A stretch of DNA of 64,000 nt. It comes from Candidatus Propionivibrio dominans. GTDB lineage: Bacteria > Pseudomonadota > Gammaproteobacteria > Burkholderiales > Rhodocyclaceae. The position numbers and the translations under genes are program-made. Below the pieces are notes generated by a model that did not search any database, was not told the origin of the DNA, and was given only the letters and a program-made list of their open reading frames with translations. Of this stretch, positions 1 to 64,000 are shown piece after piece. The first letter of the stretch is position 1, and each line of letters begins with the position of its first letter. The DNA lies in contig JADJNC010000013.1 of NCBI GenBank assembly GCA_016709335.1, forward strand, positions 53,553 through 117,552, in the 5' to 3' direction.

Positions 1-2236
1 CGGCGACAGGAAGCCGGATTTGCGTTCGTTGTTGAGCGAGAACGACAACCATGGCGAATAGATAATCGGCACGCCAAGGAAATACACCGTGCCGTCCGTT
101 CCATCAGCCACTTCGCGGTCGTAGTCGAGCTTGAGCGTGTCCGCCCTGGCATACCAGTCGTCATTGCCCGGCGCGCAAGTGGTGTAGGTTCCATTCGTCA
201 GCCTGAACTGGTTCTCGCCCTCGAAATCGATACGATCCGCTTCGCCGCGCGCCTCCGTCATTATCGGACCCTTCTGCTTGGTTGGATCGAACTTGGTCTT
301 GCCGGGCTTGATATTAAGTACGCGCGGGCTGGCAAAACCCGAAGAAAGCCAGGAATCGTCACCTTCCTGTTCAGCAAATTGCGCCGCATAAGCCTTATCG
401 GCCGCCGCCTTGCTTCCCGGCAAGGGCTGACGTTTTATCGTATACGCAGGCTGCTCGAAAAAACCGACCTGATCTTCGACCTTGAGACGCAGCTTTGGTC
501 CGGTGATCAGATCGTCGCCTTGTTCAAGGCGAACATTGCCCTCGGTGGCACGGCGCTATCGCTCGCTAGCGGCTCCATGGTTTTTGAGGAACGCAAGGCG
601 AGCGCTGGCAAGACGTCGGGGACGTCGGGAACCTGATCCTCGTCGCGCCAGCCCGTTGCCGCGACGAGCGGGGGAACCGTTTCCTCGGGCGAAACCAGGC
701 GAGCGTTTGAACCCGCCTCGAGAACCGGGCCATAGGGCACCCGCTGGCGTTCAAGCGGCGTAGCACTGCCGAAGGCCATTTGCGTCGGCTCTGGTTGAAC
801 CGGGCGCGCCGGCGTACCGATGGCCTCGCCGGTCTTGCCCAATTCCCACTTGGCCCAGATAAAGAGGACGTTGCCGCCATTACTGCCACCGGGGGGAACG
901 TAAGTTCCTTCCAGACTGAAGTTCTTGTAGGCCACAGAGGCCACCGGCAGAACGATTGGAAAGGGGACATAGCTGAGGACGTCCGAGCGCGACATCAGGC
1001 CGGCAATATAGCCCAATCCCAGGCGTACATCATCGGCCGGACGCCAGATGGCTTTCCAACTGTAACCCCCGGTATAAGACGGTTTGTAGTGCGAATCCTG
1101 GAAACCCATGGCGAAGACGCCTTCCCAGTTCCCCCTCTCGTTGTACAAGCCACGGCCGATACCAAAGCCGAGCGGGTTTTCCTGATAGGAGTCGATCTGT
1201 TCTTGGGTATACGTGCTGCGCGAATGGTAGGTTTTAAACGGCAGATAAAATTCAAGTGCGCCATTGTTGAAGGCATTGGCCACCGGATCCCAGATGCGCC
1301 GCAGCCAGCTTTTGTCCGGGGGCTTTTGCGCAGTGGCCGGTTTTGACGCCACGCTTGCAGCACTTCCGCCCGATGCGGCTGGAACCGACGACACCACCGC
1401 GCCCGGCGCCGAACCGGCTTCCCTGGTCACATCTGATGGCTGGGATGAGACTGTCGGCGCTGTCGGTGCTGCCGGAGCCGCTGGGGCTGTCCGAGCCACT
1501 GGGGCCACTGGGGCCGGCGGCGACCAGAGCAGGGCAGGGTCGACACGCAAGGGTGCCAACGTGGAAACTTCCGGGCGAGATGATGGCAATGACGAAGCGG
1601 CAGGAGCTTGCTGCTGGGCAACGGGCGCTGGAGCCAGCGTTTGCACTGGCCGTACGGGCTCTGGCACCGAAGGCACGGGTTCCGGCTGTTTCGCCGTCTG
1701 CCACGCGGGTGCAACAGGCGCCGCCTGACGCTCCTCATCACGAGGGCTGCGCGCCGGCGCCACACTTGCTGGCGATGCGGTTTCTGGCGGGGCTGGGGCC
1801 GGTGCTGGTGCTGGTGCCGTGTCGATGCCGGTGCCGGTGCCGGTGCCGGGGCTGGTGAAGGTGCTGGTGAAGGTGAAGGTGAAGGAGTGAGCACTGGCGC
1901 CGCTTGCGGTGCGACAGCAGGCTGCGGAATCTCCTGCGCCGAAGGCTGGCTGGGCCTGGCCGGCCTGCTGGCCTCAGCTTCAGTCTCAACCGGCCGTTTG
2001 TCGACGACTGTAGCCTCAACCGGCTGCACCTCGACACTCGTTTTTCTGGCTGGAATCGAGGCAGGAGCGGGCGCTTCCGCCGGCTTTATTGGCGGCAAGC
2101 CGAGTAATGCCGGATCAACGCGCAAGGGCTCAGGAGCTTGCGCCCGCGTCTCAGCGGCATAGGTGCCGACAAGGAAGAACGCAAAACCGTAGCACAGGAG
2201 CAACGCGAGTGGTTTGCGCCGGGCAGGAAAATTCAT
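1..2236 (-). CDS. lptD: LPS-assembly protein LptD, partial, with an inserted PagP-like domain; two frame breaks
   Basis: Outer-membrane LPS translocon subunit; the C-terminal barrel lies beyond the window start. Order from the N-terminus: a signal peptide (hydrophobic residues about 9-27), a Pro/Ala-rich linker that repeats the motif LRVDPALL twice, a PagP-like barrel (about 1310-839), a second linker, then the OstA/LptD jellyroll (about 620-1) with EGNVRLEQGDDLITGP, TYTTCAPGNDDWYA and a run ending NNERKSGFLSP. The frame breaks near 1830, inside hexamer repeats, and near 550. Each is repaired by restoring one base, after which linker, PagP and jellyroll read through without a stop. There is no start, Shine-Dalgarno or signal peptide for a separate pagP. 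It is divergent from amgK, as usual in Rhodocyclales. The LptD identity is secure; that the fusion is expressed is inferred. Confidence 0.88.
839..1310 (-). other. PagP-type lipid A palmitoyltransferase domain inside lptD
   Basis: This stretch encodes about 155 residues that line up with PagP along its whole mature length. Shared landmarks are EFYLPFKTYHSR, NPLGFGIGRG, GNWEGVFAMGFQDSHY, WRPADDVRLGLGY, PFPIVLPVASV and NGGNVLFIWAKW. The three residues known to be needed in E. coli PagP are kept: His (codon 1224-1226), Asp (1095-1097) and Ser (1092-1094). PagP moves palmitate from phospholipid to lipid A in the outer leaflet. Both ends of a PagP barrel face the periplasm, so insertion between the LptD signal peptide and jellyroll is topologically possible. 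Confidence 0.87.
1790..1886. repeat. Short tandem repeats coding a Pro-Ala linker in lptD
   Basis: Tandem units ggtgct, gccggt and ggtgaa fill this stretch and encode alternating Pro-Ala/Pro-Ser on the minus strand. The lptD reading frame shifts by one base here: the signal-peptide frame enters the tract and the PagP frame leaves it. A slippage-prone tract at this place could be a real phase-variable switch or a sequencing error. Confidence 0.75.
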
Positions 2237-2349
2237 CCAGAAATATCAATAAAAGTTGCAGCAGCTCGAGTTGTTTCGATGGCGCGGCGGCCAGCGGGGC
2301 GAGTGGTAAAATCGACACATTTTAGCACCTTAGCTCTAGGAGAAGCGGC

Positions 2350-5402
<3,053 letters not shown>

Positions 5403-5410
<8 letters not shown>

Positions 5411-6581
5411 TGGCTCCTCACTCCCTACGCCTCACTCCGAAGTGATCACCGACGTGCTCATCGTCGGCGGCGGCCCGGTCGGCATGACGCTCGCGCTGGC
5501 TCTGGCCGACAGCGCGCTGCGCGTGCTGCTGATCGACAGCCGCCCGTACGGCGCCTGGGCCGACGACCCGCGCGCGCTGGCGCTGGCCCACGGCAGCCGG
5601 CAACTACTCGAACGCCTGAACGTATGGAACGCTCCCGCCGCCACTGCGATTCGCGAAATCCACGTTTCACAACGTTCCGGCTTCGGCCGCACGCTGATCG
5701 ATGCCGAGGACTATGGCATGCCGGCACTCGGCTACGTCATGCGCTACCGCGATCTCGCCGCCGTTCTTGCCGCCCGCATCAAGCCGGAGCAACTGATAAC
5801 CCGGTGCAGCATCGACAAAATGGAAACCGGCAACGACAATGCCACCGTGACGGTTACGCACGAAGGGGCAGCACGGCGCATCACGGCAAAGCTCGTCGTG
5901 CATGCCGAAGGCACACCGGGCAGTGACCCCGACGTCAAGGTACATGACTATGGCCAGCACGCCATCGTTGCCGAAGTCCGCCCGACACCAGCGCACAAGC
6001 AGCGTGCCTGGGAACGTTTTACGCCCGACGGGCCGCTGGCCCTGCTGCCGCTCGGCGCGGACTACTCGCTGGTATTCACGGTTCCGCCCGACAAGTCCGC
6101 CGCATTGCTCAAGCTCAGTGATGAGGATTTCCTTGCGGCGTTGCGCGAGCAGTTCGGCAAGCGCCTCAACTTTACGGCTAGCGGCCCGCGCGCTTCTTTC
6201 CCGCTGGCATTGCGTGTCCGGCAGCAGATCACAGGGCAACGACAGGTGTGGATCGGCAACTGCGCACAAACCCTGCACCCTGTTTCCGGCCAGGGCTTCA
6301 ATCTCGGCCTGCGCGACGCCTGGGAACTGGCAACAGCGCTGCTTGACCACGGCGCTGGCGATCCCGGTGTCCCGACAGCTTTAGCCGCCTACGCGCGCGG
6401 CCGCCGGATTGACCTGCGCGGCAGCATGGCCTTCACCGACAGCATCGTCCGCCTGTTCTCCAATGACATTCCTCCCCTCCGATTCGCCCGCGGCCTCGGC
6501 CTTCTCGCGCTCGACCTCTACCCGCCGCTGCGCCACTTCGTCGCCAGGCGCATGATCTGGGGTGCGCGGGCATGGCCTTGA
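5403..6581 (+). CDS. ubiH: UbiH/COQ6-family FAD-dependent ubiquinone hydroxylase
   Basis: Flavoprotein monooxygenase of ubiquinone ring hydroxylation, 392 aa. The N-terminal Rossmann motif is VLIVGGGPVGMTLALALA. The second FAD motif appears as QTLHPVSGQGFNLGLRDA, with the conserved GQGFN-LGL block. The GTG at 5403 is chosen because it puts the dinucleotide fold about 17 residues in and gives a short overlap with pepP; an open frame upstream lies inside pepP and is not conserved. The pepP neighbour favours UbiH over the paralogues UbiF, UbiI or UbiM, but ring-position specificity cannot be read from sequence. Confidence 0.88.
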
Positions 6582-6905
6582 GCATTTCCAGAATGCTAGA
6601 AAAAATTCAGCAGGGTCGGCCTGTGATTGGCATCAACATCCACCACAAAGACACAGCGGTGCAGAAGTAGCGTAAGTAAGAGCGCGGGATGAGCAGAGTA
6701 GTCCCTTTCAACCCCGGTCTGTTCTCTGCCCCACCGGGTTTGCTGCGCGGCACGTTTTCTCCTGGTCTGCGCCGCGCTGCCATTTCTCCGTTCGCCTCAA
6801 CAGCGGGTGTAAGGCACTGAAATCGAACCGATCCAAGCAGTTAACAAATTGACTATTTATCAGGCAACAATCAAGGTAGAATTCTCCCCTTCCCCCGCCA
6901 TACCT
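6582..6905. other. Intergenic region upstream of dusB-fis
   Basis: These 324 bases hold no convincing gene. The last 60 bases are A/T-rich and contain TTGACT and TAGAAT boxes, but their 22-base spacing is too wide for a sigma-70 promoter. The dusB-fis operon is heavily regulated in enterobacteria; nothing comparable can be claimed here. Confidence 0.5.
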
Positions 6906-7955
6906 ATGCACTCCACCCCCATGGAATTCGTCGGCTTTACTCTCAAAAACAATCTGTTTGTCGCACCGATGGCGGGCGTCACCGACCGGCCTTTCCGCCA
7001 GTTGTGCAAGAAGATGGGTGCCGGACTGGCGGTCTCCGAAATGGTCACCTCCAACTCCCTGCTTTACGGCAGCGCCAAGACGCAGCGGCGCGCCAATCAC
7101 GATGGTGAGGTCGAGCCGGTATCGGTGCAGATCGCCGGCTCGATCCCGGCGATGATGGCCGACGCCGCACGCCACAACGTCGAGCGCGGCGCGCAGATCA
7201 TCGACATCAACATGGGTTGCCCGGCCAAGAAAATCTGCAACGTGATGGCCGGTTCCGCGCTGCTGAAGGACGAGCCGCTGGTCGGACGGATTCTCGAAGC
7301 CGTGGTCAATGCCGTGCCGGGAACGCCGGTCACCCTGAAAATTCGCACCGGCTGGGACCAGGCCAACCGCAACGCGCTCACCATCCTGAAAATCGCCGAA
7401 CAGTCCGGCATCCGCGCCCTGGCCATGCACGGCCGCACACGCGCCTGCGGCTACAGCGGGCAGGCCGAGTACGAGACCATCGCGGCCGTCAAGGCCGAGG
7501 CACGCATCCCGATCATTGCCAATGGCGACATCACCTCGCCGGAAAAAGCCAAGCGGGTACTTGAACTTACGGGCGCCGATGCGCTGATGATCGGCCGTGC
7601 CGCCCAGGGTCGCCCCTGGCTGTTTCGCGAGATCGAGCATTTCCTGAAAACCGGCACGCACCTGCTTCCGCCGCGCGTCAACGAAATCCACGACATCCTG
7701 CTCGCGCACCTTGAAGACCTCTACGCGTTCTACGGCATCGAAACCGGCGTGCGTGTCGCACGCAAGCACATCTCCTGGTACACCAGGGGTCTGGCGGGAT
7801 CGGCCGCCTTCCGACACGGGATGAACCAGTTGCCGGACAGCAAACGGCAACAACAGGCGGTCAATGACTTTTTCTTCAGTCTCGCCGAACAGAATGAACA
7901 TCTGTACTACAGCGAATCGCAAAACAATGATGACAGTGAGGGGCTCGCCGCATGA
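6906..7955 (+). CDS. dusB: tRNA-dihydrouridine synthase B
   Basis: FMN-dependent TIM-barrel enzyme that reduces specific uridines in tRNA to dihydrouridine. The N-terminus reads APMAGVTDRPFR. The catalytic Cys lies in NMGCPAKKICN, and the flavin phosphate-binding region includes MIGRAAQGRPW. The ATG at 6906 is chosen; a second ATG five codons on (6921) is equally possible because neither has a clear Shine-Dalgarno. The open frame extends to a TTG at 6849 but that part is unconserved. The stop overlaps fis by four bases, the conserved dusB-fis arrangement. Confidence 0.94.
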   Translation: MHSTPMEFVGFTLKNNLFVAPMAGVTDRPFRQLCKKMGAGLAVSEMVTSNSLLYGSAKTQRRANHDGEVEPVSVQIAGSIPAMMADAARHNVERGAQIIDINMGCPAKKICNVMAGSALLKDEPLVGRILEAVVNAVPGTPVTLKIRTGWDQANRNALTILKIAEQSGIRALAMHGRTRACGYSGQAEYETIAAVKAEARIPIIANGDITSPEKAKRVLELTGADALMIGRAAQGRPWLFREIEHFLKTGTHLLPPRVNEIHDILLAHLEDLYAFYGIETGVRVARKHISWYTRGLAGSAAFRHGMNQLPDSKRQQQAVNDFFFSLAEQNEHLYYSESQNNDDSEGLAA

Positions 7956-8188
7956 GACAAAACAATGACATTTCGGCCTGTATCTATGGTGCGCTGGAAA
8001 CCTACTTCAAGGATCTGGATGGCGAAATGCCTGCGCCAATCTATGACATGGTACTCAAGAGTGTCGAGTGCCCGATGTTTGAAGTCGTTCTCAAGCAAGC
8101 CGGCGGCAACCAGAGACTGGCCGCCGAAATGCTTGGCATCAACCGCAACACCCTGCGCAAGAAACTCGTCGATTACAAGCTGGTTTGA
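7952..8188 (+). CDS. fis: DNA-binding protein Fis
   Basis: Small nucleoid-associated and regulatory protein, 78 aa, the short betaproteobacterial form (98 aa in E. coli). The C-terminal helix-turn-helix is intact: [22 protein letters not shown]. The N-terminal activation region is shorter than in enterobacteria. Translation is probably coupled to dusB through the ATGA overlap. The strong C-terminal match leaves little doubt. Confidence 0.95.
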
Positions 8189-8219
8189 ACAATCCTTGAA
8201 CCCGAGAAATGACAAAATC

Positions 8220-9785
<1,566 letters not shown>

Positions 9786-9815
9786 CCCTTTGCATGTCAA
9801 GGAGTCATAAGCACA

Positions 9816-9856
9816 GAGTAAGGAGTAGAATCCACCTTCACACTCGCTCCTTACTC
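9816..9856. repeat. 10-base inverted repeat between purH and purD
   Basis: The arms gagtaaggag (9816-9825) and ctccttactc (9847-9856) are perfect complements around a 21-base loop. There is no T-tract after it, so it is not a clear terminator. It may be a small intergenic repeat or an mRNA hairpin ahead of purD. Confidence 0.6.
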
Positions 9857-9881
9857 ATCACTTACTCCACTGTCTGACACC

Positions 9882-11161
9882 ATGAAATTACTCGTCATTG
9901 GCTCCGGCGGACGCGAACATGCGCTGGCCTGGCACCTGGCCAAAACATCCGGCCTGCAGAAAATCTACGTTGCTCCGGGCAACGCCGGAACGGCGCGTGA
10001 ATCCGAGCTGGAAAACATCAACATCACCGACCCGCAGGCGCTCGCCGATTTCGCCGACAAGGAAGGCATTCACCTGACGCTCGTTGGCCCGGAAGCGCCG
10101 CTGGCCGCGGGAGTCGTCAATATCTTCCGGGCCCGCGGGCTGAAAATTTTTGGCCCCACCAGGGAAGCGGCACAGCTCGAAAGCTCGAAGGATTTTGCCA
10201 AGCGCTTCATGGCGCGGCACAAGATACCGACGGCAGCCTTTGCCACCTTCACCGATCGTGCCGCCGCGCACGCCTACGTCGATCAGCAGGGCGCGCCGAT
10301 CGTCATCAAGGCCGACGGGCTGGCGGCCGGCAAGGGCGTCGTCGTTGCCATGACGCTGCCGGAAGCCCACCGCGCCATCGACTCCATGCTTCCCGGTAGC
10401 ACGCCGGCAGCAGCGGGCAGCAAGACCGGCGCACGTATCGTCATCGAGGAGTTTCTGGAAGGCGAGGAAGCCAGCTTCATTGTCATGGTCGACGGCAAGA
10501 ACGTTCTCCCGCTCGCCTCCAGCCAGGATCACAAGCGCATTGGCGACGGCGACACCGGCCCCAATACCGGCGGCATGGGCGCCTATTCACCGGCCCTGGT
10601 CGTCACTCCGGCCGTCCATGCCCGGGCGATGCGCGAAATCATCCTGCCGACCGTGCGCGGAATGTTTGCCGACGGCATACCCTATACCGGCTTCCTTTAC
10701 GCCGGCCTGATGATCGGCAAGGGCGGCTCGGTGAAGACGGTTGAATTCAATTGCCGCATGGGCGACCCGGAAACGCAGCCGATCATGATGCGCCTGAAGT
10801 CCGACCTGCTGACGCTGCTCGAACATGCCGTAGCCGGCAAGCTCGACCAGATCGATGCCGAATGGGACCGCAGGGTGGCACTGGGCATCGTGCGGCTGCC
10901 GCCAACTACCCCGACACGCCACGCCAGGGCGATGTCATCAGTGGCCTGCCGGACGAGAGTGAGGACATGCACGTATTCCATGCCGGAACAGCCGAACGCA
11001 ACGGCAAGATCGTTACTTCGGGAGGCCGCGTGCTGTGCGTCACCGCCCTCGGCGACAACGTCAGGCAGGCGCAGAAACACGCTTACGATGCACTGGCCGG
11101 CATTCACTTCGACGGCATGCAATACCGTCGCGACATCGGGCATCGCGCGCTCACACGCTAG
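9882..11161 (+). CDS. purD: Phosphoribosylamine-glycine ligase, one frame break
   Basis: ATP-grasp ligase of the second purine step. It begins [17 protein letters not shown] and keeps [41 protein letters not shown] and [12 protein letters not shown]. The frame breaks at about 10891-10900: the first frame becomes Arg/Thr-rich, while a second frame continues [18 protein letters not shown] to the stop at 11161. Restoring one base gives 426 aa, close to E. coli PurD (429). A single-base sequencing deletion is more likely than a mutation, since the gene is essential for purine prototrophy. Confidence 0.93.
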
Positions 11162-11171
11162 ACACGGAAGA

Positions 11172-11258
11172 TGCTTCACCACCAAGTCACCAAGAACACC
11201 AAGAAGCACCAAGTATTTTCATTGGGTTTCTTGCTGAAAACTGGTGCCTTTTGTGGAT
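11172..11258. repeat. CACCAAG-type intergenic repeat, copy 1
   Basis: Multiple CACCAAG/CACCAAGAA units are followed about 40 bases on by partly complementary CTGGTG and TTTGTGG sequence, forming an imperfect inverted repeat between purD and hemF. Related copies lie near 24548 and 44612. All sit between genes. Confidence 0.65.
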
Positions 11259-11307
11259 CGGTACTACTTTCGCTCGTCCTGGTACTATGCTTTTATGACT
11301 TGCCGCG

Positions 11308-12243
11308 ATGATCGACACAACCCGGCTCAAGACCTACTTCACTGGTTTGCAGGCACGTATCGTGGCTGCGGCCGAAGTGCTGGAAGGCGAGAACGGCGGA
11401 CGTTTCCGCAACGATCCCTGGCAGAAGGAAGCCGGCCAGCCGCTCGGCGGCAGCGGGTTGACCTGCATCATCGAGGGAGGTCGCGTTTTCGAACGTGGCG
11501 GTGTGGCTTTCTCGCATGTCAACGGAGCGGCCCTGCCGGCTTCGGCCACCGCCAAACGTCCCGAACTGGCCGGTTGCGCCTTCGAAGCGATGGGCGTTTC
11601 GCTGGTGCTGCATCCGCACAACCCATACTGCCCGACCGCACACATGAACGTGCGCACACTGATCGCCAGCAAGGCCGGCGAGGCGCCGCTCGTCTGGTTT
11701 GGCGGCGGCATGGATCTGACGCCCTACTACCCCTTCGCCGAAGACATCCGCCACTTCCATGGCACCTGCAAGCAGGCGCTCACGCCCTTCGGCGAAGATG
11801 TTCATGCCCGCTACAAGACATGGTGCGACGAGTACTTCTTTCTCAAGCATCGTAACGAGCCGCGTGGCGTCGGCGGCGTCTTTTTCGACGACCTCAACGA
11901 AGGGGGCGAGGGCGGGAGCGATCCCTTCGAGCGCTGCTTCGCACTGACCCGAGCGGTCGGCGACGCCTTCAGCACGGCCTATCTGCCGATCATCGAAAAG
12001 CGTCAGGACACCCCCTACGGCGAACGCGAACGCGATTTTCAGGCGTACCGGCGTGGACGCTATGTCGAATTCAATCTGGTCTGGGATCGCGGCACGCTGT
12101 TTGGCCTGCAATCCGGCGGGCGTACCGAATCGATCCTCATGTCGCTGCCACCCGTAGTCAAATGGCGTTACGACTGGACACCCGAACCGGGCACACCGGA
12201 AGCGCTGATCTACGAGATGCTGCCGCCACGCGACTGGGTCTGA
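11308..12243 (+). CDS. hemF: Oxygen-dependent coproporphyrinogen III oxidase
   Basis: Aerobic haem-synthesis enzyme, 311 aa, decarboxylating coproporphyrinogen III to protoporphyrinogen IX; cytosolic. Family hallmarks are present: [46 protein letters not shown] and [19 protein letters not shown]. The ATG at 11308 gives the usual short N-terminus. An oxygen-requiring enzyme implies at least some aerobic growth; hemCDXY lie about 3 kb away on the other strand. Confidence 0.96.
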
Positions 12244-12258
12244 TTGCGCCAGGCCGCC

Positions 12259-12397
12259 GGCAAGGCAGGCAGGACGGGCCTCTTCGATCAGCCGTGCACC
12301 AAGTTCAATGTTTAGCCAGGCGTGGTGGAGATCGCTATTGAACGGGTGCTGCCGGGTTAATTCAGTCGCCTTTGCCGCTCGCAGCACGCTTGTAACC
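12259..12397. repeat. Degenerate copy of the 3' end of the downstream protease gene
   Basis: This stretch resembles 12571-12737 along its length, sharing for example gcaggacgggcctcttcg, aggtgaagatcgc/tggtggagatcgc variants and cctttgccgc. The second copy covers the last codons of the metzincin gene plus its 3' flank, so copy 1 looks like the decayed tail of a paralogue whose body has been lost. A palindromic element lies exactly between the two copies. Confidence 0.65.
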
Positions 12398-12398
12398 A

Positions 12399-12538
12399 GT
12401 AGGTCGGGTTAGCGCAGCGTCCCCCAGGAGGATTAGCTTCGCAGCATAACCCGACGCCAGTGAATGGGGCATCCGACGATTGTCGGGTTATGCCCCGCAG
12501 GAAATCCCCTTGGGGGACGCTACGCTAACCCGACCTAC
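12399..12538. repeat. 140-bp palindromic REP/MITE-like element
   Basis: The ends are gtaggtcgggttagcg and its complement cgctaacccgacctac. Outer arms of 36 bases pair with about three mismatches, and inner arms (cataacccgac / gtcgggttatg) pair again, so the whole element can fold into one long hairpin. No open reading frame is evident. The terminal sequence resembles a dispersed repeat type seen in betaproteobacterial genomes (from memory, not searched). Confidence 0.85.
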
Positions 12539-12570
12539 GATGTGTCACTGCCGCCTCGCGAGCGGGACTG

Positions 12571-12737
12571 ATCACGCAAGGCATGCAGGACGGGCCTCTT
12601 CGAACGGTCTTGCGCCGAGGTCGATGTTTATACCGCACAGGCCAGGCGAGGTGAAGATCGCCATTGGACGGTTGCTGCCGGATCAATTCCGCCTGACTCG
12701 AATCGTATAGGCACCTTTGCCGCCAGCGCGGTTGTAG
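12571..12737. repeat. Second copy of the protease-end duplication
   Basis: This copy spans the 3' flank and last 18 or so codons of the metzincin gene. It matches the degenerate copy at 12259-12397, with small insertions in either copy. Only this copy is attached to an intact gene. Confidence 0.65.
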
Positions 12738-13708
12738 TGCCGTACCTGCGCGTAATACAGACCCGGTATGAGGCTGGCGGCAATGCGTGCGTTGCTGCCT
12801 TCGCCGCTATCGTCGTCTTCGGCAATCACGTCGGTCAGGCTGTTCGGGCCGTACAGCCGCATCACCACGTCGGTCGGCCCCTTGGTATCGATCACATGGT
12901 TGCCGCCGGTGCTGACCACGAACTTGTACAGATCCTCTTCCCCCGGCTTGCCGATCGACGCCGCCGTCCGCCGCGTCGCGTTGACCTTGAGTTCCACTGC
13001 ATCGACCACGGTCGGCGCAGACTTGGGGTAGGCCTGCGCACTGGCGACGTAAGCCTTGTCCATAGCCGAAAGTACCTCGTTGGCGTGAGTGCCGACGCCG
13101 CTTTTGACCCAGTCGCCCGGAAAGAAGTACAGCATGATCGAGTCCGGGTCGAATGCCGTGCCCTGAACCTGGTTGACGCGATACTTGTTGAGCACGTTGT
13201 GGCGGATGGTCGCTTCGTTCCAGTTGTTGGGCGGGCCCGACAGGCTCTTGATCACGGTTACTTCGTTCCACTCGATGCCACCGGCCGGGTTCTGATGTTC
13301 ATGCGCGAGGCCGATGGCGTGCCCGAACTCGTGGGCGGCAGTGCCTCCGTCCATGAAGCCCAGGTTCATCGTCGGCTGATTCGAGGGAATGTTGCGGTTG
13401 TCGGTACCGATGTACGACCACGCACCGTCGTCCGGGTCGAAAGTGATGCGGATCTCCGCATCCGGTGCGTCGTTGAAGTCAAAGCTCAGGTTCGCAAAAG
13501 CCGTCCACCACAAGGCCTGTTCCCTGGCTTTGGCCCGCTGTGTGGCGGTGCCCCCGATGAAGCGGACGCGCAGGGTACTGCCATTCATCCAGAGCTTGCC
13601 GATGGGCATAATTGCACGGGTGGCACCGCCGCGTCGTACGGTGGATTGAAAGCGCATCTGGTCACTGGGCAGCAGACGGTCGGTACAGAAACGGACTGGT
13701 TTTACCAT
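12683..13708 (-). CDS. Astacin-like metzincin metalloprotease with C-terminal PPC domain
   Basis: Predicted zinc endopeptidase, 341 aa. The catalytic domain (about 1-230) has the metzincin motif HEFGHAIGLAHEH, where three His and one Glu bind zinc and activate water, and a Met-turn SIMLY. The C-terminal 110 residues look like a bacterial pre-peptidase C-terminal (PPC) domain, with LYKFVVS, GPTDVVMRLYGP, EDDDSG and GLYYAQVRHY. The ATG at 13708 is preceded by GGAG six bases away. There is no signal peptide although most relatives are secreted, so export would need a type I or other route. It is flanked by repeats and a decayed duplicate end, suggesting an acquired gene. Substrate unknown. Confidence 0.85.
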   Translation of the reverse strand: MVKPVRFCTDRLLPSDQMRFQSTVRRGGATRAIMPIGKLWMNGSTLRVRFIGGTATQRAKAREQALWWTAFANLSFDFNDAPDAEIRITFDPDDGAWSYIGTDNRNIPSNQPTMNLGFMDGGTAAHEFGHAIGLAHEHQNPAGGIEWNEVTVIKSLSGPPNNWNEATIRHNVLNKYRVNQVQGTAFDPDSIMLYFFPGDWVKSGVGTHANEVLSAMDKAYVASAQAYPKSAPTVVDAVELKVNATRRTAASIGKPGEEDLYKFVVSTGGNHVIDTKGPTDVVMRLYGPNSLTDVIAEDDDSGEGSNARIAASLIPGLYYAQVRHYNRAGGKGAYTIRVRRN

Positions 13709-14354
13709 GATGGTCTCCAAGCAGATGAAGTGGGACATTCGGTCCGCGCGGACCACACGCGACGCAGGCTACGCCGCACGATCCACCAGCGTCCATTGAT
13801 GGATTGATCAAGGCTGGACAACAGCCTGCGTCCAAGTGTGGTCGTGCTCGGCCTCTCGGTCAAGCGCATCGTGAAACGGCGGACTGATGTAGTCAGCGCA
13901 CGTTATTTGGGAGCGTAAAAATTTGGTGGCTTCAGTAATCAACAGGTCGTGATCGACCCATGGCGCGGCGATCTGTGCCATGTCGGGGCTTCGAATTCTT
14001 TCTTTTGAGAAATACGATGTGATGGTAGACCCCAATAGCAGTGGTAATGTGTTCGTGTCTTACTCAGTAGTCGGTAAGTAAATCGACAGCACCGCTGGTG
14101 TTCATCCGGGTTACAGGCAAGTTTTTGTCGCCTAATCTAGCGACTTCTGAGTAATCCAGCAGGGGTTCGACGTGAGGGAGCATCGTGCATCGTCGTAGCA
14201 CACGTCCACATTGATCAAAGGAGGAGGCTTCGTGCATTTTGAATGGGACACCGTGTGCCATTGGGGCAGCTTCGAATTTTTTAGGAATTCAATGCGATAC
14301 TGACCACTTTCCCTGGATGAGATAGAGTGGAATCGACAGTAGAAAAGGTGTGGC
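13709..14354. other. Region without a recognisable gene
   Basis: These 646 bases carry only short minus-strand open frames (13808-14035 and 14064-14261). They have no known motif or convincing ribosome binding site. Base composition is less GC-rich than in the neighbouring genes. It may be remnant DNA between the protease and the toxin-antitoxin pair. Confidence 0.5.
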
Positions 14355-14699
14355 ATGAACACGAACCGAATCGACCGCAACACCGAGCAGGCAGTCCAAC
14401 GCTTTCTCGCCCTGATCGCAGACCGCTACGACATGGCGGGCGCAATAGTCTATGGCAGCCGGGCACGCGGAACGCACCGACCCGACAGTGATGCCGATGT
14501 TGCGGTGCTCCTGAATGGCGAGCATCAAAGGGTTCTGAAGACCTCCCTGGCAATGGCTGATGTTGCCTACGACGTGTTGCTTGAAACTGGCATCAACATT
14601 TCGCCACTGCCCGTATGGCTCGACGAGTGGGAGCACCCGGAGAACTTCTCGAACCCAGCCCTGCTCCACATCATTGCAAGAGAAGGGGTCAGACTGTGA
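14355..14699 (+). CDS. MNT-family nucleotidyltransferase antitoxin
   Basis: Minimal nucleotidyltransferase, 114 aa, with the signature GSRARGTHRPDSDADVAV (about residues 37-54), which contains the GSxxRG and DxD metal-binding motif. In the studied MntA-HepT systems the MNT protein neutralises a HEPN partner by adding AMP. The downstream HEPN gene overlaps by four bases, the expected order. AAGG lies about nine bases before the ATG. The type is secure; the toxin-antitoxin role rests on context. Confidence 0.88.
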   Translation: MNTNRIDRNTEQAVQRFLALIADRYDMAGAIVYGSRARGTHRPDSDADVAVLLNGEHQRVLKTSLAMADVAYDVLLETGINISPLPVWLDEWEHPENFSNPALLHIIAREGVRL

Positions 14700-15073
14700 A
14701 GGCGGAAGACCCGATGACGAAGGCTTTGCAGGCTGCTGCTTCGGCGAAGGTGCTGCTCGATACCGGCGACGCGGATGGTGCATGCAACCGCGCCTACTAC
14801 GCCATATTCGATGCTGCTCGCGCCGCCCTTCGGGCTTCAGGGCACGATGTCGGCAAGACACACAAGGGCGTTCTCAACGCTTTCAGTGATCGTCTGGTCA
14901 AGAATGGGCCTCTCCCCAAGGAAATGGGGCGCCTCTTGAAGCATGCTGAGACCTTCCGTTACGTTGCCGACTACGAGGGTGATAACGTAGAACTGAGCGA
15001 TGCGCGGGAAATGGTGGAACAGGCCGAAACCTTCGTGGCTGCCATGCAAGCCGAGTTTATTGCCCGACGATGA
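14696..15073 (+). CDS. HEPN-domain protein, partner of the MNT nucleotidyltransferase
   Basis: All-helical HEPN protein of the PF05168 type, 125 aa from a GTG start that overlaps the MNT stop (GTGA). Typical features are ACNRAYYAIFDAARAAL (about 30-46) and a C-terminal AEMVEQ-like helix region. The RNase signature of HepT toxins, Arg-x4-6-His, is not apparent; the equivalent place reads RYVADYEG. It may therefore not be an RNase, as in other HEPN proteins paired with kanamycin-nucleotidyltransferase-like partners. The open frame before 14696 lies in the MNT gene. Confidence 0.82.
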   Translation: MKAEDPMTKALQAAASAKVLLDTGDADGACNRAYYAIFDAARAALRASGHDVGKTHKGVLNAFSDRLVKNGPLPKEMGRLLKHAETFRYVADYEGDNVELSDAREMVEQAETFVAAMQAEFIARR

Positions 15074-15265
15074 CCGCAGCGCCCAGAAGACGCGGCCGTG
15101 ACTATCTCGGAAGGGATGTTCAGAGACATTTCCATTTTTCTAACCGGTTCAAAGGGGCGTCAGCATCACAAAACATCTTCTCATTCCCGCCACACTCATC
15201 GGCTAATCCGAGTTCGATAGACACTGCCCGACAAAAGCCACTACTCAACCGAACCGGCTTCAACC

Positions 15266-16435
15266 TCAGTCAGTCTTCCCCGCCGCTGCCCGATACTGCT
15301 GCATGGCCTCGTCGGCGCGCTCGGTCTGCTCGAACAGGCGTGCCAGTTCGAGGCGCACTTCACGACTGTCTTCAAGCGACAGGGCGGCTTCCAGATAGCT
15401 CTGGGCCTTGCCCCACAGGCGCTGTTCCAGGCACATCCGGCCGAGCGCCAGCAGCAACTGGGGATCATCACGATGCTGCTGCAGCCACTGGTCGGCGCGG
15501 GCCAGGCGTGCGGTGAGATCGCCGCCCGGGGTCAGCCCGTACAGGCCGACGAGTCTTGAATCCCATTCCGCTTCGAGTTGTGCTTCGATGAAGTTGCGCG
15601 CCTCATCATGCGCACCCAGTTCGATCAGCGCTTCGGCAAAAACACGCGCCAAGCGGGGACTTTGCTCGCGCGCCGGCAGCTTTTTCCGATAGGCCTGCAA
15701 CTGGGCGAGATCGGAACGCCGCTGGCGAACATTTTCCTGATGCGCCTTGAGCTTGATCTCCTGCGCCAGTTCGGGCAACAGGGCATTGCGTTTTTCGAGC
15801 AGCCGGGCGATGCGCAATACTTCATCCCAGTTGCCACAACCCTGCTCGGCACGCAACTCCAGTCGATGCGCGGCGATATGTCGCCCGGATGTTTCCTGCA
15901 GGCGCTTCAAGGTGTTGACCGCCGCCTCATAGCGCTGCATCTCGATATGCATTTCCGCTTCGAGCATCAGACAGGCAGGCTGCATCTTTGCATCCGCCTG
16001 TGCGGCACGCTCGAGCCAGGCCTGCTGTTTGTAGGGCTCATGCAGGCGTTGCGCCGAGCGGGCGGCGAGCAATGCGGCGAGCGCCGGCGACTGGCCGGCG
16101 GCATGGGCGTCACCGGCTTTCTTCATGGCCTGGGCGTAACGGCCCTCAAACAGGAGACGCATGACATCGAATAGCTCATTGATCGTCTTATCGCGCTGGC
16201 GGCGTTGGCGATATTCGCGAACGCGCCGGGGCAAGGAGAGGGTCAGCGCCACGCCGCGCAACAGGGCGTAAAGCGATACGAAGCCACCGAGGATGAGCAG
16301 GAGGGCCAGGTTAAGCGAGATCTCGGCACGATACGGGGGATACACCAGCAGCAGGTAGCCCTCGTTGAAATGCGCGGCCAGCGAGATGCCGACGGCCAGC
16401 GCAAAGAGCGCCAGCACCCACAGCAGGCCCTTCAT
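15266..16435 (-). CDS. hemY: HemY, TPR-containing inner-membrane protein of the haem operon
   Basis: Proteobacterial HemY (not the Bacillus oxidase of the same name), 389 aa. Two N-terminal membrane segments (about 3-22 and 40-62) precede tetratricopeptide-like helical repeats, with ARVFAEALIELGAHDEARNF and LARLFEQTERADEAMQQY. It is thought to act with HemX in organising haem synthesis at the membrane, but its role is not settled. Its start overlaps the hemX stop by four bases, ending the hemC-hemD-hemX-hemY operon. Length is normal (E. coli 398). Confidence 0.92.
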   Translation of the reverse strand: MKGLLWVLALFALAVGISLAAHFNEGYLLLVYPPYRAEISLNLALLLILGGFVSLYALLRGVALTLSLPRRVREYRQRRQRDKTINELFDVMRLLFEGRYAQAMKKAGDAHAAGQSPALAALLAARSAQRLHEPYKQQAWLERAAQADAKMQPACLMLEAEMHIEMQRYEAAVNTLKRLQETSGRHIAAHRLELRAEQGCGNWDEVLRIARLLEKRNALLPELAQEIKLKAHQENVRQRRSDLAQLQAYRKKLPAREQSPRLARVFAEALIELGAHDEARNFIEAQLEAEWDSRLVGLYGLTPGGDLTARLARADQWLQQHRDDPQLLLALGRMCLEQRLWGKAQSYLEAALSLEDSREVRLELARLFEQTERADEAMQQYRAAAGKTD

Positions 16436-17552
16436 TTACGGTCCTTGCCGAGCTTGAAATTCTTGATCGCCGAGAGGCTCTCGTTGAGGTTGGGCAGTTC
16501 GATGTTGATCTCGGTCGCCGAGAGCTGCTTGAGCGTGCTCTGCGCGGTCTGCACCGATTTGTCGCGATTGTCAAAATAGCGATCCACCCAGAACCGGGCC
16601 TGCTTGAGTTCGTTGCGGAAGGTCCACTGATCATGCGCCAGCAATGCCAGACGGGCATTGAGCAGGCGCAGTTTGAGATTCTCGCGCAGGAAGAAGACCT
16701 GCCCTGGCGCCAGCAGGGCCGGCTCGTCGCGGTCGAAGCGCTGGATGCGCACCAGGCTGCGCAACTCACGCCAGAAATCCAGCGCCAGTTGCTGCCAGAA
16801 AATAAGCGATCCCACGGTGGCCGGGGGCGATTCGAGCGTCTCCCCAGGCTTGCCTTCTTCTCGGGGTCGGCCATCAACGGCCAGCGGCAGGGTATCGACG
16901 GCGGATATAACGCTTTCCAGACGCAGATTCATTCCCGGCACATCGACCTGCGGCAGGGCCCGCAGCCGCTCCAGGTCGCGCACCAGCACCTTGCGCAAAC
17001 CGATGAACTGCGGGCGGCCATTGCCGGCCAGACGGGCGTCGGCGGCCTGCAGGGCGAGCACCGCCCCTTGTACATTCGCTGCCAGTTGCAACTGCTGGGC
17101 GGCCAGCGTCACGCTCTGCTCAACCTCGGCCAGCGCCCACTCGTCGCGGCTGCGCGCCAGATCCTGATAGAGGCTTTCCAGAGTGGCCTGCTGGCTTCTG
17201 GATTCGGCGATCCGGCCTTCGAGTTCGCCGATTTTTCCCTGCTGCACGGCGAGCTGTTCCTGCGCCTGCCGGGACAGCGTGCGACTTTCCTGGCCAGCGC
17301 ATCGCTGTCGGACAGGCGACGCGCCATCTCCTGCTGGGTATCGGCCAGACGGATACGTGTCTCGAACCACTGCCAGACGGCCAGAGCGAGCGCCAGCAGG
17401 GCAATGTACAGCCACGGATTGAGCCACGCGGAGAACCTCGACGCGGGCGCCGCTGCGACTGGAGCATTCAGCTCAGGTGCCGTCGTGGGAGGTGGAGGTG
17501 GAGCGGGAGGGGGAACGGCAGCGGCAGCTTGCTGATCAACAATGTCATTCAT
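16432..17552 (-). CDS. hemX: HemX, membrane-anchored uroporphyrinogen-operon protein; one frame break
   Basis: Bitopic inner-membrane protein of the hemCDXY operon. A Pro/Ala-rich cytosolic N-terminus is followed by one membrane segment (PWLYIALLALALAVWQW) and a long periplasmic coiled-coil region. The frame breaks near 17287-17293: the N-terminal frame ends its sense reading at SDALARKVAR and another continues RTLSRQAQEQLAVQQGK. Restoring one base, probably a G in a GG run, gives 373 aa (E. coli 393). It is often annotated as a uroporphyrin-III methyltransferase, but no methyltransferase motif is present. Confidence 0.88.
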
Positions 17553-18324
17553 GGTCAGGCCAATTATAATCGCACAGGCTTTCAATGATGCCGGCATCGG
17601 CCGGCCTGGTCAGCCTGACCCTTTGCAGGCCGAGCTCTACGGCGACTTCGGCAATGCGCTGATGGGGTACGAATACCGGCAGGGTGCGCATCAGCTCAAA
17701 GGCATCAGTATCGAGCAAAGCCCGAAGGTTGCGCAAACCTTCGCTCGATGAAATCGTCAGTGCGTCGAGCTGCCTGTTGCGCAACAGCGACACGAGGAGC
17801 TTTCCGTCGCCCGGCGCCGAGCGGTGATAGCAGGTCACGGCGTGCACTTCGGCACCGCGTTCGAGGAGCGTCGTGGCCAGCAGATCACGCCCGCCGTTAC
17901 CGCGCAGGATCAGCACCTTGTTTCCGGCCACGCGATCGCTGTGAAACTCGGGCAATTCAAGCAACGCTTCCGAATCGAATCGCTCGACCGGGGCAATGAC
18001 GCGCCCGATACCGCACAGCGCAAGCTGTTCGGCCGTGCTCTGCCCGATGGCCGCGGCCTGCACGGTGGCCGGCCAGGGGCGAGTCGAAAGGATAAGGGGA
18101 ACGCTGAACTCGACCGCATTCGGGCTGATGAAGACGGCGATGACATAGGCGTCGAGGCGCGCAATCACCTGTTGCAAGGGCAACGGATCGTCTGCCGGAG
18201 CGATTTCGAGCAGCGGAAAGCGCACCGGTTTGCCACCCTGCGCCGCAATAAGCTGCGCCAGTTTGCCGGCCTGGGCGGAAGGCCGGGTCACCAGAATGCG
18301 TTTGCCGTGCAAGGGGGTATTCAT
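17545..18324 (-). CDS. hemD: Uroporphyrinogen-III synthase
   Basis: Closes and inverts ring D of hydroxymethylbilane to give uroporphyrinogen III, 259 aa. The sequence is divergent, as is usual for the family, but shows the N-terminal ILVTRPSAQAGKLAQLI, the FISPNAVEF block, GNGGRDLL and TISSSEGLRNL. It overlaps hemX by eight bases and follows hemC by 12 bases, confirming the assignment by position. Confidence 0.94.
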   Translation of the reverse strand: MNTPLHGKRILVTRPSAQAGKLAQLIAAQGGKPVRFPLLEIAPADDPLPLQQVIARLDAYVIAVFISPNAVEFSVPLILSTRPWPATVQAAAIGQSTAEQLALCGIGRVIAPVERFDSEALLELPEFHSDRVAGNKVLILRGNGGRDLLATTLLERGAEVHAVTCYHRSAPGDGKLLVSLLRNRQLDALTISSSEGLRNLRALLDTDAFELMRTLPVFVPHQRIAEVAVELGLQRVRLTRPADAGIIESLCDYNWPDHE

Positions 18325-18336
18325 TGCTTCATTGCC

Positions 18337-19284
18337 TCATTGCCCGGCAGCAAGAGCGGCCAGAATGGCGTCTGCACCGCGATCGCGCAAGTGTTGCGCC
18401 AGACGTTGACCGATGGACTCGTCCTCGTCCGGCGCGCCGCGCAGTTCGCCACTTACCCTCTGCCGGCCGTCGGGCGTGGCCACAAAACCGCGCAACCACA
18501 GCACGCCATTTTCCATGCGGGCATAGCCACCAAGGGGCACCTGACAACTGCCGCCGAGCGCACGCGAAAAAGCGCGTTCGGCGCGGACACAATGGGCGGT
18601 CTCGGAATCGTTGAGCGGGGCAAGCCAGGCCACGGCATCGGCGCGGCTGGACAACACTTCGATGGCGAGCGCGCCCTGCCCCGGTGCCGGCAGCGACTGT
18701 TCGGGCGTCAGCATGGCCTTGATGCGCTCCCCAAGACCAAGGCGGATCAGTCCCGCCGCCGCGAGAATGATCGCGTCGTACTGTCCTTCGTCGAGTTTGC
18801 GCAGGCGGGTGTCGAGATTGCCGCGTAGCGGCTCGACCCTGAGTTGCGGGTAGCCGGCGCTCACAATCGCCTCGCGCCGCAGGCTCGAGGTGCCGACCAC
18901 GGCACCCGCGGGCAAGTCGTCAAGCCCCGGGTAGCGGTTTGAAACGAATGCGTCGCGCGGGTTTTCCCGAAGCGGGATGGCCGTCAGCGAAAAACCGTCC
19001 GGCATTTCCATCGGCAGGTCCTTGAGCGAATGCACCGCAAGGTCGGCCCGACCTTCCTGCATGGCGACTTCGAGCTCCTTGATGAACAGCCCCTTGCCGC
19101 CGATCTGCGACAGCGGCCGGTCGAGGATCTGGTCGCCGCGCGTGGTCATGCCGAGAATCTCGACCCGGCTGTGCGGATGCAGTTCGGACAGCCGCGCCTG
19201 GATATGCCCGGCCTGCCACAGGGCAAGGCGCGACTCACGCGAAGCAATGACGATACGCGCCGGTGCGGAAGGATACTGGTTCAA
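18337..19284 (-). CDS. hemC: Hydroxymethylbilane synthase (porphobilinogen deaminase)
   Basis: Polymerises four porphobilinogen molecules, 315 aa. Visible motifs are [52 protein letters not shown] and the dipyrromethane-cofactor Cys in [13 protein letters not shown]. It is first in the minus-strand operon hemC-hemD-hemX-hemY. The ATG at 19284 lies shortly upstream of the conserved core. Confidence 0.96.
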
Positions 19285-19630
19285 GGTGGAGTCCTGAAAG
19301 AAAGAAATTTAATACCCCATGGAAACACTCGGAATTCTAGCATGCGGGCTCTTGCCGCAGCAGCCAGAACCATTAACCGCGACGGGCGCAGCGGCCACAT
19401 CGAAGAGCTATCGTTTCAGGCACACAGGCTTGCAGCAATCGATCTCCTCCGGAACCACTGAAACCTTGACCAGGGCCAGTGATGGCATGGCGCCAGCGTT
19501 TCCCGCATTTCTTCACAAGCCCTCGGTCGGGCAAAGCCGTTACAATTGAGCCTCAGCAGGATTTCAGGTAGTTCGCCATTCCAGTGACGCATTTCGATAA
19601 TCGGCAAAGTCTTCCGCAGGTGACCGGTTC
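19285..19630. other. Divergent intergenic region between hemC and yhdP
   Basis: These 346 bases must carry promoters for hemC (minus) and yhdP (plus). No confident -35/-10 pair stands out, and no coding sequence is supported. GCAGGTGA lies about six bases ahead of the yhdP start. Confidence 0.5.
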
Positions 19631-22600
19631 ATGATGAACTGGAACAGTTTGCGCCCGGCGCTCTATCACCGCCTATACTTTTTGCTGCCTCTGGTCTCGA
19701 ACCGCTTGGTGCGCCGCCTGTGGCGCGCCCTGGTGTGGGGCTTCTGGCTGGTTTATTTCGGCTTTGTGATGCTGGTGCTGGTGCTGCGCTACAGCATTCT
19801 GCCGAACATTGAAAACTACCGTGCCGAAATCGAACGATTGACCAGCGATGGGCTTGGGCAAAGCGTCAGCATCGGGCGCATTGAAGCAAGCTGGGAAGGC
19901 ATCAACCCCGATCTGACCCTCCTCGACGTCCGCGTTGACGATGCGCAAGGCCGGCCGGCACTCGCTTTTTCCCGCATCGAGGCGATTCTTTCCTGGTGGT
20001 CGGTGCCGAGTGCGCAGCTCAAGCTGCGACTGCTGCGCATCGACGAGCCGACACTGAATTTGCGTCGCGATTCCCAGGCTCGTTTTTATATTGCCGGCAT
20101 TCCGCTCAGTCAGGAACAAAACGAGGGCGACGTTTCCGACTGGATCATGGCGCAAAGGCGCATCCGCATCCAGGGCGCAACGCTGGTCTGGGAGGATGAG
20201 TTGCGCAAGGCACCGCCGCTGGTACTCGAAGACCTCGATTTTGCTCTCGACAATGACGGCCGGCGCCATCGTTTTGGTCTGACCGCCCTTCCACCTGCCG
20301 AACTGGCCTCAATGATCGATATTCGTGGTGATTTCCGGGGCAAGGACATCGATCTTCTGGATTCGTGGTCGGGGCAGGCGTATGCCGAGATCGGCTACGC
20401 CGATCTGGCCGTCTGGCGCCAATGGATTGACTATCCGGTAGCGCTTCCGCACGGGCGGGGTGCCTTGCGTGCCTGGTTAGGCTTCGCGCAAGGCAAGCTG
20501 CAGGAGGTAACAGCGGATGCCTCGCTGCAGGACGTCAGTCTGCGTCTGGCGCCGGATCTTCCAGCACTTGTACTCGAACATATGTCGGGGCGGATCGGTG
20601 CCCGTTTTTCGGCGACGGGCTTTGAGGTCAGCGGGAATCGCATCGAACTGGCGACCCGGGAGCTGACGACGCCGAATAAAGAATCACGCGAGACGATACG
20701 CATTGAACCGACGGATTTTCATGTGGACTGGCAGCCCGAGCCTGATGGTCGGGGGGTCGTCGGCAGTGCCAGCGCCAGCAGGATTGACCTCGCTGCACTG
20801 GCCAGGCTTGCCGGGTACGTGCCTTTTGATGCGCGCTCTCGCCAGTTGCTGAGGGATTACGCACCGCGCGGCCATGTCAACGGCCTGACGGCCAAATGGA
20901 AAGGCGACGCCGAACGCCTGCAAACCTATTCGCTTAAGGCCGGATTCGCTGAGCTGGCGCTGAAAGCCCAGGGCTACTTTCCGGGCTTTTCGGGCTTGTC
21001 GGGATCGCTTGAATTCAATGAAGCGAGCGGAAGTGCCGTACTGCGCTCGCAAAAGTCGAGCGTCGATTTACCGAGCGTTTTCCCCGAGTCGCTGACGGTG
21101 TTCGATACGCTCAATGCGCAGGCCAGGTGGAAAATCAGTCAGGGCGTGCTCGACGTCGAGTTGTCTCGAGTCGAGTTCACCGCGCCGGACGCGGCCGGTT
21201 CGGCGAGGGAAGCTACCGCAACACGGGAGAAGGGCCGGGGAAATCGATCTGAGCGCAGCACTGACGCGAGCCGACGCGCGTGCCGTGTGGCGCTACATGC
21301 CACATGCCATTGGCGAAGGGGCGCGCTTCTGGCTACGTGATTCCTTGCTGGCCGGGAATGCCAGCGAGGCAAAACTGATGCTCAAAGGCAAGCTGGATGA
21401 TTTCCCCTTCCTGGACAAGAGCAAAGGCCAGTTTCTGGTGACGGTCAAGGCGCGGGACGTGGCGCTCGACTATGGCCAGGGCTGGCCGAAAATCGAGGGG
21501 ATTCACGGTGATCTGCGTTTCGAGGGCAACGGCATGATCGTTGAGGCACAACGAGGATCGATACTCGGTGCGCAGCTTTCGAACACCCGCGTCGAGATTC
21601 CTGATTTTGACGCGCCGATTTCCACCCTGATCGTCAAGGGGCGAGCCGAAGGGCCGACTTCCGAGTTCCTCAAATTTATCGAGCTAAGTCCGGTCGCCGG
21701 CCGGATCGATCACTTCACCGAGGATATGCGCGCCAGCGGAAACGGTCATCTCGATCTGGGTCTGGTCATTCCTCTTGACGAAGCGAAACTCGGTGATTCG
21801 AAGATCGACGGCACCTACAAGTTCGTTAACAACGAAGTGACGATCGATGCCGCGCTACCACCATTAAAACAGGTGAATGGCAGCGTGCAGTTCTCGGGAA
21901 ACGATTTGCAGGTACCCGAGATCAATGCCACGCTCCTGGGCGGGGCACTCAGGATCAAGGGCGGATCGCAGAAGGACGGCAGGGTATTGATCACCGCCAA
22001 CGGTTCGCTCAACATCGAGCAGTTGCGCAAGCAGTTCGCTTCGCCGCTGCTGGCGAATCTTTCGGGGGCAAGCCCTTACCGGGGTGAGGTGCGCATCAAC
22101 AAGCGCAACGCCGATCTGGTGATCGATTCGACACTGGTCGGGCTGGCCTCGGCCTTTCCCGAACCCTTCAACAAGGAAGCCGGGGAGTCCATGCCGCTGC
22201 GTCTTGAAAAGAAACTCCTGCCGGGCATGCCGGTAGTCAGAGGCGAAAAGTCTGAGAAAGTTGAAAAGGCCGACAAGGCCGACCCGACAGTGCGCGACCA
22301 GCTCAGCGCAACGCTCGGCAGCGTCATGTCAATGCAATTGATCCGGCGCAAGCAGGCTGCGGGCTTTGTCCCTGAGCGCGGGGCCATTGCCGTCGGTCGA
22401 CCCTTGCAGTTGCCGGAGCGCGGCGTTAACTTCGGATTGACCGCCAGGCGTATCGATCTCGATTACTGGCGGCGAATCTATCGTTCCGCTGGCGCGGTTG
22501 CGGCGCCTGATGCTGCGCCTCCTGCTGTTGTACCCTCCGGTGCCGCACCGACAGCTGCGGCACCCGCCGCTGCTTCTGCACCGGCGTCACCCTTTCTCGA

Positions 22601-23717
22601 TTCGATCAATATCAAGACCGCCGATCTGATTCTGCTTGGGCATCACTTCAACGATGTCGATCTGACCGCAGTACCCGCACCGGCCCAGTTGAAGATCAGT
22701 CTGAACTCGCGTCAGGCCAATGGCGAACTGGTGTGGGAAAGCGCGGGAAGCGGCAAAGTGACGGCCCGCTTCAAGCAGTGGGCACTCGATTCCGCAAGCG
22801 TACCGACGGAGTCAAATGCGGGTGAAGCGTTAAAGGAACTGCCTGAACTCGACATCGTGGTCGACGATTTTTCGCTGGGCGTGCGCCGTTTCGGCCGGCT
22901 CGAAGTGCAGGCGCGCAACGCGGGAGGAGTCTGGCATCTCAACAGCATTCAGGCGAGCAATCCCTATGGCAACCTTTCCGGCAGCGGCCAGTGGCAGATT
23001 GCCGGTGGGAAAAGCCGTACACAGCTCGACTTCAGGATCAACAGCAGCGACGTCGGGAAACTGCTCGATCGGCTGGGTTACCCCGGTACGGTGCGCGCCG
23101 GTACGGCACAGATGGAAGGCAAGATCGGCTGGAACGATACGCCGACCGCTCTCGATTTCGGATCGCTGAGCGGCGAACTGAATCTTGAGGCGGGCAAGGG
23201 ACAGTTCGTCAAGCTCGACCCTGGTGCCGCCGGAAAGTTGCTCGGCCTGATCAGCCTACAAGGTCTGACGCGCCGGATTACCTTCGATTTCAATGATGTC
23301 TTCAACGAGGGCTTTGCCTTCGACAGCATTGCCGGCAAGGTGGCGATGCAGAATGGCGTGATGCGCACCGATCGCCTGCAGATTGACGGGCCATCGGCGC
23401 GTGTGCTGATGCGCGGCGAGGTTGATCTGGCGAATGAAACGCAGCGTCTCAAAATCAACGTCCAGCCGGAACTGGGCGGCACCGCCGCGCTTGGCGTCGC
23501 GCTTATCAACCCGGTTGCCGGTGTGGCGACCTGGCTGGCGCACAAGGCGCTGCAGAATCCGCTCAATCACATGTTTGGTTTTGATTATCTGATTACCGGC
23601 AAGTGGGATGATCCCAAGGTTGAAAAGCTTTCGGGTAACGAGCCGTCCGTGCCGGCGCCACAGTTGCCGACTATTGCCAATCCAGCAGGAGCCGCACATG
23701 ATTCGTCCCAAAAGTGA
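19631..23717 (+). CDS. yhdP: YhdP family AsmA-like protein; two close frame breaks
   Basis: Large inner-membrane-anchored periplasmic protein of the AsmA-like group, proposed to move phospholipids towards the outer membrane. One N-terminal membrane segment (about 30-55, GFWLVYFGFVMLVLVLRY) precedes a beta-rich DUF3971 region and the AsmA-like C-terminus. The frame breaks at about 21205 and again at about 21240; adding one base at each restores GSYRNTGEGPGEIDLSAAL. The repaired protein has about 1362 aa (E. coli 1266). A low-complexity Ala/Pro segment lies near 22500-22590. The yhdP-nit-tldD order is conserved in proteobacteria. Confidence 0.92.
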
Positions 23718-24534
23718 GTCTACGGGCGCGTTGCAGAACGCACGCGTGGCCGCCGTACAAATGGTGTCGTCGCCACGTGTCGAAGAGAATCTGCAAACCG
23801 CTGCAACGCTGGTTGCCGAGGCGGTGGCGCAGGGCGCCGAACTGGTTGCGCTTCCCGAGTATTTTCCGATCATGGGCATGAGCGACGGCGACAAGGTCAA
23901 GGTGCGCGAGGCAGACTGCTGCGGCCCGATCCAGGACTTTCTTGCTGAAACGGCGCGCCGGCACGGCATCTGGCTGGTCGGCGGTTCGCTGCCCCTGATT
24001 GCCAGTGAGGAAGACAAGGTGCTCAACTCCTGTCTGGTCTACGACCCGCAGGGCGGGCGTGTGGCACGCTACGACAAGATCCACCTGTTCGGCTTTCGCA
24101 AGGGTGCCGAACGCTACAAGGAAAGCGCGACAATCGAGGCCGGCAGCAAGCCGGTGGCCTTTGATACGCCCTTCGCCCGGGTCGGATTGTCGATCTGCTA
24201 TGACATAAGGTTTCCGGAGCTTTATCGTGCGCTGGGCGCCACCGACTTGCTGGTGATCCCTGCGGCATTTACCGAGACGACGGGGCGCGCCCACTGGGAA
24301 ATCCTGCTGCGTGCCCGCGCCATCGAAAACCAGTGTTATGTGCTCGCCGTAGCCCAGGGCGGCAAACATGAAAATGGCCGCGAAACGCACGGCAACAGCA
24401 TGTTGATCGACCCCTGGGGCGATATTCTCGCGCGCAAAGCGAAAGGACAGGGTATCGTGATCGGCGAACTGGATCACGCGCGCATCGCCGAAGTCCGCAC
24501 CAGCCTGCCGGCGCTAACGCACAGAGTGATGTAA
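23698..24534 (+). CDS. Nitrilase-family amidase (probable deaminated-glutathione amidase)
   Basis: Carbon-nitrogen hydrolase, 278 aa. The Glu-Lys-Cys triad is visible in VALPEYFP, RYDKIHLFG and SICYDIRFPE. The last two blocks and the position between yhdP and tldD match the Nit1/YbeM group, which repairs deaminated glutathione. The ATG at 23698 has GGAG seven bases upstream and overlaps the end of yhdP by 20 bases. Longer readings run back inside yhdP. The exact substrate is inferred from the family. Confidence 0.9.
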   Translation: MIRPKSESTGALQNARVAAVQMVSSPRVEENLQTAATLVAEAVAQGAELVALPEYFPIMGMSDGDKVKVREADCCGPIQDFLAETARRHGIWLVGGSLPLIASEEDKVLNSCLVYDPQGGRVARYDKIHLFGFRKGAERYKESATIEAGSKPVAFDTPFARVGLSICYDIRFPELYRALGATDLLVIPAAFTETTGRAHWEILLRARAIENQCYVLAVAQGGKHENGRETHGNSMLIDPWGDILARKAKGQGIVIGELDHARIAEVRTSLPALTHRVM

Positions 24535-24547
24535 GCTTGAAAAAAAT

Positions 24548-24643
24548 CCACCACCAAGGCACCAAGGACACAAAGGTTCACCAAGAAAAACAAGATTTTC
24601 TTTGTGTAACCTGGTGCTCTTGGTGACTTGGTGCTTAGCCTTT
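24548..24643. repeat. CACCAAG-type intergenic inverted repeat, copy 2
   Basis: The left arm (ccaccaaggcaccaagg...) and right arm (...cttggtgacttggtg) are imperfect inverted complements around a loop containing aagattttcttt. It lies between nit and tldD, with one to several CACCAAG units per arm. It is related to the copies near 11172 and 44612. Confidence 0.8.
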
Positions 24644-24672
24644 GACCTCGTACCATCCGAATCGGAAAACCA

Positions 24673-26133
24673 ATGACCGCAAAAGCTCAATCCCTGCTCG
24701 TGCAGGCGCAAAAAACCTTGCTTACGCCCTATGGCCTGGACGTGGCCGACCTGAGCAAGGTGTTTGGCACGATCATGGCGCATGACGTCGATTACGCCGA
24801 CCTTTACTTCCAGTACAGCCGTTCGGAGGCGTGGAGTCTGGAAGAGGGAATCGTCAAGTCGGGCAGCTTCAATATTGACGAGGGCGTTGGTGTACGTGCC
24901 ATCTCGGGCGAGAAAACCGCGTTTGCCTATTCCGACGACATCAGCCTGCCGGCGCTTGCCGATGCGGCCTCGGCGGTACGCGCCATCGCGGCAGCAGGAC
25001 AGCAACGGCGTAGAAAAATCATTCCCGCGCTGAAGAAGAAAATCGGCCACGCGCTTTATGTACCGCTCGACCCGCTCGCTTCGCTTGACGCGACGGCCAA
25101 GGTGAAACTGCTCGAACGGCTGGAGGCCTTCGCACGCGCCGAAGATCCCCGTGTCACGCAGGTCATGGCGCACATCGCCGGAGAATACGAGGTCATACTT
25201 GTCGCCGGCAGCGACGGTCGGCTGGCTGCCGATATCCGGCCACTGGTACGGGTGTCGATTACCGTCATCGTCGAGGGCAAGGATGGCCAGCGCGAACAGG
25301 GTTCGGCCGGCGGCGGCGGACGTACCGATTACAGTTTTTTCAGCGATGCCGTACTGCACGGCTATGCGCGCGAGGCGGTACATCAGGCCGTGACCAACCT
25401 CGCGGCGCGGCCGGCGCCGGCCGGAACGATGACCGTCGTGCTCGGTTCCGGCTGGCCCGGCATCCTCCTGCACGAGGCCGTCGGGCATGGACTGGAAGGC
25501 GATTTCAACCGCAAGGGCAGTTCGACCTTTGCCGGCCGCATCGGCAGCCGGGTAGCGTCGAAAGGCGTGACCGTGGTTGATGACGGAACGCTTCCCGGTC
25601 GCCGCGGATCACTCAATATCGACGACGAGGGCAACCCGACACAACGCACGGTGCTGATCGAGGACGGTATTCTCAAGGGCTATATGCAGGACAGCCACAA
25701 CGCCCGCCTGATGGGTGTGGCGCCGACCGGCAACGGCCGGCGTGAGTCCTTCGCGCATCTGCCGCTGCCGCGCATGACCAACACCACCATGCTGGCCGGC
25801 GACAGGAGTCCCGAAGAAATCATCAAATCGGTGAAGAAGGGTATTTACGCGGTCAATTTCGGTGGCGGTCAGGTTGACATCACCAACGGCAAATTCGTCT
25901 TCTCGATGTCCGAGGCTTATCTGATTGAAGACGGTAAAGTAACCAGTCCGGTCAAGGGCGCAACGCTGATCGGCAGCGGTCCGGAGGCCATGACCCAGGT
26001 ATCGATGATCGGCAACGACATGCGCCTCGATCCGGGGGTCGGAACCTGCGGCAAGGACGGTCAGAGTGTTCCGGTCGGCGTCGGGCAGCCGACGCTGCGC
26101 ATCGAGGGCCTGACGGTGGGCGGTACGGCTTGA
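24673..26133 (+). CDS. tldD: Metalloprotease TldD
   Basis: TldD subunit of the TldD/TldE protease, 486 aa, known for maturing microcin B17 and degrading the antitoxin CcdA. The zinc motif [11 protein letters not shown] (about residues 266-276) is intact. Other family blocks include [12 protein letters not shown] and the terminal [19 protein letters not shown]. The partner gene tldE (pmbA) is not in this window. TldD/E can trim leader peptides of RiPPs, which matters because a candidate RiPP precursor lies 12 kb downstream; any link is speculation. Confidence 0.95.
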
Positions 26134-26182
26134 ACAGATGAACTGTAGGGCTGCGGCAACGCGTCGTTTGTGGGTTCGGCGC

Positions 26183-26188
26183 TATAAT
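26183..26188 (+). promoter_or_regulatory. Candidate -10 box for the MscS-like gene
   Basis: A perfect TATAAT lies 39 bases before the ATG at 26228, giving a leader of about 33 bases. The upstream region has no good -35 hexamer at 16-18 bases, so the promoter is tentative. Confidence 0.4.
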
Positions 26189-26227
26189 GCGGAATACGCT
26201 TCAATATCATTCCGATCGGGTATTATC

Positions 26228-27832
26228 ATGACAAAATTATTCACCTGCCGGTGTTTTCGAATTGTTCAGTTTCTCTGGCTTTTCTTCTTCTCCTGCGCTG
26301 GGGTGATGGCCGCCGATGCGCCGGTGAAGGAAGCAACGCTCGAATTCAACTTCCGTCCGATCATGACTTTTCGCGCCCTGTTTGCCGGTGCCACGCCGGA
26401 AGTTCGCGTCGAGCGGGCACTGGCCCGGTTGAACAAATTGACGCCCAGCCAGATGGAGCAGCCGATCGAGCAGACGCACTTTGAGCTTAACGAAATGAAA
26501 GGCATCGGCCTGCGAATTGGCGACGCCATTCTGTTCAGCGTACTGGCCGGCGATCTCGACGCGGAGGAAAAGCTCTCGCTGGAAGAAGCCGCCCAACGTG
26601 CTGAAGTAGCACTCGCCGAAGCCTTGCGTTCGGAAGCCGAGCAACGGCAACCCGCGCTTTTAATCAAGGGGCTGGTACGTTCTCTGATTGCCAGCGCACT
26701 GGCTTTTGTTCTGCTGTGGCTGGTTCTTCGCGCGACGCGCTATATGGTCGACCGCTTGCAGGATGTCATCGGACGTGAAGATGCCTCGGCCCAAATGAGC
26801 TGGGCACGCCACGGCTGGTCCCTGGTCAAGCGTCTGGCGCAACTGGTGATGGGTTTCCTGTGGCTGAGTATCGCCTATCTTTGGCTGACCTTCGTTCTCG
26901 ACAGCTTCCCGCTGACGGATCCGCTGGGTAACAAACTCGGCACTTTTCTGTTCGGGTTGTTGTACGACCTGGGATCCGGATTGCTGGGAGCCCTGCCGGG
27001 ACTAACCACGGCACTGGTCATCCTGTTCCTGACCAAGGCTTTCAACGACGCCATCAGCAGCTTCTTCAATGCGGTCAAGGAAGGTCGAGCCCAGGTCGCC
27101 GGTCTGCACAAGGAGACGGTCAGTGCGACCCACCGGATCGTCAGCGTTGTGGTCTGGGGTTTCGGTATTGCGATCGCCTATCCGTTCATTCCCTCATCCA
27201 GCAGCGATGTCTTCAGGGGGCTGTCGGTGATGTTCGGTTTCATGCTCACGCTGGGTTCGGCCGGCATCGTCAACCAATTGATGAGCGGCTTGGTACTGGT
27301 TTATTCGCGCGCCTTGTCTAAGGGTGATTTCGTTGATCTGGGCGATACCGTTGGCGTGGTCAGCGAGGTCGGCGTGCTGTCGACCAAGATCATCAACATG
27401 CGCAACGAAGAAGTGACCATCCCGAATGCGGTGCTGGTCGGCAACCCGATCAAGAACTACTCGCGGCTGGCCGGCGAGCGCGGAACGCTGGTGTCGACCA
27501 AGGTGACGATCGGCTACGACACGCCATGGCGTCAGGTGCACGCCATGCTGATCGCCGCAGCCGAGCATACACCGGGCTTGCGCAATCTGCCCAAGCCTTT
27601 CGTTTTCCAGCGCGCCCTGGCGGATTTTTACGTTGAATATGAACTTTTTGCGCACATGGACAAGCCGCTCGAGCGCGTGGCGGTTCTCTCGGCGCTGCAT
27701 GGCCATATTCAGGATGAGTTCAATACGCACGGCGTACAGATCATGTCGCCACATTTCGTTTTGCAACCGCGCAATAACGTGGTGGTGCCGGCAGAGAACT
27801 GGTACGCGACTCCGGCTGAGCCAAAACAATAG
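26228..27832 (+). CDS. MscS-family mechanosensitive channel, long form
   Basis: Inner-membrane osmotic-release channel of the MscS superfamily, 534 aa. A signal-like hydrophobic N-terminus (about 10-30) is followed by a periplasmic/coiled segment and several membrane helices (about 155-340). The conserved pore and beta-domain region follows: GSAGIVNQLMSGLVLVYSRA, KGDFVDLGDTVGVV and PNAVLVGNPIKNYSR. The ATG at 26228 is chosen because the leader peptide then begins the protein; the upstream 30 codons are unconserved. It is much longer than MscS of E. coli (286 aa). A second, short MscS lies at 49958. Confidence 0.88.
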   Translation: MTKLFTCRCFRIVQFLWLFFFSCAGVMAADAPVKEATLEFNFRPIMTFRALFAGATPEVRVERALARLNKLTPSQMEQPIEQTHFELNEMKGIGLRIGDAILFSVLAGDLDAEEKLSLEEAAQRAEVALAEALRSEAEQRQPALLIKGLVRSLIASALAFVLLWLVLRATRYMVDRLQDVIGREDASAQMSWARHGWSLVKRLAQLVMGFLWLSIAYLWLTFVLDSFPLTDPLGNKLGTFLFGLLYDLGSGLLGALPGLTTALVILFLTKAFNDAISSFFNAVKEGRAQVAGLHKETVSATHRIVSVVVWGFGIAIAYPFIPSSSSDVFRGLSVMFGFMLTLGSAGIVNQLMSGLVLVYSRALSKGDFVDLGDTVGVVSEVGVLSTKIINMRNEEVTIPNAVLVGNPIKNYSRLAGERGTLVSTKVTIGYDTPWRQVHAMLIAAAEHTPGLRNLPKPFVFQRALADFYVEYELFAHMDKPLERVAVLSALHGHIQDEFNTHGVQIMSPHFVLQPRNNVVVPAENWYATPAEPKQ

Positions 27833-27939
27833 ATACGCTGTTCGCAGCGCGCGCTTCCGGATTGATGACACGGCGAGTGCCCGGCACTTCGAGTAGACTC
27901 AGCCCCCTTCAAAACTTTCAGCCCGGCAAAGGATGTTTC

Positions 27940-29019
27940 ATGAACTTGCAGAGCAAGCCGAATACCGACGACCTGCGGATCAAGGAAATCAAGGAGATGA
28001 TGTCACCGGCACACGTTTTCCGCGAATTTCCGCTCGGTGTTCAAGCCGCACAGACGACCTACAACGCCCGTCAGGCGATTCATCGCATTCTGCATGGTGC
28101 GGACGATCGCCTGCTGGTGGTGATTGGCCCGTGCTCGATTCACGATGTCGAGGTGGCCATCGATTACGCCGCACGCTTGCAGAACGAGGCACCGCGTTTT
28201 GCCAAGGATCTGCTGATCGTGATGCGTGTGTACTTCGAAAAGCCACGCACTACCGTAGGCTGGAAGGGGCTGATCAATGACCCGCGTCTGGATAACAGTT
28301 TTCGCATCAATGAGGGAGTACGTCTGGCGCGTCGCCTGCTGCTCGTCATCAACGAAATGGGGCTGCCGTGCGCTACCGAGTTCCTCGATACGATCATTCC
28401 GCAATACACCGCCGATCTGATCTCGTGGGGTGCGATCGGTGCGCGCACCACCGAGTCGCAGGTACACCGCGAACTGGCCTCGGGACTTTCCTGCCCGGTC
28501 GGGTTCAAGAACGGAACGGACGGCAACGTCCGCATCGCCATCGATGCCATTCGCGCCGCGCAGTCGCCTCACCACTTTCTATCGGTTACGAAAGCCGGGC
28601 ACTCGGCAATCGTGTCGACCTCGGGCAACGAGGACTGTCATGTCATTCTGCGTGGCGGCAAGGAGCCCAACTACGACGCCGCCCACGTCGATGCGGCTGC
28701 CAGGGAGATCGCCTCCGCCGCGCTGGCCGCCCGCCTGATGATCGACTTCTCGCACGCCAACTCGGTCAAGGATTTCAAGAAGCAACTCGATGTGGCCAGC
28801 GATGTCGCGGCGCAAATCGCGACCGGCGAGGATCGCATCGTCGGTGTCATGGTCGAGTCGCATCTCGTCGAAGGGCGTCAGAATCTGGTACCGGACAAGC
28901 CGCTCGAATACGGTAAAAGCATCACCGATGCCTGCATCGGCTGGGAAGATTCGGTTTCGGTACTGGAAACACTGGCGCAGAGCGTGCGCGCCCGCCGTCT
29001 GGTCAAGGCCAGCCAGTAA
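27940..29019 (+). CDS. aroG: 3-deoxy-7-phosphoheptulonate (DAHP) synthase, class I
   Basis: First enzyme of the shikimate pathway, 359 aa, joining phosphoenolpyruvate and erythrose-4-phosphate. Family motifs are VIGPCSIHDVE, MRVYFEKPRTTVGWKGLIND, GARTTESQVHRELASG, GFKNGTDGN and MIDFSHANS. The ATG at 27940 has AAAGGA about seven bases upstream. It resembles the AroF/AroG/AroH group; which aromatic amino acid inhibits it cannot be told from the sequence seen. Confidence 0.95.
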   Translation: MNLQSKPNTDDLRIKEIKEMMSPAHVFREFPLGVQAAQTTYNARQAIHRILHGADDRLLVVIGPCSIHDVEVAIDYAARLQNEAPRFAKDLLIVMRVYFEKPRTTVGWKGLINDPRLDNSFRINEGVRLARRLLLVINEMGLPCATEFLDTIIPQYTADLISWGAIGARTTESQVHRELASGLSCPVGFKNGTDGNVRIAIDAIRAAQSPHHFLSVTKAGHSAIVSTSGNEDCHVILRGGKEPNYDAAHVDAAAREIASAALAARLMIDFSHANSVKDFKKQLDVASDVAAQIATGEDRIVGVMVESHLVEGRQNLVPDKPLEYGKSITDACIGWEDSVSVLETLAQSVRARRLVKASQ

Positions 29020-29084
29020 TCGTCGATGTTCAAAATGCTTTCAACACCGGCGGGTCAAGTTCCAATACGAATGCATGGCCTGAA

Positions 29085-29135
29085 CAGCAATCGGCCTTTC
29101 TCCGCGTTCTCTGCGCCTCTGCGGGCTCTGCGTTG
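29085..29135. repeat. Short ctctgcg-type tandem repeat
   Basis: Imperfect units of ctctgcg/cctctgcg occupy about 50 bases upstream of the glycosyltransferase gene. This low-complexity type often occurs dispersed between genes in GC-rich genomes. No function is suggested. Confidence 0.45.
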
Positions 29136-29156
29136 AAAGCGCTGGCCTCTTCCCCG

Positions 29157-30662
29157 ATGCGCCTGTACTGGCTCGGCTTGCTGGCGCTGCTCGCCTTCCG
29201 CCTGTGGTTTGCTGCCGTTTTGCCGATGACCGGCGACGAGGCTTATTTCGTATTCTGGGGCGAACATCCGGCCGGCGGTTATTACGATCATCCGCCGATG
29301 GTCGGCTGGTGGCTGAGCGCGCTGCTGACAATTTCCCGTGCCGAATGGTTCCTGCGCCTGCCGGCACTGGTGTTGCCGCTGATTCTGGCCTGGGGTGTCT
29401 GGTGGCTGGTGCGCACGTACGGTGCAGAGCGGGCAAGGCTGGCCGCTCTGCTCATTCTGCTGCAGCCGGCCAATGTGTTGAACGTGCTGATTACCACCGA
29501 TACGCCGGTCATCCTGTTTTCATTTCTTTCAATCCTGGCTTATGTGGCTGCCTTGCGCAGCGCACAGCAACCCCGCCTTGCGCTGCTCTGGCACGCGCTG
29601 GCCGGCGCATTGCTTGGCCTGGCTTTCCTCGGCAAGTATTTCGCCGCACTGCTCGGCATGGCCTATCTGGTGCATGTTCTTTTCATCCGGCGCGATGCCG
29701 TTCGCTGGCCGGGTTTTGCACTGTTGCTTGTTGCCGCGCTGCCGGCGCCACTCTACAACCTGTGGTGGAACAGCAGCCACTGCTGGGTGAATATCCTCTT
29801 CAACTTCATGAATCGCAATGCGGAGGCCGGCTTCTCGTGGCAGAACCCCCTGCTCTATCTGGCATCGCTCGTCTATCTGGCAACACCCTGGGTGTTGTTT
29901 GAACTCTGGAGACAGCGGCAGAAGATGCTTGAAAGCGTCCGAACGAACTGTGAAGCCAGCGCCGCCTTCTGGCTCATGCTGGTTCCGCTGGCCCTGTTTG
30001 CGTTGATGTCGTTTTGGCGTTCGATCGGGCTGCACTGGCTGTTTTCCTTCATTCCGCTGCTTGGTGTGCTGGCGGCCATTGTCCTCTCGCCGACCGTTCT
30101 TGCCAAACTGGTCAGATGGTCGGCAGTGTTTGGCGTACTGCATGTGCTGGCGATGGCCATCCTTGTATCCTTGCCGGCGCAGGCATGGAAAGACACGTCT
30201 TTCAGCAGAAGCGTAGCCCTGCGTCTGCATGCCAGAGAGCTACTCACGCACATTGCGCCTTATGCGCCGGACCACCTCCTGGCCATGGAGAGTTTTTCGG
30301 CAGCGGCTTTCATGGCCTACCAGTCCGGCCGACCGTTTGCCGTGTTCGGCAGTGGCTCCTATTTTGCCCGGCAGGATGATTTTGCGACCGACTGGCGTGC
30401 GCAAAGTGGGCGCAATGTGCTTATTCTTCGGACCTTTCCACCCAGGGCGCAGGACTATCTGCCCTATTTCAGGCAGGTCGAATTCCGGGAAATCGTGATT
30501 GACGGGACACGCTTCCATCTGATCATCGGCCAGGGATTCAATTACGCCGTGTATCATGAAAATGTGCTGACCCGCATTCGCCAGCGCTTTTACCGCATCC
30601 CGACGTGGCTACCACAACGTGGCTGTGAGTTTACCGAACGCTATTTTCCTGAAATGAAATGA
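29157..30662 (+). CDS. ArnT/PMT-like GT-C glycosyltransferase
   Basis: Integral membrane glycosyltransferase that would use a polyprenyl-phosphate sugar donor and act on the periplasmic side, about 501 aa. The N-terminal loop carries the acidic motif MTGDEAYFVFWGEHP, then YYDHPPMVGW, typical of the ArnT/PMT (GT39/GT83) fold. About ten hydrophobic segments follow, then a soluble C-terminal part (about 380-500). The ATG at 29157 is preferred over TTG at 29133. It overlaps the next gene by four bases. The acceptor is unknown: LPS, protein and pilin are all possible. Confidence 0.85.
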   Translation: MRLYWLGLLALLAFRLWFAAVLPMTGDEAYFVFWGEHPAGGYYDHPPMVGWWLSALLTISRAEWFLRLPALVLPLILAWGVWWLVRTYGAERARLAALLILLQPANVLNVLITTDTPVILFSFLSILAYVAALRSAQQPRLALLWHALAGALLGLAFLGKYFAALLGMAYLVHVLFIRRDAVRWPGFALLLVAALPAPLYNLWWNSSHCWVNILFNFMNRNAEAGFSWQNPLLYLASLVYLATPWVLFELWRQRQKMLESVRTNCEASAAFWLMLVPLALFALMSFWRSIGLHWLFSFIPLLGVLAAIVLSPTVLAKLVRWSAVFGVLHVLAMAILVSLPAQAWKDTSFSRSVALRLHARELLTHIAPYAPDHLLAMESFSAAAFMAYQSGRPFAVFGSGSYFARQDDFATDWRAQSGRNVLILRTFPPRAQDYLPYFRQVEFREIVIDGTRFHLIIGQGFNYAVYHENVLTRIRQRFYRIPTWLPQRGCEFTERYFPEMK

Positions 30663-31534
30663 ACGGACTGAAGCCCTACCTGAAACTTCTGCGCCCGCAC
30701 CAGTGGGTGAAAAGCGGTTTCGTCTTCGTCGGACTGCTGTTCGGTCACGCCTGGCGCGATCCGCTGCTGGTGCACAGCGTACTTTTTGCCGCTGCCGCCT
30801 TTGCACTGGCCGCTTCGGCGATCTATGTGATCAACGATCTGGCCGACCGCGAGCGCGACCGCGAGCATCCCGAGAAACGACACCGGCCGCTGGCGGCCGG
30901 GACGGTGAGTGTGACCAAAGCGCTGCTGCTCGCTGGCGCATGCCTGTTGTCGGCGCTGATGCTGGCGCACGCCGCCTCGAATAGGGTACTGCTGATCGTG
31001 CTGGTTTATGCCGGGATCAATGTGGCCTATTCAATGGGGCTGAAGCACGTCGTGCTGCTCGATGTGTTCATCATAGCAGCGGGCTTCATGCTGCGTATTC
31101 TGGCGGGTACGCTCGGTGTCGGTATTGCGCCGTCACAGTGGCTGCTGCTTTGCGGCCTGCTGCTTACGCTTTTTCTCGGCTTTGCCAAGAGGCGCGCCGA
31201 GCTGAATGTGATGAGCGGTCGCGGCGGCAGCCACCGCAAGGTGCTTGACGATTACGATCCGGTGTTGCTCGACAAGCTGATCGGAATTTGCGCGGCTGGC
31301 GCCATCGTCAGTTACAGCCTGTACACGGTAAGTGCCGATACCGTCGCCATGCATGGCACGGCCAACCTGATCTACACCGTGCCTTTTGTCATCTACGGGA
31401 TATTCTGTTATCTGTTTTTGTTGCATCAACGCGGCGGGGGCGGCGATCCGGCTACCGCTCTGCTCCAGGATGTTCACCTGCTCGGCGCCTTTGCCTGCTG
31501 GTTTGTCACCGTCATGGTGCTGCTCGGCCGCTGA
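30659..31534 (+). CDS. UbiA-family prenyltransferase, decaprenyl-phosphate phosphoribosyltransferase type
   Basis: Membrane protein of 291 aa with about eight helices. The conserved loop NDLADRERDREHPEKRHRPL (about residues 55-74) matches the aspartate-rich motif of the UbiA-type enzymes that transfer 5-phosphoribose to polyprenyl phosphate (such as mycobacterial Rv3806c) rather than ubiquinone prenyltransferases. The second loop contains AKRRAEL. The overlap with the upstream GT-C gene suggests the pair makes and uses a polyprenyl-phosphate pentose, perhaps ribose or arabinose. The epimerisation enzymes needed for arabinose are not in the window. Confidence 0.82.
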   Translation: MNGLKPYLKLLRPHQWVKSGFVFVGLLFGHAWRDPLLVHSVLFAAAAFALAASAIYVINDLADRERDREHPEKRHRPLAAGTVSVTKALLLAGACLLSALMLAHAASNRVLLIVLVYAGINVAYSMGLKHVVLLDVFIIAAGFMLRILAGTLGVGIAPSQWLLLCGLLLTLFLGFAKRRAELNVMSGRGGSHRKVLDDYDPVLLDKLIGICAAGAIVSYSLYTVSADTVAMHGTANLIYTVPFVIYGIFCYLFLLHQRGGGGDPATALLQDVHLLGAFACWFVTVMVLLGR

Positions 31535-31543
31535 GCGCCTGGC

Positions 31544-32101
31544 TCAGACCGGCTCGGCGACCCACGCATCGCGCGGCAGGTCGGGAACGGCGGGGGTAAC
31601 GAGCGAGCGGGTCATGGCTTGCGGGTTCATCAGGCCGATGCCGCCTTGCGGCAACCGGTAGGTCAGTAGCGGATGTTCAAAAATACTGGTCAGATTCATC
31701 AGGCGCTCGGCGAGTGCGGCCATGCGCTCTCCCTCGACACGGGTATGGAGGACATGGCCACCCTGAAAGTAGAAATCGATCCGCGCCTTGAAGTTCTCTC
31801 CTGCAAGCCCTCCCGCAAAGGGAGCCATGGCCTCTTCTGTGGATAGTGCAGTGATCAGCAGATTCTGGCCGCCCGGCAGGTAGCCATCGAGCTTGCTGTC
31901 GGTTTCCAGCTCGATGCAGGCGATCGAACTGGCGGCAAATATCTCGGTCTGTGCTGCCGAGCCAACGATCAAGGGCTTGCCCGAGAACATATGAGTGCTG
32001 CGTTTCAGGCTGTCGAGCAGATGACTGATGCTGTCGGAGTTATCCAGTGTAAAGCAGCGTGTGCGGTTGGCCGTGGTGATAACGGAAACCTTGATTGACA
32101 T
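31544..32101 (-). CDS. Uncharacterised protein at the end of the alpha-E/ATP-grasp operon
   Basis: Soluble-looking protein of 185 aa with no signal peptide or membrane segment. I do not recognise the family. It is mixed alpha/beta in character, with a Gly/Pro-rich C-terminus (PQGGIGLMNPQAM). It lies 43 bases after the alpha-E gene on the same strand and so may belong to that operon. It is convergent with the UbiA-family gene, 9 bases away. It lacks the N-terminal Thr/Ser and Gly pattern of the Anbu peptidase that accompanies similar operons elsewhere. Confidence 0.72.
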   Translation of the reverse strand: MSIKVSVITTANRTRCFTLDNSDSISHLLDSLKRSTHMFSGKPLIVGSAAQTEIFAASSIACIELETDSKLDGYLPGGQNLLITALSTEEAMAPFAGGLAGENFKARIDFYFQGGHVLHTRVEGERMAALAERLMNLTSIFEHPLLTYRLPQGGIGLMNPQAMTRSLVTPAVPDLPRDAWVAEPV

Positions 32102-32144
32102 GGCGTCACCCCCTGATGAAAGACAGGGCTTGATATTACCTCAT

Positions 32145-33083
32145 TCAGGTTGCCGGCACGAGGAAGTCGCGACCGATGCCGTCGCCAAGATCGTAGATGC
32201 GATCCATGAAGTCGGTGAGATATTCATGCAAACCGTGCGCCAGTACGTCGTCGATGCGGGCGAAGTGCAACTGGGCGTGCAACATGCCGGCACGTCGCGC
32301 GGTCTCCGCCGAACTGCTGTTGGCGATCCGCTTGAGCACGCGCACGATGCCGTCGACGCAGGCGTGCAGCGAGCGTGGCATATCCATGCGCAACATCAGC
32401 AACTCGGCGACGCGCGCCGGGGTGATCACATCCCGATAGACCTTGCGGTAAACCTCGAAGGCTGACAGCGAACGTAACAGCGCACCCCACTGGTAGAAGT
32501 CGGTCGTGCCTTCGTCGCCATTGATGCGCAACACGTGATACTTCACGTCAAGAATGCGCGCCGTGTTGTCGCCGCGCTCGAGCAATCCGCCGAGGCGAAT
32601 GAAGTGCAGCGCCTCGTCCTGCAACATGGTGCCGAAGGTGACACCGCGTGTCACGGCGGAACGCAGCTTGACCCAGTCAAAGAACTCGCCGACGCCGGCC
32701 GAGAGAATCCGCTCGAAGCTCTGGTCGCGCATCTCGATCCAGGTGGCATTGCAACTCTCCCAGGTCTCGGCGGTCAGCGTGCCGCGCACGGCGTGGGCGT
32801 TCTCGCGCGCCGAACGCAGGCAACTGGTGATCGACGTCGGATTGCCGGCATCGGAAACCATGAAGCGCAGCACGTTCTCGGCGTTAACCTCATCATAGGA
32901 ATCGTTGAAAGCCGTCTCCAGACTGTTCAACGCAAGAATGGCACCCCAGTTCTGATTCTCGGTAGCGACGGATTGCGGAACCAGCGACATCTGGTGCGTG
33001 ACGTCGAGCAGACGGGCGAGATTCTCGGCGCGCTCGGTAAAGCGCGCCATCCAGTACAGGTGATCGGCGGTGCGGCTAAGCAT
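32145..33083 (-). CDS. Alpha-E domain protein (COG2307/DUF403 type)
   Basis: All-helical protein of 312 aa beginning MLSRTADHLYWMARFTERAE, the hallmark N-terminus of alpha-E proteins (LYW-xR-xER-AE). Other family blocks are WEILNxx-like WESCNATWIEM and LGGLLERGDNTARILDVKY. The biochemical role is unknown. It is almost always beside a circularly permuted ATP-grasp gene, as here (27 bases downstream of it), and comparative genomics has proposed peptide ligation or modification. A second alpha-E domain is fused to an ATP-grasp domain at 41904-44560. Confidence 0.88.
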   Translation of the reverse strand: MLSRTADHLYWMARFTERAENLARLLDVTHQMSLVPQSVATENQNWGAILALNSLETAFNDSYDEVNAENVLRFMVSDAGNPTSITSCLRSARENAHAVRGTLTAETWESCNATWIEMRDQSFERILSAGVGEFFDWVKLRSAVTRGVTFGTMLQDEALHFIRLGGLLERGDNTARILDVKYHVLRINGDEGTTDFYQWGALLRSLSAFEVYRKVYRDVITPARVAELLMLRMDMPRSLHACVDGIVRVLKRIANSSSAETARRAGMLHAQLHFARIDDVLAHGLHEYLTDFMDRIYDLGDGIGRDFLVPAT

Positions 33084-33110
33084 TTCAGTTCTCCCTGCTT
33101 CAGTTTTCCC

Positions 33111-34550
33111 TCAGTTTTCCAATACCCAGGTGTCTTTGGTGCCACCGCCCTGCGACGAGTTGACCACCAGCGAACCTTCGAGCAGTGCGACGCGCGTCAG
33201 GCCGCCGGGTACCATGTCGATGTTCTTGCCGGAGAGCACGAAGGGGCGCAGGTCGAGGTGGCGCGGGGCGATGCCACCGAGCTTTTCACCATCGACAAAG
33301 GTCGGGCAGTGCGATAGTGCCAGCGTCGGTTGCGCGATGTATTTCTCCGGGTCGGCAATGATGCGCGCGCGGAAGTCCTCGATCTCCTGCCTGGTCGACG
33401 CCGGACCGACCAGCATCCCGTAGCCACCGGCACCGTGCACTTCCTTGACCACCAGTTCAGGCAGATGCTCAAGCACGTACTTCAGGTCGTCCGGCTTGCG
33501 CAGCATATAGGTCTTCACGTTGTTGAGCAGCGACTCCTCACCAAGGTAGAAGCGCACCATCTCCGGCACGTAGGGGTAAATCGACTTGTCGTCGGCGACG
33601 CCGGTGCCGATGGCGTTGGCCAGCGTCACCCGCCCGGCGCGGTAGGCCGAGAGCAGGCCGGGAACACCGAGCATCGAGTCCTTGCGGAAGGCGAGCGGGT
33701 CGAGAAAGTCATCGTCGAGCCGCCGGTAGATCACATCGACACGCTGCGGACCTTGCGTGGTGCGCATGTAAACCGTCTCATGCTTGACAAACAGGTCGCG
33801 TCCCTCGACCAGTTCGATACCCATCTGCTGCGCCAGGAAGGTATGCTCGAAATAGGCGCTGTTGTAGGCACCGGGCGTCAGCAGAACGACGGTCGGATCG
33901 GCAACGCCCTGCGGTGCGACGGTACGCAGGTTTTCCAGAAGCATGTCCGGATAATGCTGCACCGGCGCCACCTTGTGCCGCGAAAAGAGTTCGGGGAAGA
34001 GCCGCATCATCATCTTGCGGTCCTCGATCATGTAGGACACGCCCGAGGGCACGCGCAGGTTGTCTTCCAGCACGTAGAATTCGCCCTCGCCGGCCCGCAC
34101 CAGATCGACGCCGGCAATGTGCGCGTAGATTCCGGACGGCACATCGACCCCCATCATCTCCGGGCGGAACTGCGCGTTGTTCAGCACCTGTTCGCGCGGG
34201 ATGAGGCCGGCGCGAAGTATGTCCTGCCCGTGGTAGATGTCGTGCAGGAAGGCATTGAGCGCCTTGACGCGCTGGCGCAGGCCAGAATGCAGCGCCAGCC
34301 AGTCGGCCGCCGGGATGATGCGCGGGATGATGTCAAAGGGAATCAGTCGTTCCTTGCCCTGATCCTTCGATGATTCGTCGCCATAAACCGCAAAGGTGAT
34401 ACCGACGCGGTGAAAGGCGATATCCGCTTCGGCGCGTTTGCTTGCGATGCGCTCGGATGGAGTGGCGGCCAGCCAGTCTGCATAGGCACAGTAATGCGGC
34501 CGCAGGGCGCCCGCCGAATCGTACATTTCGTTAAAAAAAGTTGTGCTCAT
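33111..34550 (-). CDS. Circularly permuted type-2 ATP-grasp protein (COG2308)
   Basis: Predicted ATP-dependent carboxylate-amine ligase, 479 aa. Family landmarks are [18 protein letters not shown] at the N-terminus, [46 protein letters not shown], the [15 protein letters not shown] block and [11 protein letters not shown]. The C-terminus ends [15 protein letters not shown], typical of the family. No substrate is known; related enzymes are proposed to form peptide bonds on small molecules or proteins. It heads an operon with the alpha-E gene. A candidate sigma-54 promoter lies 36-51 bases upstream. Confidence 0.9.
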
Positions 34551-34585
34551 GGTTTTCGCCGGTACTGTGGGTTTGTGTAGCTATC

Positions 34586-34601
34586 AGCAGAAAGCGTGCC
34601 A
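34586..34601 (-). promoter_or_regulatory. Candidate sigma-54 promoter for the ATP-grasp/alpha-E operon
   Basis: On the minus strand the sequence is TGGCACGCTTTCTGCT. It matches TGGCACG-N4-TTGCT at all but one conserved base, and the GG and GC doublets are exactly 12 bases apart as sigma-54 requires. A transcript would start about 25 bases before the ATG. No enhancer-binding protein gene is in the window. Confidence 0.45.
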
Positions 34602-34767
34602 ATCGGGAAACACCGGAAAGGAAGGATTTTCCGGCCATTGACAACGCGTCACGCACCACATCAGTGCAGAAGCGCACCAAACGAGACTGAATTCAGCAAA
34701 GGAGAATTCGATTGATCGCCAGCGCCTGCTCCGCGATCAAGGCCTCATCCGCACCCTTTGTGCCAGT

Positions 34768-35691
34768 TCAGGGCGCGATCTGAAGCTGCTCAGGGTCAAG
34801 CAGCAGGAAGCGGGCAAAACGGGCTTCTTCCCGGCTGCCATCGTCATTGACCATGACGATGCGCTGCCGCCCGTCTATCAAGGCCGGACTGATGCCTTCG
34901 GCGCGGGCGAAACCCGGCAGTCCGGGAACGCTGACCGCCCGTGCCGGCGCACCGGGTTGCCCGCTCCAGAACCAGAGATGGAATTGAACCGCCTCGCGCG
35001 CGACCGGGCCAGCGATGACCAGGTAGCCGTCGAGACAGGCGAACCAGGCCATGCCGCGTATCCCGTTGCCGCCAAGATCGAGCGTGAGCAGCGTACCGGA
35101 AATTCGCGGCGGCTGGTCAGCGTCGAACATTTCAGCGAGGTTCTCAACGCAAGCGATGATCGCCCGATGGTCGAGCAGCGGACTGCGCAAGCCGATCAGC
35201 AGACGCTGCGGGTCGGGGCTGATTTCCAGCGCCTCGATATTCAGCCCGCCACCGGTCTTGACCTCCCGTATTTCGGCAGCGGCGGCCAGAACCGGGTGCA
35301 TCGCCAGCAAAGCCTGCTTCAGCCCGGTAACCACTTTGGCTGCCTGCACGCGCTCACCTTCGATGCGGAAACGAACCAGCTTGTCCCGGGATTTCTTCTG
35401 CTCACCGTCGCCCGCGCGCGAATGCGAGGTGATGGCGTAGATATTCCCCGTCCGATCAGCCGCCATCCCCTCAAGATCGTCCAGCTTCCCGAACGAATCG
35501 CCGCCTTCGAGCAAGTCCGGTGTCAGCGCCGTGCTGCTGACGCTCCCGTCGGGGTGGATCGAAACCAGGCTTAACGGACGCTGCTTTTCATCTTCGACGA
35601 CCAGAAAGCGCCCGTCGGCAAGCTGCTGGATGGCCGAGGGCTCATAGAGACCGGTCAGGGGCTGGAAGACGGGAATGGTGTTCAGCGTCAT
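34768..35691 (-). CDS. DUF3616-type beta-propeller-like protein
   Basis: Protein of 307 aa with repeated beta-strand patterns, for example FLVVEDEKQRPLSLV, KLDDLEGMAADRTGNIYAITSHSR and GGLNIEALEISPDPQRLLIGLRSPL, as in DUF3616 proteins. The motif D-LEG-AADR is typical. No signal peptide is seen. The ATG at 35691 is preferred; a GTG at 35748 would add 19 unconserved residues and overlap vapC. Function unknown, perhaps a sugar-phosphate or phosphodiester-related propeller. It has no clear link to its neighbours. Confidence 0.78.
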   Translation of the reverse strand: MTLNTIPVFQPLTGLYEPSAIQQLADGRFLVVEDEKQRPLSLVSIHPDGSVSSTALTPDLLEGGDSFGKLDDLEGMAADRTGNIYAITSHSRAGDGEQKKSRDKLVRFRIEGERVQAAKVVTGLKQALLAMHPVLAAAAEIREVKTGGGLNIEALEISPDPQRLLIGLRSPLLDHRAIIACVENLAEMFDADQPPRISGTLLTLDLGGNGIRGMAWFACLDGYLVIAGPVAREAVQFHLWFWSGQPGAPARAVSVPGLPGFARAEGISPALIDGRQRIVMVNDDGSREEARFARFLLLDPEQLQIAP

Positions 35692-35728
35692 GAGGGTCAA
35701 TAACTCCTGTGGCAAACCATTTGGAGAA

Positions 35729-36127
35729 TCATACGCACCAATTTTCACTAATCAGACCAGGGTATTTGGCAAAGTCCCTGATGTTATTGGTAACCAGCGT
35801 TACGTTGAGCGACACTGCATGTGCGGCAATCAGTTTATCGAGATGGTCTTTCTTGCGCTTGAGAGTCGCCAGTCTGATCGGGCCATAGGAAACGCCAGCC
35901 GCCTGATCGAACGGGGCAACCGGGATGTCTTCGATCAGCCGGGACAAATTTATCCGCTCACGTTCAGGATTGGCTGACACGGCAACGCCGAATTCCAGTT
36001 CGGCGTACGTGATCGCCGAGATCAGCACATCGCCGACGTAGCATTGCGCAAAGCGACGAGCTACCGCCTCAGGCTGGTTCTTCATCAGATAGATGCACAT
36101 GTTGGTGTCGAGCATGTAACGCGACAT
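35729..36127 (-). CDS. vapC: VapC-type PIN-domain ribonuclease toxin
   Basis: PIN-domain toxin of 132 aa. The acidic metal site is visible: Asp in YMLDTNMCIYL, Glu in ITYAELEFGV, Asp near LDKLIAAHA and Asp in VTNNIRDFAKYPGL. VapC enzymes cut tRNA or rRNA. It follows vapB by two bases, the standard antitoxin-toxin order. Confidence 0.92.
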   Translation of the reverse strand: MSRYMLDTNMCIYLMKNQPEAVARRFAQCYVGDVLISAITYAELEFGVAVSANPERERINLSRLIEDIPVAPFDQAAGVSYGPIRLATLKRKKDHLDKLIAAHAVSLNVTLVTNNIRDFAKYPGLISENWCV

Positions 36128-36129
36128 GG

Positions 36130-36366
36130 TTACAGCGCATCCCTATCGGCCTGCGCCTGGTCACCACGCCCATCCGCCATGAAATCAGGGGAGAACCGGG
36201 CAAACTTGGTCAAGACGCCAGACAAGGAGCGGCGAGCCGGTCGAATGCGCAGTTCGTTGCCCACGCGCTCGATTTCCAGATCGATGTCGGTGCGTTCGAA
36301 AGCCAGATCAACAGGGATACGGACGGCCTGCGAATTGCCATTTTTAAAAGCTCTGGTGGTGTGCAT
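36130..36366 (-). CDS. vapB: VapB-type AbrB-fold antitoxin
   Basis: Antitoxin of 78 aa with an N-terminal swapped-hairpin DNA-binding fold: TTRAFKNGNSQAVRIP is the usual start of this VapB group. The C-terminal part would wrap the VapC active site. The ATG at 36366 is chosen because GGAG lies six bases upstream; an ATG four codons earlier is possible. Autoregulation is likely through the repeats at 36384-36445. Confidence 0.9.
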   Translation of the reverse strand: MHTTRAFKNGNSQAVRIPVDLAFERTDIDLEIERVGNELRIRPARRSLSGVLTKFARFSPDFMADGRGDQAQADRDAL

Positions 36367-36383
36367 TACTTGCTCCAATAAAG

Positions 36384-36445
36384 GATGTACATTGGATGTA
36401 CTTTAGCCGAGCGGCTTAAAAAACGCAAATACACGGATGTACATT
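36384..36445. promoter_or_regulatory. Candidate VapBC operator repeats
   Basis: GGATGTACATT occurs at 36384-36394 and again at 36435-36445. The first copy forms the palindrome GTACAT-TGG-ATGTAC (36387-36401), and the second begins a similar one (GTACATTCAATGTGA). Paired palindromes just upstream of vapB are typical for cooperative VapBC binding. Confidence 0.65.
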
Positions 36446-36708
36446 CAATGTGAATGATCCAGGCTCAAATGGTACGGCTTAAAGCCAATGACATCGGTAG
36501 CCTTATCGCCACCGTTCAGCAGAGCACTTCACACCAGCGAAAGCGAGCGAAGGAAATGCTTGGCCCGGTGTCCAGAATGGCGAACCGATGCTGGGCCACG
36601 ATCTGCACTTCATGCCCGGATACAGGAATGGAATGACGCTATACAATTCGGGCATCGAAGCGATGACTATCGTGTTCATCGCACTACCCACGACGCCAAG
36701 GAATAGCC
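36446..36708. other. Intergenic region between vapBC and the TerB-like gene
   Basis: This stretch holds only short, unconserved open frames in several phases. It may be the remnant of a small gene. No promoter is confidently seen for the TerB-like gene. Confidence 0.45.
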
Positions 36709-37191
36709 ATGATTGCCGGCATCAAAGAATTCTTCACGCAGCTCATCGAACCTGGAGCAAGACAAAGCGAGTCTGACAGGGGAAAAGCGCTACAGATCGC
36801 GACGGCCGCCCTGCTGCTGGAAATGATGCGCATGGACGAGCGCATTGCTATTGAAGAGCGCAACTCGATCGTCGCGACCTTGGGTCAGCAGTTCAGCCTC
36901 GATTCCGAACAATTGGCCACATTGCTCGATCTTGCTGAACAGGAGGCTCGTCAAGCCTCGGGCTACTACCAGTTCACTTCCCTGATCAACAAGACCTGCA
37001 CCGCCGATCAGAAAATCCGCATCATCGAAAACATGTGGCAGGTGGCAATGGCCGACGGGCATCTTGATGCACACGAACTGCATCTGATGCGCAAGATCGC
37101 CGACCTGCTGTATGTCGGTCATGCAGACTATGTCGCCGCCAAACAGAGTGCACGTCAAAAGACCGCTCTCCCGGCGACCACAGGACAATGA
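36709..37191 (+). CDS. TerB-family tellurite-resistance-like protein
   Basis: Helical cytosolic protein of 160 aa. The TerB domain (about 25-145) shows ALLLEMMRMDERIAIEERNSI and the duplicated pattern MADGHLDAHELHLMRKIADLL, the metal-binding acidic motif of the family. Stand-alone TerB proteins are widespread and rarely linked to tellurite; a stress or envelope role is usually assumed. It is followed by a DUF2721 membrane protein 60 bases downstream. Confidence 0.85.
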   Translation: MIAGIKEFFTQLIEPGARQSESDRGKALQIATAALLLEMMRMDERIAIEERNSIVATLGQQFSLDSEQLATLLDLAEQEARQASGYYQFTSLINKTCTADQKIRIIENMWQVAMADGHLDAHELHLMRKIADLLYVGHADYVAAKQSARQKTALPATTGQ

Positions 37192-37199
37192 GGCTAAAC

Positions 37200-37229
37200 C
37201 GTCCTCTGTCCTCTGTCCTCCGTCCTCCG
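37200..37229. repeat. cctctgt/cctccgt tandem repeat
   Basis: Four 7-base units of gtcctct/gtcctcc lie between the TerB-like gene and the DUF2721 gene. They look like a simple low-complexity repeat. No regulatory role is evident. Confidence 0.55.
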
Positions 37230-37250
37230 ACCACCGCACGAGGTACTCTC

Positions 37251-37724
37251 ATGATCGAGCTTCAGACCCAGATCACTTCAGTAGCACAAGTCATTCAGCT
37301 TGCCGTGGCGCCGGTGTTCCTGCTCGCCGGCGTGGGCTCCACGCTGGCGGTGCTTACCAACCGCCTGGCCCGAATCATCGACCGCTTCCATTTCCTGGAG
37401 ACGGTTTCCCTGGAGGGGGCATCGCCCGCCGAACGAGCAAAGGATCTGGCAAACAGGATCTCGCTATCGAGGCGGGCGAAACTCATCCACTGGTCAATCA
37501 CACTGTGCACGATCTGCAACCTGCTGGTTTGCCTGGTCGTCGCTTCACTTTTCATCGGATCGGAACTGCGCATCGACCTATCGAGCACGATCGCCGCGTT
37601 CTTCGTCGCCGCCATGTTCTGCCTGATCGCCGGGTTGGCCTGCTTCCTGAGAGAAATTGCGCTTGGCACAAGCGTCATCGAGGGCCTTTACTCATCGACC
37701 GCTGCAACAAGAGCGAAGTTATAG
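37251..37724 (+). CDS. DUF2721 inner-membrane protein
   Basis: Small membrane protein of 157 aa with three hydrophobic segments (about 14-34, 83-105 and 112-135). Family features include AVAPVFLLAGVGSTLAVLTN and the basic stretch NRLARIIDR. The ATG at 37251 gives the usual N-terminus. A longer frame from 37188 reads through the tandem repeat and is not supported. Function unknown. Confidence 0.85.
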   Translation: MIELQTQITSVAQVIQLAVAPVFLLAGVGSTLAVLTNRLARIIDRFHFLETVSLEGASPAERAKDLANRISLSRRAKLIHWSITLCTICNLLVCLVVASLFIGSELRIDLSSTIAAFFVAAMFCLIAGLACFLREIALGTSVIEGLYSSTAATRAKL

Positions 37725-38069
37725 CAGCCTGTCAGTCTTGATGGGGTGCAGCTTGCCAACGGGCGGAGGGTACGTGTTCGTGGTCGACGCTGCGAACCCG
37801 TCGGTTCCACCGACTTGCTGATCAAGTCACCTGAGCAAACGGAACTAATCTGCAAATAACCTGTCGCTTGTAAAGGAATTACTCCTTTTATTGCTTGACA
37901 TGGGGAGCCACGCTGTAAAACCCTCAAACCGGGTTGCTTGACCGGAAATCGCTGAGGGCAACTACGTGCAAGCTTGCCTTTTGATCATGTCGGGTAACCC
38001 CAAGGCTCTGCTTCCTGCGCTCGACGGCGAGCATAATTGCGTTTTTCTATCATCTTTGGAGGATGAATC
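37725..38069. other. Leader region of the candidate RiPP operon
   Basis: These 345 bases hold no gene. A perfect -35 hexamer TTGACA lies at 37895-37900. The best -10 (TAAAAC, 37916-37921) is only 15 bases away, so the promoter is weakly supported. Just upstream, AAAGGA (37872-37877) and TCCTTT (37883-37888) form a short inverted repeat that could be an operator. Confidence 0.4.
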
Positions 38070-38507
38070 ATGGCTACTGACAAACTTGCCAATACGGCTG
38101 CACTATCTGCGGAAAAGCTGCGCGCGGTAATCGACAGGGCGCTGGACGATGCCGATTATGCCGAAAGACTTTTCACCGACCCGGCGGCGATCGCCCGGGA
38201 GAACGGCCTGTCGGCCGATGAGGAACTGGTTGTGAAGCAGATGAACCGCGAGCAATTCTCCAAGGCGCGGATCGACGCCGCGAGCATTACCGGCGAACTC
38301 TCCGAAGCCGATCTGACGGCAGTGACGGGTGGCATCATCGCGGTTGCACCGCAACGAGTGAGCACGAACATGATCCTCGGTCGCAGCATCTCGGGTGCAA
38401 CCGGCGCCTCGTTCAGTACGCTGACAGCAGCCGGTTGCGAATGCTGCGCCTGGAAAGGCGCTATCAGCGCCGGTGGCATGGTTAGCAATCCGGGCCCGGG
38501 CTTTTAG
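38070..38507 (+). CDS. Candidate RiPP precursor with a double-glycine leader
   Basis: Small protein of 145 aa in two halves. The first (about 1-89) is a charged helical leader resembling Nif11/NHLP-type leaders, with RALDDADYAERLFTDPAAI and ENGLSADEELV, ending in ELSEADLTAVTGG, a double-Gly cleavage site. The second half is Gly/Ser/Thr-rich and almost uncharged, with a Cys cluster GCECC and a Pro-Gly tail, as expected for a core peptide. A strong GGAGG lies seven bases before ATG. No radical SAM, YcaO, LanM or peptidase-ABC gene is adjacent; the following gene is a ferritin-like protein. The identity as a RiPP is inference from architecture. Confidence 0.72.
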   Translation: MATDKLANTAALSAEKLRAVIDRALDDADYAERLFTDPAAIARENGLSADEELVVKQMNREQFSKARIDAASITGELSEADLTAVTGGIIAVAPQRVSTNMILGRSISGATGASFSTLTAAGCECCAWKGAISAGGMVSNPGPGF

Positions 38508-38559
38508 AGGTGTTTGCGCCCTGCATCAGCCTGGCGAACGTGATTTAGCGGGGCGTAAA

Positions 38560-39936
38560 TTGAGCAGCAGCATTACGTGGACGGTTCGCCAGGCATCAAG
38601 TGCACTCAACGAGATCACCTACCTTGAGCGCGCTGTGGCCCATGTGCTGGCGGGCTGGCTGCCAAAACTTCCGGAAATGACCGTCAAGTTGGCATTGGGA
38701 CAGCAACAGTACGAGATGCTTGACCGTGCCACGCAGTTGCGCTCCCGCCTTTCGGGATTATTGCGGGCGGAAGGGATCGAACTTCCGATCAAGTGTGGAT
38801 GGCGTGAGCTGGTCAAACATCTCGATGCCAGTCCCGATCCGGGTGCTCTGTTTGCCGGCCTTTACGGCTTTCTCTGGCCGCGCTTGCTCGAACTCGTTCA
38901 GCGCTATCTTGCCTCTGCAGATCCCGTCGGCGATCAACCCTCGCTTCGACTCGTGACCGGCCTCGCCAGCGAAGTCGAAACGCAGTTGAGCTGGGGTCAA
39001 TCGGCGCTGCGGGCCACGCCGTCGAGAGAGAAATCCTATGCATTTCTGGAACAGCTTGAGGCCTTGTGGACAGCCCGCGACTCGGGCGCGGATCTTGCGC
39101 CTGCCGACTGGCTGTGGAGCCCACTCGATCGAGTTCCCCTGGCGGCACGTCCGGCGGGCCTTGAGCATTGCAAGCGCGGATCGCTCGGCCTGCTCGCGGT
39201 CGACAGCATCAGGGAAGCGCGAGACGTTGGCATTTTCCTGCATTCGGATCTCGACGAAGAGTTCACGACACTCGAGCTGATGGGGCGTAACAGCTATGAA
39301 CACCCCGATATGCCCTGGCAGTTTCACCTCGATATGGCACGGCAGGTGGCTGATGAAGCCAGGCATGCCCAGTTGATGCTGCAACTCCTCGAGGCGCGCG
39401 GCTTTGGCTACGGCGATTTCCCGATCAGCACGGGCACCTACGATGGCTTGTATCAGTTCGAACCTTGCCCGCCCGGAAGTCGCAAGGAACTGCTCTGGCG
39501 AATGCTCATCCGCCAGACCTTCATGGAAGGACTCGCGCTCGACAGCCTCGCCCGCGACATCAGGCGTCGCACCGAAGCCGGTCACCACGACATTGCCCGG
39601 GCACTCGATTACATCCTGCGCGATGAGGTCTTTCATGCCGGATCGGGCCTGCGCTGGTCGGCGTATCTGCTCGACGGCGACCGCCGCGCAGTACTGCAGG
39701 AGCGCTACGAATCGCTCACCTTCTATACCACCAAGGCGGAAGCCTGGCGAGCAAGCTTCGTCGAGACTCACGTCGAAGAGGCGATGGCCGAACTGATGAT
39801 GATCGAAGAGGGCAAACGTCGTCGTGGCGGCAAACTCCCCGATCGGCCACTGAATCGGCTCGGCCGTCAGCAGGCCGGATTCAACGATGACGACATTCTG
39901 CAGGTGCTGTCCTGGGGATACGCCAGCGAACCCTGA
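38560..39936 (+). CDS. Ferritin-like (DUF455-type) protein beside the RiPP precursor
   Basis: Protein of 458 aa. The C-terminal half (about 225-400) has the four-helix di-metal pattern: Glu in TTLELMGRN, ExxH in ADEARHAQLM, Glu in TFMEGLALDSL and ExxH in LRDEVFHAGSG, with the DUF455 marker YGDFP. The N-terminal half is helical, with a block (YLERAVAHVLAGWLPKLPE) seen in related ferritin-like proteins. DUF455 proteins are usually nearer 280 aa, so this is an enlarged form. The start is uncertain: TTG at 38560 is the first one after the precursor stop. It could oxidise the peptide or store or sense iron. Confidence 0.75.
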   Translation: MSSSITWTVRQASSALNEITYLERAVAHVLAGWLPKLPEMTVKLALGQQQYEMLDRATQLRSRLSGLLRAEGIELPIKCGWRELVKHLDASPDPGALFAGLYGFLWPRLLELVQRYLASADPVGDQPSLRLVTGLASEVETQLSWGQSALRATPSREKSYAFLEQLEALWTARDSGADLAPADWLWSPLDRVPLAARPAGLEHCKRGSLGLLAVDSIREARDVGIFLHSDLDEEFTTLELMGRNSYEHPDMPWQFHLDMARQVADEARHAQLMLQLLEARGFGYGDFPISTGTYDGLYQFEPCPPGSRKELLWRMLIRQTFMEGLALDSLARDIRRRTEAGHHDIARALDYILRDEVFHAGSGLRWSAYLLDGDRRAVLQERYESLTFYTTKAEAWRASFVETHVEEAMAELMMIEEGKRRRGGKLPDRPLNRLGRQQAGFNDDDILQVLSWGYASEP

Positions 39937-39942
39937 GGGTCG

Positions 39943-40821
39943 CTAGCGCCCGATCAACGCCAGCCCGCGCCGATGAACTGGCCGCTCCAGCGCATCCGCA
40001 GCGATCCGTGGCGGCTCCCCAGCCTCGACTTGCGTACGCAGCAGAATCCTCCGCGCATTCGATGCAAAGGCCTCGCGACGATGCAGAAGGCAGCGGTTGT
40101 CCCACACCACCAGATCACCGACCCGCCACCGGTGGCGCCAGACGAACTCCGGCTGGGTGGCATGCAGCCAAAGGAACTCAAGCAGGATATCGGACTCGTG
40201 CCGCGGCAATTCATTGATGCAGGTGTTGAATCGGGAACCGAGAAAGAGCGCGTTGCAGCCGGTATCCGGATGGGTACAAACGAGCGGATGACTGGCGCCG
40301 GTCCCCGACTCCGCACTGTCCGGACTTACCTCATGCTTCAGCGTCAGGCCAGCCAGCTTGCGCTTCAGCGCTTTGGGAAGCGTGTCGTAAGCAACATACA
40401 TGTTGCTGAAAGAGGTATCGCCGCCGCTGGGGGGGATTACAATTGCATGGAGCAGACTTGCTGCCGGCGGCTTTGAAAAGCTGACCATGTCCGAATGCCA
40501 GACGATCTCGCCATGGCCCTGGATGCCAATCGGCAAGCCATCGACATGGACGTTCGAAACGACGTGAAGCTCGTTGTGGCTGTCGGCCGCTGCTGCCGAC
40601 TTGAGCGGCCCGAATCGCCTGCCGAACTCCAGGAACTGGGCGTCACTCAGAGTTTGATCACGAAACAGCAGGACAAGATTATCCAGCCACGCCTGCCGGA
40701 TCTCGCCAAAAATCGTATCGTCGATGCTCTGAAGCCTGCCGCATCGCACCTCGGCGCCCAGCGCCGCTTCTGCCGGAATTATTGCAATTGGCCGAATCGA
40801 TTCACGGCTGAACTGCGTCAT
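39943..40821 (-). CDS. TauD/TfdA-family Fe(II)/2-oxoglutarate dioxygenase
   Basis: Dioxygenase of 292 aa. The iron site is the His-x-Asp of EIVWHSDMVSF (about residues 107-109) plus a distal His in WDNRCLLHRREAF, and the Arg of RRILLRTQV is placed to bind 2-oxoglutarate. Family members release sulfite from taurine, open ether herbicides or hydroxylate natural products. The substrate is unknown here. It is convergent with the ferritin-like gene, only 6 bases apart, so it is not co-transcribed with the RiPP precursor. Confidence 0.9.
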   Translation of the reverse strand: MTQFSRESIRPIAIIPAEAALGAEVRCGRLQSIDDTIFGEIRQAWLDNLVLLFRDQTLSDAQFLEFGRRFGPLKSAAAADSHNELHVVSNVHVDGLPIGIQGHGEIVWHSDMVSFSKPPAASLLHAIVIPPSGGDTSFSNMYVAYDTLPKALKRKLAGLTLKHEVSPDSAESGTGASHPLVCTHPDTGCNALFLGSRFNTCINELPRHESDILLEFLWLHATQPEFVWRHRWRVGDLVVWDNRCLLHRREAFASNARRILLRTQVEAGEPPRIAADALERPVHRRGLALIGR

Positions 40822-40930
40822 CGGATTTCCTCACGTCAATGGCAAACCGAAATTTCTGGACGTCGCCACGGGGTTCAGTCACAAGCACCGCCACGGATCA
40901 TGCAACCCGGCACCTGACCGCGTTTGCCCG

Positions 40931-41896
40931 CTATTGGCCAGGACTCGTCAAGATTTCACTTTCGCATGGTGTCACAGTCACTGCGACTTCGAGTTCATGC
41001 TCGTCGCCGCCAAGGATCACACCGCGTAGCGGCGACACATCGCCGAAATCGCGCCCCCAGGCCAGCGTGATGTGTTGCGTGTCGGGCAGCAGGTTGTTGG
41101 TCGGGTCAAAATCGACCCAGGTGCCGCCCACTTCACTTGGGCAATAGACCGAAACCCAGGCGTGCGAGGCATCGGCGCCAATCAGGCGTGCCTGCCCTGG
41201 GGGTGGCTTGGTCAGCAGGTAGCCACTGACATAACGTGCAGACAAGCCAACCGAGCGCAGGCAGGACAGCATCAGGTGCGCGAAATCCTGACAAACGCCG
41301 CGCTTGTCTTCCAGTATCTTGAGCACCGGCGTGGCCACCGTCGTCGCCTCGGGATCGAACTCGAATTCGTTATAGATGCGGTTCATCAGCGCCTGGACGG
41401 CTTCGAGCAGCGGGCGCGACGGCGTAAAGCAGGGCCTGGCGTAAGCGGAAAAATCGTGTTTGACGCGGACGTAAGGCGATTCAAACTGGAAGCAATTGAC
41501 GTCCAGCAATACCGGCGTGGCGCCATAAGCCAGAGCGTCACGTACCTGTTCCCAGGGCGGAGAACTTGCCAGCGAATCAGCCAGCGAATTTTCCGGTGAA
41601 CCGGCCAGCCCCCCGACCGGCCAGTGCGCTCGTACTTCGATGGTGCTCTCGGCATGCACGGTCAGGTGGCTGTGTGGTGCCTCGATGGCGAACTGCCGGA
41701 CCGGATTGCCAAAAGGGTCGCAGCGCAAGCGTGAGAAGCCTGGCTCGGGGTCGATAAGGATCTGGTGCGCGATGCTGCTTTGCCAGGGGCAATCGCGCGG
41801 CGTCAGGTGCAGATGCTGGCGCGACAAGGAGACCGGGCTTTCGTAGCTGTAGCTCGTTTCGTGTACGACGTGGTAAAGGACGGAAGAAGCATTCAT
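40931..41896 (-). CDS. Transglutaminase-like cysteine peptidase (COG1305)
   Basis: Protein of 321 aa with an N-terminal beta domain (HETSYSYESPVSLSRQHLHL), then the papain-like transglutaminase core. The triad is visible: Cys in KRGVCQDFAHLML, His in DASHAWVSVY and Asp in WVDFDPTNN. Bacterial members probably act as proteases or amidases rather than crosslinkers. The ATG at 41896 lies seven bases after the stop of the fused ATP-grasp gene, so the two are one operon. Earlier starts lie within that gene. Confidence 0.9.
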   Translation of the reverse strand: MNASSVLYHVVHETSYSYESPVSLSRQHLHLTPRDCPWQSSIAHQILIDPEPGFSRLRCDPFGNPVRQFAIEAPHSHLTVHAESTIEVRAHWPVGGLAGSPENSLADSLASSPPWEQVRDALAYGATPVLLDVNCFQFESPYVRVKHDFSAYARPCFTPSRPLLEAVQALMNRIYNEFEFDPEATTVATPVLKILEDKRGVCQDFAHLMLSCLRSVGLSARYVSGYLLTKPPPGQARLIGADASHAWVSVYCPSEVGGTWVDFDPTNNLLPDTQHITLAWGRDFGDVSPLRGVILGGDEHELEVAVTVTPCESEILTSPGQ

Positions 41897-41903
41897 TGCT
41901 AAC

Positions 41904-44560
41904 TCATGCCGCCAGCGTTTGCCGGCCGACATCGCCGACATGGGTCAAATAGCGCATCGCCAGACGGTCCGAAAGCGTCGCGGCGGCGAACGACACATCG
42001 CCGAGCAGATCGGCCAGATCGAGACACGGGTTGCAGTTGCGGCACTGGCTGAAATCAAGCCCCTCGAAGCGACTCAGCGCAAAGGACTGCAGGCGCACGA
42101 AGGCCATGCGCAGCGAGTCATCGTTCGGATCGCCCAGCTCGGTGGCCAGACCATCGAGGTACTGCATCAGGTCCTGCAACTGGAAGCACACCCCGTGTGG
42201 ATTGGTCTCGTTGAAAACGACCAGATCTAGCGTCGGCAGGAGTTCGGGCTGGGTCATGTAACGCGAGCGGTAGGTAATGATGCTGTCGGTCAGTTCGAGC
42301 AGACACTCGATGCTGCCGGCGGCACGGGTCGATGCCAGACGCAGGAACTGGCTGATGGCATTGGACAGGAAAATAAGGCGTTCGATGCGTCGGCCGATGA
42401 TCAGGAAACGCCAGCCATCGTCGCGCGTCATGTTGTCCATGGCAAAACCGGCCAGCGAGGATGAGGTGAGCAGAACCTGATCGAGGAAGGCCAGTGCGTC
42501 GCTGATGTCGGGTTGCACTTCGCTATAACGCTGCAACTGATGCTGTATGCGGTTGAGCGCGTGCCAGTTGTCAACCGAGAAGCGCTCGCGCACTTGCGCG
42601 CCAACCCACAGCAGGCGACGGATGTTGCCGGCCAGAGCGTCATCGAGCTCCTTGTCGCAGATGGCGGCGAGCATTTGCGCTTCAAGTTCCAGGCGATCGA
42701 CGCTGCCATGGGCTGATCCAGCATTAACTCCTGCGACGACACTGGTGTGCTGCATTTTGCTGTCGTCAGCTGGATCAACCACAACGCTGCCAGCCTCAAC
42801 CTCAGGCACAAGGTCATCCTCCTCCTCGTCAGCCACGGGCAACAGCTTGAGCGAACGGCAGAGGTCGAACGTCGACAACAACGCCGGCATCGCGTCGGCA
42901 CTGGTGTCGAGCAGCCGCGAGAGGCCGACGCGCAACAGGCGCGCCTCATCGTCGCAACGTTCGGTGTAACGGCCGAACCAGTAGAGATTTTCAACCACGC
43001 GCGAAGATAGATTGCTGCCGCTACGCACCAGATCATTGATGCCGACGGAATGTTTAAGCAGGCTGAAGGTACTCACTGCTTCCTCGGTGAGCACCCAGGT
43101 ATCCTTGCTCGAGCCACCGCGCTGCATGGCGATGAGACGCGCGTTGGCGGCTGACGAAACACGCGTCAGCCCGCCCGGCATCACCACGTAGCCCTCGGGG
43201 GTGGCGGCAACATAAACGCGCAAGCCAACACCGCGTGGCAGCAGGCGACGATCATGCATCGTGCTCCATACCGGCGCCTGCGAAAAATTGACCAGTTCCT
43301 GCGCCACATAGGCCAGCGGCCGGGAACGCAGGCGCTTGATCATGTCCTCGCGCTGCGCTGTGTCCAACTGGTTGCCGAACACCGGGTCCATGCGTTGCGA
43401 GGGGAAAGTCCCCTTGATGACCAGCTTGTCGAGATTTTCGATGGTGAACTCAAGTGCGGTCGGCTCACCGCACCACCAGGTGCCGACTGAGGGCATGGCC
43501 AGGGTTTCGCCGAGCAATTTCTGGCAGGCACCGGGCAGGAAACCCGGCAGCGCGGCAGATTCGAGCAGACCGCTGCCCAGCGCATTCGCGACCAGCACCT
43601 TACCGGCGCGTACGGCCTGCAACAGGCCGGGAACGCCCAGCGCCGAATCGCCACGAAGTTCGAGCGGATCGCAGTAATCATCGTCAAGTCGGCGCAGGAT
43701 GGTGTGTACGCGGCACAAGCCGGTCAGTGTCTTGAGATAGACGCACTCGCCGCGCACCGTCAGGTCCTGCCCTTCGACCAGCGGGAAGCCGAGATAGCGC
43801 GCCAGATAGGCATGCTCGAAGTAGGTTTCGTTATACGGACCCGGCGTCAGCAGCACGATCAGCGGCGCATCTCTTGCCCCGTCCCGCCCACCTTTGCCGT
43901 TATGTGGAGCCCAGTGCGCCAGGCTGTTGCGTAAGTTACTGAAAAATGTAGCCAGATGCTGAACGCCAAGATCGCGGAACTGTTCCGGGAAAACGCGCGA
44001 AACGATGATCCGGTTTTCCAGCGCGTAACCCGCACCGGAGGGCGACTGCGTGCGGTCGCCAATGACCCACCAGCGGCCGTCCGGCGAGCGTGCAAGGTCG
44101 GCGGCGTAAAGATGCAGCCAGATATCGCCGGGCGGTTTGACCCCCTGGCACGGCCAGAGAAAATTGTTGTGCCCATAGATCAGTGCCGACGGCAGGGTGC
44201 CGTCCTTGAGCAGCGTCTGCTCGCCGTAGAGATCGCCGAGCACGGCGTTGAGCAGGCGCGCGCGCTGTGTGATCGCGCTGGAAATCTCCTGCCACTCGCC
44301 GGCAGAGAGGATCAGCGGCAGCGGATCGAGTTCCCATGGCCGGTCGGTACCCTTGGGGGTCGGCGTAAACATTGTAGGTGACGCCATTTTCCTGGATGCG
44401 GCGGCGCACGTAATCGAGCCGGTGGCGCATCTGTTCGGGCGTTGCCGCGACGAGATGGTCAAAAACGCCTGCCATGAGGACGTACCGCGCCGCCCTCAGC
44501 GAGCATCTCGTCAAAGCGGTCGGTTTTTTTCGGGTAAATCGAAAGTAGCGTACGCGGCAT
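41904..44560 (-). CDS. Fused circularly permuted ATP-grasp and alpha-E protein; two frame breaks
   Basis: Two domains that are separate genes at 32145-34550 are joined here. The ATP-grasp half (about 1-500) shows NGVTYNVYADPQG, VIGDRTQSPSGAGYALENR, LLTPGPYNETYFEHAYLA and GGSSKDTWVLTEE. The alpha-E half (about 505-884) starts SSRVVENLYWFGRYTERCDDEA and has FLIIGRRIERLIFLSN. An acidic linker interrupts alpha-E. The frame breaks near 44470 and 44355. Removing one extra G at each point joins VRPHAGVFDHLVAATPEQ and DPQGTDRPWELDP, giving about 884 aa. The ATG at 44560 gives MPRTLLSIYPKKTDRFDEML. Next gene: transglutaminase. Confidence 0.86.
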
Positions 44561-44611
44561 GAAAATAATGGGTTGCTGTTTACTCGCAGCCAGTCATGTT
44601 GAAAGACAGGG

Positions 44612-44712
44612 ATAAAACCTCACCGCCAAAACACCAGGCCTCCCAGCTAAACCAGGAAAAACATCCGATTTTCCTGGTGTAACTTTGTGTCCTTTGTGAC
44701 TTGGTGGTAAAG
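44612..44712. repeat. CACCAAG-type intergenic inverted repeat, copy 3
   Basis: Degenerate left-arm units (aaaacaccagg, taaaccagg) are followed by right-arm sequence ttcctggtgtaactttgtgt and gacttggtgg. It is clearly related to the copy at 24548-24643 and lies between the DUF2126 gene and the fused ATP-grasp gene. It may attenuate or stabilise the transcript. Confidence 0.7.
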
Positions 44713-44753
44713 CATTTGAAGTTAACTGGCTACTCACCACCCACACCAAGGTT

Positions 44754-47700
44754 TCAGAATTGCCGCAAGTCTAGCGTAAACGGAAAGCTCGTGTTGCGTG
44801 GCGCGAACGGTATTTCGATCTTTCCCGGCGTGTGGCCAAAGGCGAGAAAGCGCGCCAGACGCCGGCCTTCGGCCTCGTTGGCATTGACCGGATAGCGCTC
44901 GGGATTGCGCCCGCCGGGATGCTCGACATGGTACTGGCAGCCACCCAGCGAGCGTTTCATCCAGGTATCGACGAGGTCGAAGACGAGCGGCGCATCGATA
45001 CCGATCGTCGGATGCAGCGAGGATTCCGGCAGCCACGCCCGGTAGCGCACGCCGGCGACAAACTCGCCGACCTTGCCGGTCGGCTGCAGCGGTACGGCCT
45101 GGCCGTTGCATGTCAGCACGTAACGGTCGCCGGCCATGCCGGTCACCCTGGCCTGGACACGTTCGCACGAGGCATCGACAAAACGCACGGTGCCGCCGAC
45201 CGAGCCCTCCTCGCCCATGACGTGCCAGGGCTCCAGGGCATGGCGCAGTTCAAATTTGATGCCCTCGGCAACAAAGCTGCCGTGTAGCGGGAAGCGGAAC
45301 TCGAAATGCGGCGCAAACCACTCGCTTTCAAGCGCATAGCCGGCGCTGCGCAAATCGTCGATCACATCGTCGAAATCCTGCTTGACGAAATGCGGCAGCA
45401 TGAAGCGATCATGCAGTTCAGTGCCCCAGCGCAGCAAACGCTCGGGGGCGTAAGGCTGCTTCCAGAAGCGGGCGATCAGCGCCCGCAGCAGCAATTGCTG
45501 GGCAAGCGACATGCGCGCATGCGGCGGCATCTCGAAGGCACGCATCTCCAGCAGACCGAGGCGACCGGTCGGGCCGTCGGGCGAATAGAGCTTGTCGATG
45601 CAAAATTCGGCGCGGTGGGTGTTCCCGGTAGCATCGATCAGCAGGTTGCGCAGCAGGCGGTCGATCAGCCACGGGGCGACTTCCTCGTCCGGTTTTGGAA
45701 ACTGGCTGAAAGCGATTTCCAGCTCATACACCGAATCGTTGCGCGCTTCGTCGACGCGCGGCGCCTGGCTGGTCGGGCCGATGAACAGGCCGGAGAAAAG
45801 GTAGGACAGCGAAGGATGGTTGTGCCAGTAGCTGATCAGGCTGCGCAGCAGATCGGGCCGGCGCAGGAAGGGCGAATCGAGCGTAGTGAGCGCACCGAAA
45901 ACAAAGTGGTTGCCGCCGCCGGTGCCGGTATGGCGGCCGTCGAGCATGAACTTTTCGCTGGTCAGCCGTGACAGATGCGCCGCCTCGTAAAGATGCGTCG
46001 TGCGCTCGACCATCTCATCCCAGTTGGCACAAGGCTGGATATTGACCTCGATGACGCCGGGGTCGGGGGTGACGCGGAAATTGGTCAGCCGCGGGTCGGA
46101 GGGCGGCTCGTAACCTTCGAGGAGAACCGGCGTTTTCAGCGCTTCGGCGCTCGCCTCAACGGCGGCAACGAGCTCGAGATAGTCATCAAGGGCATCGGTC
46201 GGCGGCATGAAAACGTAGAGCACGCCCTTGCGTGCCTGCACCGATATGGCCGTGCGCGTGACATCGGACGCCGACTCCTTGCTCTGCGGCGGGCGATCGC
46301 TGACCACGCCGGCGGATGCCGCAGCAGCATTGATTCCGCCAGCGCCGGTCGCGAGCTTTTCATGCAGTTCGTCATGCGCCGGCAGCGGCTCGAAGGTCTG
46401 CGTCGGATCGGGGGCATGGGTGTAGGGGTAATCGCTCTTGGCCACCCAGGGCTGCGAATCGAGCGGCAGGCGGTAGCCGACCGGCGAATCGCCGGGCACC
46501 AGAAAACAGCGTTCGCCGCGCAGGAACCACGGGCTGGTTTGCCAGAGATCGGCTTTTTTCGGATGACGCATGACCGGCAGAACGTAGCCGATGACCTTAT
46601 CCAGCCCCTGCCCGAAAATCGTTGCCAGACGCGAGCGTTCGAGCGGATCGTCAAGCCGCGCGTCGTGCGGGTCGACATTGATCGGCAAGCGGTGCTCGCG
46701 CCACAGGTAGTAAAAGGCGTCCTCGTAAGCAGGAAAAACGTATTTCGCGGCCAGCCCCAGACGCTCGGCGAGGTTGCGCAGGAAGCGCCCGGCCAGCGCC
46801 TCGTCGGCGCCATAGTTCTTCTTTTCGTCGGCGCACAGCGCCGGATTCTTCCACACCGGCTGCCCGTCGCGCCGCCAGTAGCAGTTGAGCGACCAGCGCG
46901 GCAGTTGCTCGCCGGGATACCACTTGCCCTGCCCGAAGTGCACCAGACCCTGCGGCGCATACTTGTCGCGCAAGCGATGGAACAGATCGGCGGCGCGGAT
47001 GCGTTTGGTCGGCCCCATCGCGTCGATGCTCCATTCGGCACCGTCCGGGTCGTCAATCGCCACGAAGGTCGGTTCGCCGCCCATGGTCAGCCGTACGTCA
47101 GCGCGGGTCAGATCGGCGTCGATATGATGGCCGAGCGTTTCAATCAGCGCCCATTGCTCGTCGCTATAGGGTTTGGTGACGCGCGGCGCTTCCCAGACGC
47201 GTTCAATGCTCATGCTGTGCTCGAACTCGCACTCGCATTCTTCGGTGAAACCGGTGATCGGCGAAGCGGATGACGGTTGCGGCGAACAGGCGACCGGAAT
47301 ATGCCCCTCGCCGGCAAAGAGGCCGGACGTCGGATCGAGGCCGATCCAGCCGGCACCGGGCAGATAGACCTCGCACCAGGCGTGCAGATCGGTGAAGTCG
47401 ACGTCGGTTCCGGACGGCCCGTCGAGGGACTTCACATCCGGAACCAGCTGGATCAGATAACCCGAGACAAAGCGGGCAGCCAGACCGAGATGTCGCAGCA
47501 CCTCAACCAGCAGCCAGGCCGAATCGCGGCACGAACCGCTGGCCAGCGTCAGCGTCTCCTCCGGGCTTTGCACGCCGGGTTCCAGGCGGATGACGTAGCC
47601 AACGACGCTTTGCACGCGCCGGTTGATGTCGACCAGGAAATCGACGCTGGGTGTTGGTGTGAGCGGGATCGTGTCGAGAAACTTGCGCAACCGGGGTGTG

Positions 47701-48068
47701 GCTGGCTGCGCTTGCAGAAACGGGAGCAACTCTTCGCGCAATCCGGCTTCGTATTTGAACGGAAACTTCTCGGCGTAAGACTCGGGGAAAAAGTCGAAAG
47801 GATTGATCACCGACATCCCGGCGACCAGATCGACTTCGACCCGGAACTCGCGCGTTTTCTCGGGAAAGACCAGGCGGGCCAGATAGTTGCCCTGCGGATC
47901 CTGCTGCCAGTTGATGAAGTGCTCGCCGGGGGTGACTTTCAGCGAATAGGCGAGAATAGGCGTGCGCGAGTGCGGCGCCGGTCGCAGGCGGATCACCTGT
48001 GGCGAAAGAGCGACCAGACGGTCATAGCGATAATGGGTAACGTGATTGAGGGCAACATGAATCGACAC
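44754..48068 (-). CDS. Transglutaminase-DUF2126 protein (COG4196)
   Basis: Large cytosolic protein of 1104 aa. The N-terminal 300 residues are a transglutaminase module with the triad Cys in LASGSCRDSAW, His in TDLHAWCEVYLPG and Asp in IGLDPTSGLF. The rest is the DUF2126 domain, with ADVRLTMGGEPTFVAIDDPD, GQGKWYPGEQLPRW, DGRHTGTGGGNHFVFG and LPHFVKQDFDDV. The GTGGGNH block resembles the active-site region of a glutamine-synthetase-like ligase fold, as proposed for this family. It precedes the fused ATP-grasp gene on the same strand and the set may act on one substrate. Confidence 0.92.
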   Translation of the reverse strand: MSIHVALNHVTHYRYDRLVALSPQVIRLRPAPHSRTPILAYSLKVTPGEHFINWQQDPQGNYLARLVFPEKTREFRVEVDLVAGMSVINPFDFFPESYAEKFPFKYEAGLREELLPFLQAQPATPRLRKFLDTIPLTPTPSVDFLVDINRRVQSVVGYVIRLEPGVQSPEETLTLASGSCRDSAWLLVEVLRHLGLAARFVSGYLIQLVPDVKSLDGPSGTDVDFTDLHAWCEVYLPGAGWIGLDPTSGLFAGEGHIPVACSPQPSSASPITGFTEECECEFEHSMSIERVWEAPRVTKPYSDEQWALIETLGHHIDADLTRADVRLTMGGEPTFVAIDDPDGAEWSIDAMGPTKRIRAADLFHRLRDKYAPQGLVHFGQGKWYPGEQLPRWSLNCYWRRDGQPVWKNPALCADEKKNYGADEALAGRFLRNLAERLGLAAKYVFPAYEDAFYYLWREHRLPINVDPHDARLDDPLERSRLATIFGQGLDKVIGYVLPVMRHPKKADLWQTSPWFLRGERCFLVPGDSPVGYRLPLDSQPWVAKSDYPYTHAPDPTQTFEPLPAHDELHEKLATGAGGINAAAASAGVVSDRPPQSKESASDVTRTAISVQARKGVLYVFMPPTDALDDYLELVAAVEASAEALKTPVLLEGYEPPSDPRLTNFRVTPDPGVIEVNIQPCANWDEMVERTTHLYEAAHLSRLTSEKFMLDGRHTGTGGGNHFVFGALTTLDSPFLRRPDLLRSLISYWHNHPSLSYLFSGLFIGPTSQAPRVDEARNDSVYELEIAFSQFPKPDEEVAPWLIDRLLRNLLIDATGNTHRAEFCIDKLYSPDGPTGRLGLLEMRAFEMPPHARMSLAQQLLLRALIARFWKQPYAPERLLRWGTELHDRFMLPHFVKQDFDDVIDDLRSAGYALESEWFAPHFEFRFPLHGSFVAEGIKFELRHALEPWHVMGEEGSVGGTVRFVDASCERVQARVTGMAGDRYVLTCNGQAVPLQPTGKVGEFVAGVRYRAWLPESSLHPTIGIDAPLVFDLVDTWMKRSLGGCQYHVEHPGGRNPERYPVNANEAEGRRLARFLAFGHTPGKIEIPFAPRNTSFPFTLDLRQF

Positions 48069-48331
48069 GGCAAGCTCCGGGACAAAGGGTTCGAAATACC
48101 ATTAGCAAGAGCCGCGCCATGGCGTGGACCTCCGATTCACTGAATACCCGCTTCCGGCGCACCACAGCGGTGCGTGCTCTGGCCATTATGCACCAAGGAA
48201 ATACAAAGGAAGGTTGTGATGCCCGGTCAGGCCAACTGCCGATGGCAAAATAATGCAAAAATCCGGCAACAGTCAGCCGTCTTCGGAACAAACTCTTATA
48301 CTTCAGGCTGCACCCAGACCATAAAGAAAGA
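48069..48331. other. Divergent promoter region of the transglutaminase genes
   Basis: These 263 bases separate the DUF2126 gene from the divergent transglutaminase gene. A sequence resembling a sigma-54 site (TGGCAAAATAATGCA near 48244) has the wrong GG-GC spacing by one base. No gene is present. Confidence 0.45.
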
Positions 48332-49210
48332 ATGGTGGTAAAAAGCATGCGACGCCTCAATATCGCTCACGTAACCGAGTACCGGTTCTCGACCCCGGTA
48401 TCACTGTTGCCGCACCGCCTGCGGCTGCGCCCCCTGGAAAGCCACAGCCTGAGGATCGAATCCTCAACGCTCGACATCTCTCCGGCGCACAGCATCCGCT
48501 GGTTCAAGGATGTGCTCGGGAATTCCGTCGCCACGGTGAGCTTTGGCGATATATCAAACACCCTGCATGTACTCAGCGAGGTGGTCATCGCCGTTTATGA
48601 CGATACGCCGCTGGATTTCCTGATGGAGGATTACGCAGTCGACTGCCCCTTCGCCTACGCCATCGATGAACTGCCCGATCTGGCGCCCTTCCTGCAGAGT
48701 GTGTATCCGGAGGATCAGGCGCTACTGCACGACTGGCTTGAAGATCTGGGTCTGCTGCAGTGGCCGATCGAGACCTTCTCGCTGCTATCGCGCCTGAACT
48801 GTGCAATCGCCAACAAGTTCACCTACCAGATTCGCGAGGAAGAAGGCGTCCAGTCGCCGGCGCAGACACTGCGACTGAACAGCGGCTCATGCCGCGATTT
48901 TGCCGCATTGTTCATCGAGGCCTGCCGCTCGATCGGCCTCGCCAGCCGCTTTGTCAGTGGCTATCTGCATATGCCCGACAACGAAGCGGGGAATGCCTCC
49001 ACCCATGCCTGGGCCGAAGTCTATCTGCCGGGCCCGGGATGGAAGGGATTCGACCCGACCAGCGGCCTGATCACCGGCAATCAGCACATCCCGGTGGCCG
49101 TGGCCCGGCATCCCGAAGCGGTTCCGCCGGTATCCGGAAGTTTCATCGGGCCGGCCGGACTTCTTCCAGCGCTGATGGTTTCAGTCCGGGTCAGCGATCC
49201 AGGGCTTTGA
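48332..49210 (+). CDS. Transglutaminase-like cysteine peptidase, divergent copy
   Basis: Protein of 292 aa, third transglutaminase-type protein of the cluster. The N-terminal beta domain begins with THVTEYRFSTPVSLLPHRLRL in the usual register. The triad is intact: Cys in NSGSCRDFAALF, His in ASTHAWAEVYLPG and Asp in FDPTSGLITG. AAGAAAG lies just before the ATG at 48332; ATG at 48347 is an alternative. It is divergent from the DUF2126 gene and shares its promoter region. Confidence 0.9.
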   Translation: MVVKSMRRLNIAHVTEYRFSTPVSLLPHRLRLRPLESHSLRIESSTLDISPAHSIRWFKDVLGNSVATVSFGDISNTLHVLSEVVIAVYDDTPLDFLMEDYAVDCPFAYAIDELPDLAPFLQSVYPEDQALLHDWLEDLGLLQWPIETFSLLSRLNCAIANKFTYQIREEEGVQSPAQTLRLNSGSCRDFAALFIEACRSIGLASRFVSGYLHMPDNEAGNASTHAWAEVYLPGPGWKGFDPTSGLITGNQHIPVAVARHPEAVPPVSGSFIGPAGLLPALMVSVRVSDPGL

Positions 49211-49264
49211 TGGCCTGGGGTAGCGTTGGGCAAATGCGCAGCCCGGCGTTAGCGGGGTTAGCCC

Positions 49265-49699
49265 CTAACGAACCGGCGCCGGTGCCGCTGCTTCGGCGGG
49301 AGCTGGCCTGACGACCACACCCGGTGACAGCGAGATTTCTTCGGTGAGCGTCACTTTGGTCACGAAATGCCGGGTGTCGCCGAAACAGGAGGTCGGCAAG
49401 CCGACTTTCTCTTCGTAATGCAGGGTCACCCGCCGGCCCATGACCTTGGCAATTTCGGCGGCGACCCGGTCATCGCGTACCGTGAATTGAAACTTCTCGA
49501 CCGTGGAACTGCCCGGCAACGAAACCAGTGCCAGTTCGCCCTCCCATGTTTTGCAGATCCAGCCCTTTTCGGACAGCTTCTGGATCCAGCCGGCACGTTC
49601 GCCCGACGAATAGCTCCAGTTGAGCACCACGGCGAAGTACGCTGCCGCCAGCATAGCCAGCAGCAGCAGTACAAGAAACAGCCGTTTCAGGGTCAGAAA
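49265..49699 (-). CDS. Uncharacterised membrane-anchored protein, 5' end lost in a G-rich tract
   Basis: The readable part begins with a hydrophobic anchor (KRLFLVLLLLAMLAAAYFAVV), followed by a soluble domain with GWIQKLSEKGWICKTWEGEL, ALVSLPGS and LHYEEKVGLPTSCFG. Conserved proteins of this type occur in betaproteobacteria and are often mislabelled 6-phosphogluconate dehydrogenase; no such domain is present. The true start codon is upstream of the in-frame ATG at 49654 and is destroyed by, or lies within, the adjacent G-rich stretch. The C-terminus is Ala/Pro-rich. Confidence 0.7.
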   Translation of the reverse strand, partial: FLTLKRLFLVLLLLAMLAAAYFAVVLNWSYSSGERAGWIQKLSEKGWICKTWEGELALVSLPGSSTVEKFQFTVRDDRVAAEIAKVMGRRVTLHYEEKVGLPTSCFGDTRHFVTKVTLTEEISLSPGVVVRPAPAEAAAPAPVR

Positions 49700-49955
49700 G
49701 GGGGGGCGCGGGGCCCCGCCCCGCGGGGGGGCGGCGCCGGGGGGGAGGGGCGCGGGGCGGGGGGGGGGGGGGGGGGGGGGCGGCGCGGGGCCGGGCCCGC
49801 GGCCGGGCGGGGCGGGGCGGGCGGGGCGGGCGGCCGGGGGCCGGGGGGGCGGGCGGGCCCCGCGCGGCGGGGGGGGGGGCCGCCGGCGGCGGCGGGGGGG
49901 GGGGGGGGGCCAGGAGCCGCCGCCGGGGGGCGGGGGGGGGGGTGGGGGCGCCCCC
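49700..49955. repeat. G-rich low-complexity stretch, probable artefact
   Basis: About 256 bases are almost entirely G with some C and very few A or T, including a 22-base G run at 49759-49780. Six-frame translations are Gly/Arg/Pro only. It replaces the start of the gene at 49265-49699 and ends just after the MscS stop. Poly-G read ends or a bad gap fill explain it better than biology. Confidence 0.8.
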
Positions 49956-49957
49956 CC

Positions 49958-50767
49958 TTATGAAACTTGCTTGAACTGGTGCAGCGCCGAGGGCGCCGGC
50001 CAGCCGGCTTCCTTGCACACCCTGACGATGGCCTCGTTGGTGTCAAAGTACACCTGCCAGTAGTTGTCGGTGTGGGTGTAGGGACGTACCGAGATCTGCG
50101 GGCCTTCGAGTTTGATGTCGAGCAGGTTGACCTCCGGCGGCATGTCCTTGGAGACATTGGGGATCAGCGCCACGGCGGCCTTGAAGCGTTTGATCGCATC
50201 CAGAGCGTCGACGCCATTGGCCAACTGCGCCACGCGCTCGACGCGGCGCACCGGCAGCACCGAAAAATTCTGGATCGTGTCGCCGAAGATTTTGCCGTTG
50301 CCGATGATGGTGTTCACGTTGTCCGGTGTCACGATGACGGTACCGAACAATCCCAGTTCGTGAACCGTACCGACCACGCCACCGATGCTGACGAAGTCAC
50401 CCACCTTGAAGGGGCGCAACACCAGCATGAACGCACCGGCGGCGAAGTTGCCGAGCAGCCCGCTCCACGCCGCGCCAATCGCCAGGCCGGCGCCGGCCAG
50501 CATCGCTGCGAAGGAAGTGGTCTGGATGCCGAAGTAGCCCATGATGCCGAGAACCAGAGCGATGTTCAACGCGATGGCGATGATCGAGCCAAGGTATTTG
50601 GTCAGCGTCGGATCAACGTGGTTGCGGCTCATCGCCGCCTGCATCAGGCTGATCACCCGGCCGATCATCCAGCGACCGACGATCCAGAAAGCAATGGCGG
50701 CCAGAATCTTGATCGCCAGCTCGGTGGCAGTTGTGCTGAGGAAGGTCTGTATTGATTGCATGTCCAT
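49958..50767 (-). CDS. mscS: Small mechanosensitive channel MscS
   Basis: Homoheptameric inner-membrane channel of 269 aa (E. coli 286). Three membrane helices lie at about 15-37, 58-80 and 85-115. The pore helix carries the Gly/Ala packing pattern MLAGAGLAIGAAWSGLLGNF. The beta domain includes FKVGDFVSIGGVVGTV, VTPDNVNTIIGNGKIF and NFSVLPVRRVER. The gene is complete despite the adjoining G-rich tract. It senses membrane tension during osmotic downshock. Confidence 0.94.
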   Translation of the reverse strand: MDMQSIQTFLSTTATELAIKILAAIAFWIVGRWMIGRVISLMQAAMSRNHVDPTLTKYLGSIIAIALNIALVLGIMGYFGIQTTSFAAMLAGAGLAIGAAWSGLLGNFAAGAFMLVLRPFKVGDFVSIGGVVGTVHELGLFGTVIVTPDNVNTIIGNGKIFGDTIQNFSVLPVRRVERVAQLANGVDALDAIKRFKAAVALIPNVSKDMPPEVNLLDIKLEGPQISVRPYTHTDNYWQVYFDTNEAIVRVCKEAGWPAPSALHQFKQVS

Positions 50768-51083
50768 GATGAGGGGTCCTTTAAAGATATGATTGGGTAA
50801 ATAGTTGTGCAGTGACTACTGGGTGCGACAGGCTAAAACAATGCATCCGCGCTGGCAAGAGCCGCGCCGAAAAAATAAGGTGTGATGAAAGTCTCCTGGA
50901 AAATGAGGCCATGTCGAAAGGTAAGCCCCAGGGACGATCAGGCGCCCGTTCTCGGACATTCATTTTGACTTACGGTTCATCGAATGCACATTTAAACGGG
51001 GCAGATTCGGCGCAGGCCTGACGCATCGAAGCGAGCCAGTCCGTGTTATGTTCAACTTTTTTTAAATGACAGGTCGAGGCATC
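50768..51083. other. Divergent intergenic region between mscS and the DUF1622 gene
   Basis: No gene is supported in these 316 bases. There are short A/T-rich tracts and no clear promoter hexamers. One short open frame (50812-51021) lacks a ribosome binding site and family match. Confidence 0.45.
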
Positions 51084-51452
51084 ATGGACTATGAACATTT
51101 TGTCGTTGCGGCAGCGCGCGTCGTCGAATACGTCGGTGTCGCCGTGCTTTTGCTCGGCGCGCTCCTTGCTGCGGGAGCCTTTGCCAAGCGACTGCTGAGC
51201 CACGCCGCTTTCCAGGACGCTTACCATGCCTTGCGGGCCGACCTCGGCCGGGCGATCCTGCTCGGGCTCGAGTTATTGGTCATTGCCGACATCATCGGTA
51301 CTGTAGCCATCGAGCCCACCTTGCAGAACCTCGGCGTGCTCGCCGTGATCGTGGCGATCCGGACTATCCTGAGCTTCGCACTGGAACTGGAGGTGAGCGG
51401 GCGCTGGCCGTGGCAGCGTGCCCAGGCTGCCGATCAGAACGTGGAGCGCTGA
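51084..51452 (+). CDS. DUF1622 membrane protein
   Basis: Inner-membrane protein of 122 aa with three hydrophobic segments (about 8-32, 55-75 and 80-98). DUF1622 features are visible in VVEYVGVAVLLLGALLA, LGRAILLGLELLVIADIIGTV and VIVAIRTILSFALELEV. The ATG at 51084 is preferred over one six codons earlier. Function unknown; similar genes often lie near stress or channel genes. Confidence 0.88.
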   Translation: MDYEHFVVAAARVVEYVGVAVLLLGALLAAGAFAKRLLSHAAFQDAYHALRADLGRAILLGLELLVIADIIGTVAIEPTLQNLGVLAVIVAIRTILSFALELEVSGRWPWQRAQAADQNVER

Positions 51453-51596
51453 TCGTGCGCGGGATCGAGGCTGTTATGGGATCAATTACGCCGGGGAGTA
51501 ATATGCTGAACGCGTGGATGCAGTGAATAAATTAATTTTGGCTGTTAAATAGAATCAGCAGAAAACAAGTGAGTTATTGGTAGAAGAAGGAACCGT

Positions 51597-52496
51597 ATGG
51601 ACAAGCTCCAACAGATCAGGATCTTCGTTGCGGTGGTCGATTGCAATGGATTTGCCGGCGCGGCGCGCAAGCTCAGGATTTCTCCGCCGGTGGTGACGAG
51701 GGCCATCAACGAACTGGAGAATGAGCTCGATGTCCGCTTGCTCACCAGGACAACGCGGGTTGTCCTGGTCACTGAGCCGGGTGCCCGCTACGTTGAGGAT
51801 TGCCGACGGATTCTGGCCGAGCTGAGCGAAGCCGACGAGTCGGTGAGCGGCATGCACGGTGCACCGAGCGGACGCCTTTCATTGACTGCGCCGGTGCTGT
51901 TCGGCGCCCTCTTCGTTACCCCCATCGTCGCCGAATATCTACAGCGTTACCCCGAGGTCAGTGCCAGTTGCTTGTTCCTTGACCGCTTGGTCAACATGAT
52001 GGACGAGGGGATGGATGTCGCGGTGCGCATTGGCGACCTCCCTGATTCGTCGATGCAGGCGATTCGGGTTGGGCAGGTACGAAGGGTGATCTGTGCTGCG
52101 CCTGCGTATCTTGAGCGACGCGGGGTACCGGAATCGCCGGGAGATCTGGTCGGACACGATGTAATCGTTGCCAGCGCAGTGACACCGTCATCTGAATGGA
52201 AATTCGTCGACCAGGGTAGAGCGTACGGCATCAAGCTGGCGCCCCGCCTGACGACGTCGACCAATGACTCGGCGATTGCGGCAACGCTCGGTGGCCTGGG
52301 TCTTTCCCGCCTGATGTCCTACCAGGTTGCCGACCGGGTGCGCTCTGGCGAGTTGAAGATCGTGCTCAGTGATTACGAACCAGCGACACTGCCGGTGCAT
52401 GTGCTTCACCGTGAAGGTCGCCATGCCGCACACCGCGTGCGGTCCTTTCTCGACCTGGCAATTGATCACCTACGCGCCAACCCTGCAATCAACTGA
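51597..52496 (+). CDS. LysR-family transcriptional regulator
   Basis: Regulator of 299 aa. The N-terminal winged helix-turn-helix (about 1-60) reads MDKLQQIRIFVAVVDCNGFA and INELENELDVRLLTRTTR. The C-terminal effector domain includes PSGRLSLTAPVLFG and LVNMMDEGMDVAVRIGDLPDS, placing it in the large CrgA/DmlR-like subgroup. AAGGAA lies five bases before ATG. It is convergent with the flavoprotein gene, so any regulation of that operon would be in trans at the GST promoter. Effector unknown. Confidence 0.93.
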   Translation: MDKLQQIRIFVAVVDCNGFAGAARKLRISPPVVTRAINELENELDVRLLTRTTRVVLVTEPGARYVEDCRRILAELSEADESVSGMHGAPSGRLSLTAPVLFGALFVTPIVAEYLQRYPEVSASCLFLDRLVNMMDEGMDVAVRIGDLPDSSMQAIRVGQVRRVICAAPAYLERRGVPESPGDLVGHDVIVASAVTPSSEWKFVDQGRAYGIKLAPRLTTSTNDSAIAATLGGLGLSRLMSYQVADRVRSGELKIVLSDYEPATLPVHVLHREGRHAAHRVRSFLDLAIDHLRANPAIN

Positions 52497-52589
52497 ACTG
52501 GAGCCACCGGTTTGCGATGCTTTATCCACCGGGGCCGCAGTCCAGACAGCGCCCGGTTTGCGGCGCGCAGCGCGTTCGGTAACTTTGCG

Positions 52590-54678
52590 CTACAAATCCA
52601 GCACCAGGGTTGCCGCGTGGTCGCCGGTGGCGGCTGGCACGGCGCAGCAGATCAGCACTTCGTCGGTCTCCAGATGAACTCCGGGCAGCGAAGCATGGCT
52701 GACATGGCCAGCGAGAATCCGGGTCTTGCAGGTTCCGCAAGACCCGCCCCGGCAACTGAACTCGGGTGACAGGCCGTGCGTCTCGGCAAGATCGAGAAGA
52801 CTCCCGCTGTCTGGCGACCATGTGGCTTCCCTGGCGGATTTCGAGAAGACGATGGGCACATCGTTATCGGCCGCTGGCCGGTTCGTGCCTGCGCTCGCTT
52901 CCGATCCGCCGTCGACGCGGCGGCGCAAGCTCGCGGGGCCGAACTGTTCGGTGTGGATTCGATCATCGGGAATGCGCAGCGCACGCAGGCCGTCATAGAG
53001 GTCCTGGATGAATTTGCCTGGGCCACACAGATAAAAATCAAAGTCATCGAATGGCAGCAAGGCCTTGAGCAGCTCCATGTCGATTCGACCACGAACTTCA
53101 TAGTCGACACCTTCACGCGCATCGGCTTCCGGCTGACTGAGCAATCGAATGACCTGAACGGCCTCCCCGCCGCGAACACGCAGCTCACGCAGCTCGCGAT
53201 CAAACGCACGCTCGGCCCTGGTTCGCGCCGAGTGCAAAAAATAGCTGGGACGCACTCGCCGGTTGCGCAGACCCTCGTACACGACATGGCGCAACATCGC
53301 CAACAGTGGCGTGATACCGACGCCAGCCGAAAGCAATACCAGGGGCCGGTGCTCTGCGGCATCGACCACAAAATCACCCAGGGGCGCGCGGGCTTCCAAC
53401 TCACTTCCGACGCTCAGTTGCTCATGGATATAGGTTGACACCCCGCCTTCGCGTTTGACGCTGATGCGGTAGACGCCGTCCGATGGCGCAAGCGACAAGG
53501 TATAGGTGCGAATGACCGGCGTGCTGCCCGCTGTGGTAACCAGCCGGATCGGCAAATGCTGCCCGGCTTTGAACACGGGCAGACCTGCGCTGTCGGCTGG
53601 TTCGAGATAGATCGACTTGATCGAAGTGCTCTCATCGACAATGCGCATGACGCGAAAGGGCCGCCAGTCATTGCGCAGCACCATTGCCTTTTGCCTCGCC
53701 AGTGCCTCCTGCCACGAACCCGTCATCAAGGAATTGGGCGAAAAATTGTCCAGGGTCCAGCGCAGCTTGAGTACGGCACGACGACGCACGAGCCGGGTGA
53801 CCTGCAGTCGCCAAAGGCGTTCAGCGCCCTGGAAGCTGGTCACCTCGTCGCCATCGAGCACCAGTTCGGTGCGCCCGGTGAGTTGCAGCAGGTCGCCGCT
53901 GGCAAAGTCGACGAATACCAGACCTGCTCTAGGGTTGCTATGCAGGTTGCCCAGTGTATTGAAAAAGAGATTGCCGGCAAAATCAGGGATGGTCAGGACA
54001 TTATGGTCGACGCGAACAAAGCCTTGTCTGCCGCCGCGATGCGAAGCATCGACTTGTCGAGTCTCTTTGCTGCCGTTGACATCAACGTAACTCGCGACAA
54101 AGAACGTATCGGCCGCGAGAATCATGGCTCGTGCCTCATCATCGAGTCCGGGCAGGAGTTCTACGGACCCGTACAAGGGTTCAGCGGCATCGCCCGCGGC
54201 CATTGATTCTCCAGATGAAGATGCATGTCGCGTCTGTATATATTGCGGACAATTGCCGTAGGAGTGTTCGACGACCAGACCGAGCCGGTTCGGACCGCGC
54301 TGCAAGATTTTCCCATTCACCCGATTGCGTCGGCGCGTCGGCAGCTCAATTCCGAGTATGCCGATTGAATCACCGACCTGCAATCCATTGCGCACCGGAT
54401 CACCGATTGCCGGCAGTGCGTTGATCTCCAGATGCTTCGGATCGGGCGAGCGCGCAATAGGTCGCCCGCCTTCAACCAGAGTGACCCACGGATCGCCCGC
54501 TGCATCGACGGCGGCCAGCACGAGAAATGGCACTTGCGCAAAGAAGGTGCGATGCTCATCCGGCATATAGTCGCGGATGACCCGGCTGCCGACGCTTTGC
54601 ATGCGCCAGGCCACACCGAGGCGTTCCTGCATTTTCGCGCTCGCCCCTGTGCCAGGGTCCCGTCGCTTCAATTGCCAT
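52590..54678 (-). CDS. Fused PNPOx-like / ferredoxin reductase / 2Fe-2S ferredoxin protein; one frame break
   Basis: Three domains in one chain of about 695 aa: a split-barrel PNPOx-like flavin domain (about 1-320, VPFLVLAAVDAAGDPWV), an FAD/NAD ferredoxin reductase (about 340-580, RTYTLSLAP, LLSAGVGITPLLAML, YLCGPGKF) and a plant-type ferredoxin (CRGGSCGTC plus a later Cys in EVLICCAVP). The ATG at 54678 is preceded by GGAGG six bases away and gives GPWHRGERE. The frame then breaks near 54635, where one extra A must be removed to reach MQERLGVAWRM. It follows the GST gene by 23 bases. Probably an electron-transfer or reductive detoxification enzyme. Confidence 0.87.
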
Positions 54679-54701
54679 GCCCTGCCTCCGTCGATTCAAA
54701 T

Positions 54702-55337
54702 TCAGGCCGCCAATCCGGCTGCCGTTTTTTTCATGCCAACGAAACCCGGCACTGATTCAATCGCGCTCAGCCAGCCGCGCACCTTCGGATACTCGCTTAA
54801 CGACACATTGCCTTCCGGTGCGTGTGCGATGTAAGTGTAAGCCGCGACGTCGGCGATGGTGATATGGTTCCCGGCCAGGAAAGCCTGCTTCGACAGTTCG
54901 ACTTCCATCACCTTCAGAAGTGCATGCGCTCGCGCAATCAGGTCGTCCGCGTTCAGCTTGGCGCCGAATACCGTGACCAATCGCGCTGCCGCCGGACCAA
55001 ATGCAATTTGCCCGGCGGCAACGGATAGCCAGCGCTGCACCGCGGCTTCGCCCAGGGCATCTTTTGGCAGCCAGCTATCGTCACCATAGCGGCGCGCCAG
55101 ATACACCAGAATGCCGTTCGAATCGGCCAGGATGGTACCGTTGTCATCAAGCACCGGAACCTGACCGAACGCATTCATCGCCAGAAACCCGGGCTGCTTG
55201 TGGGCGCCCTTCATCAAGTCCACATCGATCAGTTCAGTGGGCAGATTCAGCAAGGAAAGCATCAGTTGCACGCGATGCGAGTGACCGGACAGCGGGTGAC
55301 GGTAGAGTTTGATCGGATTGCTTGGTTTGGTAGTCAT
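54702..55337 (-). CDS. Glutathione S-transferase
   Basis: Cytosolic GST of 211 aa. The thioredoxin-like N-domain shows [17 protein letters not shown] (Ser/His catalytic region) and [20 protein letters not shown], which holds the cis-Pro and the glutathione gamma-Glu site. The helical C-domain has [18 protein letters not shown]. The ATG at 55337 has GGAG eight bases upstream; a longer open frame is not conserved. It heads an operon with the fused flavoprotein, suggesting detoxification of an electrophile. Confidence 0.92.
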
Positions 55338-55857
55338 TTTTGATTCTCCAGGAGTGTCGTTAATAAAGTGCTTGTGCTTGAGTTGCCTGAAACCCGTTCT
55401 GTCGTATGACGAAAAAGGCGACAACAGGCCTGCATCATCAACCTTAACTAAAGCAAACTGAATACCCATTTCATGTAACTTACTATTCCGACAAGTGGAA
55501 TAATCGAAAGGCCGCTATTTGAGCGCAACATCAACCGCGTTTGGAACTCGAGTGTGATTTCACCTTTGTCCCAACGATGAGGAGATCTGCAACGCCGGGC
55601 AACAAGCGGAAAAAACAATCGGTAACCGAATGGCATGTTGCCAATCTCTGGGTCGCGGGCAGTGCCTGGTGTGCTATCCCGAGAGATATTCTGAAAATCG
55701 TGATGTATTCCGGCCCAAAATCGGCGATTGACTTGTGCACCCGGCGTCGCCATTCGCACCGCTGGCCGGTTCGATTCCCTATCCTTTTCAATTGTGCAAC
55801 ACACAATGCCGCGTTATGCTATTCAGCGAATTTTAACCACTATCTGAATGGAACATC
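55338..55857. other. Divergent intergenic region between GST and PHB depolymerase
   Basis: These 520 bases carry overlapping short open frames on both strands (up to 118 codons) with no motif, no ribosome binding site and odd composition. They look like a non-coding or decayed stretch. The promoter of the depolymerase gene lies at its right end, next to the palindrome at 55791. Confidence 0.5.
55791..55807. promoter_or_regulatory. Palindrome upstream of the PHB depolymerase gene
   Basis: ATTGTG-CAACA-CACAAT is a perfect 6-base inverted repeat with a 5-base spacer, 50 bases before the ATG at 55858. Its place fits an operator. No cognate regulator is identified. Confidence 0.4.
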
Positions 55858-57429
55858 ATGCGCCACAAGATGCTGAAAACGTTAGCCGGTCTGGCAATCG
55901 CCCTGACCATGAACCCTGGCCATGGGGCCGATCTAGCGGAGGACCTGCCGGAACTGAATATCGATATCAAGCAGACCACTGTCTCCGGCATTTCATCCGG
56001 TGCTTTCATGGCGGTGCAAGTCGGCGTCGCCAAATCGTCGTCGGTTAAAGGCGTGGCGATCACCGCCGGCGGCCCCTACTTCTGTGCCCTCCAATCATCC
56101 TTTGGCGGAGCCGGTTCGACCATCGCCATTGGCCGCTGCATGCAGGGCGACCCCATGTTTCCGACGCGGCCGATTACCTCCGATGACCTCAAGCAAATGG
56201 AAGGTGCGGCCCGCGACTGGTCAGAGAAGGGCAAGATCGACCCGGTCAGCAACCTGGCAAACCAGGCCGTGTGGGTGTTTCACGGCTATAACGACGGCGT
56301 CGTCAAGCTGCCCGTCTCGCAGGCGCTGGTGGACTGGTACGGTCGCTTCACACCGAAGAGCCAGATCTTCCACAAGGACAGCCTGAACGCCGCCCATGCA
56401 CAGATTTCCGCGGCTTGCGGCGACTCGGGCACGTCCTCGTGCAACCTTTGCCCAGCCACCGGCGGCAAGTTCATCAACAGCTGCGGCGACCAACCGCCCG
56501 TCAGCGGCCAACTGTACGACGCCGCCGGCGCCGCCCTGCAATTGTTCTATGGCCCGCTTGCCCGCACCGAGAGCGGCAAGCTGAACGCCAGGCCGCAGGC
56601 CTTCAGCCAGGCGCCCTACCTCAAGCAGCGCGATGGTACGACGCCGGTCGACAAACCGGACGACATCGCCATGGGCAAAACCGGCTATGTCTATGTTCCC
56701 GAGTCGTGCCGCCAGGTCGGCCAGCCCTGCCGCCTGCACATCGCCTTCCATGGCTGCCTGCAAAGCGCCACCACACTCGGCACCGACTTCGTTGATAACG
56801 CCGGCGTGAATGAATGGGCCGATGCCAACAATATCGTCGTGCTCTATCCGCAAGCGATGCCCACCATGGGAATGCGGCTGCCCCTCAACCCCAACGGTTG
56901 CTGGGACTGGTGGGGCTATAACGACACGCAGGACATGAGCACCCTGGGCGCCAAGGCAGGCACTTTCGCCACCAAGGATGGGGTACAAATCGCTGCGGTC
57001 TGGCGCATGGTGGAGAAGCTGACTAGCAAGGGCTCGGCTGCAGCATCGGCCAGCATCTCCGGCCCGACCACCCGCCTGATGGTGGTGGACCAAAGCGACA
57101 GGCAGGCCGTATTGCGCTGGCAAGCGGTGGAGGGCGCTTCCGGCTATCGCGTTTACCGTGCCAGTGCTGGCAAGACTCCGGTTGCCCTGGGCAAAGCCCG
57201 CAACCAGCCTTTCCTGGTGGATGCCGGCCTTTCCCCTTCGACCCTCTACACCTACACGGTGCGCCCGGTCATCGGCGGCAGCGAAGTGGCGGGCTCCAAC
57301 GAGGTCAGCGTCACTACCGCGCGCAAGCCGCCCGCATGCAATCCCTACTTCTCGATGTTGCTGGGGAAGCCGGTGAAGCCGTACCCTGGTGTGCCGACCG
57401 GCATGCCGACCACGGACGTCTGCCAATAA
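55858..57429 (+). CDS. Secreted poly(3-hydroxybutyrate) depolymerase with fibronectin III domain
   Basis: Exported hydrolase of 523 aa. A signal peptide (about 1-23, ending HGADLA) precedes an alpha/beta-hydrolase domain with SGISSGAFMAVQ, whose SxSxG nucleophile region sits near residue 48, and IAFHGCLQSA (oxyanion His). Cys pairs are frequent, as in secreted enzymes. A fibronectin type III module follows (about 400-490, LRWQAVEGASGYRVYRA) and a short Pro-rich tail. It resembles PHB depolymerases of the catalytic-type-2 group. Whether it acts on external polymer or released granules is inferred from the signal peptide. Confidence 0.88.
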   Translation: MRHKMLKTLAGLAIALTMNPGHGADLAEDLPELNIDIKQTTVSGISSGAFMAVQVGVAKSSSVKGVAITAGGPYFCALQSSFGGAGSTIAIGRCMQGDPMFPTRPITSDDLKQMEGAARDWSEKGKIDPVSNLANQAVWVFHGYNDGVVKLPVSQALVDWYGRFTPKSQIFHKDSLNAAHAQISAACGDSGTSSCNLCPATGGKFINSCGDQPPVSGQLYDAAGAALQLFYGPLARTESGKLNARPQAFSQAPYLKQRDGTTPVDKPDDIAMGKTGYVYVPESCRQVGQPCRLHIAFHGCLQSATTLGTDFVDNAGVNEWADANNIVVLYPQAMPTMGMRLPLNPNGCWDWWGYNDTQDMSTLGAKAGTFATKDGVQIAAVWRMVEKLTSKGSAAASASISGPTTRLMVVDQSDRQAVLRWQAVEGASGYRVYRASAGKTPVALGKARNQPFLVDAGLSPSTLYTYTVRPVIGGSEVAGSNEVSVTTARKPPACNPYFSMLLGKPVKPYPGVPTGMPTTDVCQ

Positions 57430-57586
57430 GCGCAGCTCACGCTTGCGCTGACGAATAAAATTCGGTGCCCTCGCAAAGGGCCCTTTACAACAAGCGTCGT
57501 GAAAGCGCCCACCGGTCGGTGACTCGATCCGGCGTGAATCCTGGTCACGGATTCGTAGTCTGGCCTGACAACCAGCGCCCCGATTT

Positions 57587-59889
<2,303 letters not shown>

Positions 59890-60050
59890 CGCAAGTCGAA
59901 AATTTATAAAGGAATTCTGCCCGTCTTGCGGGTGGACAGATGAATCGTGTCAGCAAAGCTTTGGCGTCGCATCTACAACCTTAAAAGTAAAATCCGTGCA
60001 CCGTCGAAAACCAATGCCAGACAAAAGAATTTGAAACTTGAACGTCACCA

Positions 60051-60278
60051 TTACGGCTTCAGGTGACCCAGTTTTTCCATCATGCGCCGCAGTAACGATG
60101 TTGCGTAACCGTGGATTGTAACTTTATCCAGAGCGTCGTTGTCTTCGTACTCCAATAGCTCGCCCTCAATTCTGAAGTCTCCCTGCCAGCCGATGGCATA
60201 ATTGCCTTGGTTTTCCTCACTATCAAGGGTAAGGGGATCACCCGTGCGTACCAGGCGTGTGCGCGATGTTATTGCCAT
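60051..60278 (-). CDS. Possible small hypothetical protein
   Basis: An open frame of 75 aa with ordinary amino-acid composition (GNYAIGWQGDFRIEGELLEY, TSLLRRMMEKLGHLKP). It lies between glgX and the divergent solute-binding protein gene. No family is recognised and no Shine-Dalgarno precedes the ATG. It may be a real small gene, a remnant, or chance. The rest of 59890-60293 shows no gene. Confidence 0.3.
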   Translation of the reverse strand: MAITSRTRLVRTGDPLTLDSEENQGNYAIGWQGDFRIEGELLEYEDNDALDKVTIHGYATSLLRRMMEKLGHLKP

Positions 60279-60293
60279 CGTAAAGGAGCGTAT

Positions 60294-61589
60294 ATGTCTT
60301 TTTTCATCCGTCCGTTAGTCATCGCCGCCGGCCTTGCGCTGTGCCTCTCCGCGCACGCGGCCAAACCGTCCAAACCTGCCAAACCGGCAGCGGCACCGAT
60401 TGCCGCGAGCGATCCCGAACTGGCTCACAACCTCGGCGAGCTTGGCGAAGAGCGCCTGCAGGCCCTGGTTGATCGTTACAACAAGGAAAATGGCGGTTCG
60501 ATGAAGCTGGTGCGCTTCGAAAAGGGCCAGAAACCGGCGGCACTGAACCTGGTCAGCCGCTATGACATGGCCGACGTTCTGATCCAGCCGAAAAAATTCA
60601 TGCCGCTCCATGACATGATGGCCAAGGCCGGGCAAGCCCTCAATGTCGGCGAACTGTCGGCCGATCTCAAGGCCGGCGTGCTCGATGCCAAAGGCCGGCT
60701 GGTCGCCTTGCCCCTGGTCTATTCGACGCCGGTACTGTTCTTTGACAAGAATGCCCTGCGCAAGGCCAAACTCGATCCCGAGCAGCCACCCAAAACCTGG
60801 TTCGAGATGCAGGGCATGCTCGACAAGCTCCAGACTGCCGGCTATGCCTGCCCCTACACGTCGTCCTGGCCGGTATGGGTGCACATCGACAACGTCAGCT
60901 CGCTATCCGGCGTGCCGGTGATGAACGCCAAGGGTCAACTGGGCTTCAACGCACTGCCGCAGGTCAAGCACGTCGCAATGATGGCCACCTGGGCCAAGGC
61001 CGGTTACTTCCAGAACTTCGGACGGCGTGACGAGGCCAGCGTCAGGTTCCGCAATGGCGAGTGCGCGATGCTCACCACCGATTCGCGTGAAGCCGTGAAT
61101 TTCCGCGACGCCAGGGGCGTCGAGCTCGGAGTCGCGGTGCTGCCATTCCATGACGATGTTTATGGTGGCCGCCAGCACACGCTGGCCGATGGCGCTTCGC
61201 TGTGGGCCGGCGCCGGGCATCCTTCGGCACACTACAGGCAGGCGGCCGGTTTAGTTGCCTGGCTGCTGACGCCCGAAATGCAGACCGAACTGGTTCGCAG
61301 CTTCGGCTCCCTGCCGCTCACCGCTGCGGCGCGGGCCGCTGCACACAGCAAGCTGCTGAAGAACGAGGATCAGACCTTGCAACTGGCCTATGAATCGATC
61401 GGTGGCAAGGGTGACCAGCCGGGTGTTCGCGTCGCCAACATCGATCCGGTTCGAATCATCGCCGACGAGGAAATGGAAGCCGTCTGGGCCAACAGGAAAC
61501 CGGCCAAGGCCGCGCTGGATACCGCCGTTGCTCGCGGCAATGCCGTGCTTGCCGCCAAACCCGGGCTGAAGAAGGCTCAGCCCTTCTGA
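60294..61589 (+). CDS. UgpB-type ABC transporter sugar-binding protein, orphan
   Basis: Periplasmic solute-binding protein family 1, 431 aa. A signal peptide (about 1-21, IAAGLALCLSAHA) and a Lys/Pro/Ala linker (KPSKPAKPAA) precede the mature domain. Family blocks include LPLVYSTPVLFFDKNALRKA, PPKTWFEMQGML and FRNGECAMLTTDSREAVNF. The glycerol-3-phosphate binder UgpB is the closest well-known relative. AAGGAG seven bases before the ATG fixes the start. No permease or ATPase gene lies within the window, so partners must be elsewhere. Confidence 0.9.
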   Translation: MSFFIRPLVIAAGLALCLSAHAAKPSKPAKPAAAPIAASDPELAHNLGELGEERLQALVDRYNKENGGSMKLVRFEKGQKPAALNLVSRYDMADVLIQPKKFMPLHDMMAKAGQALNVGELSADLKAGVLDAKGRLVALPLVYSTPVLFFDKNALRKAKLDPEQPPKTWFEMQGMLDKLQTAGYACPYTSSWPVWVHIDNVSSLSGVPVMNAKGQLGFNALPQVKHVAMMATWAKAGYFQNFGRRDEASVRFRNGECAMLTTDSREAVNFRDARGVELGVAVLPFHDDVYGGRQHTLADGASLWAGAGHPSAHYRQAAGLVAWLLTPEMQTELVRSFGSLPLTAAARAAAHSKLLKNEDQTLQLAYESIGGKGDQPGVRVANIDPVRIIADEEMEAVWANRKPAKAALDTAVARGNAVLAAKPGLKKAQPF

Positions 61590-62179
61590 GGCAAAGACTC
61601 GTGACCCGGCTGTCATCGGCACTCAGGGGAGCCGCTGAACAAGTATCAAAACGTCATTCCGGCAAAACCGGAATCTGACCGTAGGGAATGCAGAGCCAGA
61701 AAAGCCAGGGTACTGGACACCGGCTTCTGCCCCGAAGGTGACAGGGCCTAGGCTCAAACACTACTGGGGTGCGCCGGTGTGACGGCTTATTCAGTGTTTT
61801 ACGGGAAGTAGCCCGATCAAGCCGCTACCATCAACTTGAATTTGGCCCACGTGGTGTGGATATTGCGCCCTCCCGGTGGGGAGGAGTACTTCCGAAAACA
61901 GCGATTTTTAAAGCTTTCCATAACGGTCAAAACCGGCTCCGCAGTTATTCCGGTAAATATCTCATTGACGCGCTTCCTCTTGTGCGCCGTATCGCGTCAA
62001 GCTTATCAATGACGAATCCGGGTAGCCTTGATTTCGGGGGGCCTTTCGTCAGCCAGGGTGTCATGCCAGCGTCAGGAGGGTACCCGAAAACGACAGAATG
62101 GTTTATAAAGCGCCAATCAATTCCGGGACACTCTAAACCGCGCCCGCCCGTCTGAGCAGAAATAAACCGAGCGCCATCC
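61590..62179. other. Intergenic region with a short dispersed-type repeat
   Basis: These 590 bases carry no supported gene. Around 61645-61745 lies a degenerate pair of cgtcattccggcaaaaccgg and ccggcttctgcc-type sequence, reminiscent of widespread intergenic 'cgtcattcc' repeats. The right part is less GC-rich. Two short open frames (61769-62155 and its complement) have no motif. Confidence 0.5.
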
Positions 62180-64000
62180 ATGCCCTCTTCACAGTTGAAT
62201 ACCGCCAGTAAATACCGCCCGGACATCGACGGCCTGCGCGCCATCGCCATCATTTCGGTCGTTTTTTACCATGCCGGCTTTCCCGGCTTCCCCGGCGGAT
62301 TCGTTGGCGTTGACGTTTTTTTCGTCATCTCAGGCTACCTGATCACCGGACTGCTTTTCAACGAGGCCATGGCCAGCGGCCGTATCAGCCTGAGCGGCTT
62401 TTATGCGCGGCGGGTGCGCCGGCTGATGCCGGCCGGGCTGCTGGTCCTCGCGGTCACCCTCTTGCTGGGCGGCCTGTTCATGCTGCCGGGATCGAGTGAT
62501 CAACGCATACTGGCGCGATCTGCACTGGCCGTGGCTGTGTTCGGCTCAAACTTCTTTTTTGCCTACAAAACCGGCGGCTATTTCGATGACCCGTCTTACA
62601 GCCTGCCCCTGCTGCACACCTGGTCACTGTCCATCGAGGAGCAGTACTACCTGATCTGGCCGCTGCTGTTACTGCTGTTTTTCCGTTTTTACCGGACGCC
62701 GAACACCGAGCACAAGATGCGCTTGCGCGTCATCCTGGCCTTGAGTGCCATGCTGGTGGTTTCTCTTGCCTGGTGCATCATCAGCACACCGAAACAGCAA
62801 AATATGGCTTTTTACCTCCTCCCGGCACGGGTATGGGAATTCGCCATCGGCGGGATCGTCGGGCTGGCGGGTAGCGCCTTCCATGCGCGACTTTATCGCC
62901 ATGCCGAAACGCTTGCGCTGATCGGTCTCGGCCTGATTATCTACTCGGTCACCGTTTTTACCCACAGCACCCCCTTTCCGGGCTGGGCGGCGATGCTTCC
63001 TGTGTTCGGCAGCGCGGCACTGATTTTTGGCCTGAGCGCCAATGAACACGGTCTTGTCCGTCGCCTGCTCTGCGCCCGTCCAATGGTCTTTATTGGAATC
63101 CTGTCCTACTCCTGGTATCTGTGGCACTGGCCGCTTCTCTCCATTTACCGGATCTACAATCTTGGCGCCCAGAATCTGCTGCATAACGCGCTGATCGTGG
63201 CGCTGGCACTCGGCCTGGCCTGGCTGAGTTTTATCTGGATCGAACGCCCGATCCGCCTGCATCGCCCGTGGCTGTTTGGACGCAATCGTTCGACACTGTT
63301 TGCCGGGCTGGGAATCATCTTCTGCACCCTACTGCTCGCCGTCGCACTGCTGGCCTGGAACAAGCGACAAATGTCAACGCCCGAATTTCGCCGGATACAG
63401 GCAGCACGCGAGGATCACCTGCCCCTCAACTGCCTGCTAAATCAGTATCGCCCGCTCACCAAATTACCGGAAGAGGATTGTGTCCACGGCCTGGATAAAG
63501 CACATCCCAAGCTGCTGCTTTGGGGCGATTCACACGCCGACCACATGATGCCGATGCTCATTGAAGCCTTCCCCCGCTTGAGCATTTATCAAATCGCCAT
63601 GGGTGGATGCGTTCCGATCCTTGGCTTCGAGTCACAGTTACCGACGCCTCTGCCTTACTGCGCTGATTTCAATCAGCGCGTCCTCCAGAAAATTACCGAA
63701 TTGCAAGGCAAGGGGCTTGAAACAGTCATCCTTTCTGCACGCTGGCCTCTTTACCTGGGCTATCCGAACATTGGCCTGGCCAGCCAGCGACTTGGCGACT
63801 CTCAGGCTGACGAAGACAAACGTGCACAACTGCACGCCCAAATGCAGCTTCATTTTGAAGCCACGCTGACTGCGCTGGAGAAACTGGGGTTGCGTGTTCT
63901 TGTTCTTGGTCCTATCCCGTCGATGGTCTACCAGATCCCGCAGTGCATCGGTTCACGGGACGCCGCATATTGCAACATCTCCCGCGAGACCAACGCCACC
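62180..64000 (+). CDS. Acyltransferase-3 / SGNH protein (OafA-type), cut by window end
   Basis: Membrane O-acyltransferase with at least 607 aa seen. The N-terminus has the acyltransferase-3 signature YRPDIDGLRAIAIISVVFYHAG, then DVFFVISGYLITG and HTWSLSIEEQYYLIWP, with about ten membrane helices to residue 395. A periplasmic SGNH domain follows: its first block is LLLWGDSHADHMMPM. The C-terminal catalytic part continues past the window end. These enzymes acetylate LPS O-antigen or other glycans, moving acetyl groups across the membrane. The ATG at 62180 places the first helix correctly. It has no close partner here. Confidence 0.93.
   Translation, partial: MPSSQLNTASKYRPDIDGLRAIAIISVVFYHAGFPGFPGGFVGVDVFFVISGYLITGLLFNEAMASGRISLSGFYARRVRRLMPAGLLVLAVTLLLGGLFMLPGSSDQRILARSALAVAVFGSNFFFAYKTGGYFDDPSYSLPLLHTWSLSIEEQYYLIWPLLLLLFFRFYRTPNTEHKMRLRVILALSAMLVVSLAWCIISTPKQQNMAFYLLPARVWEFAIGGIVGLAGSAFHARLYRHAETLALIGLGLIIYSVTVFTHSTPFPGWAAMLPVFGSAALIFGLSANEHGLVRRLLCARPMVFIGILSYSWYLWHWPLLSIYRIYNLGAQNLLHNALIVALALGLAWLSFIWIERPIRLHRPWLFGRNRSTLFAGLGIIFCTLLLAVALLAWNKRQMSTPEFRRIQAAREDHLPLNCLLNQYRPLTKLPEEDCVHGLDKAHPKLLLWGDSHADHMMPMLIEAFPRLSIYQIAMGGCVPILGFESQLPTPLPYCADFNQRVLQKITELQGKGLETVILSARWPLYLGYPNIGLASQRLGDSQADEDKRAQLHAQMQLHFEATLTALEKLGLRVLVLGPIPSMVYQIPQCIGSRDAAYCNISRETNAT

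What the first reader, a model, noticed from the sequence alone, without database searches (positions are those of the whole stretch)
839..1310. PagP palmitoyltransferase barrel built into LptD
A full PagP-like domain with His, Asp and Ser active-site residues lies between the LptD signal peptide and its jellyroll. After restoring single bases the whole reads as one protein with no stop, separate start or second signal peptide. PagP is known as an independent enzyme whose termini face the periplasm. A fusion would put a lipid A-modifying enzyme at the LPS exit site, allowing palmitoylation at the moment of insertion. I know of no described fusion.
Basis: partly seen in the sequence, partly recalled or inferred. 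Interest (0 to 1): 0.85.

Follow-up and report, generated by a model that had tools for sequence, protein, structure and literature searches.

The report
Lipid-A acyltransferase fused into LPS exporter
In one branch of environmental bacteria related to Propionivibrio and Rhodocyclus, the essential protein that inserts lipopolysaccharide into the outer membrane carries a second membrane barrel, apparently a working lipid-A acyltransferase, so the lipid may be modified right where it leaves.

Summary
The fusion is real. The window's minus strand 2236-1 is the 5' part of lptD, with a PagP domain (Pfam E 4.8e-50; catalytic His, Asp, Ser kept) at 1316-837. The window copy itself is broken, and by more than single bases: one frame change at a six-base tandem repeat, and about 146 bases missing near 546 relative to a relative. 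Another genome (Propionivibrio MAG, L001) encodes the whole protein in one 1338-residue frame: signal peptide, Pro/Ala linker, PagP, disordered linker, LptD. Of 83 database relatives, 66 carry both domains. Of 249 family genomes, 43 have PagP; in 8 it lies inside the only LptD and is the only PagP. No other fused case appeared in order and class samples. Fused PagPs form one clade (moderate support) while fused LptDs are interleaved with unfused ones, so one fusion followed by losses fits best. In relatives a separate pagP often sits between purH and purD, usually 9-12 kb from lptD; in the window and four of five readable fused genomes that gap is short and empty. I found no description in the papers searched. 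Function (acylation at the LPS exit) is inferred, not shown.

The parts
2138..2236 (-). start codon and signal peptide of the lptD fusion gene
   Evidence: same start MNFPARRKP in L001; cleavage placed by eye; hydropathy peak of the L001 copy
2099..2125 (-). first LRVDPALLG motif just after the signal peptide
   Evidence: two such motifs before PagP in 30 of 37 fused proteins with complete N-terminus
1788..1885 (.). six-base tandem repeat in the Pro/Ala linker; the frame changes in or beside it
   Evidence: repeat; frame change between 1886 and 1766
1524..1550 (-). second LRVDPALL motif, between linker and PagP
837..1316 (-). PagP domain: N-terminal amphipathic helix plus eight-stranded barrel
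   Evidence: predicted fold of the L001 copy, matched to 3gp6 and 1thq
1224..1226 (-). codon of catalytic His (E. coli His33)
1092..1097 (-). codons of catalytic Asp-Ser (E. coli Asp76-Ser77)
1059..1061 (-). Ser at the position of E. coli Gly88, floor of the hydrocarbon ruler (role recalled)
546..836 (-). linker from PagP to the LptD jellyroll
   Evidence: in the L001 model pLDDT is under 50 at residues 164-253
545..546 (.). point at which about 146 bases of the relative's gene are absent from the window (frame changes here)
1..543 (-). LptD jellyroll (remaining part) and start of the barrel, cut by the window edge
   Evidence: NF002997 64.4 bits on 1-423; 96% identical to L001 residues 604-784
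8220..9785 (+). purH; in many relatives a separate pagP follows here
9786..9881 (.). purH-purD gap of 96 bases with no pagP (empty, presumed ancestral place)
9882..11237 (+). purD

Best explanation
The gene encodes a two-barrel LptD. One signal peptide exports the chain; a Pro/Ala-rich linker with two LRVDPALLG motifs leads to a complete PagP barrel, and a disordered linker of roughly 100 residues leads to the periplasmic jellyroll and the large LptD barrel. SHOWN by sequence: intact, conserved, single-copy fused proteins exist, with the PagP active site retained and purifying selection on it. INFERRED: both barrels are inserted in the outer membrane beside each other, with the linker in the periplasm (both termini of PagP and the LptD jellyroll face the periplasm). 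The PagP barrel takes an acyl chain from a phospholipid in the outer leaflet and puts it on lipid A of LPS that has just left LptD. The enzyme is thereby fixed at about one per exporter and made with it. The acyl length may vary between species, because the ruler residue does. The fusion probably arose once in the ancestry of the Propionivibrio/Rhodocyclus branch and was then lost several times in frame.
Against: No activity, lipid A chemistry, expression or proteomic data. Several lineages seem to have dropped the domain, so it is dispensable. The ruler residue is not Gly in 25 of 75 fused rows, against 10 of 30 separate ones, so palmitate itself is doubtful for many. The linker could be cut, releasing PagP. 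Support for the single fused clade is moderate (SH-aLRT 86), with long branches near it. G033, nested by its LptD among fused rows, has an unfused LptD and a separate pagP at the purH place, and its PagP does not group with fused ones; this needs a retained second copy or horizontal exchange. The unfused partners also differ in the linkers, so excision is not always clean. The window copy itself is broken. The model has pTM 0.52, so the placing of the two barrels is not known.
Confidence: 0.68

Rival explanations
1. Polyprotein: the chain is exported as one but a periplasmic protease cuts the long low-complexity linker, giving ordinary free PagP and LptD. The fusion then serves only joint expression.
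For: Linker of 54-194 residues, median 96, predicted disordered (pLDDT under 50 at model residues 164-253); it varies between relatives.
Against: No cleavage site was sought or seen. Co-expression could be had with neighbouring genes. Parts of the linker (for example RVPYGP and RDEEEVPD stretches) stand in the alignment consensus of 63 sequences.
Confidence: 0.15
2. Structural or regulatory role: the PagP barrel no longer matters as an enzyme but stabilises LptD, guides its BAM assembly or senses misplaced phospholipid.
For: One barrel per exporter; the acyl-ruler residue is variable; no second PagP match in the 8 fused family genomes.
Against: The catalytic His, Asp and Ser are invariant in the fused rows that hold them (74, 75 and 75), which a purely structural role does not need. 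LptDs without the domain persist in sister lineages.
Confidence: 0.12
3. Artefact: frame errors or misassembly joined two neighbouring genes.
For: The window copy has a frame change at a repeat and about 146 bases missing.
Against: Uninterrupted fused frames in other genomes and databases. In the 11 unfused genomes compared, pagP and the lptD barrel lie 8.8-11.8 kb apart in 10 and 2.3 Mb in one, so chance joining of neighbours is not at hand.
Confidence: 0.02
4. Several independent fusions rather than one fusion with losses.
For: Fused rows need 9 changes on the LptD tree and do not form one clade there.
Against: All 75 fused PagPs group together apart from 30 separate ones and E. coli (SH-aLRT 86); same place in the protein in the aligned cases; unfused partners keep the N-terminal motifs and some of the linker.
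Confidence: 0.1

Closest known systems
Free-standing PagP (lipid IV(A) palmitoyltransferase, E. coli structures 1thq, 1mm4, 3gp6)
   Same: Helix plus eight-stranded barrel, catalytic His/Asp/Ser; 36-37% identity over the structural alignments
   Different: No gene or evident signal peptide of its own here; tethered N-terminal to LptD, one per exporter
LptD of E. coli (9kn3, 4q35) and N. gonorrhoeae (7omm)
   Same: Jellyroll and large barrel, genome also holds LptE; two Cys in the core (their match to an E. coli disulphide is recalled)
   Different: Carries an additional enzyme barrel before the jellyroll and long Pro/Ala linkers
Multi-barrel outer-membrane proteins (Solan et al., PNAS 2021; recalled, not held, seen only in reference lists; GfcD, passages of PMC11494523)
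   Same: Two membrane barrels in one chain; GfcD too is proposed to release a lipid-anchored polymer sideways
   Different: GfcD joins other barrels (12 and 13 strands, predicted); whether Solan et al. list PagP-LptD could not be checked

Membership tests
PagP (PF07017 / NF008271) | profile score over the curated cut-off | tested here: met
   169.2 bits against 24; 183.7 against 155
PagP (PF07017 / NF008271) | catalytic His33, Asp76, Ser77 (recalled numbering) | tested here: met
   all three in the window and in every fused row with letters there: 74, 75 and 75
PagP (PF07017 / NF008271) | amphipathic N-terminal helix and eight-stranded barrel | tested here: met
PagP (PF07017 / NF008271) | independent gene with its own signal peptide | tested here: not met
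   inside the lptD frame; no signal-peptide-like stretch beats the N-terminal one in 36 of 37. It is therefore a PagP domain, not a PagP gene
PagP (PF07017 / NF008271) | transfers palmitate to lipid A | not testable with these tools
   bench assay needed; Ser at the ruler place makes the chain length open
LptD (PF04453 / NF002997) | profile over the curated cut-off | tested here: met
   met for intact relatives (330.5 bits for G001, cut-off 22.4). The window holds only part: NF002997 64.4 bits against 683, not met there for want of length; PF04453 did not ring on the window piece
LptD (PF04453 / NF002997) | periplasmic jellyroll plus large barrel | tested here: met
LptD (PF04453 / NF002997) | works with LptE | tested here: inconclusive
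   LptE gene in 14 of 14 genomes; binding not tested
Multi-barrel outer-membrane proteins | two separate membrane barrels in one chain | tested here: inconclusive
   predicted model shows both, with disordered linker (mean pLDDT 70.1, pTM 0.52); no experimental structure

The most novel reading that the evidence does not exclude
LPS export and lipid A acylation are physically coupled: a catalytic barrel tethered to LptD acylates each LPS as it leaves the lateral gate, using phospholipid misplaced in the outer leaflet there, so that these bacteria make constitutively acylated LPS and clean up phospholipid at the insertion site. One chain delivers two different barrels to the BAM machine.
Probability: 0.45. 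Interest if true: 0.82.

Novelty: new variant of a known kind. Interest (0 to 1): 0.64.

Why it matters
PagP in E. coli is a scarce enzyme (under 0.1% of outer membrane protein; PMC7617971, passage seen), generally taken to act when outer-leaflet asymmetry is breached (recalled). A natural, conserved tether to the LPS exporter suggests that in this branch the two steps belong together. It gives a natural construct for asking where on the surface lipid A is acylated, whether LptD insertion lets phospholipid into the outer leaflet, and how BAM folds two barrels from one chain, one of which (LptD) is essential and slow to fold in E. coli (recalled). It also warns annotators: fused proteins are named 'PagP' in some records and 'LptD' in others.

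Tried and rejected
Own genome: none is held for the window, so whether the window's organism has another lptD cannot be told. Long LptD frames without PagP (G092, G250, G214, G215, G110, G024) looked like other fusions; they have no Pfam match besides LptD families, and on reading, the extra residues look like out-of-frame sequence of the divergent kinase gene upstream (not tested further). Apparent long N-termini of separate PagPs (for example G033, G156) look likewise like upstream read-through, as purH ends just before them. Order-level open frames of 389-539 residues around PagP were not followed. The window's missing 146 bases: no word over 5 bases is shared by the two edges in the relative, so simple repeat collapse is not indicated; real deletion or assembly fault was left open. 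Known lipid A chemistry: two paper searches (1 paper, 854 papers hold two terms, 12 listed) gave no lipid A structure of a fused species; one genome paper (PMC8954225, passages seen) gives fatty acids with 33-36% C16:0 for Rhodocyclus and cites LPS work that I did not look up. A search on PagP and the hydrocarbon ruler (20 of 26 listed) gave background only. Prior description: searches PagP+LptD+fusion (7 papers), PagP+Rhodocycl (none), multiple beta-barrel domains (15 of 496 listed), multibarrel/PagP/LptD (35 papers), and PagP-domain/PagP-fusion phrases (8 papers: expression tags or unrelated proteins) showed nothing on this fusion in titles and abstract starts; full texts were not read except the passages named here. 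Solan et al. 2021 is not held.

Full report
What is in the window. The minus strand from 2236 to the window edge is the 5' part of an lptD gene. It starts with a signal peptide and a Pro/Ala-rich stretch. A PagP domain follows at 1316-837: PF07017 169.2 bits, cut-off 24; NF008271 183.7 bits, cut-off 155. Then come a linker and LptD sequence up to base 1 (NF002997 64.4 bits on the last 141 residues). The residues aligned with E. coli His33, Asp76 and Ser77 (roles and numbers recalled; alignment) are present, at 1226-1224, 1097-1095 and 1094-1092.

The window copy is broken. It lies in three frames. The first change of frame falls in or beside a six-base tandem repeat at 1788-1885. The second coincides with an absence of about 146 bases, at 545/546, that the closest relative has. 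This removes about 49 residues at the start of the jellyroll, which the six best-matching database relatives have. Whether this is a deletion in the organism or a fault of assembly cannot be told here; LptD is essential in E. coli (established knowledge), which favours a fault.

Intact copies. L001 (Propionivibrio sp. MAG-195) encodes the whole in one frame of 1338 residues, 5533-9549, followed by surA. Ca. Propionivibrio aalborgensis has the same fusion split over two contigs whose ends encode the same PagP stretch. A search of a large protein collection with residues 1-560 of the L001 protein gave 83 relatives; 66 carry both PF07017 and PF04453, and 17 only LptD families (only the 7992 candidates sharing most words were scored). 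Some are named PagP and some LptD by their sources.

Distribution. In 249 genomes drawn from the family of G001, 43 have PagP over the cut-off; in 8 of these it lies in an open frame of over 1000 residues. In those 8 and in G002 the LptD match is the only one and lies in a frame of the same length as a PagP match (in G002 the fused frame is cut by a contig end, so it has two PagP matches on two contigs). LptD was found in 242 of 249. In 399 genomes of the order 57 have PagP over the cut-off, and in 369 of the class 15 have it; in both the only frame over 1000 residues is G001 itself. These samples cannot exclude rare fusions elsewhere.

Place in the genome. In the 8 fused genomes and in the 4 unfused ones whose stretch fetched held lptD, a kinase, a MurU-like gene and a PepP-like gene lie divergent to lptD-surA. 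A separate pagP lies between purH and purD in 8 of 10 unfused family loci looked at (G129, G033, G150, G068, G044, G115, G156, G162; in G248 and G127 none of the marker genes was found near pagP) and in 2 of 2 order-level loci looked at; these 12 were picked by me, not drawn at random. Of 11 unfused genomes compared, pagP and the lptD barrel lie 8.8-11.8 kb apart in 10 and 2.3 Mb apart in G044. In the window purH and purD are 96 bases apart with no PagP match between. Of 8 fused genomes the purH-purD gap could be read in 5: 76, 39, 91 and 27 bases in G061, G111, G197 and G107, and 1,890 bases without a PagP match in G146. In G001 and G173 purH was not within the stretch searched, and for G027 no further stretch was fetched.

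History. A tree of 106 PagP domains (75 fused: 66 database proteins and 9 genomes; 30 separate; E. coli) puts all fused ones on one side of a branch, SH-aLRT 86. On a tree of 104 LptD cores (24 fused: 9 genomes and 15 of the 66 database proteins) all fused rows lie in one starred clade of 50 rows but are interleaved with 23 unfused rows labelled without PagP (6 genomes, and 17 database proteins whose genomes' pagP state is unknown) and 3 genomes with a separate one; fused or not needs 9 changes. A single clade of fused LptDs is rejected, p-AU 1.3e-05, on the quick tree. Four fused/unfused pairs aligned differ by the domain in frame, together with part of the flanking linker; the N-terminal motifs and some of the later linker are kept. 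One fusion followed by several losses fits best; horizontal exchange is not excluded. Against a simple story, G033 sits by its LptD inside the fused clade yet has a separate pagP at the purH place, and its PagP does not group with fused ones.

Is the domain kept working? His is present in 74 of 74 fused rows with a letter there, and Asp, Ser and Arg114 in 75 of 75. Between window and L001 the domain has dN 0.0027 and dS 0.048; between L001 and P. aalborgensis dN 0.068 and dS 0.61. The residue at E. coli Gly88, which sets acyl length (recalled), is Gly in 50 of 75 fused rows and otherwise Gln 8, Ser 6, Ala 4, Glu 4, Thr 2, Ile 1; among 30 separate ones it is Gly in 20. L001 and the window have Ser. 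So an acyltransferase is likely, but palmitate specifically is not assured.

Mechanism. Both ends of a PagP barrel and the LptD jellyroll face the periplasm (established for E. coli; C-terminus recalled), so the tether fits the known topology. A linker of 54-194 residues, median 96 in 66 proteins, lets the PagP barrel sit beside the LptD barrel. I take as most likely that it acylates LPS near its exit, with phospholipid of the outer leaflet as donor. Shown: the fused gene, its single-copy state, its conservation and active site. Inferred: coexistence of both folded barrels in one uncut chain, catalysis, and its place and timing.

Novelty. Both parts are well known. I found no description of their fusion in the searches named under Tried and rejected; the most relevant survey (Solan et al. 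2021) is not held, so it may be listed there. I rate it a new variant of a known kind.

Noticed in passing
window 837-1316 against 1-423: Window and L001 differ far less at synonymous sites in PagP (dS 0.048) than in the LptD piece (0.286) or the linker (0.174); the P. aalborgensis contigs also break inside PagP. Recent exchange of the PagP segment between strains is a possible reason.
   Followed up: no
window 2099-2125 and 1524-1550: A motif PLRVDPALLG(LPP) stands right after the LptD signal peptide and again before PagP; two copies in 30 of 37 complete fused proteins, three in the unfused LptD of G022. Similar but weaker words stand near the mature N-terminus of some other LptDs of the family. 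It may be a binding motif.
   Followed up: partly
window 1788-1885: Six-base tandem repeat inside the lptD linker, in or beside which the reading frame of the window copy changes.
   Followed up: partly
L141 5452-7341: G146 has about 1.9 kb between purH and purD without a PagP match, while the other four fused genomes read have under 100 bases.
   Followed up: no
G269, G396, G358, G315, G602, G491, G576, G343: PagP matches in open frames of 389-539 residues in other genomes of the order, perhaps other extensions of PagP or only read-through.
   Followed up: no
L001 residues 726 and 1278: The LptD core has only two Cys (63 of 66 fused database proteins have two, 3 have one), so at most one long-range disulphide, unlike the two of E. 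coli (recalled).
   Followed up: partly
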